In this document: one piece after another, positions 1-64,000 of the stretch
How positions within the stretch are numbered: position 1 is the first letter of the stretch
Layout of the letters: every line of letters begins with the position of its first letter
Assembly: GCA_003584625.1 (NCBI GenBank)
Contig: AP017647.1
Coordinates: forward strand, 435,501-499,500
Direction: 5' to 3'
Origin: Methanothermobacter sp. MT-2
GTDB taxonomy: Archaea > Methanobacteriota > Methanobacteria > Methanobacteriales > DSM-23052
Length of the DNA stretch: 64,000 nt
Made by a program: the position numbers and the translations under genes
Notes under the pieces: generated by a model
The model's database searches: none
What the model was told of the DNA's origin: nothing
The model's input: only the letters and a program-made list of their open reading frames with translations

Positions 1-288
1 AGAATAGCTGGTGATATCAATCTTGTGTTGGCTGGTGGTCCGGGACATGAGATAACAGTTAAACTTCCAAGTAACATTGAGGGTTCGCGTTATCAATTAT
101 GGGTTAATTCAAGTGGAGTATATGGTATGGTTGATGGAAGATATGGGAAATCTCCCATATACCCTTGTATCCTGGTAGATTCTAATGGGAATAGTAGAAC
201 AATCATGTTAAGACCCGGTAAAACCTATAAAATCAAAAACCTTATAGAAGGCAAAAAGGCTATTATAATGATAATAGAGGTGAAATGA
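1..288 (+). CDS. Secreted or pilin-operon protein, C-terminal part (5' end outside window)
   Basis: The frame is open from the first base of the window, so this is the last 95 codons of a longer gene rather than a gene starting at the internal GTG at 25. The visible part is a soluble beta-rich segment (glycine, valine and tyrosine-rich, ending in a hydrophobic strand and Lys). No family recognised. Its TGA is followed directly by the ATG of a class III signal peptide protein, so the two are almost certainly co-transcribed, and a role at the cell surface is inferred from that neighbour only. Confidence 0.6.
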   Translation, partial: RIAGDINLVLAGGPGHEITVKLPSNIEGSRYQLWVNSSGVYGMVDGRYGKSPIYPCILVDSNGNSRTIMLRPGKTYKIKNLIEGKKAIIMIIEVK

Positions 289-780
289 ATGGATAGGGGG
301 CAGATAACAGGTGAATATCTTCTTATTCTAGGTTTTATCATCCCAACGATCCTCCTGTTATCATATTCTATAAGTGATAATCTGGAATTGGAGATGGCTA
401 TTGCAGCTGCAAAGGATGGTGCCATCAGAGGAGCTGACACAAATGAACTTGCAATCTACCCCAAAGATGCATACCAAGAATATGAGAACAGGAAAGAAGT
501 GCTCCTGCAACCCTCTTCTATCCAAATCATCAAATTAGAGACTGTAAATGAAGGTTATAATGAAACTTATGGAAAATATAAGATTAGATTGATAGTATAT
601 GCCCATCTAGAAAGGGAAATCCCAGATGATTGTAAAGATTCCCTGGGAGATAGGATAAATTATAATATCAGGAGAAATATTTGTATAACATTCAAAACAG
701 AAAACATTACTAATGATTTTTACAATCCAGCATTCTCATATAACTACATGTTCACAACATCCGATGTTAGATGGATATAA
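289..780 (+). CDS. Class III signal peptide (archaeal pilin-like) protein
   Basis: A 163-residue protein with a short charged N-terminus followed at residues 5-10 by QITGEY, matching the Q-x-S/T-x-E-Y/F class III signal that the archaeal prepilin peptidase EppA cleaves before the Q. A single hydrophobic helix (about residues 11-30) follows, as in pilins, then a roughly 130-residue mixed domain with two cysteines (around Cys-Lys-Asp and Ile-Cys-Ile) that could form a disulfide. It starts directly after the stop of the upstream gene. Expected role: minor pilin or surface-filament subunit; the exact filament is not known from sequence. Confidence 0.8.
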   Translation: MDRGQITGEYLLILGFIIPTILLLSYSISDNLELEMAIAAAKDGAIRGADTNELAIYPKDAYQEYENRKEVLLQPSSIQIIKLETVNEGYNETYGKYKIRLIVYAHLEREIPDDCKDSLGDRINYNIRRNICITFKTENITNDFYNPAFSYNYMFTTSDVRWI

Positions 781-858
781 TCGAAAATCATTAGTAAGAT
801 AAGCAAAGAGATTTATAACCGTTCATCATAAAAGGTTAAACCCCCTATGAAAAGATGA

Positions 859-869
859 TTTTTATATAT
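859..869 (+). promoter_or_regulatory. TATA-box promoter of the Roadblock/GTPase operon
   Basis: A strong archaeal TATA element (TTTATATATT, 861-870) lies in a 130-base gap after the pilin-like gene. Initiation about 25 bases downstream (near 890) leaves a short leader containing GGGTGG at 902-907, ending 5 bases before the ATG at 913. This marks the start of the operon running to 4746. Confidence 0.6.
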
Positions 870-912
870 TAGAGTATAATAATTGAATAGGTAAAATTTA
901 TTGGGTGGATCC

Positions 913-1290
913 ATGACCAAAACAAAAAAGGAAAAACTAGATGATGTTCTTTCAGCGTTTATGCAAGTGGGGCAGATACGAGCGTGTGGAATCGTATCCA
1001 AGGAAGGCCTACTTATCAATGCACGCACACCCCCAGATGTTGACGCAAGGATATTCTCAGCCTTATGTTCCACTATCATGGGAGCCGCCGAGGCAGCCTC
1101 TGGCCAGATGAATACTGGTACGGTGAATGAGATCACCGTAAGAACCGAGAAGGGTATAATAATCCTAAAACCTGCAGGAGAAAAGGCCATATTCACAGCA
1201 CTCGCAGAACCAGACGCTCACTTAGGACTTTTACTCGTTGAAATGGAAACTAGGGCAGAACAGGTGAAAGAAATCCTCAAGGAGATGTGA
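913..1290 (+). CDS. Roadblock/LC7 domain protein
   Basis: A 125-residue single-domain protein. The pattern (N-terminal helix, then a strand containing ACGIVSKEG, a long helix with [15 protein letters not shown], and strands with [14 protein letters not shown]) is that of the Roadblock/LC7 fold, known to bind and regulate Ras-like/MglA-type GTPases. The ATG at 913 is preferred over the upstream TTG at 901 because the GGTGG motif lies 5 bases before it. It is first gene of an operon whose second gene encodes a small GTPase domain, so it is a likely GTPase-activating or scaffold partner. The partnership is inferred from family and position. Confidence 0.85.
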
Positions 1291-1292
1291 AG

Positions 1293-2468
1293 ATGAAGAG
1301 GACCTACATCCCCAAACTCGATGATATACTTGGTGGGGGTATAGTCGATAACGCTTCTGTCATGTTTTCTGCTGTCCCTGGTGTGGATTGTGAGGCCTTC
1401 GGTTACCAGATGCTATATGGGCGATTAAAAGAAGGGGACAAAGGTTTCATATTCACGAATGTGGCCGAACCTGAAACTATAACCTATGAATTCAACTCCT
1501 ATGGTTGGGATCTTGAAAAATTTCTTGAAAGTGGGGATGCATTCTTTGTTGATGGAAGTTCACCATTCATGGGATTACCATCAACTGCAAGATATTCCGT
1601 TGATGATTATTCAAAAATAGAAGAGATCGTACTAGAAGCTATAAGTGATGTGCCAGGTGGTATAGGTGTTATAAATAACCTCTCAACCCTAATAGATTAT
1701 CTTGGGGAAGATGAGACCATAAACATTATAAAAAAATGGAACCTATATAGTAGGAGGTATAATACAAACCTTATTTACCTATTCACCAAATGGGATTATA
1801 CTCCTAGCCTAGTGCAAAATCTTAAAAAGATCATGGATTGTGTAGTTGAAATTAGGACAATAGAGGAAAGGGTTATAATAGGCCAGGGTTTCATGGTGGC
1901 TCATTCTTCCTGGTCGAAACCATCAAAGACCATGGTCTTATTCTTTGTAGTGCAACCAGGTGGCGTTAAAGTATACATACCCAAGATATTAGTCACAGGC
2001 CCATATAATGCAGGTAAGTCAACTTTCGTCAAAAAGATATCGAAGAGGGCTGTTTCGGTTGATAGAAAGGCTTTATCAGCTTTCCCCACTACGATAGCCT
2101 TGGATATAGGACACCTCGAATATAAGGGTTTTATAGCGGATGTGTTCGGCACACCCGGCCAGGAGCGATTCGACCTACTATTGGATGTTCTAGGGAGAGA
2201 ATCGGTCGGAGCTTTTATAATTGTTGACTCAACAGCCCCGCAGACATTTGCAAGGGCTAAGGAGATGATAAGGAAGACCAGGGCGGAGGCCATACCGAAG
2301 GTTTTAGTTGCGAATAAACAGGATCTGCCAGGGGCGCTTTCGCCGGAAGAAATACGTGAAAAGATGAAGCTTGGTGAAGAGGTACCTATCATACCAGCCA
2401 TAGTAACTGAGGGGAAAGGGGTTACTGATGCTTTGGATGCTCTTTTAGGATTGCTTTATGGTGATTGA
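1293..2468 (+). CDS. Degenerate RecA/KaiC-like domain fused to small Arf/Ras-like GTPase
   Basis: A 391-residue two-domain protein. Residues 1 to about 220 follow the RAD55/KaiC layout ([11 protein letters not shown] start, then a core) but the expected Walker A is replaced by [11 protein letters not shown], so nucleotide binding there is probably lost. Residues from about 230 form a GTPase: G1 GPYNAGKST (about 236), G3 [11 protein letters not shown] (about 283), G4 NKQD (about 341). The ATG at 1293 has AAGGAG eight bases upstream; a GTG at 1287 overlapping the previous stop is possible. It sits between a Roadblock gene and two RecA-like genes, suggesting one signalling complex. Confidence 0.85.
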
Positions 2469-3167
2469 ATGATTGTAAGGATTTCATCGGGAATTCCTGG
2501 TCTAGATAAACTTATAGGAGGAGGGGGAGGTTCTTTAGCAGAGAATACTGTTACACTCATCTATGGTCCTCCTAAGGTTGGTAAATCTATTTTTTCTTAC
2601 CAATTTGCATATGAGGGTCTTGTTAATGATGAGCCATGCCTTTATGTTAGTACAGATTATGGTTTGAAGGATCTGGAAAGGAATGTGGCCAATTTTGGTT
2701 GGAAGGTTGAGGAATATGTTGGAAGTGAAAATTTTTATCTTATAGATGCGATATCAACAATTTCAGGCGTGGAAGTTAGTAGTACATTAAATTATTTTCC
2801 ATCCTCTGTATATAATCCTACAGATATCATGGTAAAATTGGGTGTGGCTATTCGTCAGATAAAATCAAAGTCGCCCCGTTTCAGATCTGTTCTCGATTCT
2901 TTAACAACACTTATGGCATTTAATGACGAGCTTTTGGTTGTAAGGGTGCTCACAATATATATCATGCGTATAAAAGAGAGTGGAGGGACGGCCATTGTAA
3001 CCTACACGGAAGGATCTGCCGATTCCAAAGTTGAAAACATGTTAAAGGCCATAGTAGATAATATAATTCACCTTGATGGGGAGAACCTCACAGTAGAGGC
3101 TATGGTTGGAAGTGGTAAGCTAAAAGCGCATTATAATATAACTTCCAGTGGCATAGTAGTTGATTGA
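2469..3167 (+). CDS. RAD55/KaiC-like RecA superfamily ATPase
   Basis: 232 residues. It opens with the family signature SGIPGLDKLIGGG, then Walker A GPPKVGKS at residues 33-40 and a Walker B-like hydrophobic strand ending SVLDSLTT near residue 140. Length and order match stand-alone archaeal RAD55/KaiC-domain ATPases, which are used in signalling or DNA-repair accessory roles rather than strand exchange. The ATG follows the upstream stop with no gap. It is a close paralogue of the next gene (shared GPPKVGKS, similar spacing), pointing to a tandem duplication. Confidence 0.85.
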   Translation: MIVRISSGIPGLDKLIGGGGGSLAENTVTLIYGPPKVGKSIFSYQFAYEGLVNDEPCLYVSTDYGLKDLERNVANFGWKVEEYVGSENFYLIDAISTISGVEVSSTLNYFPSSVYNPTDIMVKLGVAIRQIKSKSPRFRSVLDSLTTLMAFNDELLVVRVLTIYIMRIKESGGTAIVTYTEGSADSKVENMLKAIVDNIIHLDGENLTVEAMVGSGKLKAHYNITSSGIVVD

Positions 3168-3181
3168 TCTGTGTGATGTTC

Positions 3182-3865
3182 ATGAAAAATAATTCTGATA
3201 TAACAAATCTTGGGGATCTCCTTGGAGATATAGAACCTGGGAAAATTGTACTACTCTATGGCCCTCCTAAGGTGGGTAAATCCATATTCTGTTACCAGTT
3301 TTTGTATTCTGGTCTTAAGGGTGGAGAACCATGTTTGTATATAGCGGCTGATTATGGTTTAAGGCAACTTGAGCAGAGGATGATGGAGTTTAATTGGTTT
3401 TTGCAACCATATATTCAAAGTGGTGAAGTTTACATAATAGATATTTTAACCCGTTTGGCAGGTGTTAAGATTGGGGATTCAAATGCTGTGAAGTTTTCAT
3501 CAGTTCAAAACCTTGCAGATCTTATGGTTAAGGTGGGTGTGGGGACGCGTTCATTATTCCGGAAATCATCCAAGTTCAGAGCGGTTCTAGATTCACTCAC
3601 AATGATCTTTGCATTTAACCCGCCAAACCTTGTATTGAGGCTGATGAAAGCTTATAAGAATCGTGTAAGTGAAGCAAATGGTATAGGGCTTGTGGTGCAT
3701 ACAACAGGGACTGTTGAACCACAATTTGAAACATCTTTGATGGAATTGGCTGATTTTAAGATATGTTTTGATGGAAAGAGCATCCAAGTAGAATCCTCCG
3801 CAGGTAAAAAATCGGCACAATACACCATAACAGACGAGGGGATCAAGTGTTGGGGAATAGAATGA
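3182..3865 (+). CDS. RAD55/KaiC-like ATPase, second paralogue
   Basis: 227 residues from the ATG at 3182, chosen because GTGAT lies just upstream; an ATG at 3176 or a TTG at 3164 overlapping the previous stop are alternatives. Walker A is again GPPKVGKS (about residues 23-30) and the Walker B-like strand is AVLDSLTM. It lacks the SGIPGLDKLI opening of its neighbour, having a shorter TNLGDLLGDIEPGK start. Probably a subunit of the same signalling complex as the gene before it; function inferred from family and context only. Confidence 0.8.
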   Translation: MKNNSDITNLGDLLGDIEPGKIVLLYGPPKVGKSIFCYQFLYSGLKGGEPCLYIAADYGLRQLEQRMMEFNWFLQPYIQSGEVYIIDILTRLAGVKIGDSNAVKFSSVQNLADLMVKVGVGTRSLFRKSSKFRAVLDSLTMIFAFNPPNLVLRLMKAYKNRVSEANGIGLVVHTTGTVEPQFETSLMELADFKICFDGKSIQVESSAGKKSAQYTITDEGIKCWGIE

Positions 3866-4746
3866 TAATGATCTTGGGTTTATTCGATATATTTGAAAGG
3901 GGGAGGTCATTAGAGGATTATATCCACCGTCTCCAGGAATTAAGGGAGGAGGAGTTCGATATTTTAATGTCCATAGCAGGATATTATCTTGATGAAGGTA
4001 AACATGAGAAGGCCATGGAATATCTTGAAAAAGCGATTAAAGTAGCTGTTGAAATGGATGATAAGGAACTTGAAGCCCTTGTACTTGATTCTATGGGTGA
4101 TGTTTACCTGGATAAAAGGGAGATAGATGTAGCGCTCGAATATTTCAAGGAAGCCTTTAAACTTTATTCTTCAATCAAATCACCCCACAGAGACGAAATG
4201 AAGGATAAGATAAGTGAAGTTGAGAGGATGAAAGAAGCTATAGAGATGGCTGAATTACGTAAAAAACTTGAAGAAACCCCTAAGAGTCCGGAAGTGGGAA
4301 GATTTGAAGTTGACATTGAAGATATACTCCCTAAATTGAAGAAATTAGTCAGACATTTAGAAAATGTTTCATTATATGAACCTTCCCTTGAGAGCACATT
4401 TGAAGAGTTGAAAGAAGCCCTTAACATAGCCAGTACAATTAATGATAAGATGGGTGAAGGTTCTCTACTAATACTCCTCGGAACCCATTTATTCGAAAAT
4501 GAAGATTATGACGGGGCTTTCAACTATTTTACACGGGCCAAGGAAATATTCAGCAAAATTGAAGATAAAAAATCGCTTGGGACTGTGAATGTTCTACTAG
4601 GCCTCATACATTTCATTAGAGGTGATGAAAAAGAGGCTTTGGAGAATTTTAAAAAAGCAATCGAATTATTCAAAGGAGAAAATGATTCTAAGGCTTCTGA
4701 GCTTACCATAGACATTTGCAGATCATTATATGGGGTCGAGGGGTAA
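3862..4746 (+). CDS. Tetratricopeptide repeat (TPR) protein
   Basis: 294 residues, largely helical. TPR-like pairs are visible near residues 30-120 (spacing IAGYYLDEGKHEKAMEYLEKA, then DSMGDVYLDKREIDVALEYF) and again near 195-290 (GTHLFENEDYDGAFNYFTRA, GLIHFIRGDEKEALENFKKA), separated by a charged linker rich in Glu and Lys. The ATG at 3862 overlaps the previous stop as ATGA, indicating translational coupling; the GTG at 3847 and ATG at 3868 are alternatives. As last gene of the Roadblock/GTPase/RecA operon it is a plausible scaffold. Its 3' end overlaps the convergent gene by 21 bases. Confidence 0.85.
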   Translation: MIMILGLFDIFERGRSLEDYIHRLQELREEEFDILMSIAGYYLDEGKHEKAMEYLEKAIKVAVEMDDKELEALVLDSMGDVYLDKREIDVALEYFKEAFKLYSSIKSPHRDEMKDKISEVERMKEAIEMAELRKKLEETPKSPEVGRFEVDIEDILPKLKKLVRHLENVSLYEPSLESTFEELKEALNIASTINDKMGEGSLLILLGTHLFENEDYDGAFNYFTRAKEIFSKIEDKKSLGTVNVLLGLIHFIRGDEKEALENFKKAIELFKGENDSKASELTIDICRSLYGVEG

Positions 4747-5688
4747 TATAAAGGCTAATAGTATCCCAAGGGAACCGAATAGTATTCCTATAAACCATAC
4801 AATGAGTACAACATGTTTTTCTTTCATAGGCCTTCTTAGTATCCATCTTATAAGAGAATTGAAACCTTCTGGGGGAGCTACAAGTTTACCATCCTCTGTC
4901 ACTTTGGTCGGGGCATGCTTATGTCTTTCCATGACACCTGCACTATAAAACTTTAGGAGAGAATCTATTATATTAGGTAATAACACGATGAATGCTATGC
5001 TTTTCACACGGCCTATGAATGCCACGGCTGCTATACATGCACCTATTATAAGCGTCCCAACATCTCCTGGGAATACACGTGAAGGATAACGATTATATAT
5101 TAAGAAGGCTAGTAGTGATCCTAACATTGTCATTGTGATAAGTGAAACATCATATTTTCCCATTATTATACAGGATGCTGTGAGGGAGATCATTGCTATG
5201 GATCCGAGTCCTGATTCGATCCCATTCAAGCCTGCTAGCATGTTGGTAAGGTTTGAGGCGATTGAAACTGCTATTGGCATGCTTATAAGGTAGAGTATCC
5301 CTACGTTGGGTGGTGCCACCCATATAAGTGGGAGTCCTGCTAGGAATAGGAGGAAAAGTTTTTCCTTTGATGATAGTCTTACAAGGTCGTCTATCATACC
5401 TACTACACCTACAAGTAGGATGACTAGTAGGGTTACCATGAGTTCATAGTGGAGTTTTGGGAATGTGCAGATGGCTATGAACATTCCTATTATGAAACCG
5501 AAAAGTATGCCGATTCCACCCATCTCTGCGACTATTGGCTTGGAGAGCTTATGCAAATCTTTTCCAACTAGGTTAGCATTTCTCAGTTTGTTTATTAATC
5601 TTGGCATTACAAGGTAAGTTGATGAAAATGCTATGGTAAAACAGATGATAGAGACTGTTAATATGTTGTTAAATTCGGCTGTTAACAT
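4726..5688 (-). CDS. MraY/WecA-family glycosyl-1-phosphate transferase (GT4)
   Basis: A 320-residue polytopic membrane protein with about ten hydrophobic segments. It has the family's catalytic landmarks: GMIDDL in the first cytoplasmic loop (the DD pair), NLTNMLAGLNGIESG in the middle and FPGDVGTL further on, plus a His-rich loop ERHKHAPT near the C-terminus. Family members move a sugar-1-phosphate from a UDP-sugar to a polyprenyl phosphate. In archaea this is the first step of N-glycan (AglH-type) or wall-precursor assembly. The exact sugar cannot be read from sequence. It follows the HTH gene by 4 bases. Confidence 0.85.
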   Translation of the reverse strand: MLTAEFNNILTVSIICFTIAFSSTYLVMPRLINKLRNANLVGKDLHKLSKPIVAEMGGIGILFGFIIGMFIAICTFPKLHYELMVTLLVILLVGVVGMIDDLVRLSSKEKLFLLFLAGLPLIWVAPPNVGILYLISMPIAVSIASNLTNMLAGLNGIESGLGSIAMISLTASCIIMGKYDVSLITMTMLGSLLAFLIYNRYPSRVFPGDVGTLIIGACIAAVAFIGRVKSIAFIVLLPNIIDSLLKFYSAGVMERHKHAPTKVTEDGKLVAPPEGFNSLIRWILRRPMKEKHVVLIVWFIGILFGSLGILLAFILPLDPI

Positions 5689-5692
5689 TTTA

Positions 5693-6160
5693 TCACCCTT
5701 TTTTGATTATATGATAGACTGTTCTTAGGGGTATATTGAATTTTTCAGCTATTTTTTTGGGTGGCATGCCATTCCTCGCCATCTTCTGCACTTTCATCCT
5801 TGTATTTTTATCATATTTTGGTTTAGGCCCTCTTTTAAGTTTCATATCCCCTTTGAGGTAGTATATGCTTTTGATGGGTATCTTTGTTATGCCTGCTATC
5901 TCTTTCGGGGTTTTACCTTCACTTAGGAGTTTTCTGATCAGTTTCGCGTCCTTTTCTGTGTATTTTCGTGCTCTTCCATGTAAGGGTTCCACTTTTATGT
6001 TTAGTTTTTTGAGGGCTTCAAGGTATTTTGATGGGATTCTCTTATAGATGCTTGGTGGGCATATGATCTTTTCAAGGTCTGGGTTCTTTTCTAGGATTTC
6101 TATTATTTTACGCGAAGTTAAATGTTGTTTTACATGTATTTTTTTCGTCAATATGATCAC
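5693..6160 (-). CDS. DUF1699-like protein with two C-terminal helix-turn-helix repeats
   Basis: 155 residues from a GTG at 6160, which sits one base after the stop of the DUF530 gene. The N-terminal half resembles methanogen DUF1699 proteins (a stretch like EKIICPPSIYKRIPSKYLEA). The C-terminal half contains two similar HTH units of resolvase/Hin type: LLSEGKTPKEIAGITKIP..SIYYL and MARNGMPPKKIAEKFNIP..TVYHI. It is rich in Lys and Arg throughout, consistent with DNA binding. Target unknown. A TTG at 6151 is an alternative start. Confidence 0.7.
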   Translation of the reverse strand: MIILTKKIHVKQHLTSRKIIEILEKNPDLEKIICPPSIYKRIPSKYLEALKKLNIKVEPLHGRARKYTEKDAKLIRKLLSEGKTPKEIAGITKIPIKSIYYLKGDMKLKRGPKPKYDKNTRMKVQKMARNGMPPKKIAEKFNIPLRTVYHIIKKG

Positions 6161-6161
6161 A

Positions 6162-7727
6162 TTATTTGATCATTTCCATGAAGAGCCGGGCCTTTTCAGT
6201 TGTAGGCTTGTCAAGGGTTTTTATATTTTCCTTTTCTCTCTTTAACTGGTCTAGTGTAACAGAGAACACACTAGCACATGTTTCATCACTTATATCGGAT
6301 TCTAGGCTGACTAGAGCTGCTCCGAAGGCCCTTGGATCGATTTTCATGTGCAAGCCTTTCATCCGCTCTTCTATTTCGAATTTTTTCAATAATAATCTTT
6401 GCGGGTTTTTTATATAGAATATTTTCTCACCATATTCTCTGAGGAGTTTGATAGCTTCTTTATCCATTCTATTAAATGTTTCGGTTTGTCTACGGTCTAG
6501 GACTGGTCCCAAGGCAGGGAATGGACCTGCATATTTACTTCTTCTATCATAGGATGTTGTAAGATAATAGCAACTGATATCCCATAATATTAAAGTTATG
6601 GGGATCTTAAAGAAAATATCCTTAATTATAGTATCTCTCAATTCTATATCGGATTTCACTTCAGGTTTTAGGTTTCCATTTTTATCTGCTAGGCCCTCTT
6701 GGATTAAAAGATCTTCTAGTTTTTTTTCGCGGATTTCTTCGAGTTCCCTACTCTCTCTTATAAAAGGTGGTGAGTATCTTCTGGCTTCTTTTAATATTTT
6801 ATCATACTTTCTAACATTCCCGGGGTTTTTTAATCTTTTATTGAAGATGTCATCTTCTATTCTGGCTATGAGATCCTGGGCGAATCCACAGTAGCCTAGT
6901 GCTAATGCCGTTCTGGTGTGCCTATCATTTATTATAGTAGTTTTTTTTCGATGAAACTGGATGAATTCTATCCTTGCATGGGGGCCATATTCTTCTTTCA
7001 CTTTTTTTTCATAGTCGATGTTGTCAATGTTTTCTATGCTCACTCTTTTTCTAATCCACCGCCCAGATTCAAGTATTTTAACTATCATAGTCGCCGAGGT
7101 TATAACACCCCTTCTCTCATTCTTTAGGATTCCTATGATCTCCTTAAAGGATTCCCTGGCCCATGGACTTAATTGGGATATCTTCACCATATAATCTCCT
7201 GAAAGGGGCAAGTATGGGATTATTTCGGGACGTTTAACACTTCCTTTATCAAAGATTAACTTGAGTTCGGAGCCGCATTTACACTTGAACTTTTCTAGTC
7301 TGGGCTCTGATAATTCATTGACCTTGAAGCTTTTACCACATTTTTCACAAATTAAAAGGGAGTATTCCTCTAGGTGGCCTAATGCTATCTTATGTGATGA
7401 TATGGCGGAATTCACCCTGTCTAGTATGTTTTTTCTAATTGAGGCTCTCATTCTAAAGTATTGTGTTTGTCTCCTTATATCATGCAAGTCTTCGACTTTC
7501 ATCTCTTTTAGTGGGGGGCCGTAGACTGCCATTGAACGGTAGGGGGATTTGAAACCTTTTAATTCCATCTTTTCTTTCATCTTTTGTAGCATTCTTAGGT
7601 TAGATCTGAGATAGAGGTATGTTTTCATGAAGTTTTCTGGTTTTATGATGTCATCTATGTTTATCTTTTTGGTTTTTATTGTTTCTAAGAATTTTTCAGA
7701 TTTTGCTATGAGGGCTGGTTCCTCCAT
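6162..7727 (-). CDS. DUF530 family protein with zinc ribbon
   Basis: A 521-residue soluble protein whose sequence and length fit DUF530, a family essentially limited to methanogens and of unknown function. A probable zinc ribbon is formed by CEKCGKSF and CKCGSE about 25 residues apart (around residues 128-155). The rest is basic and helical with no recognisable catalytic motif. It lies between metG and the HTH gene, transcribed with both; the tRNA-synthetase neighbour and the ribbon make an RNA-related role possible but unproved. Confidence 0.8.
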   Translation of the reverse strand: MEEPALIAKSEKFLETIKTKKINIDDIIKPENFMKTYLYLRSNLRMLQKMKEKMELKGFKSPYRSMAVYGPPLKEMKVEDLHDIRRQTQYFRMRASIRKNILDRVNSAISSHKIALGHLEEYSLLICEKCGKSFKVNELSEPRLEKFKCKCGSELKLIFDKGSVKRPEIIPYLPLSGDYMVKISQLSPWARESFKEIIGILKNERRGVITSATMIVKILESGRWIRKRVSIENIDNIDYEKKVKEEYGPHARIEFIQFHRKKTTIINDRHTRTALALGYCGFAQDLIARIEDDIFNKRLKNPGNVRKYDKILKEARRYSPPFIRESRELEEIREKKLEDLLIQEGLADKNGNLKPEVKSDIELRDTIIKDIFFKIPITLILWDISCYYLTTSYDRRSKYAGPFPALGPVLDRRQTETFNRMDKEAIKLLREYGEKIFYIKNPQRLLLKKFEIEERMKGLHMKIDPRAFGAALVSLESDISDETCASVFSVTLDQLKREKENIKTLDKPTTEKARLFMEMIK

Positions 7728-7751
7728 TTAAATCCACTATACTAGATGAGT

Positions 7752-9716
7752 TTATTTTATTTTTTCGCCGATTTCTCCATCTTCCACGGTTAATAATCCC
7801 ATTTTTTCTGCTGTTGCAAGTATCATGCCCTCTGATTTTATGCCGAATAACCTGGTGGGTTTTATATTAGCTAATATTATGACTTTTTTTCCTGGTAGTT
7901 CGCTTGCCTGATATTTTGATCCTATGCCAGCCACTACCTGGATGGTTTTATCATTTAGGTCAACTTTTAGTTTTAGTAGTTTATCTGATCCTTTAACCTT
8001 AGAAGCTTCTATTATTTTACCTACTCTCAAATCTAATCTGGCAAAATCGTCTATTGTAACCTCCCTGGTTTTTGTTTTCTGGTGGAGTTTGCGTTTTTCT
8101 TCCTCTATGATCTTATCCTGGATCTTGGCGAATAATGGTTTGGCTTTTCTGATTTTGTGTCCGGCTTCAACTGGCATGGTGGCATCATCCCATGAAGGAT
8201 TCTCTTCTAAGTTGAGGATTTTTAATATTTCATTGGATTTTCTAGGCATATATGGTATTAAGAATACTCCAATGGCCTTAGCTAATTGATTACAAATGAA
8301 TATGCAAGCCGCGGCCCTGTCAGGATCTTCTTTGATGTTTTTCCACGGTTCTTGGTCGTTGAAATATTTATTACCTTTTTTTGCCAAGCCTATTATCTTC
8401 ACAAGACCCTCCCTGAAATTGAATCCTTCAATAGCACCTTCAATATCCTCTTTAACATTCTTCATATCTTCTAGGATTTGCAAATCTTCATCTTTAAGGT
8501 CATCGGCCTCTGGTATTTGGCCATTGAAGAATCTATTGGTAAATGAGAATGTCCGGTGCAGGAAATTACCTAGGATGTCTGCTAATTCATCATTTACTCT
8601 TCTCTGGAAGTCATCCCATGAGAAGTCAGTGTCCCTTGTAAGGGGGGCGTTTATTGTAAGATAATATCTTAGAATGTCGCTTTCAAAACTTTCCAGGAAT
8701 TCTGATGTCCAGACAACCCAATTTTTGCTTGTGGACATCTTTTTACCCTCAAGTGAAAGATATTCTCCTGCTATGATATTATCTGGGAGTTTACAACCAT
8801 ATGCCATGAGCAGAGCTGGCCAGAAAATCGCATGATGATAGATTATATCTTTGCCTATGAAGTGCACTACGGTATCATCCCAGTATTCTTTCCAGTTCTG
8901 GCCCGTTTTTTCGCTCCATTCAACTGCTGATGAAATATAGCCTAGGAATGCTTCACCCCATACATAGATTATTTTTCCCTTGGCTTCCTTAAGGGGGACT
9001 GGTATGCCCCATTCCATGTCCCTTGTAAGTATCCAATCTTTTAGACCTTCCCGCACCCATTGCAGCGCATAATTTTTAACATTCGCAGGCAATTTTTCAT
9101 TGTTTTTTATCCATTCAAGGATTCTATCCTGGAATTTGCTCAGTCTGAAAAAATAGTGTCTAGATTTTTTAACCTTGGGTTCTGAGCCGCAGATCATACA
9201 TTTAGGTTTTATCAATTGTAAAGGTTCAAGGTGTCTGCCGCAAGCCTCGCAATGGTCTCCCCTAGCATCTTCAGCGCCACAGTATGGACATTCGCCTTCA
9301 ACGTACCTGTCTGGGAGGAATCGTTGGCATTCACTACAATAAAATTGTTTTATATCCTTTTCATAGATGAAATCCTTTTCATAGAGTTTTAGGAAAAAGT
9401 TTTGGGCTATCCTATGATGTAATGGGTTGCTTGTGCGTGAAAAATTGTCGAATGATATGTCACATGCTTCAAGATCGCGACGGATCATCTTGTAATAATA
9501 TGTTGCCACCTCAATGGGTTCTTTTGATTCCTTCTCGGCCTTGACGGCTATGGGGGTTCCATGTTCATCTGTTGCACATACAAATAAAACATCTCTGTTT
9601 TTCATCCTATTGTAGCGAGCATATATATCCGCGGGTATATACGTTGATCTTAAATGTCCAAGATGCGTTGGACCATTTGCATATGGAAGTGCGCAGGTGA
9701 TAAATATTTTGTTCAT
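7752..9716 (-). CDS. metG: Methionyl-tRNA synthetase
   Basis: Attaches methionine to tRNA-Met. 654 residues. Class I features: [15 protein letters not shown] (HIGH-type) at residues 7-21, KKMSTSK (KMSKS) in the second half, and a zinc domain with four CxxC knuckles (CSEC, CPYC, CEAC, CMIC), as in double-knuckle archaeal enzymes. A C-terminal tRNA-binding EMAPII/Trbp111-like domain follows (about 110 residues, starting [13 protein letters not shown]). The start is the ATG at 9716, preceded by GGGAGG; the frame runs further upstream to 9773 but that part is not conserved-looking. Confidence 0.97.
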
Positions 9717-9801
9717 TGTCTCATTCCTCCCATCTGTGAAAATAAAGTTTAATAATAAAGTTTCATCTGTCAAGGATTATAACCCTTAATTTTGTAATTT
9801 A

Positions 9802-9813
9802 ACTATATATATT
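9802..9813 (-). promoter_or_regulatory. TATA-box promoter of metG
   Basis: Read on the minus strand, AATATATATAG lies about 90 bases before the metG ATG, giving a predicted transcript start near 9780. The roughly 250-base gap from here to the plus-strand gene at 10060 shows no other feature beyond AT-rich sequence. Confidence 0.5.
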
Positions 9814-10059
9814 CTCTTCTTTGCAAATATATTTTAGAGAGTTCCCTTTCAAAATTTGGAGATCATTTTAGTCTTAAGATTTGGGAATGGAATCCTTTTT
9901 TTCTCCACACCTCCTTGACTAATACTTTGAATCGTCTTTGCAAGATGTCTGCGCCCTATGTAAGTGTGTTGAAATCCACTATTAATATAATTTAAAGAAT
10001 GCTCTCTTTTATCCCCCTAATTTCTGTTGGAAGAAAATCGGGTGCACATTTTATATACA

Positions 10060-10410
10060 ATGGAGGATATAATAACAGTACAGAAGGGATTTTTTTTGAC
10101 AAAAATAGGTAAAATTTTATATAACACATTTGTGAAGCATCCAGAGATGAAAGAAAGATTAGAAAAGTTAGTTGATAAAGGATTAACAGTCAAGGAATTA
10201 CAGGAACATGTGGACGTGGAAGTGCCATGCTATTTATTGTTCCCGGATCCTGCGAGGTTCGGATGTGAAGGATGCGACCTAAAATGCGCTAAAGCGTCTA
10301 TGGCATCCCAAAAATTAAAAAAACATCCACTTAAAGAAGTAATTGATAAAACACACCTATATAAACATTTAGAAGTGTTTCTTCGCCCAAGGCTAGTCAT
10401 CCAAGTTTAA
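10060..10410 (+). CDS. Small cysteine-motif protein of unknown function
   Basis: 116 residues from the ATG at 10060. The centre holds four cysteines in the order C..(14)..CEGCDLKC, a likely zinc or iron-sulfur site; the rest is basic and helical. No family recognised. The start is uncertain: a TATA-like TTTTATATA (10049-10057) would initiate near 10078, past the ATG, and a TTG at 10096 has AAGGGA six bases before it, giving a 104-residue product that keeps all four cysteines. The 3' end overlaps the convergent Mur ligase gene by 14 bases. Confidence 0.65.
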   Translation: MEDIITVQKGFFLTKIGKILYNTFVKHPEMKERLEKLVDKGLTVKELQEHVDVEVPCYLLFPDPARFGCEGCDLKCAKASMASQKLKKHPLKEVIDKTHLYKHLEVFLRPRLVIQV

Positions 10411-11812
10411 ATTTTGATTTTAATCTAGCCCAGAACAAGTGTTCAGGTCCGCAACCAGAAACCATAACAGACCTAGTAGATGATTCTTTTATAATCTTGA
10501 TGATCTCCTCTATTTTCTTGTCCATGTCCTTGTTTGATATTGGATGGAAGCTAGAATCAAAATACTCCTTAACGGTTTCATAATATTCTTTGGCTGCGGA
10601 AACTGATTCCCGCCCCGGGAAAACATGAACCTTACTAGGTTTGGCTGATAAAATAACCTTTAAATGGTCTTGGAATATTTCATCCTCGCCTTTATCAGGG
10701 GTTGTATAGATGAGTGTCATGTCCTCTGTAGGATGAACTTGAAGGTTAACTTTTAGAGCGTCACCATTGTCTCCCTGACCTATACCCACTATTTTATCCC
10801 TTGTTTTAAATATTTCGAACCTTCCTGGGGGTAGGGTGAAATCTTCAAGTTCTCTGCTCGTTTTTATAATCACATCTTCTATGTTTTCTGGGTAAGGTGT
10901 GAATGTCATGTAGGATGTGGAGGCGCAGAGGAAATTATATAGGTTATGCACGCCAAAGGTTGGTATTTCTAGGTTGAGTTTTGTCGAAACCTCCCTTTGG
11001 TTTGTATAATTGTATGTTTTGGCTGTGATTTCTACCTTCCATTTATTGTCTTCTTCGGATATCTTTGTTAGTTTGACGTGTGGTTTGGGTCTTGAAAAGC
11101 CACACTTGCAAGTGTAGATTCCCCGATGATTCAAGTATCTCCTAGAATATTCTAGTTTCTCCCCACATTTTGGACAATGTACAGGTGCGCTTGGTGGTGT
11201 TTGATCCTCCAGGCCCACATCAAAACCATAATATGTAACATGGACGTCCTTTTCTTTCTCCATTCCAATATAGGCTGTTCTAGGGTCATCAGCATTACAG
11301 ATTATAACACCCTTTTTCATCGGAGCTGAAAGCAATCTCTTGGCCTTAAAATATTCCCTGAATGGGTTTTTTTCTCCAGCGACCATTGTATGTTCCCTTG
11401 AAATTGTTGTGTATATGACGCCTATTGGATCCACATATTTGCAGACTGTATCTGGCATGGAATATTTAGCTGTTCTTATACCATACTCGAATATTCCGAA
11501 ATCGGCTTTTCCACCGAGTAATCCGGTTGCAACAGCATTTACTGTGTTGCTGTCGAAGTTGCATGAGACTGAAGAGTCTTTCTTTAAAAGCAAGCATAAC
11601 ATTTTTGTGGTTGTTGTTTTACCATTAGTCCCGGTTATGAGCATGTTCCCAATCTTCGATCTTTTTGAAAGTTCCCTTAGACAATCAAAACCACCCATTC
11701 TAAGGAATAGGTAGCCTGGGAAACTCCTACCCATACCTCTTCCAAGCTTGACTATGAAACGAGCCAATCTCCCAGCTAAACTCGCTGTAGTGCATTTAAA
11801 CTTCATTTCCAC
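10397..11812 (-). CDS. Mur ligase family protein, MurT-like with inserted zinc ribbon
   Basis: 471 residues with the Mur ligase central ATPase motif GTNGKTTTTK near residues 60-69, a middle-domain DDPRT stretch, and a C-terminal DUF1727-type region ending SGCGPEHLFWARL. Between these is a ribbon CPKCGEK..CKCG typical of MurT, which in bacteria forms the MurT/GatD lipid II amidotransferase. No GatD partner is visible here. In pseudomurein-walled archaea, Mur ligase homologues are assigned to peptide-stem assembly; this one is the MurT-like type and its substrate is inferred. A second start, MKFKCTT, lies two codons in. Confidence 0.85.
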   Translation of the reverse strand: MEMKFKCTTASLAGRLARFIVKLGRGMGRSFPGYLFLRMGGFDCLRELSKRSKIGNMLITGTNGKTTTTKMLCLLLKKDSSVSCNFDSNTVNAVATGLLGGKADFGIFEYGIRTAKYSMPDTVCKYVDPIGVIYTTISREHTMVAGEKNPFREYFKAKRLLSAPMKKGVIICNADDPRTAYIGMEKEKDVHVTYYGFDVGLEDQTPPSAPVHCPKCGEKLEYSRRYLNHRGIYTCKCGFSRPKPHVKLTKISEEDNKWKVEITAKTYNYTNQREVSTKLNLEIPTFGVHNLYNFLCASTSYMTFTPYPENIEDVIIKTSRELEDFTLPPGRFEIFKTRDKIVGIGQGDNGDALKVNLQVHPTEDMTLIYTTPDKGEDEIFQDHLKVILSAKPSKVHVFPGRESVSAAKEYYETVKEYFDSSFHPISNKDMDKKIEEIIKIIKESSTRSVMVSGCGPEHLFWARLKSKFKLG

Positions 11813-11914
11813 ATCCCTTTCTCATGTTTTGAATCCCACCCAAAAAGCTGGTCTATTGTTAACTTAGAAAAATGTGAGAGGGTGGATACTATCTCCATAG
11901 TATTCCTAGAATTG

Positions 11915-11926
11915 TATTTATATGTG
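11915..11926 (-). promoter_or_regulatory. Probable TATA box upstream of the MurT-like gene
   Basis: On the minus strand CACATATAAATA lies about 105 bases before the ligase start, giving a leader of about 80 bases. No riboswitch-like structure was recognised in the leader. This is the best TATA match in the gap. Confidence 0.4.
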
Positions 11927-11929
11927 ATC

Positions 11930-12935
11930 ACCTTATTTCCTATATAACAATATATTAACATATAAGATATTTTTTCTGCAAATTCTAAAAATCAAAAACT
12001 ATCACTCTATTTGCATTTTATTGGCATGAAATAGAATCTTCATTTTTTTGTTTTACAAGTTTTTCAAGTCGAAATTTTGATGTCTGCCTCCTGGCTGGGA
12101 TCCTATAATTTGAGGTTTAGTAATACTTGTCTTCAAATCGAAACCATGAACAAGATAATTTCGATTTGTAATAGAAATAATCTTCTTTTTTTGACTTGTG
12201 ATTAAAAGCAGGATGAGCGTGCGCCTGTAAAAAAAGAATAATAATACAAGAAAATTCCAACAAAATAGACAAAAAGGATGATCCGCTTTGGAATAATCAA
12301 GGGGATTTCAAAGAATTCCAAGACCCCCCAAATGGTATTATAAACCAAGATCCCTTTTTGTGCAATTTCGTGGAAAATTGGATAATCTTTTTTGTGCTTA
12401 AACAAAAATATGCCAAAGGTTGAATAATCAAAACTTCCGGCCTCTCACATCCAAAGTCTCTAAGGGTTTTTCGTGATAATATCAGTAAACCCAATCGAAA
12501 AAAATTGCATCGAAAAATACAAGATTTACCTTATCCCCCCTACTAAAAGCCTAAACCCAATGAAAAAAGCTAAAATGGAGGGTTACCAAGAAAATATTTT
12601 TCGGACCTATTAGGACCTTAAAACCCCCCCTTCTTGGGGGTTCCATGAAATTTACATGACATTCCGTTCAACATTAATCTAAAGGGCCACTAGAAGGCCT
12701 ATTTTGCTCATCCCCCATTTCATTCGTTTGCCAGGCAAAGATTGCATCTTATGTAACTTTCGTCATATTGCATTTAAGGTAAAATGGACCTATCATTTCC
12801 CCATAGACATTCATATGCAACAGGGTATGATGATAGGAAGGAAACACTAAAGGATGAATTAGGTGAGATCCCCTTTTAAACCCATAAGAAAATCCCCCCT
12901 TTGGGAGGATCATCTCTCTACTTTTTGAACGTATT
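11930..12935. other. Gene-poor AT-rich stretch with one possible small membrane ORF
   Basis: No confident gene. On the minus strand 12202-12405 encodes a 67-residue hydrophobic peptide with two possible membrane segments (VYNTIWGVLEFFEIPLII and ILFVYFVGIFLYYYSFF); it lacks a convincing ribosome site and the frame before it is also open, so it may be a fragment. A short hairpin with arms AACCCCC and GGGGGTT occurs around 12620-12645. The rest reads as decayed DNA. Confidence 0.3.
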
Positions 12936-12938
12936 CTA

Positions 12939-13555
12939 TCAACTTTCACATAAAAATCTTATCTGATGGATCTCCAATGTCTTATCCACTAACGATCTTA
13001 TCCATTTTTCAATTGTGTCAGATGGGAAATCGCCATAAATTGCATCAGGCACACTCATCCCAGCCGAATATACATCCGGTGGTTCATCACCTGTAAAAGA
13101 AGTCCCAGCCTGCGACTTTCTTTTCTGGCCAGTAGACAACGATGACGTTTACCTGCAGCTTGTATCCAGGTGCAACTTTGCCACCTTGTACTCCAGTTAT
13201 CTACATAATCTCTTTCCGCTGTATAAAATAGTATTTTTGTGTTATTATCGAAAGTGGGAGGAGCCCGCAATTCTGAGGGTATGCTATCTTCAAATTTTAG
13301 ATCTAAATTGATTTGGGTAATTCAAGATCAGGTTTATGTTGGGGATTAGATGGAGGTTCATAAATAAAATCTTCAAAATCAGGGAAAGATAGAGGATAGC
13401 AAATAATTTTTCCCTTGATTGGAATGTCTCTTGTATCATGCTCTTTTGTCTTATTCATAAGTGCTAAATGCTTCATTTATGACATCATCTTGGGTCACTG
13501 GTCCGCTGAAAGAGGCGTATAACAACTAATAACAATATCCAAGTTTTTTTTTCAT
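12939..13555 (-). pseudogene. Frameshifted remnant of a secreted protein gene (unknown family)
   Basis: Switching frames several times on the minus strand gives one continuous protein-like reading of about 200 residues. It runs from an ATG at 13555 with GGGGGTG upstream, through FSGPVTQDDVINEAFSTY, HDTRDIPIKGKIICYPLSF, FEDSIPSELRAPPTFDNN, APGYKLQVNVIVVYWPEKK, to YSAGMSVPDAIYGDF and IEKWIRSL. At least four frameshifts break it. Family not recognised. It is a clear case of recent decay, or of locally poor sequence, in an otherwise gene-free region. Confidence 0.55.
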
Positions 13556-13831
13556 TTGCTCACCCCCAAATTCATAAAATTTATTTTTATTTTTTGTGTT
13601 TCTATTCGATCATAAAACTTTAATTGGTGGTGGAATAATCATTCCTTGGATCTTATACCCACTAGGCTAATTTCTCTGATTTGATCAATAGCCCCTAAAG
13701 AGAATATAAGTGACTTTTTTTTTGGGGGGAGAGGATGCAAAGGTTCTTTCATTATCTTGGAGATCCTAACCCCTTTGTAGAATTAAGAGTGTGTTTATTC
13801 GTGATTTTATCCTAATTGCAAGGGACCTTAA

Positions 13832-14335
13832 AGGCGTAAATTTTGCCGAGATTGTGGTGAAAAGTTGGAATCTAAGAATGGATGGTGTAAAACGGCCAAG
13901 ATTTTAGTGACTGCCGCATGCTGCCTTAGAATCTTTTTGATAAGAGGAACCTTGGCATTCTGGACATTGAACTCGCCACCAGGAGAGGTTCCAGGAAAAA
14001 TAACACAACAGAAAACATTAACGCAAAATTCACCAAACTAGAAATTAATGATCCAAATATGACAGAAGTTCGAGAAACCGGAACAATGGAAATAAGCGGT
14101 TGTTCACGGCCCTGATGCAAATGTCACAATAAAAGTTGTAAATCTTAATCCAGATGGTAGTTTCACCTATGAGGTATCTGTTGAGGGGGGTCTGATGGAA
14201 ATTGAAATCATAGCGGAAGTCCCGGGTAAAGAACTAAGTATCATAACTGAGTTTACTAGCAACTCTATCAGGATAGAATTCGATTTTACAGGCGGTGCCA
14301 TCGTAATATGGGCTCTAGGCTTACATCCTTTTTAA
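13832..14335 (+). pseudogene. Frameshifted remnant of a zinc-ribbon membrane or surface protein
   Basis: At 13832-13900 the plus strand encodes RRKFCRDCGEKLESKNGWC, a typical single zinc ribbon opening. After a frame change, 13963-14100 reads as a linker (KFTKLEINDPNMTEVRETG) and after another, 14102-14335 reads GPDANVTIKVVNLNPDGSF and ends IVIWALGLHPF before TAA. The order zinc ribbon, hydrophobic part, then beta-sandwich with the G-x-x-A-x-V..NPDGSF pattern suggests an Ig-like or regulatory-domain surface protein. Two or more frameshifts inactivate it. Confidence 0.5.
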
Positions 14336-14551
14336 TTTTTTTTAGTTGTAGGGGGGGTGCCTTTCATTATGGGTTATTTTTTTTATATGTGGGGGGGGGC
14401 TAAGTTATGATCTGGGGGGCTTGTTTATGCCAATTCAGCAAATTGGGTACCATTCACATTTTTGGGAATAGGCCTTTTTTTCTTAGTCATGTAACAGTCT
14501 GAACTTATTTTATTTTTTTTTGGATCCCGTCTAAACATCTAATTTAGTAGT

Positions 14552-14720
14552 GTGTTTGTGGATGTTTTCAAGGTTTGGTATTATGAGTTCAGTTTGGTTG
14601 GCGGGGAAAATACGAATCCAACAGGGGAATGTAGCAAGATTGTGGTGTCTGTTCAATGGGGGGGGAGAAATGAAAGTTGGGCAGTGGATTATCACCTTTT
14701 TTATTGGAGATTTGATGAAA
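14552..14720 (+). pseudogene. Fragment of an unrecognised secreted protein
   Basis: The plus strand encodes VFVDVFKVWYYEFSLVGGE, then GECSKIVVSVQWG and SWAVDYHLFYWRFDENKC, a beta-rich, Trp/Tyr-rich peptide with protein-like composition. It lacks a good start, and the frame beyond 14720 is low-complexity. Probably the tail of a decayed secreted gene. Confidence 0.35.
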
Positions 14721-14753
14721 ATAAATGTAAAGGTTTTTTTTACAAGCAGAAAA

Positions 14754-14763
14754 TTTTATATAG
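14754..14763 (+). promoter_or_regulatory. TATA box of the large surface-protein gene
   Basis: TTTTATATAG lies about 95 bases upstream of the surface-protein start, predicting initiation near 14787 and a leader that includes the GAGGTG ribosome site at 14837-14842. Confidence 0.5.
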
Positions 14764-14849
14764 CTTTTTCAATATGTGTTTAAAATATTGGGGGGTTTAT
14801 TATTTTTTTAAACTCCTTGGGTAAAAAGCGATTTGTGAGGTGTGAAATA

Positions 14850-17426
14850 TTGTTAAATATGCGCAAATTTGCTTTCTTCCTTGCAGCTTTTGCACTGCTA
14901 CTAGTTCTATCTAATGGAGCAGAGGCAGCGGTCTACAACAACAACACAGGCCAAAGCTACTCAACAATCCAAGAAGCCATAAACAATGCAAGTGAAGGAC
15001 ACACACTAATAGCAGATCCAGGCGTGTATCAAGAGAACATTATCATAGACAAGAACAATATCACGCTAATCAAAAACCAGACCACCAATAACACAGCCAT
15101 AATAAACGCCACCAACACCAATCAACCTGTAATCAACATAACCAAAAACAATGTGCAAATAATAGGATTCACAATAAAAAACGGCTACTATGGAATCTAC
15201 CTCTATGGTTCAGATAATACGATCTACAACAACACTATAACCAACAACAGCTGGGATGGAATCTTCCTCGACCATTCTTCAAATAATACAATCTACAACA
15301 ACACTATAACCAACAACAGCGATGGAATCTTCCTCTACTATTCTTCAAATAATACGATCTACAACAACACTATAACCAACAACAGCGAGTATGGAATCTA
15401 CCTCTATGGTTCCAGTAGTAGTGTGTTGCGTGGTAATGTTGTTGAGGATTGTGGGCGTGGTTTTTCTGTTGAAGGCAGTGGCGTTGAATATTTTATCCAG
15501 GATGTTGACACTTCAAATACCATAGATGGTAAGCCGATCTACTATCTTGTTGGATACACCAACATGGTGTATGATGGAGTGGCTATGGGCTACCTTGCAC
15601 TGGTAAATTGTGAAAACATTACAGTAATGAATGTGGAACTTTCAGGAAACGGCCAAGGAATACTAATAGTAAACACTACAAACTCCAAAATCCAAAACTC
15701 CAACATAACCAACAACGACCATGGAATCTACCTCCAATATTCAGAATATAATACGATCTACAACAACACCATAACCAACAACAGCTGGCATGGAATCTAC
15801 CTCTATTCAGGCTCAAGTAATACGATCTACAACAACACCATAACCAACAACAGCGGGCATGGAATCTACCTCTCAGACTCAAATAATACAATTTCCAACA
15901 ACACCATAACAAACAACGGAGATGGAATCTGGCTCTATGGTTCCGGTAGTAACATGATTTCGGGGAATTATTTCATTGAGAATAGGCAGCAGATAGGAGG
16001 GGATCCGAGCGGTAATTATTGGAACACGACAGAAGGTGGTAATTACTGGTCAGATTACACAGGAGACGATCTTAACGGGGATGGTATAGGTGACATACCA
16101 TACCGACAAGATCAGAAACCATTAATTGTTGACCTAATGATAGAAAACCTCACGGTAACGAGTAGTACAATACAGGTAAACGTTAGGAATAATGGGAAGG
16201 CAGATATAACAAAGATAGATCCAAACGCAAAATTCCCAGTCAAAATAACCTATGACAGCACCGAATACCTACAATATCTAAATTCCCTAACACCCGGCGG
16301 AGAACAAACAATCACACAAAACATCACAGCCAGCCCAGGCACCCACAACATCACAGCAAACATACTCTACAACGAAACAACACACTACCTCCAAAATACC
16401 ACCATAAGAGACGCCAACACCGCAAACAACATCAAAAACACAACCAAAGAATTCAAAACAAACATAACAGCCAACAACCTTAACGTGACGCCAACTTCTG
16501 GCGTTGCACCATTAAACGTGACAGTATCCTGCAAGCTAACAAACACTGGTGAAGTTGCAGGAGATTACACAGCAGAACTCAAAATAAACAGCGCGGTTGT
16601 TGACAGTCAGACAGTCACGGTAGGTGCTGGAGAAACCAAGACAGTAACATTCACGAGGACACTAGAAGCCGGAACATACAACATAACAATAGACGACCTG
16701 GCGCCAACAGCAGTGACGGTGTTAAGACCAGCTAATATAACAGCCAGCAACCTTACTGTGACGCCAACTTCTGGCGTGGCACCATTAAACGTGACAGCTT
16801 CTTGCACACTAACAAACACTGGTGATGTTGCAGGAGATTACACAGCAGAACTCATGATAAACGGTATAGTTGTGGCGAATCAGACAGTCACGGTAGGTGC
16901 TGGAGAAACCAAGACAGTGACATTCAATAGGACATTAGGAGCTGGAACATACAATGTGACAATAGATGGGCTGGCGCCAATAGCGGTGAGTGTGACTCCG
17001 GCTGGTGTTAGTTTAGGTGATCTTGTTTCGGCTGCGAATATGGTTAAGGCATATCATGAGCGTTATGGTAGGCTTCCAAGTCGGGTGGTGATCGTTGGCC
17101 AGAATTATACAATGTCTCAACTGTTATACTTGCTTACAAAGGCTACAGTTAATATAAATGTGGGTAATTTGAGTCCGATTGCTCCGAGGGCTGTTGGAGC
17201 TCCAACTGCACCTGGTGGAAGTTACAGGTCTGGCAGACTTTACAAGTCGGCTTATGTGCAGGTTGCAGCGAACATTCTATCATTCATTGACAGTTATGGC
17301 AGAGCACCCAATTATGCTAGCACAAGCCTTGGCAGAATACCATTCCAACGCTTAGTCTACATGTACACTAAGATCATAGCATTCTATGGAACATACCACA
17401 GACTGCCAAATTATGTCACAATCTAA
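14850..17426 (+). CDS. Secreted beta-helix / CARDB / pseudomurein-binding surface protein
   Basis: About 858 residues. A signal peptide (MRKFAFFLAAFALLLVLS, cleavage near AEA-A) leads into a parallel beta-helix (NosD/PbH1 type, about residues 25-410) of repeated NTIYNNTITNNS units. Next come a CARDB-like domain (ENLTVTSSTIQVNVRNNGK) and two near-identical CARDB domains, each starting NVTPTSGVAPLNVT or close. The C-terminus has two pseudomurein-binding repeats (YHERYGRLPSRVVI and FYGTYHRLPNYVTI types), which anchor proteins to pseudomurein. GAGGTG at 14837-14842 fits the TTG at 14850; the ATG at 14859 is an alternative. Likely an adhesin or carbohydrate-binding wall protein. Confidence 0.9.
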   Translation: MLNMRKFAFFLAAFALLLVLSNGAEAAVYNNNTGQSYSTIQEAINNASEGHTLIADPGVYQENIIIDKNNITLIKNQTTNNTAIINATNTNQPVINITKNNVQIIGFTIKNGYYGIYLYGSDNTIYNNTITNNSWDGIFLDHSSNNTIYNNTITNNSDGIFLYYSSNNTIYNNTITNNSEYGIYLYGSSSSVLRGNVVEDCGRGFSVEGSGVEYFIQDVDTSNTIDGKPIYYLVGYTNMVYDGVAMGYLALVNCENITVMNVELSGNGQGILIVNTTNSKIQNSNITNNDHGIYLQYSEYNTIYNNTITNNSWHGIYLYSGSSNTIYNNTITNNSGHGIYLSDSNNTISNNTITNNGDGIWLYGSGSNMISGNYFIENRQQIGGDPSGNYWNTTEGGNYWSDYTGDDLNGDGIGDIPYRQDQKPLIVDLMIENLTVTSSTIQVNVRNNGKADITKIDPNAKFPVKITYDSTEYLQYLNSLTPGGEQTITQNITASPGTHNITANILYNETTHYLQNTTIRDANTANNIKNTTKEFKTNITANNLNVTPTSGVAPLNVTVSCKLTNTGEVAGDYTAELKINSAVVDSQTVTVGAGETKTVTFTRTLEAGTYNITIDDLAPTAVTVLRPANITASNLTVTPTSGVAPLNVTASCTLTNTGDVAGDYTAELMINGIVVANQTVTVGAGETKTVTFNRTLGAGTYNVTIDGLAPIAVSVTPAGVSLGDLVSAANMVKAYHERYGRLPSRVVIVGQNYTMSQLLYLLTKATVNINVGNLSPIAPRAVGAPTAPGGSYRSGRLYKSAYVQVAANILSFIDSYGRAPNYASTSLGRIPFQRLVYMYTKIIAFYGTYHRLPNYVTI
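15222..15912 (+). repeat. Tandem coding repeats of the beta-helix
   Basis: Repeated near-identical DNA of the form ATCTACAACAACACTATAAC, spaced about 66-75 bases apart, encodes successive beta-helix rungs (NTIYNNTITNNS). Three copies lie in 15222-15400 and three more in 15755-15912, separated by a non-repeated stretch. Third-base variation is low, implying recent unequal crossing-over or gene conversion. Confidence 0.75.
16470..17000 (+). repeat. Tandem duplication of a CARDB domain inside the surface gene
   Basis: Two copies of about 260 bases (roughly 16470-16730 and 16735-17000) encode matching domains; both include CCAACTTCTGGCGT and GTAGGTGCTGGAGAAACCAA. Differences are few and scattered, so the duplication is recent. 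Confidence 0.75.
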
Positions 17427-17586
17427 AAATTCCTCTTTTTTTACTATTTTTTTTATGTTTTTTTGTGGTGGGGTTGTAAAAGTTTAATGTCATTTCTTTT
17501 CGAATTTTTTTAGAGGGAGTAGTTTCTTTAGTTTGAAGTGTTGTGTAAAATTTTTTTGATTGGGAAGCCTCGTAGTGGAGGATGTT

Positions 17587-20500
17587 TTATTCTAGTTTGT
17601 ATTCTATTGATATTAGTGTTTCCCTGATTTTTTGGATTTTTTCTTTTGAGGTTTTCCAGTATCCTCTTCTTTCAGTTTCGAGTAGTATTTCGCCTATTTC
17701 AATGGTGGCGAATGGATTGTTTTCTAGGAGTTTCTTTCTCATCTTTTGATCGAGTATTAACTTGTCTGCTACATTTTCATATATCCAGTTTTCAACTTTA
17801 TTTGTGGTGGCTGAAAATCCAAGTAAATATTCTATCCGGTCCCTGACATGTTTTGCACCGTGAAATTCATGCTTTAACATGCCATTTAACCATCTGGGGT
17901 TGAGTATACGGGTTCTAGCAGCCCTTTCAATCGTCTTGTCAAGATCTTCAATGTATAATTCCTCCTCGGTCGAATCTATGACTTTTATCGTGGCTTCTTT
18001 GCCTTTACACGCTTTTACTGAACTTGAAAGTCCGCCAAGGAATTCATAATAATGGTCAAGGTCTGTGACCTCATATTCAACATTATCTCTCTCTTGAGTT
18101 ACAAGATCGACACGAACTAACTGCTTTTTTAAGACTTCATCCTCTCTCCTTATACCATCTGGCAAGTAAGCATAGGACATACAATCCATGTAAGCATCTG
18201 ATAATTCTTCCTCCCCATCCCAAGAACTGTTTTCAATAAGCCGGGGGAGATTAGTAGCATACTCACTTGGTGAAGGTCCAAATATCCTTGCAAGAGACTT
18301 ATCTTCAAGATAATGTTTTCTTATGTAGTTCATTTCTTCTGGTTCGTTGAGTTCTGCTACTTGTTTGAAAGCCCTATTTAGCAAATCTATCTGAGTGCCT
18401 AGCGTATCCCTAAATATTCCACAGATATTCACCACCACATCAATCCTAGGCCTTCCAAGTTCTTCTAATGGGACTACCTCAAACTTTTTAACCCATGGCC
18501 CATATTTTCTTGTTAAGCGGAGCCCTAGAAGTTCCAGGATCATTGATATTGTGTCTCCACCGGTTTTGAGGGTTTCGAATCCCCATAGGATTATTCCTAT
18601 ACTTTTGGGGTATTCTCCATGTTCTTTTAGGTGTTGTTTGATTAGGAGTTCTGCGGCTTTGCGCCCTCTGTTTTCTGATGCTACTGTTGGTATTTTCATT
18701 GGATCGAATGCAAACATACTATAACCTGTGGGGTATGTTTCCGGATTTTTTATGGGATCCCCGCCCCGGTTGGGTTTGATGTACTCGGCATTTAAGGCTT
18801 TTATGAGCGATTTGCTCTCTGATGAGAAGTTGATGGTATTAGAGAGTTTTTTCACCCATTCTATGTAATCTTTCGGCAGGTACTCTGGGATTTTATCTTC
18901 TAGGATATTTTTCAGTGCTTTTTTGGCTTCTTTTTCCAACTTTTCTGGTGACGCTTTTTTGAATTTTTTGGATAGTATTTTGAGTATTGATGGATATTCC
19001 CTATCAAATCTTAAGACTCCTAAGAGATAATCTATTTTTTCTTTTAGGCTCCATTCTCTGTCCATATAATGTAGGCCTGATGGTATTAGGCGTTTTTTCA
19101 TCCTTTGGAGTTCTTTTTCGATTTCGTTCAGGTCGGTGGGCATGTTTAATGTTTCGGCTTTTTCTTTTATGAGTTTGAGGGTTTCTTTTTCTTTATCTTC
19201 TTTGTATTGTTCTATGAGGTCTTCAAGTATTAGATATTCTCCGTATAGGTCTGATGGTCTCATTGGAGGTGATGCATGTGAAATGCAGAGTGCATAGGAT
19301 CTTCTTTTTGCTATGGTCGATTCTGAGGTGTTACCGACCCAGTAATAGTATATGTTGGGTGTTGTGCCTATCAGGAGGTCTGAGTAGCATGAACTTGAAA
19401 GGCCTATTTCTTTGCCTGGGGTGAATTCCAGTGTTCCGTGCATTCCAAAATGTATTATGGCATCTACTTTAAGGATATCTTCAAGATAGTGGTAAAATGC
19501 TAGATATTGATGGTGTGGAGGCAAGTCCTTGCTATGGTAATTTTCTGGGTCCTCATGGACTCCCCTTGAAGGTTGCACACAAAGATATATTCTTCCAAGG
19601 TCGAGTATGGGTAATGTTATCCTCCTTTGGTCTGTCATTATATTTCCTGGGGGTTCGCCCCAGTATTCTATTATATTCTCTTGGATTTTTTCTGGGAGTT
19701 CGTTGAACCGTCTGGTATATTCTTCTATGTTGAGATGATAACCTGACCTTTCGAGGTATCTTGGAGTGTTCATGATACCATTTTCTAATAGAAGATCTTT
19801 AAGGTTTTTTTCTGGTATATTGACCTTGTATCCGTGTTTTTTAAGTTTTTTGAGGAACCTTTCAAGGCTTTTGAAGACGTCGAGGTATCCTGCATTCCCG
19901 AGATTGCCCTCCCCTGGAGGATAATTATAGATGATTATGGCGATCTTTTTTTCATGATTCTCTTTATTTTTGAGTTTTAACCAGTTAAGGATTCTTTTGG
20001 AGAATTTTTCCATTCTTTCAGGGACTACTTCAACTATTCTGACTTCTCCAAGGTCCTTGTCATCTTTTGTCCGCATAGCTGCCGTGAAAAATGGTTCAAT
20101 CCCACCATCTAATTCTGGTAAAGTCACAGCTAATATTACTTCCATCGGTTTAAGGCTTTCGTCGCGGGTCTCCCATTCATCAAGATCTGTCTCATAACCT
20201 CTCAAACATATAAGATAAGGAGCATTGATTTCTTCCAGTAATTGGTAGGTAATTTTGGGGTCGCCTCCATATGGGCCGCCGTGGAGTTGGAAGTATTGTA
20301 GGTTTATGAAGAGGTCGATGTCCATCATGTATTCTCTGAGGGCTTTTATGTTGTGTTCGATGCCGTCTGAGAAGACCATTATACAATTTACTTTACCATA
20401 GAGGTTTTCGTAGAGTGATTCTACGAGTGGTCTTGTGTCATCAAAGTGCATTCCACTATAGAATAGTATGCCAACCGTGTCTAGTTCCGGGTTGAAACCA

Positions 20501-21135
20501 GAGGCGGCCTTATATTCTTCTAAGTCTTTGTAGATTCCTTTGTATGGGTGGTAGAGTCCATATTTGGGCATTTTTTCTGGTTTAGGTATCTTTCCTATCT
20601 TTGCGTTGCAGTATTCTCTTAGTATGTAGAGTAGCATGTTTTTGAGGTTTTCAGGGTCGCCTTGTTTATAATATTCTAGGATTCTGAGCCATCTTTTAAG
20701 GTCTTCTTTGATTTCCTCTGAGCCATGGATTTCTATTATATTTTTAAGTTCGCCTTCTCTTATGAGTGGGTCTATATTGGCTCCTTTTTTCTGGAATTCT
20801 CTGATGAGTTCTTTCAAGTTTAGTTTTCCCATTCTTGTAAGGCTGAGTATCCTTTGGCTTCCCCAGACTAGTGAGATGACTGTCTTTTTTTCACCAGCTA
20901 ATAGGTGGGGTAGTTCTCTGCCTAGGCGTTCATCACCCCTTATATCAACTAGTATAACATCAGATTCCATGATATCCTTTTTTATATCATCTAGGGGCAC
21001 TTTTGGGTCCTCATACTTGTCGAGGTATATTTTCTTGATTTTTAGGATGTCCCCATACTTGTCCTTTATCTTGTTCAAGGCGTCCTTGAGGGATATTGTA
21101 TTATTTATTGTGGTGATTGCCAATATTTTATTCAA
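17587..21135 (-). CDS. CobN / magnesium-chelatase H-type large chelatase subunit
   Basis: About 1182 residues, the normal size for the CobN/BchH family, the porphyrin- or corrin-binding large subunit of ATP-dependent metal chelatases. Family landmarks include GMHFDDTRPLVESLY, a central HFGMHGTLEFTPGKE stretch, and GFETLKTGGDTISMILELLG. The TTG at 21135 is preferred over the ATG at 21156 because GGGAGGT sits directly before it with proper spacing. Neighbours are an ECF transporter and, at 23928-25712, the matching AAA+/VWA motor subunit. The metal (Co, Ni or Mg) cannot be read from sequence. Confidence 0.88.
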   Translation of the reverse strand: MNKILAITTINNTISLKDALNKIKDKYGDILKIKKIYLDKYEDPKVPLDDIKKDIMESDVILVDIRGDERLGRELPHLLAGEKKTVISLVWGSQRILSLTRMGKLNLKELIREFQKKGANIDPLIREGELKNIIEIHGSEEIKEDLKRWLRILEYYKQGDPENLKNMLLYILREYCNAKIGKIPKPEKMPKYGLYHPYKGIYKDLEEYKAASGFNPELDTVGILFYSGMHFDDTRPLVESLYENLYGKVNCIMVFSDGIEHNIKALREYMMDIDLFINLQYFQLHGGPYGGDPKITYQLLEEINAPYLICLRGYETDLDEWETRDESLKPMEVILAVTLPELDGGIEPFFTAAMRTKDDKDLGEVRIVEVVPERMEKFSKRILNWLKLKNKENHEKKIAIIIYNYPPGEGNLGNAGYLDVFKSLERFLKKLKKHGYKVNIPEKNLKDLLLENGIMNTPRYLERSGYHLNIEEYTRRFNELPEKIQENIIEYWGEPPGNIMTDQRRITLPILDLGRIYLCVQPSRGVHEDPENYHSKDLPPHHQYLAFYHYLEDILKVDAIIHFGMHGTLEFTPGKEIGLSSSCYSDLLIGTTPNIYYYWVGNTSESTIAKRRSYALCISHASPPMRPSDLYGEYLILEDLIEQYKEDKEKETLKLIKEKAETLNMPTDLNEIEKELQRMKKRLIPSGLHYMDREWSLKEKIDYLLGVLRFDREYPSILKILSKKFKKASPEKLEKEAKKALKNILEDKIPEYLPKDYIEWVKKLSNTINFSSESKSLIKALNAEYIKPNRGGDPIKNPETYPTGYSMFAFDPMKIPTVASENRGRKAAELLIKQHLKEHGEYPKSIGIILWGFETLKTGGDTISMILELLGLRLTRKYGPWVKKFEVVPLEELGRPRIDVVVNICGIFRDTLGTQIDLLNRAFKQVAELNEPEEMNYIRKHYLEDKSLARIFGPSPSEYATNLPRLIENSSWDGEEELSDAYMDCMSYAYLPDGIRREDEVLKKQLVRVDLVTQERDNVEYEVTDLDHYYEFLGGLSSSVKACKGKEATIKVIDSTEEELYIEDLDKTIERAARTRILNPRWLNGMLKHEFHGAKHVRDRIEYLLGFSATTNKVENWIYENVADKLILDQKMRKKLLENNPFATIEIGEILLETERRGYWKTSKEKIQKIRETLISIEYKLE

Positions 21136-21176
21136 AATAAAAGACCTCCCTACCATTTTTTTTGTTTTTCTGCAGG

Positions 21177-22544
21177 TTAATTGAATATGGAATTTATATC
21201 AGCTGATATTTGGCGTCCATTTTTAAGCATTAGGACATTGTCAACGACCATTTCGAGAAATTCAAGATCATGTGATATTATTATCAGGGACAAACCCATC
21301 CTTTTAAGCTTCTTTATCCAATTTACAAGCCGTTTCATGTTCTCCAAGTCCATCCCAGTTGTTGGTTCATCCATTATGAGAAGATTAGGCTTTCTTACAA
21401 GAAACACTGATATTAGTGTTCTCTGTTTTTCCCCGCCGCTGAGTGAATGAGGGTGCCTTTTCATCAGATGCTGGAGATTCATACTCCTTATAACCATAAT
21501 TGGGGGTTTTTCATTTTCCAGTCCAAAGGTAAGCTCCCTCTCCACGGTATCCATGAAGAGTTGATGATCAGGATCTTGCATCACCATACCTACACTACCC
21601 TTCAGTTCAATTTTTCCTTTGTCAGGTTTTAGGAGTCCTGTGATCAATTTTGCAAGTGTAGTTTTTCCCGAACCGTTAGATCCAACGATCCCAAGAACTT
21701 CACCTTCACCAAGTTCAAAGTTAACATCTTCAACTGAAAAACCATCCCCATAACTGTACGATACATTAGAAACCTTCAAAAGTGATTTCCAACCCATTTT
21801 TTGCGAATAATTCAAATTGTAAACCCTCTCAGGACGCCTTAAACCATATTTATCCCTGAAATCAGGATCTGAGAGTTTTTCACTGTCTGTATCTTCAACT
21901 ATCATCCCATTATCCATTACAATAACCCTTTCAAAAATTTCAGGGACCCTATAGGTGCGGTGATCAATAAGTATCAATGTTTTATCCCTCAGATTCCAAA
22001 GTATATTAAAGAAGTCATCAGTAGCTTTAGGATCTAGATTTGATGTGGGTTCATCCATCACAATCACTTCAGGCGACATTGCAAGCTGTGAAGCCACTGC
22101 AACCTTCTGCTTCTCACCCTCTGAAAGGTTAAAAACGCTCTCATATCTTTTATCCTCGAGGCCGACCAGCTGGAGCGCCTTTTCAACCCTTTTATCGATT
22201 TCATCGAGGCCGAGATTTTCCGCTCCAAGTGAAACTTCCTGGTCTACAGTGAGGGTGAAAAATTGTGATTCAGGGTTTTGGAACACATATCCAACGTCTG
22301 TGGCAAGTTTCCTAACAGTTACATTCCTGGTATTCTTTCCATTTACAATGATGTTACCTTCAAGGTTTCCCTTGATTATGTGTGGTATTATTCCTATGAT
22401 TGCTCTTGCAATCGTTGATTTTCCACTTCCACTTTTACCTGTTATGAAAAGAGATTCACCTTTTTTAACCTGGAATGTGACTTCTTTTAGGGCATTTTCT
22501 TTTTGATTTGGGTAAGTGTAGCTTACATCTTCAAATGATACCAT
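21177..22544 (-). CDS. ECF transporter ATPase with two ABC domains (CbiO-type duplicated)
   Basis: 455 residues with two full ABC cassettes in one chain: Walker A GKSGSGKST and GSNGSGKTT, signature-like LSEGEKQKV and LSGGEKQRT, Walker B VIVMDEPTSNLDP and LLIMDEPTTGMD. Energises uptake with the EcfT and S proteins encoded just upstream. The ATG at 22544 (MVSFEDVSYTYPNQKE) is preferred; a TTG lies two codons before. Fused EcfA1-EcfA2 ATPases are known, and here replace the usual two genes. Sandwiched between chelatase genes, so the cargo may be a metal or tetrapyrrole precursor (inference). Confidence 0.92.
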   Translation of the reverse strand: MVSFEDVSYTYPNQKENALKEVTFQVKKGESLFITGKSGSGKSTIARAIIGIIPHIIKGNLEGNIIVNGKNTRNVTVRKLATDVGYVFQNPESQFFTLTVDQEVSLGAENLGLDEIDKRVEKALQLVGLEDKRYESVFNLSEGEKQKVAVASQLAMSPEVIVMDEPTSNLDPKATDDFFNILWNLRDKTLILIDHRTYRVPEIFERVIVMDNGMIVEDTDSEKLSDPDFRDKYGLRRPERVYNLNYSQKMGWKSLLKVSNVSYSYGDGFSVEDVNFELGEGEVLGIVGSNGSGKTTLAKLITGLLKPDKGKIELKGSVGMVMQDPDHQLFMDTVERELTFGLENEKPPIMVIRSMNLQHLMKRHPHSLSGGEKQRTLISVFLVRKPNLLIMDEPTTGMDLENMKRLVNWIKKLKRMGLSLIIISHDLEFLEMVVDNVLMLKNGRQISADINSIFN

Positions 22545-22588
22545 GTCCAATTTATCACAACCACATATTCTTTGGTTTATCTTTGGAA

Positions 22589-23338
22589 TCAGGGGGTCAT
22601 GTAGGTGTATTCGATTATCTTTAGGGTAGTGAAAAATCCTAGGAGGATAAATACAAATGTAAAATCCCTGTACTCAAATTGAAGACTTTTTACCAGTTTT
22701 TTACCGGGATCGAAGCCCTTGGATTCTGCTGCGATCGCAACCTCGTCTGATATCTTCACAACTCGTATTATAAGGGGTATTATAAGGCCCCTGTAAAGGA
22801 GTGATGGTTTTTTTAGGATTTCAATCCTTGGAAGATTAACTCTCAGTTTAAGGGAGTCCCATATGGCGGCGGTTTCAAATGCTAGTGTAGGTATATATCT
22901 GAGGGCTACTGTGAGTGTGAATATGATTTCTCCAGGGATCTTAAGGGATTCAAGTGATTTTGCAAGTTTTATTGGTGATGTGGTGAATGCAAAGAAGAGT
23001 CCTGCTGCAGAGATTATGAAGAATCTTGCAAAAAATTGGCTTAAAAATCCTAGAGCATATTCAAGGTCTCTGTAAATGGCTATTATTATGACAATTGATA
23101 GAAACCAGAAGAACACGATGAACGATAAGAATGGGCTGGCTGCTCTTAGCGTCCCTGAATATGATATGAGAATGAGGAATACGATCCCCATTATGATAAG
23201 AAGCCAGATATTAGATATTATCACAGATAAGATGGTGGCTCCGATTATCACTAAGATCTTTGCGATGGGACTGATATCTTCAAAGATTCCCCCTTTATTT
23301 GTCCATATGAACGGAGAAAATATCTTGTTGAAATCCAA
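22589..23338 (-). CDS. EcfT energy-coupling transmembrane protein
   Basis: 249 residues with about five or six hydrophobic segments and the EcfT/CbiQ region ESLKIPGEIIFTLTVALRYIPT followed by the charged RGLIIPLIIRVVKISDEVAIAAESKGFD-type coupling helices that dock on the ATPase. The start is a TTG at 23338 with GGGGGT eight bases upstream. It lies between the S component and the ATPase of the same ECF transporter. Confidence 0.88.
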   Translation of the reverse strand: MDFNKIFSPFIWTNKGGIFEDISPIAKILVIIGATILSVIISNIWLLIIMGIVFLILISYSGTLRAASPFLSFIVFFWFLSIVIIIAIYRDLEYALGFLSQFFARFFIISAAGLFFAFTTSPIKLAKSLESLKIPGEIIFTLTVALRYIPTLAFETAAIWDSLKLRVNLPRIEILKKPSLLYRGLIIPLIIRVVKISDEVAIAAESKGFDPGKKLVKSLQFEYRDFTFVFILLGFFTTLKIIEYTYMTP

Positions 23339-23356
23339 AGGATTAAACCCCCACTA

Positions 23357-23908
23357 TTATTCCATCGCACCCGCCTTTCTGAGTTCGATTATAATCCCAT
23401 AACCTACAAGAGCCCCTAGAATCCCAAGGATTGCCACAACAACCGCTGAAACTATTATAAGTGCCGGTGCCAGCATAAACTTTGAGAAGCCGAATATAAA
23501 CGGTACAGTTAAAATCACCACGGTCTCAATAAATTTTGCAACACCAATGCCAGTGACCAGTGAATTCCTTGAAGAATATGCCCCATAAAAAGCTCCTACT
23601 GTAATATCACCAGCCAGACCTCCAAGAAAAGTTGCTGGTAAAAGTGGTAAGAATGCGGGCATTATGAAACCACATATTATCCCATTCACGAGGCCTATTA
23701 TGGTGAATGTTCCTATTTTCCCAACCTTTGCAAGACCAATACTTATTACTATACAAACGAAAAAGGCTGATGCAATTGATTTGAATGCATCGATTGGAGT
23801 TAAGGCTGACACGCCAAGAATTGTGATTGTTTGCACAATATACATGATTGCTATTATAAGACCTATAAAGGCAAGATCTCTTGTTGTGAAACTTTTGAAT
23901 TTGATCAT
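23357..23908 (-). CDS. ECF transporter substrate-binding (S) component
   Basis: 183 residues with about five or six membrane segments, starting at an ATG at 23908 placed six bases after GGGGAGGT. A central PAFLPLLPATFLGGLAGDI and GAFYGAYSSRNS loop resembles the MptD/Trep_Strep group of S components, whose substrates are largely unknown. It is the first transporter gene after the AAA+/VWA chelatase subunit. Substrate is inferred only from context: a metal, corrinoid or precursor. Confidence 0.75.
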   Translation of the reverse strand: MIKFKSFTTRDLAFIGLIIAIMYIVQTITILGVSALTPIDAFKSIASAFFVCIVISIGLAKVGKIGTFTIIGLVNGIICGFIMPAFLPLLPATFLGGLAGDITVGAFYGAYSSRNSLVTGIGVAKFIETVVILTVPFIFGFSKFMLAPALIIVSAVVVAILGILGALVGYGIIIELRKAGAME

Positions 23909-23927
23909 CTTCAACCTCCCCAAAAAT

Positions 23928-25712
23928 TTAGATTAATATATCGTCAAGGTAGAATATCGGTGCGTTGAACTTGTTCGCGATTTCTTCAAGGACTCCTATA
24001 TTGCGTCCTTTAGGCTCCGCATCCACGAATATTAGGTTTAGTTTTTTGAGTTCTGGGTAGAGTATTTTAAGGTCTTCTTCGAGGTTGGATTTTATGAAGA
24101 TATTGCAGCGGCCATCAGATATGACTATGATTGTGGGGGCTAGTTCCTTGTATTGGGATGCTAGTTTAGCTGCTTCCATAAGAGCTGGGGTTAATGGTGT
24201 TTTACCCCCTATTTGCAAGTTTTCAAGGGCTTCGTTGACCTTTGTAAGGTCTGTTGTGGGTTCGCTTATTATCTGGGCTTCATCGCCTTTGAATGATATG
24301 AGGCCGACTTTGTTCTTTTTTTCATAGGATTCTTTGAGTAGTAGCCATGCGATGGTTTTGGCGAATTTTATTTTTTTGTCGAGTTTCATGGAGGATGATG
24401 AGTCTAGTAGTATGAGGTATAGTGCTTCTGCTTTGCTTATTCTCACTTTTTCCATTAGGTGTTCTGGTAGTGTTTCCATGGGATTTTCTGGGTTTTCTCT
24501 TATGGCTTTTTTTATTGTTGCGTCGATGGCGATACTATCTGGGTTTGTGGTTTCTTTGGCTTTGATGTATTTGCCCCTTTTTCCTGTGATGTTGGCGGAG
24601 TTTTTGCCTTGTATGGTGCCTGTGAATTCAGCTATTTTCACATCTTTTTTGAGTCTTCTCTTTTTATCTATTTCGAAGTCGTCTTCTGGTTCCTCTATTA
24701 GTTCTTCGATTAGTTCTTCGTCGATTTCTTGTTCTTTTTCGAATGGTAATTGTTTTATTCTATGTTTTAGTGCGAGTAGCGCGGCTTCTTTCACATCTTC
24801 TTCTTTCACTTTTTTTCTTTGGTTGAATGCTGCTATTGCTGTGGCGGCTTTTGCTGTTATAATATCGGCTCGATGCGTCCTGATACCTAGGGCTGCTGAT
24901 ATTTTCACTATAAGTTCGAGAAGATCCTCTGAAATTTCAACTTCATCTAGGAGTTTTTTCGCGTTTAATATCATCTTTTGTAATCTTTTCTGTTTTTTTC
25001 GGAACTTTTCCTGGAATTTTATTGGGTTTTCATCGAATTTCATCCTATATTTTATTATTTTGAGTCTTTGCTGGGGGTCTGTTAAGGCTTTAATTTCTAC
25101 GCAGAGTCCGAATCTGTCAAGTATTTGGGGTCTTAGGTCGCCTTCTTCTGGGTTCATTGTACCAACTAGTATAAATTTGGATGGATGGGATACTGAGACT
25201 CCTTCTCTTTCGATGATGTTAACTCCCATTGCAGCTGCATCAAGCAGAACATTGACAACATGATCATCTAGGAGGTTCACTTCGTCGATGTAGAGTATGT
25301 TACCATTTGCACGGGCGAGTATACCAGGTTCGAGGGCTTTAATGCCTTCACGCAATGCCTTTTTAATGTCAAGTGACCCTACTACCATGTCTTCTGTGGC
25401 AGAGACTGGGAGTTCCACTATTGACATTTTCCTTTTTATGGTGGGTAGTCTGCCCTTCTGTTCAAGGGTTTTTTTACATTCTTGGCAGAGAAGATGGGTT
25501 TCATTTGGGTTGCAGTTGAATGTGCAACCGTCAACCACTTCTCTTGCTGGTAGTAGTTCTGCGAATGCTCTTACGGCGGTGGATTTCCCAGTGCCTTTAT
25601 CTCCTTTTATGAGCACTCCACCTATGGTGGGGTCGATGGCATTTAATATGAGGGCTTTTTTAAGATGTTCTTGTCCTATGATTGCCGTGAATGGAAACAC
25701 TGAAAATTTCAA
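23928..25712 (-). CDS. Fused BchI/BchD-type chelatase motor subunit (AAA+ and VWA)
   Basis: 594 residues. N-terminal AAA+ domain: Walker [11 protein letters not shown] (about 36-45), a CxxC-bearing insert ([15 protein letters not shown]), Walker [14 protein letters not shown] and the chelatase sensor [20 protein letters not shown]. An acidic linker ([14 protein letters not shown]) leads to a C-terminal VWA domain with a MIDAS motif DSSSSM and [10 protein letters not shown]. This combines ChlI and ChlD in one chain and would power metal insertion with the CobN-like subunit. TTG start at 25712, preceded by GGTGAT. Confidence 0.9.
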
Positions 25713-25744
25713 ATTGGATCACCATTAAAAGATTATAATGGAAT

Positions 25745-25756
25745 GGGTATATAAAC
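25745..25756 (-). promoter_or_regulatory. TATA-box promoter of the chelatase/ECF cluster
   Basis: On the minus strand GTTTATATACCC lies about 35 bases before the first gene, giving a short leader. This is the only clear promoter upstream of the five co-directional genes 25712 to 17587, whose gaps are 4 to 45 bases, so they probably form one operon. Confidence 0.6.
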
Positions 25757-25889
25757 ACACAATAAAGTATTAACAGTTTAAATATGGAAGAAAAAATAGT
25801 AATACGGAGTGTGTGGTTTTCATAAAAAATCCTATTTTAACCACTACGAATATTAAGATCCCCCCTCTATAAAATAATGGGGTAAACAC

Positions 25890-26228
25890 ATGAATATACT
25901 AAAGGCTTTGAAGAAGGCTATAAGTGATGGCGAACCTTTCATAGACTTCCTAGATGCATGCAAAATAGTAGAAATTCCACTAAGAACCACTATAATATAT
26001 CCTGGAAGCTGCGGGGGCTTCGTGAACATAGAATACTACAAAGGACTTGACATTCTCATCATAGACCCTACAAGGCACTGGGGCGAAGAAAAAATAATCA
26101 TAAACGCTTCAAAAACAGAAAAAGCCCGACTATACCAGCCAAAAAATGGTAATATAACCAGGATGGACACCCTAACCAAGAATATCATGAAAGAATTCTT
26201 CGAACTCCTAGAAGTAGGAGGAGTATAG
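25890..26228 (+). CDS. Conserved-looking small protein of unknown function
   Basis: 112 residues, soluble, mixed alpha/beta. Contains a CGG turn (PGSCGGFVNIEYY) and ends in an acidic helix. No family recognised. A GGGG run lies about eight bases before the ATG. It is divergent from the chelatase operon and convergent with the small membrane gene at 26232, from which it is separated by three bases. Confidence 0.65.
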   Translation: MNILKALKKAISDGEPFIDFLDACKIVEIPLRTTIIYPGSCGGFVNIEYYKGLDILIIDPTRHWGEEKIIINASKTEKARLYQPKNGNITRMDTLTKNIMKEFFELLEVGGV

Positions 26229-26231
26229 ATC

Positions 26232-26561
26232 CTAAAATCCAAAGACGATCAAACCAGCAAAGACAAGATACAAGGCCACCCCCGAGGCCAAAGCCGGCCA
26301 GAAACCATGCCTGGGAGCTATATAGACAAGACAAATAAGATATAAGATCCATGCTGGTGTGAGAAGAAGCAAACCCCTAATATATGAGAGTACGGGGCGA
26401 ATACCAGTCTCCAGATAGATCATGGACAATGTAAGGACAGTTACAGAAGGAAACATCGCAATAAAAGCCGCTAATATACCTTTATTTTCACTTCCAAAAT
26501 AGGTGGTTAAACTTACAACAGTACCACCCAAGATAAAATAAAAAAGCAATTTGAGTTCCAT
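26232..26561 (-). CDS. DUF3147-like small membrane protein
   Basis: 109 residues with four predicted membrane helices (FYFILGGTVVSLTTYFG, FIAMFPSVTVLTLSMIYLE, LLLLTPAWILYLICLVYI, LASGVALYLVFAGLIVFG). Length and layout resemble DUF3147/GlpM-like proteins of unknown role. The ATG at 26561 is chosen because GGGTGGG precedes it by six bases; the longer TTG start at 26576 would place that motif inside the gene. Confidence 0.7.
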   Translation of the reverse strand: MELKLLFYFILGGTVVSLTTYFGSENKGILAAFIAMFPSVTVLTLSMIYLETGIRPVLSYIRGLLLLTPAWILYLICLVYIAPRHGFWPALASGVALYLVFAGLIVFGF

Positions 26562-26617
26562 CAAAAACCCACCCAATCAACCTTTTATCTTCTTTTTAGA
26601 GGGGAACATTTCCAGGA

Positions 26618-27697
26618 TCATTCTCTTTTCCTTGACATGAAATCCTTAAGTGATCTGAGCGCCTTAAGTTTATCCTTTTTTTCCAGTTTAGAATCATTGA
26701 TAGCATCTTCAAGGAACTGGATTGTATTATCATATACTTCTTTTTCTACTGGATAGGGATAACCATCTTTTCCACCATGTGCATAGGTATATTTTACAGG
26801 ATCCTCCCAACTTGGAGGCTCACCATAGACTAGATCTGAAAGGAGCGCCAAAGCCCTTATCTTCTTAGGACCCATACCCTTAACCAGGATTAGTTCCTCA
26901 TAGTTTCTTGGTTGTATTTCATAGACCTTCTGGAACACTTGCAAGTCCTTCTCTGAAAGAATTATTTCATGATGCGGTGGCATTTCAAGTATATTATAAT
27001 TATAAAGTGTTCTCTGACCTGTATATTCTTGTAAGCGCCCTTCACATACAATTTCTAAGCTGATGTTCCTAGCGCTTCTACTTTTAGTAGAGGTCATGTT
27101 CAAGACATTCTTTTCTCGGCTAGGACTTGCAATACCAGTATGTGGCTCTTCAACAAAACTCTCTAGGTTTTGGTTTGACCAGTGGTAGCGGCGTGCATAT
27201 CCACTATTATTGTTAAGTCCCTGTTGGATTACTGTCCATTCCCCATTTTCATCTACTATGAATGTATGATGATATAACTGGTATGAATCTTGTATACATG
27301 AATTATCGACCTTGGCCACCAATCGACTTGCACGAATCAAATCTTGGGATTCGATGTCGAAGAATTTCCCAGCATACTCTAGTTCTATTGGTGTTTTCCT
27401 TGAAGCCTTGCCTTTCCCACCAGCTACAAATATTCCATGCTCTTCTGGCCTGACAGCATTTTTCAGGGCGGCGCAGGTCGTTGTCGTGGTCCCTGAGGAG
27501 TGCCAGTCAAAGCCGAGTATGCAAGAAAATGATTGGAACCAGAATGGGTCAGAAAGTCGCATTAAAAATTCGCGACTACCATGTTCCTCTATTATGATAG
27601 AGGTTATGGCATTGGCAAGTTTCACCATCCGGTTAAATAGCCACCTTGGAGCATGACCACCATGAAGTGGCAGGTTAGCATGGCCTGTTCTCCTCAT
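26618..27697 (-). CDS. DUF763 family protein
   Basis: 359 residues opening MRRTGHANLPLHGGHAPRWL, the hallmark of DUF763, followed by LGFDWHSSGTTTTTCAALK and a C-terminal helix-hairpin-helix-like VKGMGPKKIRALALLSDL. Family members are widespread in archaea and thermophiles; function not established, with a nucleic-acid-related role suggested by the HhH motif. The gene is complete, with ATG at 27697. Confidence 0.9.
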   Translation of the reverse strand: MRRTGHANLPLHGGHAPRWLFNRMVKLANAITSIIIEEHGSREFLMRLSDPFWFQSFSCILGFDWHSSGTTTTTCAALKNAVRPEEHGIFVAGGKGKASRKTPIELEYAGKFFDIESQDLIRASRLVAKVDNSCIQDSYQLYHHTFIVDENGEWTVIQQGLNNNSGYARRYHWSNQNLESFVEEPHTGIASPSREKNVLNMTSTKSRSARNISLEIVCEGRLQEYTGQRTLYNYNILEMPPHHEIILSEKDLQVFQKVYEIQPRNYEELILVKGMGPKKIRALALLSDLVYGEPPSWEDPVKYTYAHGGKDGYPYPVEKEVYDNTIQFLEDAINDSKLEKKDKLKALRSLKDFMSRKRE

Positions 27698-27787
27698 AGG
27701 AAAAACACCTAAAACTTTAATCTTATTATGTTTTCGCTATAATATCAATTTTAGGATATTGTAGGTCCTATGATGGCCAATAGTTAA

Positions 27788-28267
27788 TTAAAAGTGACAG
27801 CTCTTTTTACCAGCCTTTTCTAGGTATTGTTGATGGTACTCTTCAGCCTTCCAAAATTTTGAAGCCGGTTCGATGGCGGTTACAATATCCCGGGGATATG
27901 CACCTGACTCCTGAAGCCTTTTTTTACTGTTTTCCGCTATCATTTTTTGTTTTTTGTCATGATAGAATATCACGGATCGATACTGAACTCCAATGTCGGG
28001 GCCTTGTCTGTTTAGGGTTGTGGGATCATGTATACTCCAAAAAACATCTAGTAACTGGTTGTAGGTGACCTTCTCCGGGTCATAGACCACTTCCACCACT
28101 TCGGTATGCCCTGTGGTCCCTGAACAAACATCTTCATAGGAGGGGTTTTCCAACTCACCACCCTCATAGCCCACTACAGTAGATAAAACTCCTTCAACTT
28201 TTCTAAATGCGGCTTCAACACCCCAGAAGCATCCAGCCCCGAATGTGGCCTTTTTCAGTTCTCCCAA
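27788..28267 (-). CDS. msrA: Peptide methionine-(S)-sulfoxide reductase
   Basis: 159 residues. Repairs oxidised methionine in proteins. The catalytic GCFWGVE motif is at residues 11-17, followed by [19 protein letters not shown] and the C-terminal YHQQYLEK region. The start is a TTG at 28267 placed eight bases after GGAGGT; the frame runs three codons further up. Stand-alone MsrA, no MsrB fusion. Confidence 0.95.
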
Positions 28268-28289
28268 TTTATACAACCTCCATATATAA

Positions 28290-28800
28290 ATTAGATTCTA
28301 AGGTATAAAAATAATAATTGGTTCCAGCAAAGTAGAATAGAATCCATAAGATAAAAAAAAGGTAATGGGAAAGAACCTTTCAAGTTTTTTCTGGATGTTA
28401 GAAGTTCGCATAGCATCATTGCAACTGTCAACCATAAAAGATTGAAAGTTTGCCAGCGCTTTACATGGGTATAGTCACCTCTGTGCTGGGAAATTTGGGG
28501 AGGCTTTCGTTAAAGTTGGCTGGTTTTCTCCTTAGGCACGGTATTCCATATTATGACGGTAAATATGGTTACAGAGTCAATGTTCTCCTGTAAGTTGGGA
28601 TCATAAGTCATAGTTCTAGATTGGGTCCGGGATGATAATAGAAACTGTAGCTAGCACCCTATTAAGGATATCCAAGGGATGGGCTGTTGACCCATATATC
28701 ATTTTTAGATTCCAGGTTAGAGTTCTAGTAATTTGTCAAGTCAATGACCCATCCAAGAAGCTCAAAATGGAAATCATCGATATAAACTTGTCATATGATA
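28290..28800. other. Gene-free gap with coding-like traces
   Basis: No intact gene. Around 28495-28595 the plus strand reads LGRLSLKLAGFLLRHGI and YDGKYGYRVNVLL, protein-like but stopped on both sides and without a start, so a probable gene fragment. The rest appears non-coding. Confidence 0.3.
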
Positions 28801-28806
28801 AACAGA

Positions 28807-28816
28807 GTATTTATAT
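28807..28816 (+). promoter_or_regulatory. TATA box of the DUF5654-like gene
   Basis: GTATTTATATG lies about 65 bases before the ATG at 28880; the predicted transcript begins near 28840 and includes the near-perfect ribosome site GGAGGTGAT at 28868-28876. Confidence 0.55.
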
Positions 28817-28879
28817 GTTAAAATTTAAAATTTTGATCGGGATACGTATTTATTTGAAAATTTAGAAGGAGGTGATTAG

Positions 28880-29125
28880 ATGAGTGAGATAAAAGAGGAA
28901 GTTATTAAGACAATGGCGACTCTTATAACAACAGCTTTTGGACTTATAGCAGCTCTAGCATGGAACGAAGCCATCAAGGCATTAATACAATTGTTTTTCA
29001 AGGCCGGGAATGCTCTTACAGGTTTGTTTGTCTATGCAATTATCGTCACTATACTTGCTGTTATTGCAACTATAATCATCGCAAGGAGCCTCGCACATTT
29101 AGAAATAGAAATGCCAGAAGATTGA
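28880..29125 (+). CDS. DUF5654-like small membrane protein
   Basis: 81 residues with two membrane helices. The first contains TTAFGLIAALAWNEAIKALI, typical of DUF5654, a family of unknown function; the second is FVYAIIVTILAVIATIIIA. The C-terminus is acidic. Its ribosome site GGAGGTGATTAG is one of the strongest in the window, suggesting high expression. Confidence 0.8.
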   Translation: MSEIKEEVIKTMATLITTAFGLIAALAWNEAIKALIQLFFKAGNALTGLFVYAIIVTILAVIATIIIARSLAHLEIEMPED

Positions 29126-29542
29126 ATATTCCAGTCTTTTGAAACTCCTTGAAAAAATCTACAATATTTATTCACAATTTAAGTCCAATAGGGAAAAAAC
29201 TTGGTATTATTGGCAGCCTACGACAATCAGGGTGGGGGATCACAAAAAAAGAGTCTATAAATTCATGGGTTGAGATATTCGTTATAGGTAAATATAACGA
29301 AGAAAACATGTGAAGGCAAGCAAGAAGAAAACTTTGATATTCAGTTCCTTCTTGGCAACCTAATATCCTTCTATGTTCCCCTTCCGAGCATGCCTAGCGA
29401 AGGGTTAATCCATTTCTTTCAAGTCATCCCGCGAAGAAGTAGAAGCGGAATAAAAACTTAAAAGGGGCTGCTATTGGAGGCTAGAAATGCCCTGAACCTC
29501 TTTATTTTGGTGTTGGTTTTGTTAAGTTGGGTTTAACGCTCC
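29126..29542. other. Gap after DUF5654 gene, with a GC-richer segment
   Basis: No gene seen. The part 29370-29440 is richer in GC and includes the imperfect dyad CCCTTCCG...CGAAGGG, with CCTAGCG, weakly resembling the transposon-end-like segments at 33855 and 38140. Otherwise AT-rich. Confidence 0.25.
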
Positions 29543-29827
29543 TCAAATATATGGCATAGAAATGAGAAGTACACCTATTAGGGACATTATAACAAAAAGT
29601 GTTTCGAGCACACCTTTTTCATCGCCTCTAAACACATTCTTCGACAGAAAATAGATTAGCAAAAACATATTTCCCAGTAAAAGACACGTTAACAATATAA
29701 TAGGTAGTTTAGGCCCAGTAGACAGTAAAGCCAACTTACTACCCGTACAGTAAAACCAACAAAATTGTAAAACACGATAACGACGCCAAAAACTGAAAAA
29801 GCTTAGATGTATACTGCATCCTCCCAC
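29543..29827 (-). CDS. Cassette A small membrane protein (possibly frameshifted)
   Basis: The frame encodes up to 94 residues; the plausible part ends LTCLLLGNMFLLIYFLSK...FVIMSLIGVLLISMPYI, two membrane helices. NMFLLIY is shared with the small membrane protein at 30346, showing homology. The upstream half reads better in another frame (FSVFGVVIVFYNFVGFTVRV), so a frameshift is likely. An internal TTG at 29734 could start a shorter product. It lies directly downstream of cassette gene A, overlapping its last codons. Confidence 0.45.
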   Translation of the reverse strand: MGGCSIHLSFFSFWRRYRVLQFCWFYCTGSKLALLSTGPKLPIILLTCLLLGNMFLLIYFLSKNVFRGDEKGVLETLFVIMSLIGVLLISMPYI

Positions 29828-30213
29828 CTCAAACTACCATCAGGATTCTTCGGTATTTCAATATAGTGTATACAATGATCCTCACCAACATAACTTCTCA
29901 ACTCATAACCATAAATCCAGGTACGATGAATCGAAATATACTTCCAATATTCTTGGGGAAGATAATGATCTCTAAATGTAAGTATGCCATCACCTATCCG
30001 CATACACCATCCAATTGGTTGAAATATTTCACCACCACACTCTACTAACACATATGCCAAAACCTGGATCAAACAGTGAGCAGTATCTTCTGAAATGTAT
30101 GTTTGGTGTTCTATGATGAATTTTTTGATATCGTCTGTGATGTTTAGGAGGCTTGTGTAGGCTATTGTTGCCACGTATCCTGCCATGTTGAGTCCTATAA
30201 GTCCCTGGCCCAC
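29803..30213 (-). CDS. Cassette gene A (conserved ends, variable middle), 5'-truncated
   Basis: Up to 136 residues. The N-terminal GQGLIGLNMAGYVATIAY through KKFIIEHQTYI is near identical to cassettes B and C at DNA level. The middle (about residues 45-75) is unique. The last 60 residues (YLPQEYWKY, GYELRSYVGEDHCIHY, IPKNPDGSLRW) are shared. The only start is an internal GTG with no ribosome site, and upstream homology stops at DILNYG, so this looks like a truncated orphan module. Family not recognised. Confidence 0.55.
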   Translation of the reverse strand: MGQGLIGLNMAGYVATIAYTSLLNITDDIKKFIIEHQTYISEDTAHCLIQVLAYVLVECGGEIFQPIGWCMRIGDGILTFRDHYLPQEYWKYISIHRTWIYGYELRSYVGEDHCIHYIEIPKNPDGSLRWEDAVYI

Positions 30214-30234
30214 AAGACCATAATTGAGGATATC
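30094..30234 (-). repeat. Cassette repeat R1, copy A
   Basis: 141 bases matching copy B (30908-31048) with no difference found by eye; encodes DILNYGLVGQGLIGLN to HQTYI. Copy C (33031-33079) keeps only the first 49 bases as written on the plus strand. Confidence 0.9.
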
Positions 30235-30269
30235 CTGGAATGTAAATCCACATAGACTTCAACATTATC

Positions 30270-30337
30270 ATGAGTTGTGATATTTTTTATAGGTTTTTTT
30301 TCTAAGATTTTCCAGTTTTTTTGGGCGTGGGGGGCTG
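30270..30337 (-). repeat. Cassette repeat R3, copy A
   Basis: 68 bases containing ATGAGTTGTGATATTTTTT and CCAGTTTTTTTGGGCGTGG, matched by 33077-33152 with small indels. On the minus strand it encodes SSPPRPKKLENL, the tail of the membrane-protein partner, here lying in frame just after that gene's stop. Confidence 0.8.
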
Positions 30338-30345
30338 CTTTTCTT

Positions 30346-30588
30346 TTATGCAAGGCCAAAGAAGCCTATAATTACAAGCAAGCCTCCAAGTGCTCTGACA
30401 GTTTCATTTTCAGTTTTTCCCAACTCATCCTTGCCTAATAGGTAAATTAAGAGAAACATGTTCACTATGTAAATGGAATAGACAATTAATTTGCTGATAA
30501 TATAGGGGAAACGGAGACTAACCACAACCAATGCAGCAGTAAAATAAGAAAGGAAATAACTAAAATAAAAAATGTACTTTACCATCAT
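30346..30588 (-). CDS. Cassette B small membrane protein
   Basis: 80 residues with about three membrane helices (IFYFSYFLSYFTAALVVVS, IYIVNMFLLIYLLG, ALGGLLVIIGFFGLA). ATG at 30588 with GGAGGA a few bases upstream. It follows cassette gene B by 13 bases on the minus strand, like a toxin/immunity or effector/partner pair. The TAA stop is followed in frame by KKSSPPRPKKLENL, the tail still present in the 33095 paralogue, so the stop may be a recent shortening. Confidence 0.6.
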   Translation of the reverse strand: MMVKYIFYFSYFLSYFTAALVVVSLRFPYIISKLIVYSIYIVNMFLLIYLLGKDELGKTENETVRALGGLLVIIGFFGLA

Positions 30589-30601
30589 ATCATCCTCCTA
30601 A

Positions 30602-31084
30602 TCAGATATACACTGCTTCATCCCACCTTAAAGTACCATCTGGGTTCTTTGGGATTTCAATGTAGTGTATGCAATGGTCTTCGCCAACATAACTTTTAAG
30701 TTCATAACCATGCCGCCAAGTTCTATGGTAAGAAACATATTTCCAATATTCAGTTGGAAGATAATTCGTTCTTGCCTTCACAATTAAATCACCTTCTGCT
30801 AATAGTAGAGAAGCAATCGAAAAAATACCACTTGCCAAGGTGACACCTTCACTACTAAGCTCTTTTAAACTCCATATAAAAAGAATCCCATCTATAATGT
30901 CCTCTTCAATGTATGTTTGGTGTTCTATGATGAATTTTTTGATATCGTCTGTGATGTTTAGGAGGCTTGTGTAGGCTATTGTTGCCACGTATCCTGCCAT
31001 GTTGAGTCCTATAAGTCCCTGGCCCACAAGACCATAATTGAGGATATCAACAAAAGCCATTGGACCTTCCAAGGCAATGTACAT
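30602..31084 (-). CDS. Cassette gene B, longest array copy
   Basis: 160 residues from the ATG at 31084. Order: MYIALEGPMAFVDILNYG, then the shared R1-encoded block, a unique middle (DGILFIWSLKELSSEGVTLASG..LLLAEGD, about residues 62-105), and the conserved C-terminal 60 residues ending LRWDEAVYI. The frame stays open upstream to 31210 with protein-like sequence (RLVLFLDGNSTVNLEGLDD), but with no start codon or ribosome site, so this also seems to be the tail of a once longer protein. Some hydrophobic segments could insert in membranes. Family not recognised. Confidence 0.6.
   Translation of the reverse strand: MYIALEGPMAFVDILNYGLVGQGLIGLNMAGYVATIAYTSLLNITDDIKKFIIEHQTYIEEDIIDGILFIWSLKELSSEGVTLASGIFSIASLLLAEGDLIVKARTNYLPTEYWKYVSYHRTWRHGYELKSYVGEDHCIHYIEIPKNPDGTLRWDEAVYI
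30908..31048 (-). repeat. Cassette repeat R1, copy B
   Basis: The 141-base equivalent of 30094-30234. The identity over synonymous positions implies very recent duplication or gene conversion, in contrast to the unrelated middle part of the genes. Confidence 0.9.
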
Positions 31085-31229
31085 GGAGACTACAAGGCCA
31101 ATATAGGCCTTCTTGATACTATCATCTAAACCTTCAAGGTTTACCGTGCTGTTGCCATCCAGGAAAAGGACGAGCCTAGTAGAAAGGTTATGATCATTAA
31201 CCGTCGTATTTCATCCTTCCTTTCCTTCA

Positions 31230-31430
31230 ATTTGAATTGGAGCCAGAATAGAAGAGAAAAAATGAACAGAGGTTTAAAAGGTCTGCTATTGGAATCAAAT
31301 CATTAAAATGTTTAATTCCAATGGGAAATAAAATAATATCGAGACAAATAAGGGAATAAAGTATATTGAGCAAAGATTCATAATCCAAGAAAAGACACCT
31401 CCTATATCATCCACTTAGACTACCCCATTG
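31230..31430 (-). pseudogene. Decayed remnant of another cassette unit
   Basis: 31320-31420 matches the start region of the membrane gene at 32640-32735: both have ATATCGAGACAAATA or a near form, a run of AATAAG/AATAAA, and CCTCC..CCACTTAGA at the junction to the cassette gene. No open frame survives. This indicates a lost fourth unit between cassette B and the TPR gene. Confidence 0.4.
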
Positions 31431-31530
31431 GGGTTCGTTTGAGAATTTTAGCTCCACACACAATATAGTTGCCGCGGATTGTATATAGTCTTTGTTTTTC
31501 TGGGGGGGTCTAGTGGGGTTTCTATTAGAT

Positions 31531-32211
31531 TTATTTTTTGTCTGTCTCTAATCTTTTTATGGCTTTTTTGGCTTCTTCATGATCTGGTTTTGCCTTTAAT
31601 GCTCTCTTATATGATTCTTCCGCCTCTTCGCGTCTTCCTAGTTTTTCCAGGGTTTGGCCTCGCTTATACCATGCTTCTATGTCTTCTGGGTCTAATTGGG
31701 TGACTTTTTCGTAGCATTTTAGTGCTTCTTTGTATTTGCCGAGCTTTTGTAGTGCTGCTCCTTTGTTGTACCATGCTTTGTCATCTTCTGGGTTTATCTG
31801 TAATGCTTTTTCATAGCATTCCACTGCTTCATCATACCTCCCAAGCTTGGCTAAAGTAACTCCCTTGCCGCGCCATGCTTCTACAAATTTTGGGTTTATT
31901 TTTAGGGCTTTATCATAGCATTTGATGGATTTTTCAAGTTTTTCGAGTTTCTCTAAGGTGCAGCCTTTCCAGAACCATGCTATTTCTGAATTAGGATTTA
32001 ATTGTAGAGCTTTATTAATGTGTTTGAGTGCTTTTTTATATTTTCCAAGTTTGTTTAATAGTATGCCTTTGGAAAATGGTGCTGTGTAGTCATTAGGGTC
32101 TATTTCTGAAACTTTGTTAAAACAATTTGATGCTTTCTTTTCCATTCTTATATTTGCAAGGGTAGCGCCTTTATAAAGCAATGCTTCTTTTAAAGTGGGG
32201 TCTAACTCCAA
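31531..32211 (-). CDS. TPR-repeat protein with lost or shifted start
   Basis: At least six TPR units of the GxAxxKLGxYxEAxxCYEKAL type (for example GAALQKLGKYKEALKCYEKV), a protein-interaction solenoid common in Methanobacteriales. The TTG at 32211 is the first start in frame, yet two more good TPR units lie upstream in the same frame (LLNQKKYEESIKYFDKAL and GIALRDLERDEEALECFNKS) without any start codon. An ATG at 32414 in another frame (MLFRGSREDHY) suggests the gene originally began there and suffered a frameshift. It interrupts the cassette array. Confidence 0.7.
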   Translation of the reverse strand: MELDPTLKEALLYKGATLANIRMEKKASNCFNKVSEIDPNDYTAPFSKGILLNKLGKYKKALKHINKALQLNPNSEIAWFWKGCTLEKLEKLEKSIKCYDKALKINPKFVEAWRGKGVTLAKLGRYDEAVECYEKALQINPEDDKAWYNKGAALQKLGKYKEALKCYEKVTQLDPEDIEAWYKRGQTLEKLGRREEAEESYKRALKAKPDHEEAKKAIKRLETDKK

Positions 32212-32476
32212 GCTTTTATTGAAACATTCTAACGCCTCTTCATCTCTTTCAAGGTCTCTGAGCGCAATACCCTTATTGCACCATGCTAGTGCGTATTCTG
32301 GGTCTATCTCTAATGCTTTGTCAAAGTATTTTATGCTTTCTTCGTATTTCTTCTGATTTAAAAGATCAACGCCTTTATTCAGTAGTGATCTTCTCTTGAA
32401 CCTCTAAATAACATGTAGAGGCACCTTCTATCCTTTGTTTGTGGTTGTATTATTATCCTTGAGATAAATAGCCCTG

Positions 32477-32716
32477 CTACATCCCTAGAGATCCAAATAT
32501 AATCAGTACAAGGGTTATGGCTTCCATCCATTTTATTTCATCCTTTATTTCCTTCACATCATCCTTGTAGTCGTAGCATAACTCTAAAGACAAAAGAATA
32601 AAGATGGCTAAAAAGCATGCTATTGGTACCAAAACACGAAATATCTCAAAGCCAACAAAATATAAAGAAATATCAAGACAAATAAGAAAATAAAACTTAT
32701 CGAGTCCATACTTCAA
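32477..32716 (-). CDS. Cassette C small membrane protein
   Basis: 79 residues: two or three hydrophobic helices (FLICLDISLYFVGFEIF, VLVPIACFLAIFILLSLEL), a charged loop (YDYKDDVKEIKDEIKW), then ITLVLIIFGSLGM. It sits 14 bases after cassette gene C. Its sequence differs from the partners in units A and B, so partner and middle region vary together. Upstream GGAGGG gives a ribosome site. Confidence 0.55.
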   Translation of the reverse strand: MKYGLDKFYFLICLDISLYFVGFEIFRVLVPIACFLAIFILLSLELCYDYKDDVKEIKDEIKWMEAITLVLIIFGSLGM

Positions 32717-32730
32717 TAAACTCCCTCCAC

Positions 32731-33082
32731 TTAGATATATACTGCCTCATCCCATCTTAAAGTACCATCAGGGTTCTTTGGTATTTCAATATAGTGTATA
32801 CAATGATCCTCGCCAACATAACTTCTCAACTCATAACCATCGAACCATGAATGATGATACGCTATATACTTCCAGTACTCTTTTGGAAGATAATGATCTC
32901 TAAATCTCAATATGTTCTCACCTATCATTATACAATATCCAATTGGCTCAAGTATTACACGGCCACTCCCTGATAACACGCGTCCCAAAACAATAAGTAA
33001 AGGACCATGTAAAAAACCAATGTCCTCTGGAATGTATGTTTGGTGTTCTATGATGAATTTTTTGATATCGTCTGTGATGAGT
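32731..33082 (-). pseudogene. Cassette gene C, 5'-truncated
   Basis: The C-terminal block (YLPKEYWKYI, GYELRSYVGEDHCIHY, LRWDEAVYI) is intact and the middle is again unique (GFLHGPLLIVLGRVLSGSG). The N-terminal block is cut at TDDIKKF: upstream the sequence switches to repeat R3 of the neighbouring membrane gene. No start codon precedes the R1 remnant; a TTG at 32988 would give an 85-residue product. Either a silent module or a recent deletion product. Confidence 0.55.
33031..33079 (-). repeat. Cassette repeat R1, copy C (truncated)
   Basis: 49 bases identical to the ends of copies A and B (AATGTATGTTTGGTG to CGTCTGTGATG). It stops at a GATG shared with repeat R3, marking a recombination junction. 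Confidence 0.85.
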
Positions 33083-33152
33083 TGTGATATTTTTTTATAG
33101 GTTTAATATTTTTTCTTTAAGATTTTCCAGTTTTTTTGGGCGTGGGGGGCTG
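33077..33152 (-). repeat. Cassette repeat R3, copy C
   Basis: Counterpart of 30270-30337; encodes the SSPPRPKKLENLKEKILNL tail of the membrane gene at 33095. It overlaps copy C of R1 by three or four bases. Confidence 0.8.
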
Positions 33153-33460
33153 GAGATTCTTTTATTCCCGTATATTAAGGTTACTATGAGTGTTAATGCT
33201 GCTAGTATCTTGAAGGGTTCTGACATATAATAAATAAGGATGACGCATGAAATTAAAGTTAGTATGTATATAATGGCTTCTAATCTTTTCTTTTTATCAG
33301 GGTATTTTCCAGCCGCCTCACAACCTAAATAATCAGCCACCCCTACCAATATTAGCCATGGAAACGCCAGATTAAAACCTAAAACAATATAACAAGCAAT
33401 GAAAAGGGAACATAAAATTCCTTCGATGATAAATAACGACCATTTCATATCTTCACTCAT
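33095..33460 (-). CDS. Cassette-array membrane protein with conserved tail
   Basis: 121 residues with four membrane helices (FIIEGILCSLFIACYIVLG, LAFPWLILVGVADYLG, IIYILTLISCVILIYYM, ILAALTLIVTLIYG), then a basic tail SSPPRPKKLENLKEKIL. The ATG at 33460 overlaps the stop of the gene before it (ATGA), so the two are coupled. Possibly the membrane partner of a further unit, E. Confidence 0.6.
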   Translation of the reverse strand: MSEDMKWSLFIIEGILCSLFIACYIVLGFNLAFPWLILVGVADYLGCEAAGKYPDKKKRLEAIIYILTLISCVILIYYMSEPFKILAALTLIVTLIYGNKRISSPPRPKKLENLKEKILNL

Positions 33461-33699
33461 GCTTTCAGCCTCAAGACATCATCATATTTATAGCCTTCAC
33501 TCTTGTACCATTGCTCATATTCTCTCAGTCCATTAACCAATAAATCCAAACCACCACCAAAAAATAGTAATACATTATAGTATAAAAAGATTACTATCTT
33601 CTTTGGAGGCGAAAAAAGTATATGCAGGGGGACTAGGGTTCCAGTTAACACATAGGAAAACAAAAAAGGGGGAGAGAATTTCCAAGACAAGCATGCCAA
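33457..33699 (-). CDS. Small protein coupled to the array membrane gene
   Basis: 80 residues from a TTG at 33699; membrane-like first half and a soluble end REYEQWYKSEGYKYDDVLRL. The TGA overlaps the next ATG. It occupies the position of a cassette gene in unit E but lacks the conserved DEAVYI end. Probably a fragment or divergent unit. Confidence 0.4.
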   Translation of the reverse strand: MACLSWKFSPPFLFSYVLTGTLVPLHILFSPPKKIVIFLYYNVLLFFGGGLDLLVNGLREYEQWYKSEGYKYDDVLRLKA

Positions 33700-33854
33700 A
33701 AATTTTGGTGAATGACTTTAAAGTGATGCCCCCCTCCTCAGTTTATCCTAACAGTATTGAAGATAGAAAAACAATTTAAAGCCATGATAAAACTCGGTGG
33801 ATATAAAATCTAAGATTCGGAGATGTTCAAATAGATGTCAGTAAGGTATAGATG

Positions 33855-33960
33855 GAAGAAATATGCGCTCTCCGTCTACGATTCCCTTCGATGACGTTCA
33901 CTTCAAGGGGTTATCGCCCACGCCTAACGAAAACGTTATACGAAAGGCTCGCCCCACTAT
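33855..33960 (-). mobile_element. GC-rich, structured transposon-end-like remnant
   Basis: A GC-rich island in AT-rich DNA. The minus strand contains GAGCCTT..CGTTAGGCGTGGG followed by AACCCCTTGAAGTGAACG, which parallels GAAGCCTTGTCCGTTAGGTGGG..AGTTCACTTGAA in the island at 38140-38375. The shared order suggests two decayed copies of one structured RNA or IS200/IS605-type right end. No transposase gene remains next to it. Confidence 0.35.
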
Positions 33961-34224
33961 AAAATCGTTCCAAAATTGTCTTATTTATAGGGAAAAATGA
34001 ACAAAAAAATAATTCACATCAAAAACAACTTCAAAACCAGGTTCTTATTTTGTACTACAGTCTTCTTGGGGCTGACTAAACATTTGGGTGGATTGAAAGC
34101 CCATTAAAGAACTAGTCACATACTCATACGGTTTTTTGGAAGTTGTTAGATGCTATATGGCAAATATGGTTGCAATATCAAAGATAGGTTAAAAGGGTAG
34201 AAAGAGCTAAGAAAAAAGGGTAAA

Positions 34225-34464
34225 ATGATAAGATTTAAGGCAGTAGATGCTAAGAACCCTTTTTGAAGAAGGATCTTTTCAATGCAGTTTATTAGCGATT
34301 CTGTAAATGCCTTCAAGCCCATAAACGAGTATAAGATAGTAATAAAGCCTGGGGGTTACATTAGATTCGATAAAGCAACTTAGGTGGAAATTCCTCCTCT
34401 AGAATTAGTTGAATGCTTATCCCACGCTTTAAGTGGAGCTGAGTTTTTAACTACAGAGGATTGA
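34225..34464 (+). pseudogene. Small gene with two in-frame stops
   Basis: A single frame of 80 codons from ATG reads MIRFKAVDAKNPF, stop TGA (34264), SMQFISDSVNAFKPINEYK, IVIKPGGYIRFDKAT, stop TAG (34381), VEIPPLELVECLSHALSGAE and ends TGA. The composition is protein-like on both sides of each stop, so this is most simply a pseudogene. Family not recognised. Confidence 0.4.
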
Positions 34465-34781
34465 AATGTTTTTGTTGGGAGAGAGCAGGATCTTTTCTTG
34501 ACCTAATAATTATAATCTACAAGACTATTATCCTACGCCAGGAGGGCTGACGAAGCTAAATGAATCCTGAGGATTGCTTGGAGGGATGGGGGCAAATAGA
34601 ATAGTGATAAAAAAGTAAAAAGAGGTGGCGAATGAGCGCTTAAAATTGTTATGCAATTTTTGCCCTTCAAGTCCTTTAACAAGCAAAGTATCTGGCTTGG
34701 ACTTTAAGTTCCCGCCCAAATCGCTTTTGGGCGATTTCAGCGCCAAACCTTATAAGAGGTTGCATTGGAGGGAAAGGAAGA

Positions 34782-35081
34782 ATGTTTAGCATAGAAAATG
34801 TGTTGAATAAGCGTGAAAGGGTCGGTCTATTCTGAAGCGGATTTTTCAACATTCAATTTAGCATGGGGAATTCATAAAATGCATCCAGATTTCAATGTAA
34901 GATTGGAAAAAGAGAGGAAATGTTTTCATTTTTTAGGAAACGACAAGATTTGCGCTTTAGAATTGAATATGAAGGTAAGAGGTTTGACATAACTGTATCA
35001 AGATTATCACTTAAAAAATCAAAGTGTCCAAGGGTACGATTTTTTTGTAAGGATGTTGAAAAAGGACTGGAAAAGTGTTAG
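34782..35081 (+). pseudogene. Frameshifted remnant of a small soluble protein
   Basis: Starts with an ATG after GGAGGGAAAGGAAG and a CCTTATAAG TATA-like box (34748-34756). Reads MFSIENVLNKRERV, then in a second frame YSEADFSTFNLAWGIHKM and PDFNVRLEKE, then in a third frame FFRKRQDLRFRIEYEGKRFD, TVSRLSLKKSKCPRVRFFCK, ending KGLEKC before TAG. The last part, 34920-35081, is itself an open 53-codon frame. Family not recognised. Confidence 0.45.
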
Positions 35082-35084
35082 AAA

Positions 35085-35606
35085 TACCCCGATGGCACAA
35101 ATTTCGTTATTTTTTTTCTAATGACGATCTCTATTGGAGGAGCGCCACGAAATTCAAACGCAGCAGATAAAGTGGTCATGAAGGAAGAACATTGAAATGG
35201 AAAGAATGGGGGACCCATCAAATTAGCCAATGAATTACACCATTCACTGGAAAGATTATTCAGACTTAAAAAATGGAAAGTTTAGATTTCTAGAGGGAAT
35301 TTTTTGATCTAGTTTTCCCCTTAAAGTCATTGACATAAAAAATTTGGGTTAAGAGCCGATTCAAAATAAAACTTTTTTTGTTGCTGCTAAATGCCATTAA
35401 ATAGGGGGGATAAAATCAGAAAATTTGCTTATTATAAAGGATCTTATTATTACCAGTAGGATAGCCTAGGAATGGTTCAAAGGTTATGTCCATGAACATC
35501 TGGGGGGCACCTCTACCCAAGACTGAAAGAGCCCGCTAGTATAAGTGCTCATGAATTAGAGTTCTTCAGATAAGCAAGGAGTGGTTTTTCTTTTGTTTGC
35601 AGTGGA
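35085..35606. other. Gene-free decayed stretch
   Basis: No open frame with protein-like composition and no clear RNA structure. Contains T-runs and stop codons in every frame; probably continuing decay of the preceding region. Confidence 0.3.
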
Positions 35607-36989
35607 TTAAGCCGAGCCAATTCTTTGTAATCTGTTTATGTAAATTCGGGCCCAGAGATAGGCTATTGTGCTTCCTACTATGTCTCCTGCGACTATACCC
35701 CACCATGCCCCCTTTTGGCCAAGGTTAAAGATTATGGCTAGTATATATGCGAATATGACTATGAAGAGCAATTGTCTTATTATCGTTAATATTAGTGAGG
35801 TTGTTCCTTTTCCCACACCCTGGAATATGGAGTTTGACATGAGCCCTGGGGGTATGAAGATATAAAAGAGGCACATTACCCTGAGGAATTCTGTTATAAG
35901 GGGGGATAGGTGGCTTGTCTGTGGAGAATATGTGAATATCATTGAAATATAAGGTGCAAGTATGAAAGTTAAGATACTTGTAGCTAATGCTACGAGCATG
36001 CCTATTTTTATAGAATAACTATGGGCTATTGAAAGGTTCTTATACTTTCTGGCTCCATATGCCACTCCAGCAACTGTAATGGTACCCGCGCCGATTGATA
36101 TGAGGGGTACGAAGCCTATCATCACAACCCTCCAACCGGCAGAATAGATCGCTACTGCATCTGTTCCAGCGACTGCAACAAATATTATATTCAAGATAGC
36201 TGTGCCCATTGAAATCACCAAAAATTCTACACTGGCTGGTAATGCAACCTCTAGGATGGATTTAGCAACCTGGAAGTCGGCTTTGAAATACTTCCATGAC
36301 AAACTTGTGAAAGTATCTTTCTTGTGAAAGAACCAATATATTATAACAGCCGATACAATAAATTGGGATGCCAGGGTTGCCCATGCCGCCCCTGCAATAC
36401 CCAACCCAAATGAATAGATAAGAATAGGATCCAGTATCATGTTAATTATAGCAGATACCATCATAGCATACATTGTCCTTTTAGTGTCACCCTCACCCCT
36501 CAAAATCCCATAGGCAGAACCAGTAAATAACATGAAAATTGTCCCGGCGAATACTATACGACCATAAATAAGGGAAAGATTAAGCGTAGCTTTCGCACCC
36601 AACATTAAAAGCATATCCCCCAGAAAAAATTCCAGTAAAAGTGTTATGAAGATTGAGATGACTATTGTGAGTATTATAGCATGTATTGCACTGTTGTTCA
36701 CCCTTTTTGTGTCACCAGCCCCTATACACCTGGAAATGGAGGATGTTGCACCAGCACCAAGCCCATTTGAAAGACCTACAAGTATCATATAGAGTGGTGT
36801 GACGAATCCAATAGCTGCTAGGGCACCTCCCCCCAAGCCAGATACCCAAATGGCATCTATCAGATTATAAGTTGATGTTAAAAGCATGGCAACGACAAGA
36901 TGACTTGACAACTTTAAAATGGCCTTTTTAGGATCTCCAGTGATGAGAGCAACGCCTTTAGTCTTATTACTTTCATTTTCCGGTTTCAT
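35607..36989 (-). CDS. MATE family multidrug/Na+ antiporter
   Basis: 460 residues with twelve membrane segments in two similar halves. First half: LTSTYNLIDAIWVSGLGGGALAAIGF, then SNGLGAGATSSISRCIGAGD and YGILRGEGDTKRTMYAMM; second half: ALPASVEFLVISMGTAILN and SNSIFQGVGKGTTSLIL. These are typical MATE (DinF/NorM-like) motifs; members export drugs or metabolites using a Na+ or H+ gradient. Stand-alone gene with an ATG at 36989; substrate unknown. Confidence 0.92.
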   Translation of the reverse strand: MKPENESNKTKGVALITGDPKKAILKLSSHLVVAMLLTSTYNLIDAIWVSGLGGGALAAIGFVTPLYMILVGLSNGLGAGATSSISRCIGAGDTKRVNNSAIHAIILTIVISIFITLLLEFFLGDMLLMLGAKATLNLSLIYGRIVFAGTIFMLFTGSAYGILRGEGDTKRTMYAMMVSAIINMILDPILIYSFGLGIAGAAWATLASQFIVSAVIIYWFFHKKDTFTSLSWKYFKADFQVAKSILEVALPASVEFLVISMGTAILNIIFVAVAGTDAVAIYSAGWRVVMIGFVPLISIGAGTITVAGVAYGARKYKNLSIAHSYSIKIGMLVALATSILTFILAPYISMIFTYSPQTSHLSPLITEFLRVMCLFYIFIPPGLMSNSIFQGVGKGTTSLILTIIRQLLFIVIFAYILAIIFNLGQKGAWWGIVAGDIVGSTIAYLWARIYINRLQRIGSA

Positions 36990-37680
36990 TAAACATCACA
37001 TGCCCTACTAATCCATCCAAGGAAAATCTTATATGAGTATCAATATTGTATCCTCTTTTACCAGCTAAGTAAATTGAATAGATTAATGTACATATAGTAT
37101 TTCCAGGTTATCTTTCTATTGCTTTTAAGATCCCACACACCTTGAAAGGGAAGTATACATGGGGGTGTGAGTTAAATTTAGATACTACTTTTTTTTTCAT
37201 AGGTTGTAGCCCACACCCTTAATAAAAGGTGTGGGGCCCATGACAGTCTCAAGGAGTGGGGGGTGTGAAGCCATTGGGGGGGGTGAACTTCTCAACTTTG
37301 CGAAGTTTCATGTTTGTGGAAGCCCCTATGTGTGGGGGGGTCACCCCCCCTTATGTTTAGAAGGTTGAAGATGCGCTTCTCTATCAAGTGCTGGTCGTTT
37401 ATTTTAGTTTATATGCAAAGAGTTTTTTTTTGGTGGGGGGTTGATCAGACTATTTTTTCTGAAATTATATGCTTTATCAAAATATTTTTCATTGCATTGT
37501 ATTCAACAGCCTTTGCATATGTGCTCCCAACTATTTTAGCGTTTAAAGAGTGTTTAAGGGTCGATTTTTCATGGGTCCGGTTATCGTGGCGGTGAATTGA
37601 CTTTCCAAAGATTGGGGGAATCAGAATCATTCATTAACATCCAACCTTCATCAAAGGGAGTATAAACTCCAAGGTTATTT
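36990..37680. other. Gene-free gap with hairpins and G-runs
   Basis: No supportable gene. A hairpin with arms CCCACACC (37210-37217) and GGTGTGGG (37228-37235) is followed by G-runs of 6 to 8 and the palindrome GGGGGGGTCACCCCCCC at 37334-37350. Such GC-rich elements are unusual here and may mark a decayed insertion end or structured RNA. Confidence 0.4.
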
Positions 37681-37728
37681 TATAGGATATTCTAAATATA
37701 ACATTGGGAGATATAATCTTTGGGGTGT

Positions 37729-38079
37729 ATGAAATTGTTGGGGAAAGCTGAAATAGGTTTTTTGATACTTTTATGTTTTTTGGTGGCTTTTTCGGGTTGT
37801 ATGGCTTCAAATGTGAAGCTGGTTGTGAATTATACTGGTAGTTGGAATGGTACTATAACAGATTCATCTGGAACTCGTACAATTGAGGGTACTGGTAATA
37901 AAACGATTGATTTAGGTGCGCTTACTGGCAGTTTAAGAATCATAGTTGGAAAGAAGGAACCTAGCAATGAAACACTAAGTATATCATTAATAAGAGGAAA
38001 TGAGATCATTAGCACGGGTAATACGTCTGTTTCCGGCGGACAATTAAATGATGCACATATAAGCGTCTATCTAGCTTGA
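37729..38079 (+). CDS. Lipoprotein with beta domain (Methanobacteriales type)
   Basis: 116 residues. A signal sequence FLILLCFLVAFSGC ends in a lipobox-like cysteine. The mature part begins VKLVVNYTGSWNGTITDSSG and continues with a GTRTIEGTGNK-type strand and repeated glycine/serine turns. Similar small lipoproteins with GxWxGxIxDxxGxRxxEG are common in this order; function unknown. Start uncertain: a TATA-like TAAATATAA at 37693-37701 predicts a start site next to the ATG at 37729 (leaderless), while GGGGTG would also serve the TTG at 37735. Confidence 0.75.
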   Translation: MKLLGKAEIGFLILLCFLVAFSGCMASNVKLVVNYTGSWNGTITDSSGTRTIEGTGNKTIDLGALTGSLRIIVGKKEPSNETLSISLIRGNEIISTGNTSVSGGQLNDAHISVYLA

Positions 38080-38139
38080 ACTCTGTTCTCAGATTTTCCA
38101 AGTTCATTTACAATGAATACCATGCTCTGATATTTCAAC

Positions 38140-38375
38140 TAAATCGGCGGAAAGCCTCCCCACGATAACAAGCGGGGGATAGTTCACCTCCACTATTTTC
38201 AAGTGAACTAACCCACCTAACGGACAAGGCTTCTCCCATCCCACCTGAATTTACGCCAAAGGACTTCACTTGGGGGCTACAGCTCCCATCCCACATCTCT
38301 CATTAAGATGTGGGTAGCTTTCTCACCACAGTTAGCTGAACTTCCCTCATAAGGGAACATTCCCTCTAAGATTTC
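38140..38375 (-). mobile_element. Probable IS200/IS605 TnpB right-end / omega-RNA remnant
   Basis: A GC-rich island with strong hairpins: TAGTTCAC/GTGAACTA (38180-38187 with 38203-38210) and CCCACATCT/AGATGTGGG (38290-38298 with 38306-38314). On the minus strand it encodes the peptide SSANCGEKATH...DVGWEL then a stop, which looks like the C-terminus of a TnpB-type protein, followed by the structured part. The rest of the gene is missing. TnpB genes are known to end in a guide-RNA-forming segment; assignment here is by resemblance only. Confidence 0.4.
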
Positions 38376-38397
38376 CTTAACACTCAAAATATTAAAT

Positions 38398-38680
38398 TTA
38401 ACTTATCTCACCCGTCTCCCTTTTATGTATCACCCCCCTCGAAGGGGTTCTAAAAAGCAACAGAAAGATAAAATTTTGATCATATCCTAAGGTTTCCCCG
38501 GTATCGGCATTCACAACCCTTAGCAACAACCTTTTGTCTAATACTCTGACCTTGACCTCCAAACCCCTCCCAAAAGATGAAATATGAAAGTTCAATTAGG
38601 GATAGCATAACCATAAATTCCAATGTAGGCGAAGAAGCCAAAACATATAACATAGGATTACTATCTGTCAGAATGGCCAC
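38398..38680 (-). pseudogene. Frameshifted remnant of a small membrane-anchored protein
   Basis: From a GTG at 38680 one frame reads AILTDSNPMLYVLASSPTLE and FMVMLSLIE; then another frame continues NFHISSFGRGLEVKVRVLDK, LLLRVVNADTGETLGYDQN. A single frameshift near 38590 joins them. Unknown family. Confidence 0.4.
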
Positions 38681-38832
38681 AAATCTTTGTACTATAATTT
38701 TTTTCTATGATAGAAAATTATAAATTGTCTTGGGGTTGAAGTTTCAAAAAAATCAATTCATATTGGGAAAGTATATTCTTTAGGGTTGTGTGTGAACTCC
38801 ATCTAAAGATGATCTTGAAGGAGGTTAAACCG

Positions 38833-39216
38833 TTGAAAAGAGTGCTTTTCATTTGCAGGAACAATTCTGGGAGGTCTCAGATGGCCGAAGCCTTTCTAAG
38901 GAACATTTACGGTGAATATTATGAGGTTTATAGTGCTGGGATTGAACCAAGGGAAATAAACCCCCTCACGATAAAAGTCATGGAAGAAATTGGCATAAAC
39001 ATGGAAGGCCACAGGCCAAAGAGTATCAGTGAATTTCAAGGGGAAAAGTTTGATATTGTGGTAAGTGTATGTGAAGATGCTTGTCCAGCACCTCCGGAGG
39101 CTGAAGAATACATTCATGTTAAGTTTCCAGATCCTAAAGGTTCAAATATTGAAAGGTTCCGTGAAATCAGGGACGAAATCAGGAGATGGATCGAAAAGGA
39201 ACTAAAACCTAAATAG
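38833..39216 (+). CDS. Low-molecular-weight phosphatase / arsenate reductase-like protein
   Basis: 127 residues. The catalytic P-loop CRNNSGRS (C-x5-R-S) is at residues 8-15, and the general acid Asp is in VKFPDPKG near residue 97, as in the LMW tyrosine phosphatase / thioredoxin-coupled ArsC fold. A second cysteine pair in SVCEDACPAPP supports the arsenate-reductase branch. The TTG at 38833 is chosen because AAGGAGGT precedes it by seven bases; earlier in-frame starts would bury that site. No ars operon neighbours, so phosphatase activity remains possible. Confidence 0.85.
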   Translation: MKRVLFICRNNSGRSQMAEAFLRNIYGEYYEVYSAGIEPREINPLTIKVMEEIGINMEGHRPKSISEFQGEKFDIVVSVCEDACPAPPEAEEYIHVKFPDPKGSNIERFREIRDEIRRWIEKELKPK

Positions 39217-39346
39217 ACCCCTTATAGTCTGTAAATTTTTGAACATGGGAGAATAGTCACTAGGTTTTGGGAGTTCTTTTTGGTTTGTGGTGGGAACTCA
39301 AATTTATGAAGGTGTGACAAAGAAAAAAAATCCTAGCTTAGTGTTC

Positions 39347-39865
39347 TTATCTTAGTGGTATTTTCCCATTGTAAAATTTTTGTAGGATGATTGCGTAGGC
39401 TTGTCCGATTTCTTCTGAAATTTTAAGATCTTCTATTGTATAATCTATTGGAGGATCTCCAAGGACTATCTGACCCAATATCCTGTTTTTGTCTTTCACG
39501 GCCACTGATAGGAATTTTTTGATGGGTTTATGGCCTTTTGGTGTTCCATGGGCTGCTGGATGATTTATGGGGTTGTTTGTGAAGAAGGATTTGCCGGTGT
39601 CAATGGAATATCCTAGTAATCCTCCATATTTTCCATTTTTTGGACGTTTAAATCTGGCCTCTTTTATGCTTTCATAGTAGTTGCATTGGCTTGTAACATG
39701 TGTGAATGTTATGGCGACACTATCACCATTTTCGGGGTCTATGTAGGCTACATAGCAACATTTGCTCCCTGTTAATTTTTTAAGTTCTTTGTATATTATA
39801 TTGGCGGCTTCTTTGACTGTGGAGGCTTCTTTGATTTTATCTGCTATTTTTTCTGTTTCTTTCAC
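39347..39865 (-). CDS. GAF domain protein
   Basis: 172 residues comprising one GAF domain, a small-molecule or redox sensor fold: an N-terminal helix (EAANIIYKELKKLTG), the strand CCYVAYIDPENGD, a loop with TSQCNYYESIKEARF, and the C-terminal core FLSVAVKDKNRILGQIVLGDP. Two cysteine sites (KCCY and QCNY) could sense redox state or bind a metal. GTG start at 39865. It follows the DUF1232 gene by 10 bases. Confidence 0.8.
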   Translation of the reverse strand: MKETEKIADKIKEASTVKEAANIIYKELKKLTGSKCCYVAYIDPENGDSVAITFTHVTSQCNYYESIKEARFKRPKNGKYGGLLGYSIDTGKSFFTNNPINHPAAHGTPKGHKPIKKFLSVAVKDKNRILGQIVLGDPPIDYTIEDLKISEEIGQAYAIILQKFYNGKIPLR

Positions 39866-39875
39866 TTGTATTCGC

Positions 39876-40301
39876 CTATTTGAGGTTTTCTAATCCTACA
39901 TATGATAGTATTTTTTCTGTGTCTTTGCCTAGTATTTCTTTTGAACGTTTTTGACATTCCATGATGACTTTTTTGAGGTCTTCTTCACCATCCCAATATT
40001 CTTCTAGGATTTCTTGGCCTGTTTCTTCTGCTATCTTTTTTAGTATGAGTGATGATAGGTATATGTCGTCGATGTAACCTTGTGGTCCGTATATTTCCTC
40101 GGGTAGGATGTCGTAGGGTGCTACGAAGTATCCTAGGGCGGCGCATATCATGATACGTGTCCGTGCCTTGATTCTTTTATCGTTTAGAAGGTCTGAGAGT
40201 AGTTTGAAGATGTCCGGGGCATAGTCTACTATCAGTTCATAGTCTCCCCTGTACATGTCCAGGTTTTCCCTTAAAACATCATAGAATCCTTTAAATTTCA
40301 T
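39876..40301 (-). CDS. DUF1232 (YkvA-like) protein
   Basis: 141 residues. The core RIMICAALGYFVAPYDILPE followed by YGPQGYIDDIYLSSLILKKI matches DUF1232, a small domain often near the membrane with unknown function. The ATG at 40301 overlaps the helicase stop as ATGA and has GGAGGG five bases before it, so expression is coupled to the helicase. Confidence 0.85.
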   Translation of the reverse strand: MKFKGFYDVLRENLDMYRGDYELIVDYAPDIFKLLSDLLNDKRIKARTRIMICAALGYFVAPYDILPEEIYGPQGYIDDIYLSSLILKKIAEETGQEILEEYWDGEEDLKKVIMECQKRSKEILGKDTEKILSYVGLENLK

Positions 40302-43027
40302 TTTAACCCTCCATACTCTTTGCATAGGCTTTGGAATATGCAGAATTTGCAGAAATAATTTTCCTTTGGTTTGAATTTTTCATTTTTTATGGAGTCTACT
40401 ATTTCTTCTATTTTGTTTTTTATTCGCTGTTCTGGGTCTGGTTTGAAGCTTGTTCTTTCATTGTCTTTTATGGTGTATGCTGTTAGTTTGTCGAATTTGT
40501 ATTTATCTGATAGTGCATATTCATAGGTTCTAAGTTGGAAGTCCACGCCCATATATTCTATGCCGGCTTTTTCCCTTGCTTTGAAGTCTACAAGTTCAAT
40601 TTCATCATCCTTGTTTTCTATTATGAGGTCTGTCCGGCCCCTTATTATGATATCATCCTTTGGTATGGAGAATGGTTCTTCAACTGCTATAACCCTTTTT
40701 ATATAATCCTTGTTTTTATTATAATAGCTTTTTAGTTGTTTTTCGAGTTTTTCTCTGAATTTGTCGCTTCTCCAGCAAGTTTCCACGATCTCTCTGATAT
40801 CTACTTTTTCTCCTTTTTTCATTTTTTTGTGTAGCATTTCGAGGCAATTGTGCAATATCTTCCCATATACTTGCATGCGAGTTTCTGGATAGATGAAACC
40901 ATAATGGTAGATCATCATATACCTGAATGGACACTCTTCATATGTGTGGAGTGATGAAAAGTTCACGGTCATGATATTATCCTCTCTAAGACTCCTTTCA
41001 ACACACTTTTCAACCCTTTTACAACCCCATTCAAGTTCACATTCCCTTACAAGCTCTTTTATGAATGGTGAATATCCCACCTTCCTAGTGCGGATCCTCT
41101 GGGCTGTTGATATTATGAGGATGTCCTGAGCTCGTGTCATGGCAACATAGAATAAGCGACGTTCCTCATCACCCACCTCTCCCTGGGAAAGTTTAAGATG
41201 CTCTGGGATGGGAACGAAACTCCTGCTATCGGCTCCTTGCCTGGGGAATCTTCCATTAACCACGGAACAGATGATCACAACAGGAAATTCAAGACCCTTA
41301 GCCTGGTGTATCGTCATTATCTTAACAGAATCTGGAGTATCAAGGGTTTCCCCATCATATTGCATGTGTTTTGGCAGTAGATAAAGATACCACATGAAGT
41401 CTTGGACACTAGGCCTTGTGTGTGTCCTTTCATATTTTTTGATTATGGAACTAAGCTTTGCAAGATTGAGGAGCTTCACCCTACTCTCATAGGTATCATC
41501 TTCTATAAGACGTCCCAGATAGCCTGTAATATCAAGTAGCTTGTAGAATATTTCAAGGATTCTCATCGGCTCCTTTTTTATCTTCTCTTTGAGCTTGTTC
41601 AAACCCAAAAGCTTCTTTATGTCAGCGGGTTCTTTTATACCGGCTTCCTTGAATGATTCCTCATCTAGGAGAGATGACAACTTGAATGTTTTCCCGAAGC
41701 CTTTGAGGGCATTCTTGGTTTCTCTGCTAAGTCCCAAGAATTCTCCATCGAACATTGAAATGTCCCACCAATCCCAACGCCTGAAATTCTTGTAACGTGG
41801 CGGGTTAACATAACCTAAAAAATATAAGATGCTTTTTATCTCGTCACGGTCAAGAAATGAACCATCGCCTCTGATCGTGTAGGGCACGCCCTCCCTTTCA
41901 AGTTCACCTATGATTTTACCCGCATGATACCTCACACTCTTAAAAAGTAGTGCGACATGACCATAATCTGGGATTATACCATCCCTTTTAAGATTCTTTA
42001 AAAGTCTAACAATCCTCCTAGCCTCGTCATGCACATCCCCGCTTTCTAGGAGGATAACATCATAGCCGCCATTCCTTTTAGCTTTTATACGCTTCTTATA
42101 ATACCGGCTTTTATTCATGAACTCGTCCGCTATCTTTATGATACCAGCTCTTGACCTGAAATTCTCATCAAGGAAGATTGTATGGGCGTTAAACTTATCC
42201 TCGAAGGATCTGATATTCTCTACTGTAGAACCCCTAAAACCATAGATGCTCTGGTCTTCATCTCCAACTACGCAAATATTCCCACTTGCTAAAAGTTCGA
42301 ATAAACGCTCCTGTATAGGATTAGTATCCTGATACTCGTCAATGAGAATATACTTGAAACGTGTTCTCAGATCCTCCCTAACATTCTCATTGGATTCCAA
42401 AAGTTCAACAGCATTCCTCTGAAGGCCGGGAAAATCAATCTTACCTTCCTTTTTAAGCAAGTCTAGGTATTTGGCGTAGCAGTCGCAGAAGCCATGATAT
42501 CGGCCATTGTCTGGGTGTTCCCTTTTTAGGGCTTTTTTAAGCTCCTCGGGGTCTATGCAGTTTTCACTGCACTCGTTAAAGAAGGTTATAACATCTGGGG
42601 CTTCCCCCATTCTAATATACTTGTTGAGTCCTAGCTTGTAGAAATGGGATCTTATGAAGATTAACTGGTCATCGTTGTCTAGGATGTCGAAGCCAGCGCC
42701 AAGATCATGATATTCACTGTATTCGCGCAGGATCCTATTGCAGAATGAATGGATGGTGGAAACTTGCATCCTCTCAACGTCTAAACCCACACATTTTCTT
42801 AAACGATTTTTAAGTTCTTCGGCAGCTTTCTCAGTGAATGTTATGACAACTATGCTCCCTGGGTCTACATTCTCCTTTTTTATAAGATAGGCCACTTTCT
42901 CGATGATTACACGGGTTTTACCCGTCCCTGGCCCGGCAACTATAAGTAGCGGACCTTCATTGTATTTAACGGCCTCTTTTTGGGTTTCTGTACATTCCTC
43001 CTGGGCATCGCATAATGATCTGGTCAT
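40298..43027 (-). CDS. UvrD/PcrA-type helicase with C-terminal PD-(D/E)XK nuclease domain
   Basis: 909 residues. Helicase motifs: Q-motif and Walker A AGPGTGKT near residues 30-38, FTEKAAEEL, VSTIHSFC, IDEYQDTN, GDEDQSIYGFRG, ENFRS, TIHQAKGLEF and VAMTRAQD. The last 230 residues form a RecB-family nuclease: GRTDLII and ELVDFKA provide the Asp and the D-x-K pair, while a Cys in YEECPFRY and three in CKFCIFQSLCKEYGG could bind an Fe-S cluster as in AddB and Cas4. Likely a DNA end-processing or repair enzyme, with helicase and nuclease in one chain. Confidence 0.92.
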   Translation of the reverse strand: MTRSLCDAQEECTETQKEAVKYNEGPLLIVAGPGTGKTRVIIEKVAYLIKKENVDPGSIVVITFTEKAAEELKNRLRKCVGLDVERMQVSTIHSFCNRILREYSEYHDLGAGFDILDNDDQLIFIRSHFYKLGLNKYIRMGEAPDVITFFNECSENCIDPEELKKALKREHPDNGRYHGFCDCYAKYLDLLKKEGKIDFPGLQRNAVELLESNENVREDLRTRFKYILIDEYQDTNPIQERLFELLASGNICVVGDEDQSIYGFRGSTVENIRSFEDKFNAHTIFLDENFRSRAGIIKIADEFMNKSRYYKKRIKAKRNGGYDVILLESGDVHDEARRIVRLLKNLKRDGIIPDYGHVALLFKSVRYHAGKIIGELEREGVPYTIRGDGSFLDRDEIKSILYFLGYVNPPRYKNFRRWDWWDISMFDGEFLGLSRETKNALKGFGKTFKLSSLLDEESFKEAGIKEPADIKKLLGLNKLKEKIKKEPMRILEIFYKLLDITGYLGRLIEDDTYESRVKLLNLAKLSSIIKKYERTHTRPSVQDFMWYLYLLPKHMQYDGETLDTPDSVKIMTIHQAKGLEFPVVIICSVVNGRFPRQGADSRSFVPIPEHLKLSQGEVGDEERRLFYVAMTRAQDILIISTAQRIRTRKVGYSPFIKELVRECELEWGCKRVEKCVERSLREDNIMTVNFSSLHTYEECPFRYMMIYHYGFIYPETRMQVYGKILHNCLEMLHKKMKKGEKVDIREIVETCWRSDKFREKLEKQLKSYYNKNKDYIKRVIAVEEPFSIPKDDIIIRGRTDLIIENKDDEIELVDFKAREKAGIEYMGVDFQLRTYEYALSDKYKFDKLTAYTIKDNERTSFKPDPEQRIKNKIEEIVDSIKNEKFKPKENYFCKFCIFQSLCKEYGGLK

Positions 43028-43058
43028 CCTAATACATGGATAGGGGATCTCTTATATA

Positions 43059-43412
43059 TTATGAGAGTATTAGAATGAAGAAGAGTGATTCTATTGTGAA
43101 GTGCAAGGCTCTGTGATATAACCATCCATGTTCAACTCCTGTGATTTGATGATATACATCTACTATTAGGTGTATTAGGGCTGCTAATAATCCTATCTCA
43201 ACTGATAAGAATACTATTGAGAGTATTATGAAATGGAATAATGCCTCCAGGCCTTCATGTATGAGCCATAATTGTATGTTAGAGCTTACGGCCTCCCTTA
43301 TAATACCAGCTAATATTATATAGAAATCCATGAATGTTTTCCAGAGTATCCTTGTGTGTAGTTCGTCACTTATTGCAAGGAAGACCGCTATATAAAACCA
43401 TACAAGTTCCAT
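43059..43412 (-). CDS. Small membrane protein of unknown function
   Basis: 117 residues with four membrane helices. Conserved-looking His and acidic residues line them ([41 protein letters not shown]), which could bind metal. ATG at 43412 with GGTGAAG upstream; a TTG lies one codon before. No family recognised. It is divergent from valS. Confidence 0.65.
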
Positions 43413-43438
43413 CAAACTTCACCACTATATAGGACTAA

Positions 43439-43473
43439 TGATATATTTATTAGGAGAATAATTCTCTAATAAA
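43439..43473. promoter_or_regulatory. Divergent promoter and imperfect dyad before valS
   Basis: ATATATTTATT works as a TATA box on either strand between valS and the membrane gene. Immediately beside it TTATTAGGAGAA..TTCTCTAATAA forms an imperfect inverted repeat of 11-12 base arms, in the position of an operator. Confidence 0.4.
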
Positions 43474-43496
43474 CTTTTCATATTAGGGGGAATGTG

Positions 43497-46121
43497 ATGG
43501 ACAGTGAAATCCCAAAGGATTATGATCATAGAAAAGAGGCTGAATGGCAAAGGAAATGGGAAGAACAAAAAATATACAAGTTCCATGCTGATGAGAGAAA
43601 ACCCCAGTATATAATTGACACACCACCACCATACCCAACCGGATCCATACATATGGGCCATGTGCTAAACTGGGTTTACATGGATGTGATTGCACGTTTC
43701 AAGAGGATGAGGGGATTCAATGTATTATTCCCACAAGGATGGGACTGTCATGGACTGCCAACCGAAGTAAAAGTCGAGGAAACATATAATATAAAAAAGA
43801 GCGACATACCCAGAGAAGAATTCAGGGAACTCTGCATAAAACTCACAACAGAAAACATAAAACAGATGAAAGAGCAGATGAAAAGCCTAGGATTTAGCCA
43901 GGATTGGAGCACAGAATTCGTTACAATGACACCAGAATACATGAAAAAAACACAACTCTCATTCCTCAAAATGTATAAGGATGGGCTGATCTATAGGGGT
44001 GTGCATCCAGTTAACTGGTGTCCGCGCTGCGAAACAGCCATAGCATTCGCAGAAGTAGAATACATAGAAAACGAAACAAACCTAAACTATCTAAAATTCC
44101 CACTGGAAAAATCCAGCCATCTCGAGATCGCCACAACAAGACCAGAACTTCTAGCAGCTTGTGTAGCGGTGGCAGTCCACCCAGAAGATGAAAGATACAA
44201 AAACCTAAAGGGTGAAACCGTCAGGGTCCCCCTATTCAACCAAAAAGTCAAAATCATAGAAGACGAGGAAGTAGACCCGGAATTTGGGACAGGAGCTGTT
44301 ATGATATGTACCTTTGGTGACAAAACAGACGTGACATGGGTAAACCGCCACAACCTAGACATAATAGAAGCCATAGACGAGAAAGGACACATGACAGAAG
44401 CCGCGGGCAAATACAAGGGCCTCACAATAAAAGAATGCAAAGAAAATATAATAAGAGACCTTGAAAAGGAAGGTTATCTGATAGGGAAGGAGAGGATAAA
44501 ACAGAATCTTGGAGTTTGCTGGAGGTGTAAAACACCCATCGAAATCCTAGTTAAAAAGCAGTGGTTCGTTGCAGTGAAAGAACTTATAGATGATGTTAGG
44601 GAAGCTGCAGAGGAAATGAGATGGATCCCAGAACATATGAAGATGCGTCTACTCAACTGGACAGGATCCATGGACTGGGACTGGTGCATCTCAAGACAGA
44701 GGGTCTTCGCAACGCCCATACCAGTATGGTACTGCAAAGACTGTGGCAAAACACACATAGCAACCGAAGATATGCTACCAGTAGACCCCACCCAAACCAA
44801 ACCAGACTTTGAGTGCGAATGCGGCGGCAGAGAATTCATAGGAGAAGAAGATGTCCTGGATACATGGATGGACAGTTCAATATCGCCACTTGCACTTGCA
44901 GGCTGGCCCAAACCAGAATATAAAAGGTTATTCCCAGCAACTCTAAGACCCCAAGGACATGACATAATACGTACATGGGCATTCTACACCATATTAAGAT
45001 GTAAGGCTCTCACAGGCCAGAAACCATTTGATGAGATTATAATAAATGGTATGGTTTTCGGCGAGGATGGGCATAAGATGAGCAAATCTAGGGGTAATGT
45101 TATAACACCAGAGGAAGTCCTGGAGGATTATGGTGCTGATGCCCTCCGCCTATGGGCATCCAACAGCGTCCCTGGCTCTGATGTTCCATTCGCCTGGAAG
45201 GATGTGAAATACGCCTACAAGTTCCTCAGGAAGTTCTGGAACGCCTTCAGATTCATAAGCTTCCACCTTGAAGACGTGGAAAAAGAACAGGCCAGGCCAT
45301 TGGATTATTGGATATTATCAAAGCTCAACAGGTTAATATTAGAAGTTACAAGCGCACTTGAAGATTACAATTTCGCGAAGGCCATAAATAGTATGCAAAT
45401 GTTTATCTGGCATCAGTTCTGCGATGAATATATCGAGGCCGTGAAATACCGCTTATATTCTGATGATGACCCAAGTTCAAAAAAGGCGGCTCAATGGACA
45501 CTGGGTAAAGTTCTTGAAACTTCCTTGAGGCTATTGGCTCCGATGGCACCGCACTTCACAGAGGAAGTCTATCAGCATATAGGTGAGGGATCCATACATG
45601 CAACAAGATGGCCAACTGTCGAAGAGGAATATATCAGTGATGAGATCGAAGCCAAAGGAGACCTCGCCATAGAGGTTATAGGGGCTCTTAGAAGGTTCAA
45701 ATCAGCCAATAGGATACCTTTAAACGCTCCAATGGAAAAAGTGAATATTTACACAACAGAAGACGAAATCTACAATACAATAAAAGATTATCTAGAAGAT
45801 ATCAAGGGGACGATAAAAATAGAAGAATTAGAGCTTATAATAGGAAAACCCAAAATAAGTGAACGTATCAGGGAAGTCAAACCCATCATGGAAAAGATAG
45901 GCCCAAAATTCAGGGGAGACGCCCCAAAGATACTATCATTCATAAAATCAAAAGACCCAAAGGAAATATACAAAAAACTAGAAGAAGATGGTATGATAGA
46001 AATCAAAGGACACAAAATAACAAGAGAATACCTTAAAATTAAAAAAGAAGCTGTTGGATCAACAGGCGAAAAAGTAGAAGTAATACACCTAGATGATATA
46101 ATACTAGAGATTGCACCGTGA
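43497..46121 (+). CDS. valS: Valyl-tRNA synthetase
   Basis: 874 residues. Charges tRNA-Val. Class I motifs: [17 protein letters not shown] (HIGH) near residue 40 and HKMSKSRGN (KMSKS) near 530; CP1 editing domain between, including [13 protein letters not shown]. Zinc-type pairs CPRCE, CWRCK and CKDCG are present. The ATG at 43497 follows GGGGG by seven bases; a GTG one codon earlier is possible. A tRNA-Val lies about 10 kb downstream. aroA follows after six bases. Confidence 0.97.
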
Positions 46122-46127
46122 CCCCCT

Positions 46128-47411
46128 ATGAAACTTAAAATCCTAAAATCCCCCAGAATCCATGGTATAGTGGACGCGCCACCATCCAAAAGCTACACGC
46201 ACAGAAGCGTTATCATAGCCTCACTCGCCAAAGGCAAATCCACACTACACAACCCACTAAAAGCAGAAGACACAATAGCATCAGCTGATGCATGCAAAAA
46301 ACTCGGGGCCAATATAAAAGAAAAACCAAAAAAATGGATAATAAGAGGAGTAAATGGACACCCAAAAACACCAGATGATGTTTTAGATCTTAAAAATTCT
46401 GGCACGAGCCTGCGCATACTAACCTCAGTAGCCGGATTAGCAGAACATTACACTATCCTTACAGGTGACAGTTCACTTCGTTCACGTCCAATGCAAGATC
46501 TTATCAACGCCCTAAAACCGCTTGGAGTTGAAGTCATATCATCCAGGATGAATGGCAGACCCCCAATCATAGTAAAAGGCGGGTTCAAAGGCGGTAAAAC
46601 AAGCATATCTGGTAGTGTGAGCTCACAATTCATATCCTCCATACTTATAGCAGCACCATTATCCTCTGAGGGGGTTGAACTTAAAATAGAAGGCGAATTC
46701 ATCTCAAAACCCTACGTTGACATGACAATAGATGTCATGGAAAAATTCAATGCAAAAACAGAATTCGACAAAAAAAAGAAAACATTCCATATCCAACCCC
46801 AAAAATATACTAGCAGAGATTATAATATAGAAGGTGACTATTCCTCAGCATCATACCTCCTAGGCGCCGCCGCTGTTACAGGCGGCGAACTCACAATCAA
46901 AAACCTTCCAAGAGACTCCAAACAAGGCGATAAACTCATACTAGACATACTCGAAGACATGGGCGCTAAAATCCGCAGAAAACCAGAAAAGGTTACAATA
47001 GAAAGTGATGGCAGACTACAAGGAATCCAAGTCAACCTATCTGACACACCAGACCTCCTACCCACAGTCGCAGTCCTAGGAGCCCTAGCAAAAGGCACCA
47101 CAATAATAGAAGGGGTTGAACACGCCCGCTTCAAGGAAACTGACAGGATAAAAACCTGCACAATGGAACTTTCACGCCTAGGCATCCCAGTAAAAGAAAA
47201 AAAAGATGGTATGATCATAAAAGGAGGCCAAATAAAAGGAAATACCATATACTCACATGGTGACCATCGTCTTGTCATGGCATTCAGCCTCATAGGCCTA
47301 AAAACAGGAATACAAATAGAAGATGCAGAAGCCTATAAAGTATCATTCCCAGGGTTCCTTGAAGCTTTTAAACGTCTCGGTTGCAAATTAGAGGTAGATG
47401 AAAATGGGTAA
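46128..47411 (+). CDS. aroA: 3-phosphoshikimate 1-carboxyvinyltransferase (EPSP synthase)
   Basis: 427 residues. Joins PEP and shikimate-3-phosphate in aromatic amino-acid synthesis. Conserved segments: [17 protein letters not shown] (phosphate-binding Lys and Arg), [53 protein letters not shown] and [12 protein letters not shown] with [13 protein letters not shown]. Length is normal. It overlaps the following GTPase gene by eight bases. Confidence 0.97.
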
Positions 47412-47850
47412 AAAGATTGTTATATTCGGAGATTATGACTCAGGGAAGACAACAACACTCGAAAAACTCTCTGAAAAGATAACAAAAGTAGAATACAAAG
47501 GGATCACAGTAGCCCTAGACTATGGTAACCTCACCTTGGATGGTGAAAAAATACACCTCTTCGCCACACCAGGCCATGAAAGATTCAAATTCATGTTAAA
47601 GATAATAGCAGCGGGCTTAGACGGGGCTATAATAGTAGTGGACAACACCAGAGGCATAACACCCGCAGAAGAGCGGATAATGGACTCACTGGAAAAGCGG
47701 AACATACCATATGTTATATTCGCCAATAAACAAGACTTGAACGATTCCACCCTCAAAACCAACAGGGAAACCGAAGTCGTCCCCACCATCGCAACCAATG
47801 GAATAGGACTAGTCAAAGGCCTTAAAATACTCCTGGGAAAATTCCAATGA
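47404..47850 (+). CDS. Small Ras/Arf-like GTPase
   Basis: 148 residues, a single G domain: G1 GDYDSGKTT (residues 7-15), G3 [12 protein letters not shown]4 ANKQD, and a G5-like TIATNG. It resembles the GTPase half of the protein at 1293-2468. The ATG at 47404 has GAGGT eight bases upstream; the earlier ATG at 47398 is too close. It lies between aroA and nth, overlapping both, so it is probably co-translated; partner unknown. Confidence 0.88.
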
Positions 47851-48467
47851 TGGAAATAGTTAAAATAATCAAAATCCTAAAAAACATATACCCACTAAGA
47901 ATATTTGAGGACAGAGACCCATATAGAGTCCTTATAAGAACCATACTATCCCAACGTACAAGGGACGAGAACACTGACGAAGCCGCGAGAAGACTATTCA
48001 AGGAGTATCCAACAATCAAAGATATCGCAAATGCGCCGCGAAAAAAGATAGAAAAACTCATAAAACCTGCTGGATTCTACAGAGTTAAAGCTGAAAGAAT
48101 AAAAAAAGTCTCACAAATCATACTAAAAGAGTATAATGGTAAAGTCCCCAAAAAACTAGAAGACTTGTTAGAACTTCCAGGGGTTGGTAGGAAAACAGCA
48201 AACTGCGTACTAGTATACGGTTATGGTGAGGCCGCCATACCAGTCGACACCCATGTCCATAGGATAAGTAATAGGTTAGGCCTCGTTAATACAAAAACTC
48301 CTAGGGAAACAGAAGAAAAGTTGCGGGAGATAGTCCCAAGAGACTATTGGATTGAACTTAATGATCTTTTCGTGCAATTTGGACAGGACATATGCAGGCC
48401 TATAAGCCCAAAACATGAAATTTGTCCAATCCAAGAATATTGTAGATACTATAAGCTACTTCTTTGA
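47847..48467 (+). CDS. nth: Endonuclease III (DNA glycosylase/AP lyase)
   Basis: 206 residues. Removes oxidised pyrimidines. The helix-hairpin-helix [18 protein letters not shown] carries the catalytic Lys, and PVDTHVHR the catalytic Asp. The C-terminal cluster region reads [17 protein letters not shown]: in the usual C-x6-C-x2-C-x5-C pattern the second Cys is replaced by His. ATG at 47847 overlaps the GTPase stop. The 3' end overlaps the convergent DHH gene by 12 bases. Confidence 0.93.
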
Positions 48468-50633
48468 GAGTTTTGCTATTTTTTCGGCGAATCTTTCAAG
48501 AACCTTCTTTGAAAGACCTTCAACGTATTTAAGAGAACCTGCGCATTCGTGTCCGCCACCGTCTATTGCAGCCTCTGGCATTTCACTGGCCAGTTCCCAT
48601 ACAATCTCGTTTAAATTGAATCCGAAGATTTCATGGACGGCATCAGTAGCCCTTATCACGCTAAAGTCAGGACCATATGCTAATGTTATTATGGGGGTCT
48701 CTTCACCATACTTTTGCACCATATAATCATGTACAAAGCCGCAAGTTTTACCTGGAGCAGGGAAGGTGAAACGGTGAGAATATTTCTCAACATCTAACAC
48801 ATTAAGTAGTATACTGTTGGGCAACTTCTTTGATTTTACATGGGGTAGGGCTGCTCTCAACTGCGACTTCACCCTATTCTCATATTCCCTGTAGAGTGTA
48901 TCAACAAGCTTTTTATGTTTATCTAGGCTTCCAAGTCCTAGTATTGTGTCTATTATCCCCCTACCACTCATGAACCTGAGATAGAATGCTTCGAAGTCTA
49001 GGCAAGCCGCGATCTTTTCAAGATCCTCTCTTGTGTACCCCTTCGATTTTGCAAGTTCGATATATTTTTCTGCTTCCGGTGAATTTGCATGATCTCCTAT
49101 TACTGCGATGCCTGGAAGATGTAATATGCGTTCCTCTATCTCTGGGTTTATCATCTTAGCCACTTCAACAGAAAGGGCGCCTGCTGTAAGCTGGGAATCC
49201 CCACCAACAAGATAAGGGTTCACATGCACATCCACATAATCATCAACTTCTACCTTCCCATTTTTCACCTCACCAGGATAATGATGATCTATGACCACAA
49301 CTTCAATATCATATATTTTAGCTTTTATTAGGGCTAGTATGTCCTCTTCTGTGGACCCATTATCCAATAATACTATGAGTGGTAGTTTTTGTCCGAATCT
49401 TTCCATATCTTCCAGTGCATATGAAAGGTCTTTGACAACATCTTCCAGTTCATAGAATGGGGCCTTGCTCGGTTTTCTCTTGAAGTAGTGCCATTCTGCT
49501 TCTATATTTGGGTTCAGTTCTCTGAGTAGTGGTATGACAGCCTTTTCTATTGCCACCCCAGCGCATATGCCATCAGCATCTGCATGATGTCTTACAAGTA
49601 TGGATCTACCATCAAATATAGCTCTTCTTATGGCCTTGGCAGCTTCCACCATTTTTGGCCTGAGCCTTTCTAGTGTTTCGCTTTCGATGAGTAGGCTTGT
49701 TTTTTCTGGTTGGGCTCTTTTATTTATGGCTTCTTCGATGAGTCTTCTGGCCTCTGAGGCTTCTTTACCTATAAGTCGTTCAACGACCTCTGATTCTATT
49801 TGTATTTTCCCAGTGTGTTGGTTGACTTCTCCTATGACTTCTATGATGTGGCCTACTTGTATGTGTGGGTAGGCTCTTATGCCTGGCTCGTCAAAGGCTG
49901 CTACTGATGTTGTCCCGGTTTCGTCTGATATTGTGAATATTGTTGGGCCTGTTGTCTGTTGGATTTGTATGACTTCCCCGACGATACGAACTGTTTTTCC
50001 TAGGGTTTTGTTGTCTATTTCAGTTATTCTTGTTCTGGGGATGTTCTTTTTTAGTTTCACTAGTTCGTAGGGGCCGTTTATGGTGGCTGGTAGAAGGTCC
50101 ACTTCTCCTTTGTGTGGGTTTATTTGGCCTATTTTCACGGGTATTTCATCGCCTATTTTGTGGTCTGGGAATAGGCCGCGCATTAGACCCCATACTTTAT
50201 TGTTCAGGCTTACGAAGACGCCATAGTTTTCTATTCTTGTTATTTTGCCCTTGTAGATTTTGTCTTTTTCGAGGTCTTCTATTGTGCAGGCTGGGTGTAG
50301 TATGTAGACTTTGTCTCTTTTTTGGCAGTCTGGACAATATTTGCTTGTTCCTTCGATTATTTTCCCGCATTTTGGGCATATGTTTATTTCTCCTTTACCG
50401 TCACATTCCTGGCATGGTTCTCTAACTTCGATTTCCCCTTTACCTTTGCATACTGGGCAGGGCACCTCTTGGGTGTCTTCTAGGCTGAATTTTTCTTTGG
50501 CTGTTTTGGGTAGTCCTTTAAAATGTTCACTTGTATCATTTGACTGGAAGCCTGTGCCATGACAAGCCTCACAGATTTTATAACTTTTAACCTTGTAACC
50601 TTTACCTTTACATTCACTGCATTTTCTGATCAT
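48456..50633 (-). CDS. DHH-family phosphoesterase with zinc fingers, S1 and OB domains
   Basis: 725 residues. N-terminal zinc region: [33 protein letters not shown] (DnaJ-type CxxCxGxG), then CPKCGK..CPDC. An S1 RNA-binding domain follows ([17 protein letters not shown]), then an OB-fold ([20 protein letters not shown]) and a DHH/DHHA1 catalytic part: [35 protein letters not shown], and GGGHECAGS at the end. A RecJ-like nuclease or nucleotide phosphoesterase of archaeal type, probably acting on RNA or DNA ends. Confidence 0.9.
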
Positions 50634-50748
50634 AACTCTCAGTCCCTAATATTATTTCTAAAATAAGAATGGAATAAAATATTCTTTTAATTTTATAGAT
50701 ATAATATCTTCCACTTCAATAACTTCTAGTATTCCGGGGGAGTCATAT

Positions 50749-51546
50749 TTGGATCCTGACTTGGAACATAAGATTTTAAATTTTATAAAAGGTAGAAGCC
50801 ATGAGAATGGAGGATACACATTATATGAGGGGATTCCTGATTCAAAAAACACATACTATGCCATTAAAAGTTTCCAGTTACTTGGCAGGGAACCATGGAA
50901 CCTCAAGAAGACCCTAAACTGGCTTGAAGACATCCATAAAAGAGGATCATTCACCGCCCAAGGACTGTTCTACAGATCCAGTATACTCAAAGAATACAAC
51001 AGAAACTATGAGATACCTGAAAAATTTATCGAGAGACTAAAGAAAACCTATAGGAGATCCAAACTCGAAATAACCTATTATATAGATTTTGTGCTTAGAA
51101 CACACAATATAGTTCTTGATGAAATCGCAGATTGGATCATATCACAACAAAACCCAGATGGAGGTTTTGGAAAATATGGATCAGATATAATAAACACACA
51201 ATATGCCCTCGAAATCCTAAAAGCCCATAAACGCAAACCCAAAAAGAATATAAAAGATTATATCAAAGACTGTGAAAGTAATGGTTTATGGTCCTTCACA
51301 CCCTTATCATATCCACCATACATAGAAACAGTATACTCAGGCTTGCGGATAAGCCAAATACTAAACCTGAACGTTAACGATAAAAAAATCCTAGAGTTTG
51401 TCCTATCATTACAAAACGGTGACGGCGGATTCAAAAGATCAACATACCTCGGCATATCAGAACTAGAATACACCTACAAGGCCCTCTACATCATAAAATC
51501 CCTAAACGGGGAGATAAACCCCCACCTAAAAGGGGGGGGAGGATAG
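50749..51546 (+). CDS. Prenyltransferase/squalene-cyclase-like alpha-toroid protein
   Basis: 265 residues with repeated QNPDGGFGKYG and QNGDGGFKRSTY motifs and paired helices, as in prenyltransferase and squalene/hopene cyclase (alpha/alpha toroid) repeats. It is much shorter than true cyclases and no DxDD acid motif is visible, so catalysis is doubtful. TTG start at 50749, preceded by GGGGGAG. It shares an operon with the DUF1614 membrane gene six bases downstream. Confidence 0.75.
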   Translation: MDPDLEHKILNFIKGRSHENGGYTLYEGIPDSKNTYYAIKSFQLLGREPWNLKKTLNWLEDIHKRGSFTAQGLFYRSSILKEYNRNYEIPEKFIERLKKTYRRSKLEITYYIDFVLRTHNIVLDEIADWIISQQNPDGGFGKYGSDIINTQYALEILKAHKRKPKKNIKDYIKDCESNGLWSFTPLSYPPYIETVYSGLRISQILNLNVNDKKILEFVLSLQNGDGGFKRSTYLGISELEYTYKALYIIKSLNGEINPHLKGGGG

Positions 51547-51552
51547 AGAAAA

Positions 51553-52242
51553 ATGAATGAATATCATGGATTCCATCACAAGCCCATATCTTTATTCCTA
51601 TTCATGCTCTTACTATTACTTTTACCATTCTTTTTCCTAGTTTTCGCTGGGGGTGTGATGATAGCCTTCACACGCCTTGGGATACCACCAGCATTGGCAT
51701 ATACACTATTCTGGCTGTCACTAATCGGAAGCAGCATAAACATCCCCATAAAAGAGTGGATAAGCGAAGTCGAAGAAATAAAAGAAATAAACTTTTTCTG
51801 GATAAACTATAGGATACCATTCCATGGGCTGAAAAAAACCGTGCTCGCAATAAACCTTGGAGGCGCAATAATACCCCTCACAATAGTAATATATGAATTC
51901 ATACGCTTATCCAATAACCAACAATTCATCCTTGAAGCCATAATCGCGATAATAATAGTGGCCATAACATGTAAAATATTCGCACGGCCCATAAGAGGAC
52001 TTGGAATAGCGATCCCAGCATTCATCCCACCACTTACAGCAGCAATAACAGCACTACTCATCAGCCAAGAAAATCCTGTTGTCATCGCATACATCTCAGG
52101 GACCATAGGCACACTCCTAGGAGCCGACATCCTAAACCTCCATAAGATAAAAGATTTAGGCGCTCCAATGGCAAGTATAGGCGGGGCCGGAACCTTCGAT
52201 GGCATATTCCTCTCAGGGATAATAGCAGTCCTACTAACCTAG
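51553..52242 (+). CDS. DUF1614 membrane protein
   Basis: 229 residues with six or seven membrane helices. Contains LGIPPALAYTLFWLSLIGSS and a glycine-rich DLGAPMASIGGAGTFDGIFL, as in DUF1614 proteins of unknown function. A GGGGGGGAGGAT ribosome site lies just before the ATG. Co-transcribed with the toroid protein upstream. Confidence 0.85.
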   Translation: MNEYHGFHHKPISLFLFMLLLLLLPFFFLVFAGGVMIAFTRLGIPPALAYTLFWLSLIGSSINIPIKEWISEVEEIKEINFFWINYRIPFHGLKKTVLAINLGGAIIPLTIVIYEFIRLSNNQQFILEAIIAIIIVAITCKIFARPIRGLGIAIPAFIPPLTAAITALLISQENPVVIAYISGTIGTLLGADILNLHKIKDLGAPMASIGGAGTFDGIFLSGIIAVLLT

Positions 52243-52275
52243 AATACACCAAAGGGAAAACTTTAGCATTCAAAG

Positions 52276-52284
52276 TATATAAAT
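52276..52284 (+). promoter_or_regulatory. TATA box of the MFS gene
   Basis: TATATAAAT lies about 35 bases before the ATG at 52315, with TTGGAGGATT close to the start. Leader is short. Confidence 0.6.
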
Positions 52285-52314
52285 GAGCCAAGAATTTTTC
52301 TTGGAGGATTACTA

Positions 52315-53457
52315 ATGAAGAGGGCGCATAAATTTATAATCATCCTCGGACTGGTCAGTCTATTCGCTGACATGACCTATGAAGGCGCAAGAGGAATAAC
52401 AGGACCATTCCTTTTCATGTTAGGTGCAAGCGCCACCATGGTAGGTTTTGCCAGCGGCTTTGGAGAACTTTCAGGTTACATTATAAGACTTTTCTCAGGA
52501 TATCTTGTTGATAGGACGCGCAACTACTGGTTCATGACATTCGCAGGTTATATTATAAATTTGATGGTTGTCCCATTACTTGCATTAGCCTTTAATTGGC
52601 AAATAGCCATCCTTTTAATAATCCTTGAAAGGATAGGTAAAGGTTTCAGAACCCCAGCCAGGGATGTTATGTTATCATATGCCACGAGTCAGGTGGGTCA
52701 TGGGTGGGGATTCGGCATCCATGAGGCCCTCGACCAGATAGGCGCCATTCTAGGCCCTCTGATGGTCTTTCTCATATTATATTTTAAGGGAGGTTACAGG
52801 ACCGGTTTTGGCTTCCTTGGAGTGCCCGCTGCATTCGCAATTCTAACACTGATAATCGCATATTTCTTATTCCCACACCCAAAAAACTTGGAGGTTGAAA
52901 ATCCCAAATTCATGGGGTCTCTTGGGTTAGTTTTCTGGTTGTATCTTGGGGTTGCATGTCTTATAGGTGCGGGTTATGCCGATTTTCCACTCCTCGGATA
53001 CCATTTCAAGAATGTGATACTATTCAAAGACTCGATGATACCAGTATTATATGCTCTTGCAATGCTTGTAGATGCCCTCTCAGCATTATTATTCGGGAGA
53101 TTCTTTGACTATTATGGTTTCAAGATTATGATAGTGTCTGTCATCTTATCCTCGCTATTCGCGCCACTGGCATTCCTTGGAGACGCGCTGATGGCCGTGA
53201 TTGGTGTTATACTCTGGGGTGTTGGTATGGGAGCCCAAGAATCTATCATGAGAGCTGCCATAGCAAGGATAATCCCATCCAAGAAAAGAGGATCTGCATA
53301 TGGCCTCTTTAACATGCTGTTTGGTTTTTCATGGTTCTTTGGCAGTCTCTTTATGGGTGTGCTCTATGAGTTATCATTGGTGGCGTTAGCCATCTTTTCT
53401 GTTACAATGCAACTTTTGGCTGTTCCTTTACTTATCAAGATACAGAAGAGTATATGA
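52315..53457 (+). CDS. Major facilitator superfamily transporter
   Basis: 380 residues with about eleven or twelve membrane helices. Opens LVSLFADMTYEGARGITGPF and carries the MFS loop GYLVDRTRNYW between helices 2 and 3 and GRFFDYYGFKIM in the second half. ERIGKGFRTPARDVMLSYA is typical of an archaeal and bacterial MFS subgroup with unknown substrate. Complete, with its own promoter. The tRNA follows two bases after the stop on the other strand. Confidence 0.88.
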   Translation: MKRAHKFIIILGLVSLFADMTYEGARGITGPFLFMLGASATMVGFASGFGELSGYIIRLFSGYLVDRTRNYWFMTFAGYIINLMVVPLLALAFNWQIAILLIILERIGKGFRTPARDVMLSYATSQVGHGWGFGIHEALDQIGAILGPLMVFLILYFKGGYRTGFGFLGVPAAFAILTLIIAYFLFPHPKNLEVENPKFMGSLGLVFWLYLGVACLIGAGYADFPLLGYHFKNVILFKDSMIPVLYALAMLVDALSALLFGRFFDYYGFKIMIVSVILSSLFAPLAFLGDALMAVIGVILWGVGMGAQESIMRAAIARIIPSKKRGSAYGLFNMLFGFSWFFGSLFMGVLYELSLVALAIFSVTMQLLAVPLLIKIQKSI

Positions 53458-53458
53458 G

Positions 53459-53531
53459 TGGGCCGGGCGAGATTCGAACTCGCGACCACCTCGTTGTGAG
53501 CGAGGTATCCTCACCCCTAGACCACCGGCCC
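53459..53531 (-). tRNA. tRNA-Val (anticodon CAC)
   Basis: 73 bases. Acceptor arms GGGCCGG and CCGGCCC pair fully and the discriminator is A; CCA is not encoded. Anticodon stem CCTCG/CGAGG carries loop CTCACAA, so the anticodon is CAC, reading GTG (Val). T-arm GCGAG-TTCGAAT-CTCGC is canonical. No intron. Confidence 0.93.
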
Positions 53532-53563
53532 CCCAATAATATATTTTGATATTATTTTTTTCC

Positions 53564-55294
53564 TCATATAATTGTTTGTAGGATTAGATGTTGTATGCCA
53601 CCCACAAGAAAGGCTAGCGTCACCATGAGTATTCCTATTTTTATCATGCCTTTGACTCCTATTTCTTTTGCAAGGACTACGAATGTCGCAATACATGGGA
53701 AGTAGATCGCTAGGACAGTTGTCGCCACTACTAGCTGTTCTGGGCTGAGGTGTAGTGGTGCTAGCAGGCCAGTGGCAATATCCTTTCTCAAGAATCCTAT
53801 TATTAGGGTGGTTGCGGCTTCCTTGGGCAGGCCTAGCACTCCTGAGAATATGGGTGCAAGTATGCTTGTCAGGATCTGCATTATACCCGCTACATATAAT
53901 AGGTTTACTAGTAGAATTCCTAGGAAGACGAATGGTATGGCTTCTAGGAGGAATCCTCTTATGCGGGTCCATGTTTTTTTAAGCAGCGTCCCCATGTGGG
54001 GTATTTTGTATGGTGGTATTTCAAGGAATATTTCGGGGCTTTCGCCTTTCATGATCTTGTTTAGGATGTACCCAGCGGTTATATAGATTGTTAGTAGCGT
54101 CCCATATACCATTGCAATATATTTTATACCGTAGGGTCCCAGTAGTCCTATTATAACTGCTGTCTGGGCCATGCACGGCACAGATATTGATAGCAGTGTT
54201 AGGGCTATGAATCTTTCCCTTTCATCTTCTAGTATTCTTGTGGCAAGGACTCCTGGCACGTTACATCCAAGTCCCAGTATGAGTGAGATTATGGAGGCTC
54301 CGTGCAATCCTAGCTTGTGCATTATATTATCTGTGAGTACTGCGAGCCTTGGCAGATACCCGAGATCTTCAAGGAAGCCTAACACAAGGTAAAACAGTGA
54401 CACGTATGGTAATACAATTGCAACCGGCACGTATATGCCTGTTGTCAGGAGTCCGAATGATTCCATGTAATTGTAGCCCGTACCTACTAGTATGTCATGT
54501 ATGGGGCCTTTTGGGAATACTGATTCCACGATCCTTGTTATGGATGGGCCGTAGTAGTTGTAGAAGAATGGGTCTAGGATTTTCCCGGTTAGGAATTCTC
54601 CGATACCTATTATGAACTGTAATGTGAGGTATGCTACTATTAATCCTATTAGGACTCCGAGTACGGGATGTACTGATGCGTCTTCGAGTTTTTCAAGTAA
54701 TGTAGGGTGTCTATGTTCTATCTTTTGTATTTCTAGTAGTAGTTTGCCTATGAATTTCCATTTTTCCTCATCACCCATCTCCAGGATACTTGGGGTGTGT
54801 TCTTCTTTTTTTTCTAGTATTTTTTTTATTAGGTGTACTAGTTGTTTTATTCCTTCCCCGCTTACTGCTGTCACTGGTATTACTGGGACTCCTAGGCTTT
54901 CTTCAAGTTTTTCTATGTTGAGGTGGACTCCTTTTCTTTTTGCAAGATCCCACATGTTAAGAACGATTATGGTGGGCATTCTCTTTTCTAGTATCTGGAG
55001 TGTTAGATAAAGATTCCGTTCTAGGTTTGTGGAATCCAAAATGTTTAAGATTAGGTCTGGGCTTTCTTTGAGGAACATGTCCCTTGCAACTTCTTCGGCC
55101 TTACAAAATGGTGTTAAAGAATAAGTGCCAGGGACGTCTATTACCTCGATTTTTTCATCATCGACTTTGAGGGTTCCCTTGGTGTATTCCACTGTTGTAC
55201 CTGGATAATTTGATGCAACGACATTTGCACCTGTTAGTCTTGAAAAGACAACACTTTTGCCAACGTTAGGGTTTCCCATGAGGAGTATTTTCAT
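53564..55294 (-). CDS. feoB: Ferrous iron transporter B
   Basis: 576 residues. N-terminal GTPase: G1 GNPNVGKS, G2-like SNYPGTTV, G3 DVPGTYSL, G4 NMWD. The membrane part has the FeoB gate elements LPYVSLFYLVLGFLEDLGYL and a conserved LGLGCNVPGVLATRILEDER, and the second gate repeat PFVFLGILLVNLLYV. Shorter than most FeoB (650-800), apparently by reduced helical spacer. It overlaps the end of feoA by 29 bases. Confidence 0.96.
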   Translation of the reverse strand: MKILLMGNPNVGKSVVFSRLTGANVVASNYPGTTVEYTKGTLKVDDEKIEVIDVPGTYSLTPFCKAEEVARDMFLKESPDLILNILDSTNLERNLYLTLQILEKRMPTIIVLNMWDLAKRKGVHLNIEKLEESLGVPVIPVTAVSGEGIKQLVHLIKKILEKKEEHTPSILEMGDEEKWKFIGKLLLEIQKIEHRHPTLLEKLEDASVHPVLGVLIGLIVAYLTLQFIIGIGEFLTGKILDPFFYNYYGPSITRIVESVFPKGPIHDILVGTGYNYMESFGLLTTGIYVPVAIVLPYVSLFYLVLGFLEDLGYLPRLAVLTDNIMHKLGLHGASIISLILGLGCNVPGVLATRILEDERERFIALTLLSISVPCMAQTAVIIGLLGPYGIKYIAMVYGTLLTIYITAGYILNKIMKGESPEIFLEIPPYKIPHMGTLLKKTWTRIRGFLLEAIPFVFLGILLVNLLYVAGIMQILTSILAPIFSGVLGLPKEAATTLIIGFLRKDIATGLLAPLHLSPEQLVVATTVLAIYFPCIATFVVLAKEIGVKGMIKIGILMVTLAFLVGGIQHLILQTII

Positions 55295-55520
55295 CTATTA
55301 CCTCCACTAGGATTTTACCTGCCATGCCCCTGCCTATGGCTATCTTTGCTCTGTCGACTTCCACGATTATGGGACCATGGAATGGGAGGGATGATACTTT
55401 CCGGACGGTCTTCCCAACCCTTATGTTAAGGGATTCCAGACGCCTCTGCAGACCTAATCCCCCTATTATATCTTGTACAATGGCTTTTTTTCCTGTTTCA
55501 AGGTCTTTTAGGGTTATCAT
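55266..55520 (-). CDS. feoA: Ferrous iron transport protein A
   Basis: 84 residues, SH3-like FeoA fold: MITLKDLETGKKAIVQDI, GGLGLQRRLESLNIRVGKTV and GPIIVEVDRAKIAIGRGMAG. It promotes FeoB activity. The ATG at 55520 stands just downstream of a palindromic operator, and the stop lies inside feoB. Confidence 0.95.
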   Translation of the reverse strand: MITLKDLETGKKAIVQDIIGGLGLQRRLESLNIRVGKTVRKVSSLPFHGPIIVEVDRAKIAIGRGMAGKILVEVIDENTPHGKP

Positions 55521-55533
55521 ACAAATCTCAATA

Positions 55534-55560
55534 TTAGGTGAACCTAAATCTTATTTAAAT
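55534..55560 (-). promoter_or_regulatory. feoAB promoter with palindromic metal-regulator operator
   Basis: TTAGGTGAACCTAA at 55534-55547 is a perfect dyad apart from its two central bases, adjacent to a TATA-like TTTAAATAAG (minus strand, 55551-55560). The dyad lies between TATA and the predicted start, where a repressor would block initiation. The half-site TTAGGT is that of DtxR/IdeR/MntR-family iron or manganese regulators. Confidence 0.7.
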
Positions 55561-55644
55561 CTTCCCCCCCACACAAATAACTCCCCCCAGGGTACAGAAA
55601 TATTACGAAGTTGATAATCTAAACATTTATAAATCAAATTTTAT

Positions 55645-56610
55645 ATGGTGATTTTGGTGGGATCTAAAATAAATTTCGGTGATATAATCGAATTACCCCT
55701 TAAAAAATTTTTTAGAAGAGAGGATAAGGATTTCACACTTTGGTTGCGAGAAAACATTGACATGGTGGGAAATGCTATTGGAATTGAAATTGAAGAAGCG
55801 GAAACCGAAGTTTCTATTGGCATATTATAGATTAGATATACTTGCATATGAATCAGGGACTGAAAGGAAAATTGTAATTGAAAATCAATTTGGCACCACC
55901 AATCATAAACATTTAGGACAATTAATAACTTATATAGCGGGTTTTAATGCTGAAGTAGTTGTATGGATAGCAGAAGATTTCAAAAAAGAACTGCTATTAA
56001 CCATTTAAATCAAATTTCCAATGATATTGCATTTTTTTGTATTAAACCACGGATAATAAAAATAGGTAATAGTGAATCTGCCTTGGAATTTCTTGTAATT
56101 GCCAAACCCGATGAATGGGGAAAAACAGGTGAAAACCAACCTATCTGAAAGAGAAATTGAATATAAGAAATTTTGGATCGCTCTTTTAAAAAAATATGAA
56201 CAGAAATATCCTGAATATAAGTATGAGCGAGCCTATTCAACCAGAAATTACTGCATCCTATTTTATGAGAGTCCTGGAATTGAGTATTCTCTCCGCTTTA
56301 GCAACAGCTCGTTATATAACTTTATATAACCATCCTAATGCTAAACTAGATCCCCCACGAAATTATTAACGAAATAATTAGAAGAAAAATCTGATATAGA
56401 AGAAAAACTAGGATTAGAACTAGAAATTTACAATAAAAAAGATTTTAAATCAACCCATGCAGAAATAAGATATCCAAAATATGTTATATTAGATGTTTCT
56501 GAAAAAGAAAAGCAAAATATAATTGATTGAGTAACTGAATGGCTGCCCAAATTTAAAAAATCATGGACCAAATCATCGAAGAAATGTTCCTAGAAGTCGA
56601 AAGAGGGTAG
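55645..56610 (+). pseudogene. Broken DUF4268 / PD-(D/E)XK nuclease-like gene
   Basis: Continuous protein homology across at least four frames: LPLKKFFRREDKDFTLWLRE, YRLDILAYESGTERKIVIEN, TTNHKHLGQLITYIAGFNAE, VVWIAEDFKKE, INHLNQISNDIAFFCIKPR, SEREIEYKKFWIALLKKYE and later EIRYPKYVILD. D..ERKIVIENQ and HxHLGQLITY are the nuclease-like core of DUF4268 proteins, which are often found in restriction or defence contexts. Frameshifts near 55790, 56000 and 56100 and later stops make it inactive. Confidence 0.65.
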
Positions 56611-56633
56611 AATCTACCCAACTTCTTTTTGGA

Positions 56634-56650
56634 ACTTTAAATATATATAG
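56634..56650 (+). promoter_or_regulatory. TATA box of the DUF368 gene
   Basis: TTTAAATATATATAG lies about 60 bases before the GTG at 56708; the leader carries GGAGGTTTAAT directly before the start. Confidence 0.55.
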
Positions 56651-56707
56651 TTATATTTCACAAATTAGGGTAGGTCCCGAATAAATTTAATTTCATGGAG
56701 GTTTAAT

Positions 56708-57565
56708 GTGAATTGGTTGAGAAGCTTCATCGCCATACTATTAAGAGGTTTCCTCATGGGAACCGCTGATACAATCCCCGGAGTTTCAGGGGGGACCATG
56801 GCACTTATAACAGGAATATATGAAAGATTAGTCCATTCTATAAGTAAAATCAGCTTCAGATTCCTGGAACCCCTATTCAAAGGCGATCTGAAGTCTTTCA
56901 CTAGACTGGCCAGGGAAGAAATAGACTTCGAATTGTTCATACCACTTCTTACAGGGATAGGAATGGCTGTTTTAACAGTATCCCGGCTAATATCATTCAT
57001 GATAACATATTATGCAGCATACACCTACGCATTTTTCCTAGGACTTATACTAGCATCGGCTTATCTCGTATTCAATAGAATAGATGGTTTCTCATTAAAA
57101 AATCTTATCTCTAGTATCATAGGATTCATATTTGCATTTTTATTCGTTGGTTTGAATCCCATACAAGCAAACCATACACTACCAGTCATATTCATCTCTG
57201 GGATGATTGCAATATGTGCAATGATACTACCCGGGATTTCAGGGGCGTTCATGCTATTACTACTCAACCAATATGAATATATGCTGGGTGCCCTTACAAG
57301 GTTTTCAATACCTGATATTATAACATTCATTACAGGCGCGGCCATTGGAATCTTAAGCTTTTCAAGACTCCTAGATTATCTCCTAAAAAATCATGAGGCT
57401 ACTACAATGGCATTTCTTGTGGGTTTGATGATAGGAACCCTCAGACTCCCATATAGTAAAATTTCGATTATTGATAATTCTCTAATACTTGTAATCATAT
57501 CCGCGATTATTGGATTTGTACTTGTAATTTTAATCGAAAGCAGATTCCACTACATTGAATATTAA
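56708..57565 (+). CDS. DUF368 polyprenyl-phosphate transporter (PopT-like)
   Basis: 285 residues with about eight membrane helices. Both family signatures are present: GTADTIPGVSGGTMALITGIYE at the N-terminus and AMILPGISGAFMLLLLNQYE in the middle, an inverted duplication. Bacterial DUF368 proteins have been shown to recycle undecaprenyl phosphate across the membrane; here the lipid would be an archaeal polyprenyl phosphate used for glycan or pseudomurein precursors. GTG start with a strong GGAGGT site. Confidence 0.9.
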   Translation: MNWLRSFIAILLRGFLMGTADTIPGVSGGTMALITGIYERLVHSISKISFRFLEPLFKGDLKSFTRLAREEIDFELFIPLLTGIGMAVLTVSRLISFMITYYAAYTYAFFLGLILASAYLVFNRIDGFSLKNLISSIIGFIFAFLFVGLNPIQANHTLPVIFISGMIAICAMILPGISGAFMLLLLNQYEYMLGALTRFSIPDIITFITGAAIGILSFSRLLDYLLKNHEATTMAFLVGLMIGTLRLPYSKISIIDNSLILVIISAIIGFVLVILIESRFHYIEY

Positions 57566-57604
57566 CAATACTCTTTTCTATCAGAACTTAACATAAATAA
57601 TCTC

Positions 57605-58849
57605 ATGGAACTTATCAAGGGCATAGGGGCCAGCCCCTATATTAGAAGTGGTCGAGTGAAAAAGATAGAATCATTCAAGGACATGATGTCTATTGAGGGT
57701 GGGGAGATCATAGTAACAGATAGGGTATCCAGGGATATGTTACCCCAATTGAAGAGAGTGGGTGCTGTTGTAACAGATTATGGTGGTCTTACAAGTCATG
57801 TTGCTATTACATTGCGTGAACTTAAGATACCATGTGTGGTGGGGACTGAGAAGGCCACTGAGATTCTAGAGGAGGATATGGTGGTTACAGTTGATGGTAA
57901 AACTGGTAATATTTATGAGGGTGTGATGGAATGGGAGGAAATTATAGAGGAGCTTCCCTTAGAAGAAACTGCGACGATGCTAATGACAAATTTGAATCTT
58001 CCATCGATTGCAGATAGGATAGCGCCTTATGCTGATGGTATAGGATCGGTTAGAATAGAACATATGGTTATAGAAACTGGTAAGCATCCTTATAGGCTTC
58101 TGGAGGAGGGTAGGTTAACTGATGTGCTCAAGAAGGGTCTTGAATTTATAGTTGAATCATTTTATCCCAAGCCGGTATGGTTTAGAACCTTTGATATTCC
58201 CACTGATGAATTAAGGAATCTTCAAGGCGGTAGTGTTGAGCCTAACGAGCCAAACCCACTGTTAGGTTTTAGGGGGATCTACAAAGATCTTAGAGATGTT
58301 GAAGTCTTGAAGGCGGAGTTTAAAGCTATAAGAGAGATCATAGATGATGGGTATTCTAATATTGGTCTTAAATTCCCATTCGTAAGGGATGAGAGTGAAT
58401 ATGTAGCCGCCAAAAAAATACTAGAAGATTGCGATTTAAAAGCGCATCGGGATCTTGAGGTCGGATTATCTGTGGAAACACCATCAGCTGCCCTGCAAAT
58501 TGAAGAGTTCATAGATTATGGTGTTGATTTTGTATCTATTGGGATGAGCGATCTTACCATGTGCAGCCTTGCAGTTGACCGCAGGGGTGTGAAGGTTGCT
58601 AAACTTTTTGATTTAACCCATCCAGCTCCTATAGGACTTGTAAATAATGTTATCAGAATCTGCTCTAATAATGGTGTGAAAACTTGTGTGGCGGGATATG
58701 CGGCGACAGATTATAGGATTGTGGAAAAACTTATAAAAATGGGCGTGGATGGGATATCAACGAACCCTGATCAATTATTAAAGATGAGGGTTTTCATTGC
58801 AAGGATAGAAAAAAGCATAATAATAGAATCTTCAAGAAAAATAGGCTAA
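57605..58849 (+). CDS. PEP synthase-like protein, C-terminal half (swivelling His and PEP-binding domains)
   Basis: 414 residues. The N-terminal phosphohistidine domain has VTDYGGLTSHVAITLRELKI with the phospho-accepting His near residue 65. The C-terminal TIM barrel follows PEP-utilising enzymes: GIGSVRIEHMV, WFRTFDIPTDELRN, NPLLGFRGIY, SIGMSDLTMCSLAVDR and CVAGYAATD. The ATP-grasp domain of full PEP synthase (about 350 residues) is absent and not encoded nearby, so it must work with a separate ATP-binding subunit or serve another purpose. It overlaps the convergent kinase gene by four bases. Confidence 0.85.
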   Translation: MELIKGIGASPYIRSGRVKKIESFKDMMSIEGGEIIVTDRVSRDMLPQLKRVGAVVTDYGGLTSHVAITLRELKIPCVVGTEKATEILEEDMVVTVDGKTGNIYEGVMEWEEIIEELPLEETATMLMTNLNLPSIADRIAPYADGIGSVRIEHMVIETGKHPYRLLEEGRLTDVLKKGLEFIVESFYPKPVWFRTFDIPTDELRNLQGGSVEPNEPNPLLGFRGIYKDLRDVEVLKAEFKAIREIIDDGYSNIGLKFPFVRDESEYVAAKKILEDCDLKAHRDLEVGLSVETPSAALQIEEFIDYGVDFVSIGMSDLTMCSLAVDRRGVKVAKLFDLTHPAPIGLVNNVIRICSNNGVKTCVAGYAATDYRIVEKLIKMGVDGISTNPDQLLKMRVFIARIEKSIIIESSRKIG

Positions 58850-61800
58850 ATGGGGAATCTAATCTTAAATGATGTCCCCCCATCAGATTCTATCTCTAAT
58901 TTACCATCTAATTGCCTGATAAGGTTTACTACGAGTTGAAGGCCCAGTGATGATAATTTTTCAATATCGAAATCTTCTGGGAGGCCCCTGCCATTATCCG
59001 AGATTTCAAAATAGCATCTCGTATCCTGGTGTTTAAATTTTATGCTGATAATACCCCCTTTTTCTGTGAACGCGTGTTTAATGGAGTTTCTCACTAATTC
59101 GTTTGTTATGAGTCCTAGGGGTATGCATTTGTCCATTTCAAGTGGAATATCATCTATGTCTGTCTCTAGGCGTATCATTAATGGTTTTTGAACTTGGAAG
59201 TTTACAAGATCACTTGCAAGGCTTTCCAGGTATTCTTTTGAACTTATATGGGCGAGTGTTTCTGTCTTGTAGAGTTTTTCATGTACTAGTGCGAGGGATT
59301 TTATCCTAGCCTGGCTGTCTGCTAGGATATTTTTCACTTCTTCGTTTTCACAGTATTTGGATTGTAATGATAGTAGGCTTGCTATGATTTGAAGGTTGTT
59401 TTTCACTCGATGATGGACTTCTTTAAGCAGAACTTCTTTTTCATGGAGTGATTTTTTGATTTCTGCTTGCATGTTTATCCTTGAAACAGCATCAGTTATC
59501 TCAGTGGCGAATAACCTCATGAAATCTTCTCTGGGTGATATTCCATGGGTTTGGGCTTCTATCATACCTATGGTCTCTTCATGTGACTTTAGGGGTATCT
59601 TAAGGATTGTCTTCTTGCCTTTTTTCTTAATAAGAACATCTTCTGGGTTCTCCTCTCCTGGGATTATTGATCCTCTCTTGTATAATGTTTTTCCATGTAA
59701 TTTTATGATTCCGGTTTCGAATTTCAGATCATCTACTATAATATCGATTACATTTTTAAGGAACTCGTGCAGGTCATCTGTTCTTGATTTTTTTATGAGT
59801 TTGTTAAGTATCTTTAATCGTTGTTGGTGTCTTCTAAGTTTTTCATCATATTCTAGGCGGTGAATTGTAAGTCCATAGTATTCAGCGAATATTTTAACGG
59901 TTTTAATATCAAATTCGCTGAATTTTTCCTTTTCCAAGATTATATATCCTATCTTCTGGTCTCCTATGACTATTGGGGTGGATAAGATTTTATCTGGGGT
60001 GCCTGTTAATTTTCCTTGTGATGCGAGCCTATTACCATAGCAGGTTATGAAACCTCCCATACTCCCTGTGACCTTCAAAAGTTCATCAAGTATGCGATTG
60101 GCTATATCTTCCTTTGTAGTCTCCGGCGAAACCATCTGGGGGTATAGGCTGGTTAGACTGGTTGTAACTGCGAGTTCATCCACTAGCTTCTTCTCGGTAA
60201 CCTTAAGAGGGGTTATGTCCCTTATAATCTCGATAGCACCTATGATCTCTCCTTTATCATCATATAATGGTGAAACTTTAAGTTGTAGGTAGCCTCCCCG
60301 TCCATTGTAAATGTTTGGAAGGTAAACCTCTCCATAAATGTTATCATCTTCGCGTCGAACATTTTTATAAAGTTTTTCGATTTCTGGCAAATCTTCAAAA
60401 AGCAAATCTAATAGTACTGGTCTGGGTTTTCCATAGAATGGTATTCCATATGCATGGCCGCCTCTTCCAAGCATTTCTTCTGCTGGGGTTCCTGTCATAT
60501 CCTCTGTTCCCTTGTTCCATGCTATAATCCGTCCTTTTTTATCCACTGCAAAAACAGCATCTGGTAATGAATCTATAAGGTCTCTGAATTTTCGACGTTC
60601 CGCATTCAAAAACTTCCCTGTTTCGATAACATCTGTTATATCACGTACTATGGCGATGATCTGACCTCTCCTAGGGATACTGGTAAGGGAAACATGGGCA
60701 TAGAATGGTTCACCAGTCTTTTTCTCATGAATCCATCTGAACTGGCCACCACCCTCCCTAAGAGTCTCCTCTATTAACTTTTTTGCCTTTTCTTCCGATT
60801 TTTCACCATCTTCCTGGTATTCAGGTGATAATTCCCATGGGCTTTTGCCTATTATATCCTCCCTTTTTGCATTGAAAATTTTAAGGGTTTTATCGTTACA
60901 TTCTATGAAAGTGTACCCTTCTAGGATGAGTATTGCATCCCCTGCACTTTCAAAAAGTTCCCTGTAATTTAACTCACTTTCCCTTAGTTTATCCTCTGCC
61001 AGGCTTTTTTCTATTGCAAATGAGAGCGTGGATGCTATATCCTCAAGTATCATTAATTCATCCGCTTCAACTTCCCCTTTTATATAGAGAAAACCCCAAG
61101 GCCTATTCTCCACTTGAAGTTCTATGATAGTAGTATCCTCTCCAATGTAGCCTTTAGGTTTGGCTGGTCTTCTCCCTCTTTCGTGGATTATCCTATGATC
61201 CTTGTCTAAGACTCCAATATACTTGTATGGTCTGTTTTTTGCAAGTATCTTGCAAGTGCTGGCCATTAATTCTTTTATAGTTTTTGTTTTCATGGTTGTG
61301 CGGTTGATTTCATCGAGGATTTTGAGGAATTTGTTGGTTCTTTTAAGATTTTTTTCGAGTATTTTATGTTTTGTTATGTTGGTGAACATGCAGAAGGCGC
61401 CCTTGTAGGTGTCGTCTATTATTGGCGTCCCAGAAAATATTAGGAAGCATGTTTCCCCATTACTTTTAATGAAGCGGATTTCATGTTTTCCAGCCATCTT
61501 CTTTTCACAGGAGTTGAGTATGCTTTTTCCGATGATTTTATCTGTGGGGTGTATAAGTTCCAGTATGTTTTTTCCTATGATTTCGGCGGGTGGATATTCT
61601 AGGAATTTTCCTAATTGTCTATTGGAATATATTATTTTCCCGTTGCTGTCGAAAATGCAAACGCCCTCGAGGCTTGTGTCAAATATCTTCTGGTATTCTC
61701 TGAATACTGGGAGCAATTTTTCCACTTTATCCTTGTATATGCCAAGTTTTATGGCATATTTGAGTTCCTGCCAATCTATGGGTTTTATAAGATGTGCTAC

Positions 61801-61998
61801 TGGTTTGATCTCATTGGAGATTTTCACATCTGGAGCTTCACTGATTAATATGATAGGTAATTTGAGGTTTTTGATGCTTTTTATTTTGTTGGTGTCAGCT
61901 ATGATAAGATCTGCCTTTGATGCATCCCTAACTAATATATAATGAGATTCTAGAAACTCCCTTAAAATAGGATCATCACTTTCAACTAAAACATACAT
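58846..61998 (-). CDS. Multi-PAS/GAF sensor histidine kinase (HisKA_2 type)
   Basis: 1050 residues. A degenerate receiver-like domain (1-110) leads to a PAS domain (FDTSLEGVCIFDSNGKIIYS), a GAF-like segment, two further PAS domains (LFESAGDAILILEGYTFIEC; LIDSLPDAVFAVDKKGRI), another GAF-like region, then HisKA_2 with EVHHRVKNNLQIIASLLS (phospho-acceptor His near 860) and a HATPase with LVRNSIKHAF and DNGRGLPEDF. No membrane helices, so it is a cytoplasmic sensor. No response regulator lies next to it. A TATA-like element near 62027 suggests an almost leaderless message. Confidence 0.92.
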   Translation of the reverse strand: MYVLVESDDPILREFLESHYILVRDASKADLIIADTNKIKSIKNLKLPIILISEAPDVKISNEIKPVAHLIKPIDWQELKYAIKLGIYKDKVEKLLPVFREYQKIFDTSLEGVCIFDSNGKIIYSNRQLGKFLEYPPAEIIGKNILELIHPTDKIIGKSILNSCEKKMAGKHEIRFIKSNGETCFLIFSGTPIIDDTYKGAFCMFTNITKHKILEKNLKRTNKFLKILDEINRTTMKTKTIKELMASTCKILAKNRPYKYIGVLDKDHRIIHERGRRPAKPKGYIGEDTTIIELQVENRPWGFLYIKGEVEADELMILEDIASTLSFAIEKSLAEDKLRESELNYRELFESAGDAILILEGYTFIECNDKTLKIFNAKREDIIGKSPWELSPEYQEDGEKSEEKAKKLIEETLREGGGQFRWIHEKKTGEPFYAHVSLTSIPRRGQIIAIVRDITDVIETGKFLNAERRKFRDLIDSLPDAVFAVDKKGRIIAWNKGTEDMTGTPAEEMLGRGGHAYGIPFYGKPRPVLLDLLFEDLPEIEKLYKNVRREDDNIYGEVYLPNIYNGRGGYLQLKVSPLYDDKGEIIGAIEIIRDITPLKVTEKKLVDELAVTTSLTSLYPQMVSPETTKEDIANRILDELLKVTGSMGGFITCYGNRLASQGKLTGTPDKILSTPIVIGDQKIGYIILEKEKFSEFDIKTVKIFAEYYGLTIHRLEYDEKLRRHQQRLKILNKLIKKSRTDDLHEFLKNVIDIIVDDLKFETGIIKLHGKTLYKRGSIIPGEENPEDVLIKKKGKKTILKIPLKSHEETIGMIEAQTHGISPREDFMRLFATEITDAVSRINMQAEIKKSLHEKEVLLKEVHHRVKNNLQIIASLLSLQSKYCENEEVKNILADSQARIKSLALVHEKLYKTETLAHISSKEYLESLASDLVNFQVQKPLMIRLETDIDDIPLEMDKCIPLGLITNELVRNSIKHAFTEKGGIISIKFKHQDTRCYFEISDNGRGLPEDFDIEKLSSLGLQLVVNLIRQLDGKLEIESDGGTSFKIRFPI

Positions 61999-62065
61999 AT
62001 AATGAAAATATGAAATTTTTTTATTAATATAAATTTTGGAGGAACTTTTAGGTGCTAATTTATTT

Positions 62066-62080
62066 CCTTGATCATCAAGG
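62066..62080. promoter_or_regulatory. 15-base palindrome between uspA and the kinase gene
   Basis: CCTTGATCATCAAGG is a perfect odd-centre dyad lying 8 bases past the uspA stop and about 70 bases before the kinase start. It could be an operator for the kinase or a weak terminator for uspA; there is no following T-run in the uspA direction. Confidence 0.4.
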
Positions 62081-62087
62081 TGAGGTG

Positions 62088-62480
62088 CTATTTAACTACT
62101 AATACTGGTATTTTAACCTTTTTTAGGGTGTTTTCCGCGACACTTCCTATCAGGAACTTTTCAAGGCCGCTTTTCCCATGACCTATCACTATGAGGTCGG
62201 CTTTGCTCCTGTCAGCGATCTTTTTCATGTCATTTGTTGGACTACCATATATCAGGATCTCATCTACTTGAACACCCTTTTCTCTCCCTTTTTCCTGTAC
62301 GTTTGTAAGGATTTTTTTACCTTCTTCTTCAAGGACTTCAAAGGGGTATATGAGTTTCTCATCCATGATATGGACTGCTATAACCTTCGCGTCTAGTTTT
62401 TTGGCGAGTCCTATTGCTATGTCCTCAGCTTTCTGCGCATGATCAGAACCGTCTGTAGCCACCATTATCCGTTTAAACAT
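62088..62480 (-). CDS. Universal stress protein A family
   Basis: 130 residues, single Usp domain. Opens FKRIMVATDGSDHAQKAEDI and ends with the ATP-binding GHGKSGLEKFLIGSVAENTL (G-x2-G-x9-G-S/T) and KIPVLVVK. ATP-binding class; role in stress or signalling unspecified. It follows the flavin reductase gene by 11 bases on the same strand. Confidence 0.93.
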   Translation of the reverse strand: MFKRIMVATDGSDHAQKAEDIAIGLAKKLDAKVIAVHIMDEKLIYPFEVLEEEGKKILTNVQEKGREKGVQVDEILIYGSPTNDMKKIADRSKADLIVIGHGKSGLEKFLIGSVAENTLKKVKIPVLVVK

Positions 62481-62491
62481 CTTTAACCCTA

Positions 62492-63046
62492 CTATTCTTT
62501 GATGTATTTCACGTTATCGCCGATAACGAACTTTTTACCGCCTACATGGAGTATTGGTTTGACTTCTTCGACATTTAGCAGCCCATACTTTATAGAGCCT
62601 TCTTTTATGCTTGCATGGACCACTGATCCTGTGTAGAGGTTATGATCTCCTATCTCATTCATCCTTAAAAGTTCACATTCTATGTGGCCTGCGGATTCCT
62701 TGATGCGTGGAGGTGAAACTTTAACTGAGGGTATCCATTCTAGTCCTGCTTTTTCAAGTTCGTTTTCACCATATGGTATATTTTTTCCTGTTATCCACAT
62801 TTTTTCTATTATGTTGAGGCTTGTGAGGTTTACTACGAATTCTTCGGTTTCTTCCACGTTCTTTGAGGTGTGGTGTTCTGGCATTGAAGCGAATGCTATG
62901 ATTGGCGGGTCCATTGAGATTGGCATTACAAATGAGAATGGCGCCGCGTTTATATCACCTTCCTTGTTAACCGTTGTTATTATAACGGTGGGTCTTGGTG
63001 CTAGTATCCGGTAGGAGTCTTTTATGGGAAAATCTATAAATTCCAA
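62492..63046 (-). CDS. Flavin reductase-like FMN-binding split-barrel protein
   Basis: 184 residues of the DIM6/NTAB flavin reductase family: [40 protein letters not shown] and [15 protein letters not shown]. Binds FMN, probably in electron transfer. TTG start at 63046 with GGAGGATTTAAA just upstream. Stand-alone domain without a rubredoxin fusion. Confidence 0.9.
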
Positions 63047-63063
63047 TTTAAATCCTCCAATTA

Positions 63064-64000
63064 TTATATGTGGGTGTGTGCCCTGAGCAGATATTCTGCT
63101 TTACTTTTTTGGATGAATTCTTCACACAATCTTTTGGGTTCTCCATCCATTGTTAGTTTGCCGTCTTCAATCATCACAGCCCTTGTGCTTAACTCTTTGA
63201 TGAAGTCGATGTGGTGGCTTACCATTATTATCGTTGTGTTGAATTCCCTGTTTATCTTTTTAAGGGAGTTTGAGACTAGACGTAAAGTTATAGGGTCTAG
63301 GTCGCCGAATGGCTCGTCTAGTATGAGAACTTCTGGTTGTGATGCCATCACAAGCGCTAGGGCTGCTCTAACCTTCTGGCCCCCTGAGAGTTCATATGAT
63401 TTCCGGTCTAGGATGTCTAATGGAAGATCCAAGGCTTCGAAGATGGGTTTCGCATATTTTTTAACTTCTTTGTCTGGGAATTTTGGGAATAGTTCTTCTA
63501 GGATTTTTGATGATAATCCTATTTTTTCTAGTCTGTGTTTGGCTTCTTCTTCTGGGAGGTCTGTTAGTTGGTAGAGGACATCTAAGACTTTGTCACTTAT
63601 ACCCAGCTTCTCGGCCCGTTTTTTCGCCCGGTCCACGACTTTTTCTCCTTTCACACCCAGTCTCGCTGCTATCTGGTCTCTGATGGTTGCATGGTGTATT
63701 AGTGCGAATTCCTGGTGCATGAAACCCATTTTTCTGCGTATGTGCATCCTTTTGATTCCTGGTTCGTGCATGTTGATCCATTCATTGTTTAATTTGAATT
63801 TTACTTGGCCGTCTTCTGGATAGTCTAATCCTCCGATCATCCTTAATAGTACTGTTTTACCGGCTCCGCTGGGTCCTATTATGGATACTATTTCGCCTTT
63901 GTTCACGTTGAAGTTTATGTTTTCCATTTCGAGTACTGTTCCCCCTTTTAGTAGGACGAATTTTTTTCGAAGATCTCTAACTTTTAGTATGGGCTTGTTC
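63064..64000 (-). CDS. atwA: Methyl-coenzyme M reductase activation ATPase, component A2 (C-terminal part; gene runs off the window)
   Basis: The frame is open to the window end, so the first ATG seen (63927) is internal. The visible about 312 residues are one ABC domain: Walker A GPSGAGKT, signature [13 protein letters not shown], Walker [14 protein letters not shown] and switch VSHHIDF. A long insertion between Walker A and signature (about 90 residues, [20 protein letters not shown] and on) is typical of component A2, a protein with two ABC domains that helps reductively activate methyl-CoM reductase using ATP. Confidence 0.85.

Follow-up and report, generated by a model that had tools for sequence, protein, structure and literature searches.

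Results

Composition of the locus

The window, i.e. the whole analysed stretch of 64,000 nucleotides from Methanothermobacter sp. MT-2, carries five co-directional genes on the forward strand. The row opens with a gene for a Roadblock/LC7 protein of 125 aa (913–1290; Pfam PF03259, Robl_LC7, 4.7e-23, 81 bits against a cut-off of 23), followed by a gene for a fusion protein of 391 aa (1293–2468; Pfam KaiC 8.6e-17, Arf/Ras 4.4e-12), which comprises a “pseudo-KaiC” domain (aa 1–228) and an MglA-type GTPase (aa 229–391). Two KaiC-like genes come next: the single-domain kai1 (2469–3167; Pfam KaiC 2.7e-32) and its paralogue kai2 (about 3173–3865; Pfam KaiC 3.1e-19), the start of which is uncertain (3164, 3173, 3176 or 3182). 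The row is closed by a gene for a TPR protein of 299 aa (3847–4746; Pfam TPR 4.9e-23). The gaps between the genes are 2, 0 and 5 bp, and the last two genes overlap by 19 bp. ORF calls and Pfam searches confirmed the original prediction in the positions of the reading frames, their tight spacing and their domain content; the five-gene cluster is real and its coordinates had been given correctly.

A predicted TATA-like element, TTTATATAT (861–869, forward strand), was recognised by eye about 45 bp 5' of the Roadblock start, and two congeneric sister genomes have a similar box. A predicted RBS-like GGGTGG (903–908, forward strand), also picked out by eye, precedes the ATG at 913. On the right, a convergent glycosyltransferase-4 (MraY/WecA-like) gene (4726–5688, reverse strand) forms the fixed boundary of the module. 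The five genes are probably co-transcribed, while pil2, located upstream, probably represents a separate transcription unit.

The pil2 gene (289–780, forward strand) encodes a minor-pilin-like protein with an N terminus resembling a class III signal peptide (RGQITGEYLLIL...); its partner pil1 starts upstream of the window and ends at position 288. PF04021 was detected in five of 13 pil2 homologues (best value 0.0011) and is absent from the window protein itself. The AF2 model of pil2 (pLDDT 80) has one 48-residue N-terminal helix, and its fold gave no match in the PDB, solved pilins included. Judged from the sequence, the identity of this pair as pilin-like is plausible.

Roadblock protein and GTPase fusion

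Relatives of this protein in the PDB include CvnB5 (3leq). In the Roadblock protein itself, the Glu31-Gly32 pair is invariant and stands in place of the Asp-Gly pair carried by the MglBs that are coupled to MglA groups 2–5 (PMC4316618). This is why GAP action should not be assumed for this protein.

In the GTPase half of the fusion, G1 (GPYNAGKS, 1998–2021) and G3 (GTPGQ, 2148–2162; both forward strand) are well preserved: all orthologues have G1 as GPYN(A/S)GKS and G4 as NKQD, G3 is invariant, and G2 reads PTTIA, with Thr where MglA group 1 has Arg. GTPGQ is the G3 motif of MglA groups 2–5, and group 1 is the one with Arg in G2 (PMC4316618). By its G1, G2, G3 and G4 motifs, the fused GTPase matches MglA groups 2–5, and since G1, G3 and G4 are kept, it should bind GTP. 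The fusion is 391–392 aa long in every carrier, above the single-domain limit of 240 aa for MglA.

The other half of the fusion has a dead Walker A motif (1377–1400, forward strand), PGVDCEAF against PGTGKTVF of KaiC. In place of GK(S/T), nearly all orthologues have D-x-E and one has N-x-E, with GK(S/T) retained in none; the Walker B Asp is absent in every copy, with Asn in the orthologues. Despite these losses, the domain is 64–84% identical among orthologues. The KaiC/RecA fold is indicated by Foldseek, in which the AF2 model of the N-terminal domain matches PH0284/KaiC (E about 1e-12; TM 0.69 against 2dr3, normalised to 2dr3); this model is good for much of the KaiC half only, the GTPase half being of low confidence and the domain packing unreadable. 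Judged from these motifs, the RecA-like half is a pseudo-ATPase whose ATP-binding motifs are gone. The predicted fusion of a GTPase to a RecA-like domain was borne out with regard to the fusion itself and the KaiC-like fold, but not to the ATPase site, as both Walker motifs are lost.

KaiC-like proteins

The Walker motifs are intact in kai1 (Walker A GPPKVGKS, Walker B VLDSLT) and in kai2, and the catalytic Glu-Glu of KaiC is replaced by Asp-Tyr (as in kai1) or Glu-Tyr. Both proteins had been labelled RAD55-like, and their RecA fold would suit a role in DNA repair or recombination. However, RadB models reach at most 28.7 bits against cut-offs of 172–278, the best KaiC models score 54–84 bits, and the operon members include no repair genes. 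On these profile scores the RAD55/RadB identity was rejected, and a repair role is extremely improbable. The NCBIfam equivalog model of ArlH gives 38.2 and 29.8 bits for kai1 and kai2 against a cut-off of 215. On profile evidence, the two proteins are kin of KaiC and ArlH. Having kept the ATP site but not the catalytic glutamates of KaiC, they would serve in ATP-dependent assembly or sensing rather than as motors. ArlH, itself KaiC-like, binds ATP and does not hydrolyse it (PMC8978795, PMC12024892). The earlier picture of motor-like RecA-family NTPases is not supported: one of the three domains has lost its ATP site, and in the remaining two the catalytic glutamates of KaiC are missing.

Distribution and conservation

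Among 150 Methanobacteriales genomes, the module was found in 18, which belong to three families. The gene order is kept in 17 of them (the exception, G010, is devoid of kai2), and the Roadblock and fusion genes are spaced by 0–3 bp in every carrier. The identical order across three families, G010 excepted, excludes a chance arrangement and is not limited to close strains; the proposed tight linkage of a Roadblock gene to a following MglA-type GTPase gene is upheld. The expected conservation across methanogens held inside Methanobacteriales but not beyond, as far as tested: a phylum sample of 132 genomes (one genus beyond the order sample) contained no further full-length fusion. Plasmid-borne spread was considered and rejected, since the plasmid search returned partial matches only (none covering 80% of the protein), chiefly to the GTPase domain, in Streptomyces, Deinococcus and Thermus. 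We found no published work that tests the five-gene module.

The Roadblock protein is 78–94% identical across the three families, while identity among carriers falls to about 70% for the fusion and to 35–40% for the TPR protein, the fastest-evolving of the five members. With median identities of 87–92% (Roadblock) and 71–88% (fusion) versus 65–87% for MetRS, the first two change less than MetRS and are among the slowest-evolving genes in the carriers' locus. Partial sets occur as well: genome G049 has kept kai1 and kai2, located immediately after pil2, and lost the Roadblock and fusion genes, and G010 has kept Roadblock, fusion and kai1, with kai2 deleted, pil2 truncated and the TPR gene frameshifted in the same genome. 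These two genomes demonstrate that parts of the module are separable.

Co-occurring unlinked genes

A stand-alone small GTPase gene (47398–47850, forward strand; 150 aa, G3 ATPGH), whose product shares 38% identity with the GTPase domain of the fusion, is unlinked to the module yet co-occurs with it. Genes with a Roadblock domain occur in only 20 of the 150 genomes, exactly the set in which the stand-alone GTPase was detected; this set also includes the 18 carriers of the module and 17 genomes with DUF2226, a domain found in none outside. A second Roadblock gene resides in a cluster conserved in all three families, together with DUF2226/DUF4388-like, DUF1611 and minD genes and a SepF-like gene, the SepF match being weak (1.2e-5, just below the cut-off). 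The module had been taken as self-contained, a view that is not supported, because its presence tracks the unlinked second Roadblock gene, stand-alone GTPase and DUF2226. The Roadblock/GTPase genes look like one signalling network that is kept or lost together, and their co-occurrence could result from one or a few losses in the tree rather than from many independent events.

Discussion

Spatial signalling in eukaryotes and some bacteria has Roadblock proteins and Ras-like GTPases at its centre, and GTPase switches and KaiC-like proteins are both widespread in archaea. We consider it somewhat more probable than not that the module is an MglA-type GTPase switch, regulated by Roadblock and coupled to a KaiC-like nucleotide-binding assembly. 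In such a scheme, a Roadblock dimer would bind the GTPase and set its nucleotide state, and the dead KaiC domain would dock on a kai1/kai2 oligomer; this docking would make the switch, through its GTP state, and the oligomer, through its ATP state, responsive to each other, and the TPR protein would pass the output to a client. A more specific version is offered tentatively: the GTPase may be plugged into a KaiC-like ring via the dead subunit, GTP and ATP states being read in one assembly, and the Roadblock/GTPase network may be retained or lost as a whole throughout the order. Since the module lies beside the minor-pilin pair and co-occurs with a second Roadblock gene located beside sepF and minD, we propose, weakly, that the most likely client is an envelope-associated process, either the use of type IV filaments or cell polarity/division. 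The module offers a compact gene set with clear binding-partner predictions, and its carriers, partial carriers and clean empty sites form a natural comparison panel, which makes it a direct route to how GTPase switches and KaiC-like proteins cooperate in archaea.

Perhaps the module serves specifically to regulate the adjacent pilin pair and its type IV filament, where ATP-bound kai1/kai2 would stimulate or gate a secretion ATPase, as ArlH on ArlI, and the GTPase would set where and when; we regard this as possible but doubtful. The pair pil1–pil2 lies directly upstream of the module in all 16 carriers with that side assembled, three Methanobacteriaceae genera (g9, g16, g18) have an extra KaiC-like gene between pil2 and the Roadblock gene, and both the position of kai1/kai2 in G049 and the joint damage to pil2, kai2 and the TPR gene in G010 are in line with such a link. 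Moreover, archaeal T4P loci often include KaiC-like and Roadblock proteins (PMC4858521). However, adjacency alone is little informative, because the MetRS–primase–HTH–GT4–pilins neighbourhood persists in much of the order; in the window genome, the module is preceded by a TATA-like element of its own, and neither a secretion ATPase gene nor a TadC gene was recognised next to the locus. In addition, pil2 occurs in 141 of the 150 genomes and a T2SSE-type ATPase scores over the cut-off in 146, most of them devoid of the module, so neither needs it, and the module was rejected as an obligatory pilus component. The suggested connection to surface filaments is thereby weakened to a positional one, although the upstream location and plausible identity of the pair stand.

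A network for polarity or division sites, in which Roadblock and GTPase mark a position in the cell together with the second Roadblock, sepF, DUF2226 and minD, seems to us about as probable as filament control. It agrees with the composition of the second-Roadblock cluster in all three families and with the restriction of DUF2226 to Roadblock-bearing genomes, and in Myxococcus polarity is set by MglA/MglB, MglB genes being reported near PATAN-domain genes (PMC4316618). Nevertheless, the two loci are unlinked, the module itself encodes no polarity protein, the SepF assignment is weak, and most genomes of the order, evidently dividing, are without any Roadblock protein. Less probable still is a metabolic or timing sensor of the KaiC type that reports ATP/GTP status and is unconnected with surface or polarity: for three of the five proteins, the strongest similarity is to KaiC, but kai1 and kai2 have one domain each and lack the catalytic pair of KaiC, no kaiA- or kaiB-like gene was recognised among the neighbours, and known clocks do not feature a Roadblock/MglA pair.

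The switch-and-assembly reading that we favour can be compared with several known systems. MglA–MglB of bacterial polarity and CvnB–CvnD of the actinobacterial conservon likewise have a Roadblock gene beside an MglA-type GTPase gene, and they share with the module the GTPGQ motif of groups 2–5 and the relationship of CvnB5 to its Roadblock protein. Unlike them, the module has its GTPase fused to a dead KaiC domain and its partners are KaiC-like and TPR proteins instead of a histidine kinase or response regulator; its Roadblock protein has Glu-Gly instead of Asp-Gly. The stand-alone archaeal MglA of group 4 from methanogens has lineage and G1/G3/G4 motifs in common with the module GTPase; a stand-alone GTPase occurs here too, but with ATPGH as G3. 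According to the MglA survey, from which sequences longer than 240 aa were dropped, group 4 has no conserved neighbours (PMC4316618), while the fusion exceeds this length and its neighbourhood is strongly conserved. Like kai1 and kai2, ArlH of the archaellum consists of one KaiC-like domain that has an ATP site, although kai1 and kai2 fall below the ArlH model cut-off and the locus showed no recognisable archaellum genes. Inactivated KaiC homologues have reportedly been described in archaea by Makarova et al. in 2017, a study cited in PMC6393860 and PMC8978795; they share the loss of the ATPase site, and the one in the module differs in being the N-terminal half of a GTPase.

Architecture and conservation of the module

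The window (G000:C1:435501-499500) belongs to a complete 1.52-Mb genome of the order Methanobacteriales. The five frames of the module run in one direction over 913-4746; successive genes lie 2, 0 and 5 bp apart, and one pair overlaps by 19 bp. Their Pfam assignments are, in order, Roadblock, KaiC plus Arf/Ras (the fusion), KaiC (kai1), KaiC (kai2) and TPR. Ahead of the Roadblock ATG lie the TATA-like sequence TTTATATAT (861-869) and GGGTGG (903-908), which make a promoter for the module itself probable; in that case the minor-pilin-like pair upstream, pil2 (289-780) and pil1 (whose start lies before the window), would form a separate unit.

The full-length fusion occurs in 18 of 150 Methanobacteriales genomes, spread over three families, and in 17 of the 90 genomes of good quality. 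The original prediction of a self-contained signalling operon called for gene order to be kept across genomes, and it is indeed identical in all carriers of the three families except G010, which lacks kai2. Median identity to the window proteins in family f2 is 91% for Roadblock, 74% for the fusion, 67% for kai1, 46% for kai2 and 39% for TPR, compared with 67% for the neighbouring MetRS, 50% for the primase-like protein and 82% for the convergent glycosyltransferase GT4. The Roadblock–GTPase core is therefore under stronger constraint than a tRNA synthetase, and it is kai2 and the TPR gene that drift. In the tree of the fusion, families f1 and f2 come together and f3 stands apart, as would be expected under vertical inheritance. 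One genome (G078) has the module in two copies (L037 and L042).

The module search covered its own phylum and one contig scan. A published report of this operon was not found in the part of the literature that was searched; the early Roadblock paper by Koonin and Aravind, of 2000, to which PMC4316618 refers, is said to discuss prokaryotic Roadblock–GTPase gene pairs and may have touched on this locus.

Proteins of the module

The N-terminal 228 residues of the fusion are a KaiC-type domain, as indicated by the profile match, an alignment to KaiC and PH0186/PH0284, and the fold of the AF2 model (TM 0.69 on the target, 2dr3). Alignment of orthologues shows that its ATP-site motifs are lost: PGTGKT at the Walker A site of KaiC is replaced throughout by PGVD[CY]E (PGVNSE in one orthologue), and VIDS by [IVL]IN[NC] in all. 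Despite this loss, the domain is 64–84% identical among orthologues, which argues that it is retained for a role other than ATP use.

In the C-terminal domain the GTP-site motifs are present (G1 GPYN[AS]GKS, G2 PTTIA, G3 GTPGQ, G4 NKQD). MglA groups 2–5 are marked by GTPGQ at G3 and by Thr replacing the group 1 Arg (Wuichet and Sogaard-Andersen, PMC4316618). The same census left out proteins above 240 aa, and its methanogen group 4 showed no conserved gene neighbourhood, which may be why it missed the fusion.

The paralogues kai1 and kai2 possess GPPxxGK[ST] and the Walker B Asp-Ser, and the Glu-Glu position of KaiC is occupied by Asp-Tyr (Glu-Tyr in some). The KaiC-like ArlH does not hydrolyse the ATP that it binds, and it autophosphorylates (PMC8978795, PMC12024892). 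With this precedent, kai1 and kai2, which keep the ATP site without the KaiC catalytic pair, may be nucleotide-dependent assembly subunits. Their identification as ArlH or RadB themselves was ruled out, both being below the model cut-offs. Among the solved relatives of the Roadblock protein are CvnB5 and three structures that bear the name Roadblock/LC7 domain protein; Glu-Gly is invariant in its orthologues, whereas Asp-Gly is reported for the class (PMC4316618).

Co-occurring Roadblock and GTPase genes

Robl_LC7 profile matches are confined to 20 of the 150 genomes, and a stand-alone relative of the fused GTPase was found in the same 20 when genomes at least 80% complete were searched. Eighteen of these carry the module and 17 carry DUF2226, for which no match was found elsewhere among the 150, these counts being of genomes and not of events, so that few losses may underlie them. 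The other 130 are without Roadblock, stand-alone GTPase, module and DUF2226 together (lost or never possessed), an all-or-none pattern tied to the 150 genomes drawn and to profile sensitivity.

The second Roadblock gene of the window genome adjoins DUF1611, a SepF-like gene, a DUF2226/DUF4388-like gene and minD (L099:3128-5852; G000:C1:129127-131851), an arrangement that recurs in f2 and f3 carriers, the cluster being conserved in carriers of three families. The stand-alone small GTPase (window 47398-47850) lies between aroA-like and endonuclease III-like genes, and its G3 is ATPGH, with His replacing the catalytic Gln. In G071, a second module-type Roadblock (L114:7889-8266), 81% identical to that of the window, stands alone beside indolepyruvate oxidoreductase-like genes.

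Proposed working and output

We infer that Roadblock would bind the GTPase, that the dead KaiC domain would join a kai1/kai2 assembly and relay the switch state to it, and that the TPR protein may link the module to a client. Filament control, conceivable in the original prediction, is a possible output, though less likely than not: the position beside pil1/pil2 stands and a general literature link can be cited (PMC4858521), but as an obligatory partner it fails the presence/absence test, since 141 of the 150 genomes have pil2 and 146 have a T2SSE ATPase scoring over cut-off, against 18 with the module. Control of polarity or division, to which the second Roadblock locus is the one pointer, seems about as likely as filament control.

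Empty, partial and altered loci

The neighbourhood MetRS–primase-like–HTH–GT4–(module)–pil2–pil1 is kept in several module-less genomes; at the empty site of G020 the ends of pil2 and GT4 are about 25 bp apart. Sampled non-carriers fall outside the carriers in the GT4 tree, one long-branched row being of unsure place, and loss of the module inside f3 would fit this tree under an assumed root between families. In module-less G024, a short frame in the pil2–GT4 gap (L102:7531-7755) resembles, by eye, an acetyltransferase fragment.

G049 retains pil1-pil2-kai1-kai2 (L104, 1287-3372; pil2 and kai1 about 149 bp apart), with Roadblock and the fusion gone. It groups with the carriers, and its kai2 branch of 0.89 against 0.33 for kai1 suggests, in this one case from a fragmented assembly, that kai2 was released from constraint upon the loss of Roadblock and fusion. 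The decayed module of G010 (L035, 6900-10660) has intact Roadblock, fusion and kai1, a deleted kai2 and a frameshifted TPR gene, and its pil2 has lost the C terminus and reads into Roadblock.

In carriers of genera g9, g16 and g18, pil2 and Roadblock are separated by one more KaiC-like gene (L037:5667-6335, L040:10391-11068, L043:11734-12423), its Walker A ending in GKD and not GK[ST]; one of these matches DUF7504/DUF7090 of other archaea. At L045:11241-11732 lies a gene, divergent from pil1, with an over-cut-off match (6e-8) to the methyl-coenzyme M reductase operon protein C family.

What the first reader, a model, noticed from the sequence alone, without database searches (positions are those of the whole stretch)
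29543..33699. Array of orphan-like gene cassettes with conserved ends, variable middles and small membrane partners
Three genes (29803, 30602, 32731, minus strand) share an N-terminal block, near identical in DNA between two copies, and a C-terminal 60-residue block, but differ in the middle. Each is followed by a different small membrane-protein gene. None has a proper start: all look 5'-truncated. This is the layout of orphan C-terminal modules of polymorphic toxin or surface-protein loci, where silent cassettes recombine into an expressed gene and carry their own partner (for example an immunity protein). No such system is known to me in Methanobacteriales; function is inference.
Basis: partly seen in the sequence, partly recalled or inferred. 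Interest (0 to 1): 0.8.

Follow-up and report, generated by a model that had tools for sequence, protein, structure and literature searches.

The report
Swappable toxin-like tails in methanogens
A methane-making archaeon carries a row of silent spare tail pieces, each beside its own small membrane-protein gene, for a protein that sits in the cell wall; related strains wear different tails on the same protein and have swapped them, which looks like a new wall-anchored version of the toxin-and-immunity systems microbes use against close relatives.

Summary
On the minus strand the window holds three 5'-truncated cassettes that share an N-block and a C-block and differ in the middle, plus remnants of a fourth cassette, a TPR-protein gene and a partner gene that has lost its cassette. 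Full-length parents (842-868 aa) exist in this genome and its relatives: signal peptide, three pseudomurein-binding repeats, PKD, a conserved domain absent from Pfam and NCBIfam that ends in GAYCYxxQQTE, then the variable tail. Bodies 97% identical carry tails 26% identical, and bodies 74% identical carry identical tails. One window cassette is a DNA mosaic with both breakpoints in the shared blocks. Cassette DNA is mostly 97-100% identical to that of a different family whose DUF763 protein is only 59-61% identical, so transfer was recent. The conserved domain occurs in 93 of 152 genomes searched. 42 of 53 tail genes, against 13 of 88 controls, are followed by a multi-TM or TPR gene. The window-type tail also occurs fused to a secreted C39 peptidase. 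Best reading: a polymorphic, probably membrane-directed toxin-immunity system anchored in pseudomurein. Toxicity and immunity are inferred; the mBio 2019 archaeal survey could not be read.

The parts
33457..33699 (-). 3' remnant of a fourth (type IV) module cassette, ending GLDLLVNGLREYEQWYKSEGYKYDDVLRLKA
   Evidence: 92-100% DNA identity from 33566 down to the matching cassette at L007:12309-12857 in the same genome
33095..33460 (-). Intact partner of the type IV module: 121-aa membrane protein; its ATGA start overlaps the module stop
   Evidence: ORF; GAGG upstream of ATG; about 100% DNA identity to the L007 copy; the L007 copy scores 2 TM segments
32731..33099 (-). Cassette A3: orphan type I module with only the last part of the N-block, its own middle and the C-block; no start codon with RBS
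   Evidence: the middle differs from the L007 cassette at the same junction
32477..32716 (-). Partner of A3: 79-aa membrane protein, TTG start after GGAGG
31531..32403 (-). 5'-truncated TPR gene, the partner class of the T-type tails
   Evidence: open frame without start; same TPR family follows T-type tails elsewhere
31227..31388 (-). Degraded partner gene (LDYESLL family) that has lost its cassette; intact after the TAHC cassette in G016, G018 and G010
   Evidence: GGAGGTG upstream
30602..31207 (-). Cassette A1: orphan type I module (middle IIDGILF); frame opens at 31207, first ATG at 31084 has no RBS
   Evidence: middle 99% identical in DNA to the G016 cassette
30346..30588 (-). Partner of A1: 80-aa membrane protein, ATG after GGAGG; DNA 100% identical in G016
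29803..30255 (-). Cassette A2: orphan type I module; mosaic in which the TAHC middle replaces the VFHG middle found at this site in relatives
   Evidence: breakpoint map, identity dip
29543..29819 (-). Partner gene after A2 (MQYTSKL family), frameshifted by a 2-nt deletion; belongs to the replaced VFHG middle
30086..30234 (-). N-block copy in A2, 98% identical to 30900-31048 in A1; the last part recurs at 33019-33079 in A3
29802..30063 (-). C-block repeat (with part of the middle) in A2; other copies at 30601-30862 and 32730-32991

Best explanation
The locus is a store of silent, exchangeable effector tails of a polymorphic toxin-immunity-like system of Methanobacteriota. A long secreted protein is exported by its signal peptide and held in the pseudomurein wall by three PMBR repeats. 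After a PKD domain and a conserved domain ending in GAYCYxxQQTE it carries a variable, glycine-rich hydrophobic tail of about 200 residues. The tail most likely inserts into and permeabilises the membrane of neighbouring or sibling methanogens. A partner gene directly downstream, either a small multi-TM protein or a TPR protein according to tail family, most likely protects the owner. Cassettes made of a tail plus its partner lie as 5'-truncated orphans and are moved into the full gene, or between cassettes, by homologous recombination in the shared blocks. They also spread between distant genera. Shown here: architecture, tail polymorphism, orphan arrays, a mosaic with breakpoints in the shared blocks, co-variation of tail and partner, and horizontal transfer. 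Inferred: toxicity, membrane as target, immunity function, silence of the cassettes, and who is attacked.
For: Full-length parents with PMBR x3 and PKD; three PMBRs suffice for wall binding (PMC2989375). Body 97% with tail 26% identical, and body 74% with tail 100% identical. The A2 mosaic and a second different-middle-same-junction case inside this genome. Cassette DNA mostly 97-100% identical across families whose DUF763 protein is 59-61% identical. Middle and partner co-vary within the array. Order-wide 42/53 tail genes against 13/88 controls have a TPR or at-least-2-TM gene within 120 nt (Fisher p 1.6e-14). Partner class follows tail family: type I 16/16 small TM; type II 9/10 TM5-6, the tenth cut at a contig end; two T-type families 7/7 and 5/6 TPR, the sixth a fragment without a detected partner. 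Partners have ribosome-binding sites, orphan modules do not. Orphans with other tails in other genera. The type I module fused to a secreted C39 peptidase next to double-glycine-like leader peptides and TM genes.
Against: No tail matches any known toxin or fold in Pfam, NCBIfam, PADLOC or PDB. The AlphaFold models are not confident in the tails. The A2 cassette sits beside a non-matching, frameshifted partner, so pairing is not strict in silent arrays. About 980-aa single-copy versions with a conserved type I tail are widespread in one genus, which could mean a housekeeping or adhesive role. TPR partners are unusual as sole immunity proteins.
Confidence: 0.72

Rival explanations
1. Surface-antigen or adhesin variation: the tails are exchangeable surface or membrane-anchoring segments that change adhesion, cell-cell recognition or virus attachment, and the partners help fold, anchor or display them.
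For: The N-terminal parts are typical methanogen adhesin-like architectures (Big, Fn3-like, beta-helix, PMBR, PKD). Methanobrevibacter adhesin-like proteins are discussed only as adhesins in PMC11532034. The ~980-aa version is near-universal in one genus. VARTIG authors keep the same alternative open (PMC8416519).
Against: Partner class switches with tail family between unrelated protein types, TM and TPR; orphan partners keep ribosome-binding sites while their modules cannot be exported; the same module is fused to a C39 bacteriocin-type peptidase with its own signal peptide.
Confidence: 0.17
2. Degenerate duplicates: the window array is leftover of tandem duplication and decay with no function.
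For: Two of five partner genes in the window are broken and modules lack starts; no parent gene lies in the window.
Against: The array is nearly identical in DNA to that of another family, three partner frames are intact, the same modules are intact tails of full genes elsewhere, and the layout recurs in other genera. It may hold for this particular array without holding for the system.
Confidence: 0.07
3. Archaeocin store: the type I modules are bacteriocin-like peptides whose active form is the short hydrophobic segment plus C-block released by a protease, and the PMBR protein is only one of several carriers.
For: C39 peptidase-module fusions with leader LSTEEMQxIxGK and neighbouring small peptides with the same leader beside the polymorphic locus.
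Against: No such leader in the window cassettes or PMBR parents (the pattern was found only in the loci listed); no C39-module gene found in the window's own genome. It is a special case of the main explanation rather than a contradiction of it.
Confidence: 0.12

Closest known systems
Bacterial polymorphic toxin systems (CDI, Rhs, WapA and others; Zhang et al. 2012, PMC3482391)
   Same: Long exported protein with variable C-terminal tail after a constant body, orphan tail cassettes, partner gene next to each tail, exchange by recombination, horizontal spread
   Different: Pseudomurein-binding anchor; undescribed pre-tail domain; no known toxin or processing domain; hydrophobic tails; two partner classes (multi-TM and TPR). 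The 2012 survey calls such systems generally absent in archaea except some methanoarchaea and haloarchaea; its held text does not mention Methanobacteriales genera
VARTIG modules of Thermococcales (Makarova et al. 2021, PMC8416519)
   Same: Archaeal, hypervariable C-terminus of a large surface protein, membrane-protein genes that follow particular variants, recombination between species
   Different: VARTIG variability lies in an Ig domain; here it lies in hydrophobic tails after a non-Ig domain. That survey's searches found no closely resembling module in other archaea
Class II bacteriocins with C39 leader peptidases
   Same: A related module is fused to a C39 peptidase (PF03412, E 5e-33) beside peptides with LSxEEMQxIxGK leaders and TM genes; an archaeal C39 island with double-glycine leaders was pictured in PMC6393860
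   Different: The window cassettes have neither the leader nor the C39 domain and belong to long wall-bound proteins
Pore-forming toxins with membrane immunity proteins (colicins, Rhs toxin Tse5; PMC10684867)
   Same: C-terminal membrane-directed fragment delivered by a large carrier, paired with a cognate immunity gene
   Different: No sequence or fold match found; activity untested
Methanogen adhesin-like proteins (PMC11532034, PMC2812497)
   Same: Same kinds of N-terminal surface domains and wall anchors
   Different: Those papers as searched describe adhesion only, with no polymorphic tails or partner genes

Membership tests
Polymorphic toxin system | Exported long protein with N-terminal trafficking or anchoring region | tested here: met
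   Hydrophobic N-terminal signal region, three PMBR, PKD in 842-868 aa parents
Polymorphic toxin system | Constant body, sharply bounded variable C-terminal tail | tested here: met
   Bodies 97% with tails 26% identical; bodies 74% with tails 100% identical; boundary at GAYCYxxQQTE
Polymorphic toxin system | Orphan tail cassettes near the full gene | tested here: met
   Own second locus L007 and G016, G018, G010; also two Methanobacteriaceae loci of other genera
Polymorphic toxin system | Cognate partner gene adjacent to and co-varying with the tail | tested here: met
   one exception, cassette A2
Polymorphic toxin system | Recombination of tails | tested here: met
   Mosaic A2, tail swaps, second case
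Polymorphic toxin system | Recognisable toxin domain in the tail | tested here: not met
   No Pfam, NCBIfam, PADLOC or PDB match
Polymorphic toxin system | Tail toxic, partner protective | not testable with these tools
   Needs expression and competition assays
Polymorphic toxin system | Known processing or delivery hallmark (HINT, RHS, PVC metallopeptidase, CDI motif) | tested here: not met
   None in Pfam or NCBIfam scans of parents
VARTIG | Variable C-terminal Ig domain | tested here: not met
   The variable tails have no Ig match; Ig-like PKD or Big domains lie in the constant body
VARTIG | Confined to Thermococcales | tested here: not met
   Present across Methanobacteriota, 93 of 152 genomes
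Class II bacteriocin | Double-glycine leader and C39 processing | tested here: not met
   Absent from window cassettes; present in related C39-module genes
Pore-forming toxin | Membrane insertion and channel formation | not testable with these tools
   Only hydropathy: 0-3 TM-like segments per tail

The most novel reading that the evidence does not exclude
A native, order-wide archaeal warfare system: wall-anchored proteins of pseudomurein methanogens fire exchangeable membrane-active tails at kin, with two unrelated classes of immunity partner (multi-TM and TPR), a new pre-tail domain and new tail families, evolutionarily continuous with C39-processed archaeocins and diversified by gene conversion from silent cassettes that also move between genera.
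Probability: 0.5. Interest if true: 0.88.

Novelty: new variant of a known kind. Interest (0 to 1): 0.75.

Why it matters
Experimental evidence for archaea fighting close relatives is scarce, and the 2012 comparative survey called polymorphic toxin systems generally absent from most archaea. If right, most Methanobacteriales, including gut and rumen Methanobrevibacter, carry a strain-specific weapon-and-immunity locus hidden among 'adhesin-like proteins'. It would offer a first look at how pseudomurein-walled cells attack and recognise each other, candidate antimicrobials specific for methanogens, a marker for strain compatibility in biogas and gut communities, and a naturally recombining cassette array in Methanothermobacter.

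Tried and rejected
No relative of the modules in plasmids, of the parent in viral contigs, and in phages only a PMBR match to Methanobacterium virus Drs3, so a viral or plasmid origin is not supported. AlphaFold models from 15-19 sequences gave a confident conserved domain (pLDDT mostly 75-94) but unreliable tails, and Foldseek gave nothing with E below 0.001; the weak LolA-like hits (probability about 0.2) were discarded. Profile and sequence searches of PDB were empty or insignificant. Weak Pfam hits of partners (EI24, DUF3021, DUF1516) are below cut-off and were ignored. Six literature searches aimed at this system or its parts found no description; the key paper mBio 2019 e00715-19 is not held, so part of this system may already be catalogued there. 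I considered calling the C-block merely a recombination anchor and rejected that, because it is the best conserved part of the stand-alone C39-fused module.
Full report
WHAT IS THERE. The window is G000:C1:435501-499500 of a 1.52-Mb Methanobacteriales genome. The region 29543-33699, minus strand, holds three 5'-truncated genes, A3 (32731-33099), A1 (30602-31207) and A2 (29803-30255), with a shared N-block (98% over 149 nt between A1 and A2; only the last 61 nt in A3) and a shared C-block. Between cassette types the N-blocks are 82-100%, the C-blocks 78-97% and the middles 37-69% identical by protein. No candidate start codon of the modules has a ribosome-binding site, whereas every partner gene has GGAGG or GAGG. 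The array is larger than described. It also holds the 3' end of a fourth cassette with an intact 121-aa membrane partner (33457-33699 and 33095-33460), a truncated TPR gene (31531-32403) and a degraded partner whose cassette is gone (31227-31388).

THE FULL-LENGTH GENE EXISTS. Six-frame search of the order found the same C-terminal block at the end of 842-868 aa open frames in relatives. The window's own genome has a parent of 856 aa at C1:731,435-734,002 (L007), carrying another tail. Parents begin with a hydrophobic signal region, then three pseudomurein-binding repeats (PF09373, E down to 1e-28) and a PKD domain. Deletion work on protein MTH719 showed that binding to pseudomurein needs a minimum of three such repeats (PMC2989375). 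Then comes a conserved domain with no Pfam or NCBIfam match, ending in GAYCYxxQQT(E/D)WA, and after it the variable tail.

TAILS ARE EXCHANGED. G000 and G016 parents are 97% identical over 606 residues of body and 26% in the tail, while one G016 and one G018 parent are 74% identical in the body and 100% in the tail. The stretch from A1 to the A2 partner is mostly 97-100% identical in DNA to G016, although the DUF763 protein (chosen as the vertical yardstick) is only 59-61% identical between these genomes. Within that stretch identity drops to 52-72% at the middle of A2. A three-way map shows A2 as a mosaic: upstream flank like the G016 cassette at that site (VFHG), middle like another G016 cassette (TAHC), partner again VFHG-like, with both breakpoints inside the shared blocks. 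In G000 the TAHC partner is left behind without its cassette, and the A2 partner has a 2-nt deletion. A second case lies within this genome: A3 and an L007 cassette share nearly identical DNA up to the N-block and differ in middle and partner. N-blocks are more alike within a genome (98-100% DNA between A1 and A2 and between two G016 cassettes) than between orthologous cassettes of two genomes (92%), while middles and partners of orthologous cassettes are 98.5-100% identical. This is what recombination in the shared blocks predicts.

PARTNERS FOLLOW TAILS. Within the array, similarity of middle and partner correlates (Mantel r 0.60, p 0.012), the clear outlier being the freshly swapped A2. Across the order, 42 of 53 tail genes but 13 of 88 other large soluble ORFs in the same loci are followed within 120 nt by a TPR or at-least-two-TM ORF (Fisher p 1.6e-14). 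Tail families keep to one partner class: window-type tails always a 65-140 aa TM protein (16/16); a second family a 210-292 aa protein with 5-6 TM segments (9 of 10, the tenth cut at a contig end); two further families TPR proteins (7/7 and 5/6, the sixth being a fragment with no detected partner). One small mixed cluster (4 tails: 2 TPR, 1 TM, 1 none detected) and a few small clusters and singletons remain. TM counts are a plain hydropathy threshold, not a trained predictor, and families were made by single linkage.

DISTRIBUTION. The conserved domain is found in 93 of 152 genomes of the phylum-level set searched. In the GTDB-wide pattern scan the organisms were Methanobacteriaceae plus two bacterial MAG contigs that look mis-binned; that scan reaches close relatives only. 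Orphan copies with different tails also occur in two other loci (G149, G047). A roughly 980-aa version, single-copy in many genomes of one genus, carries a conserved window-type tail and usually a TM partner. No plasmid, viral or phage carrier was found beyond a PMBR match.

LINK TO ARCHAEOCINS. In G010, G006 and G002 the window-type module ends a 294-302 aa protein that has its own signal peptide and a C39 peptidase domain (PF03412, E about 1e-32), followed by a four-TM gene. The module follows LSTEEMQ(N/K/R)I(R/K)G(K/R), a double-glycine-like leader. In G010 neighbouring peptides of 92 and 82 aa carry LSTEEMQKIIGK or LSREEMQKIIGK, and each is followed by a TM gene, directly upstream of the parent gene. 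C39 peptidases process bacteriocin leaders (established knowledge), and an archaeal island of that kind was pictured in PMC6393860. This is the best independent sign that the module is an antimicrobial effector.

MECHANISM. Shown: architecture, polymorphism, cassettes, recombination, partner association, transfer. Inferred: the hydrophobic glycine-rich tail acts on the membrane of neighbours after delivery from the wall-bound carrier; the partner protects the owner; orphan partners widen the owner's immunity or serve as spare parts. I put about 0.72 on toxin-immunity and about 0.5 on membrane permeabilisation specifically. Structure prediction gave no usable tail model and no fold relative.

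COMPARISON AND NOVELTY. It works like a polymorphic toxin system. It meets the layout, exchange and partner criteria, has no recognised toxin or processing domain, and its toxicity was not testable, so I do not file it as a proven member. VARTIG is the nearest archaeal parallel but varies in an Ig domain. Surveys I could read either call such systems generally absent from most archaea (PMC3482391) or found no closely resembling module outside Thermococcales (PMC8416519). The main archaeal toxin survey (mBio 2019) could not be read. I therefore rate it a new variant of a known kind.

CAVEATS. The DUF763 comparison uses one gene. The window array itself may be a decaying remnant even if the system is active.

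Noticed in passing
L039 (G010) reverse strand 66-1463; L047 (G006) rc 5010-6361; L049 (G002) rc 8736-10133: Secreted C39 peptidase fused to a window-type module, followed by a four-TM gene: an archaeocin-like gene pair.
   Followed up: partly
L039 rc 1521-3387; L036 rc 72-694; L018 rc 2227-2790: Small peptides with an LSxEEMQxIxGK double-glycine-like leader (two of them seen followed by TM genes); probable archaeocin precursors, no Pfam or NCBIfam match for the one tested.
   Followed up: partly
L123 (JAAYUT010000508.1) and L131 (JARKQC010000271.1): Contigs filed as Atribacteria and Bacteroidota MAGs carry Methanobacteriales-type tail genes; probably mis-binned.
   Followed up: no
L101-L105, L108-L110 and many further genomes: A ~980-aa protein with the conserved domain and a conserved window-type tail, single-copy in many genomes of one genus, usually with a TM partner; why it is so conserved is unexplained.
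   Followed up: partly
window 14817-17426 (+): Another PMBR-anchored surface protein with beta-helix-like repeats, not related to the conserved domain.
   Followed up: no
G000:C1 (52 PMBR hits): Many other PMBR surface proteins in this small genome, e.g. a 2226-aa frame at C1:353592-354239.
   Followed up: no
G016:C1:386344-387422: DUF763 gene is split into two frames in this genome although intact in the other six genomes searched.
   Followed up: no
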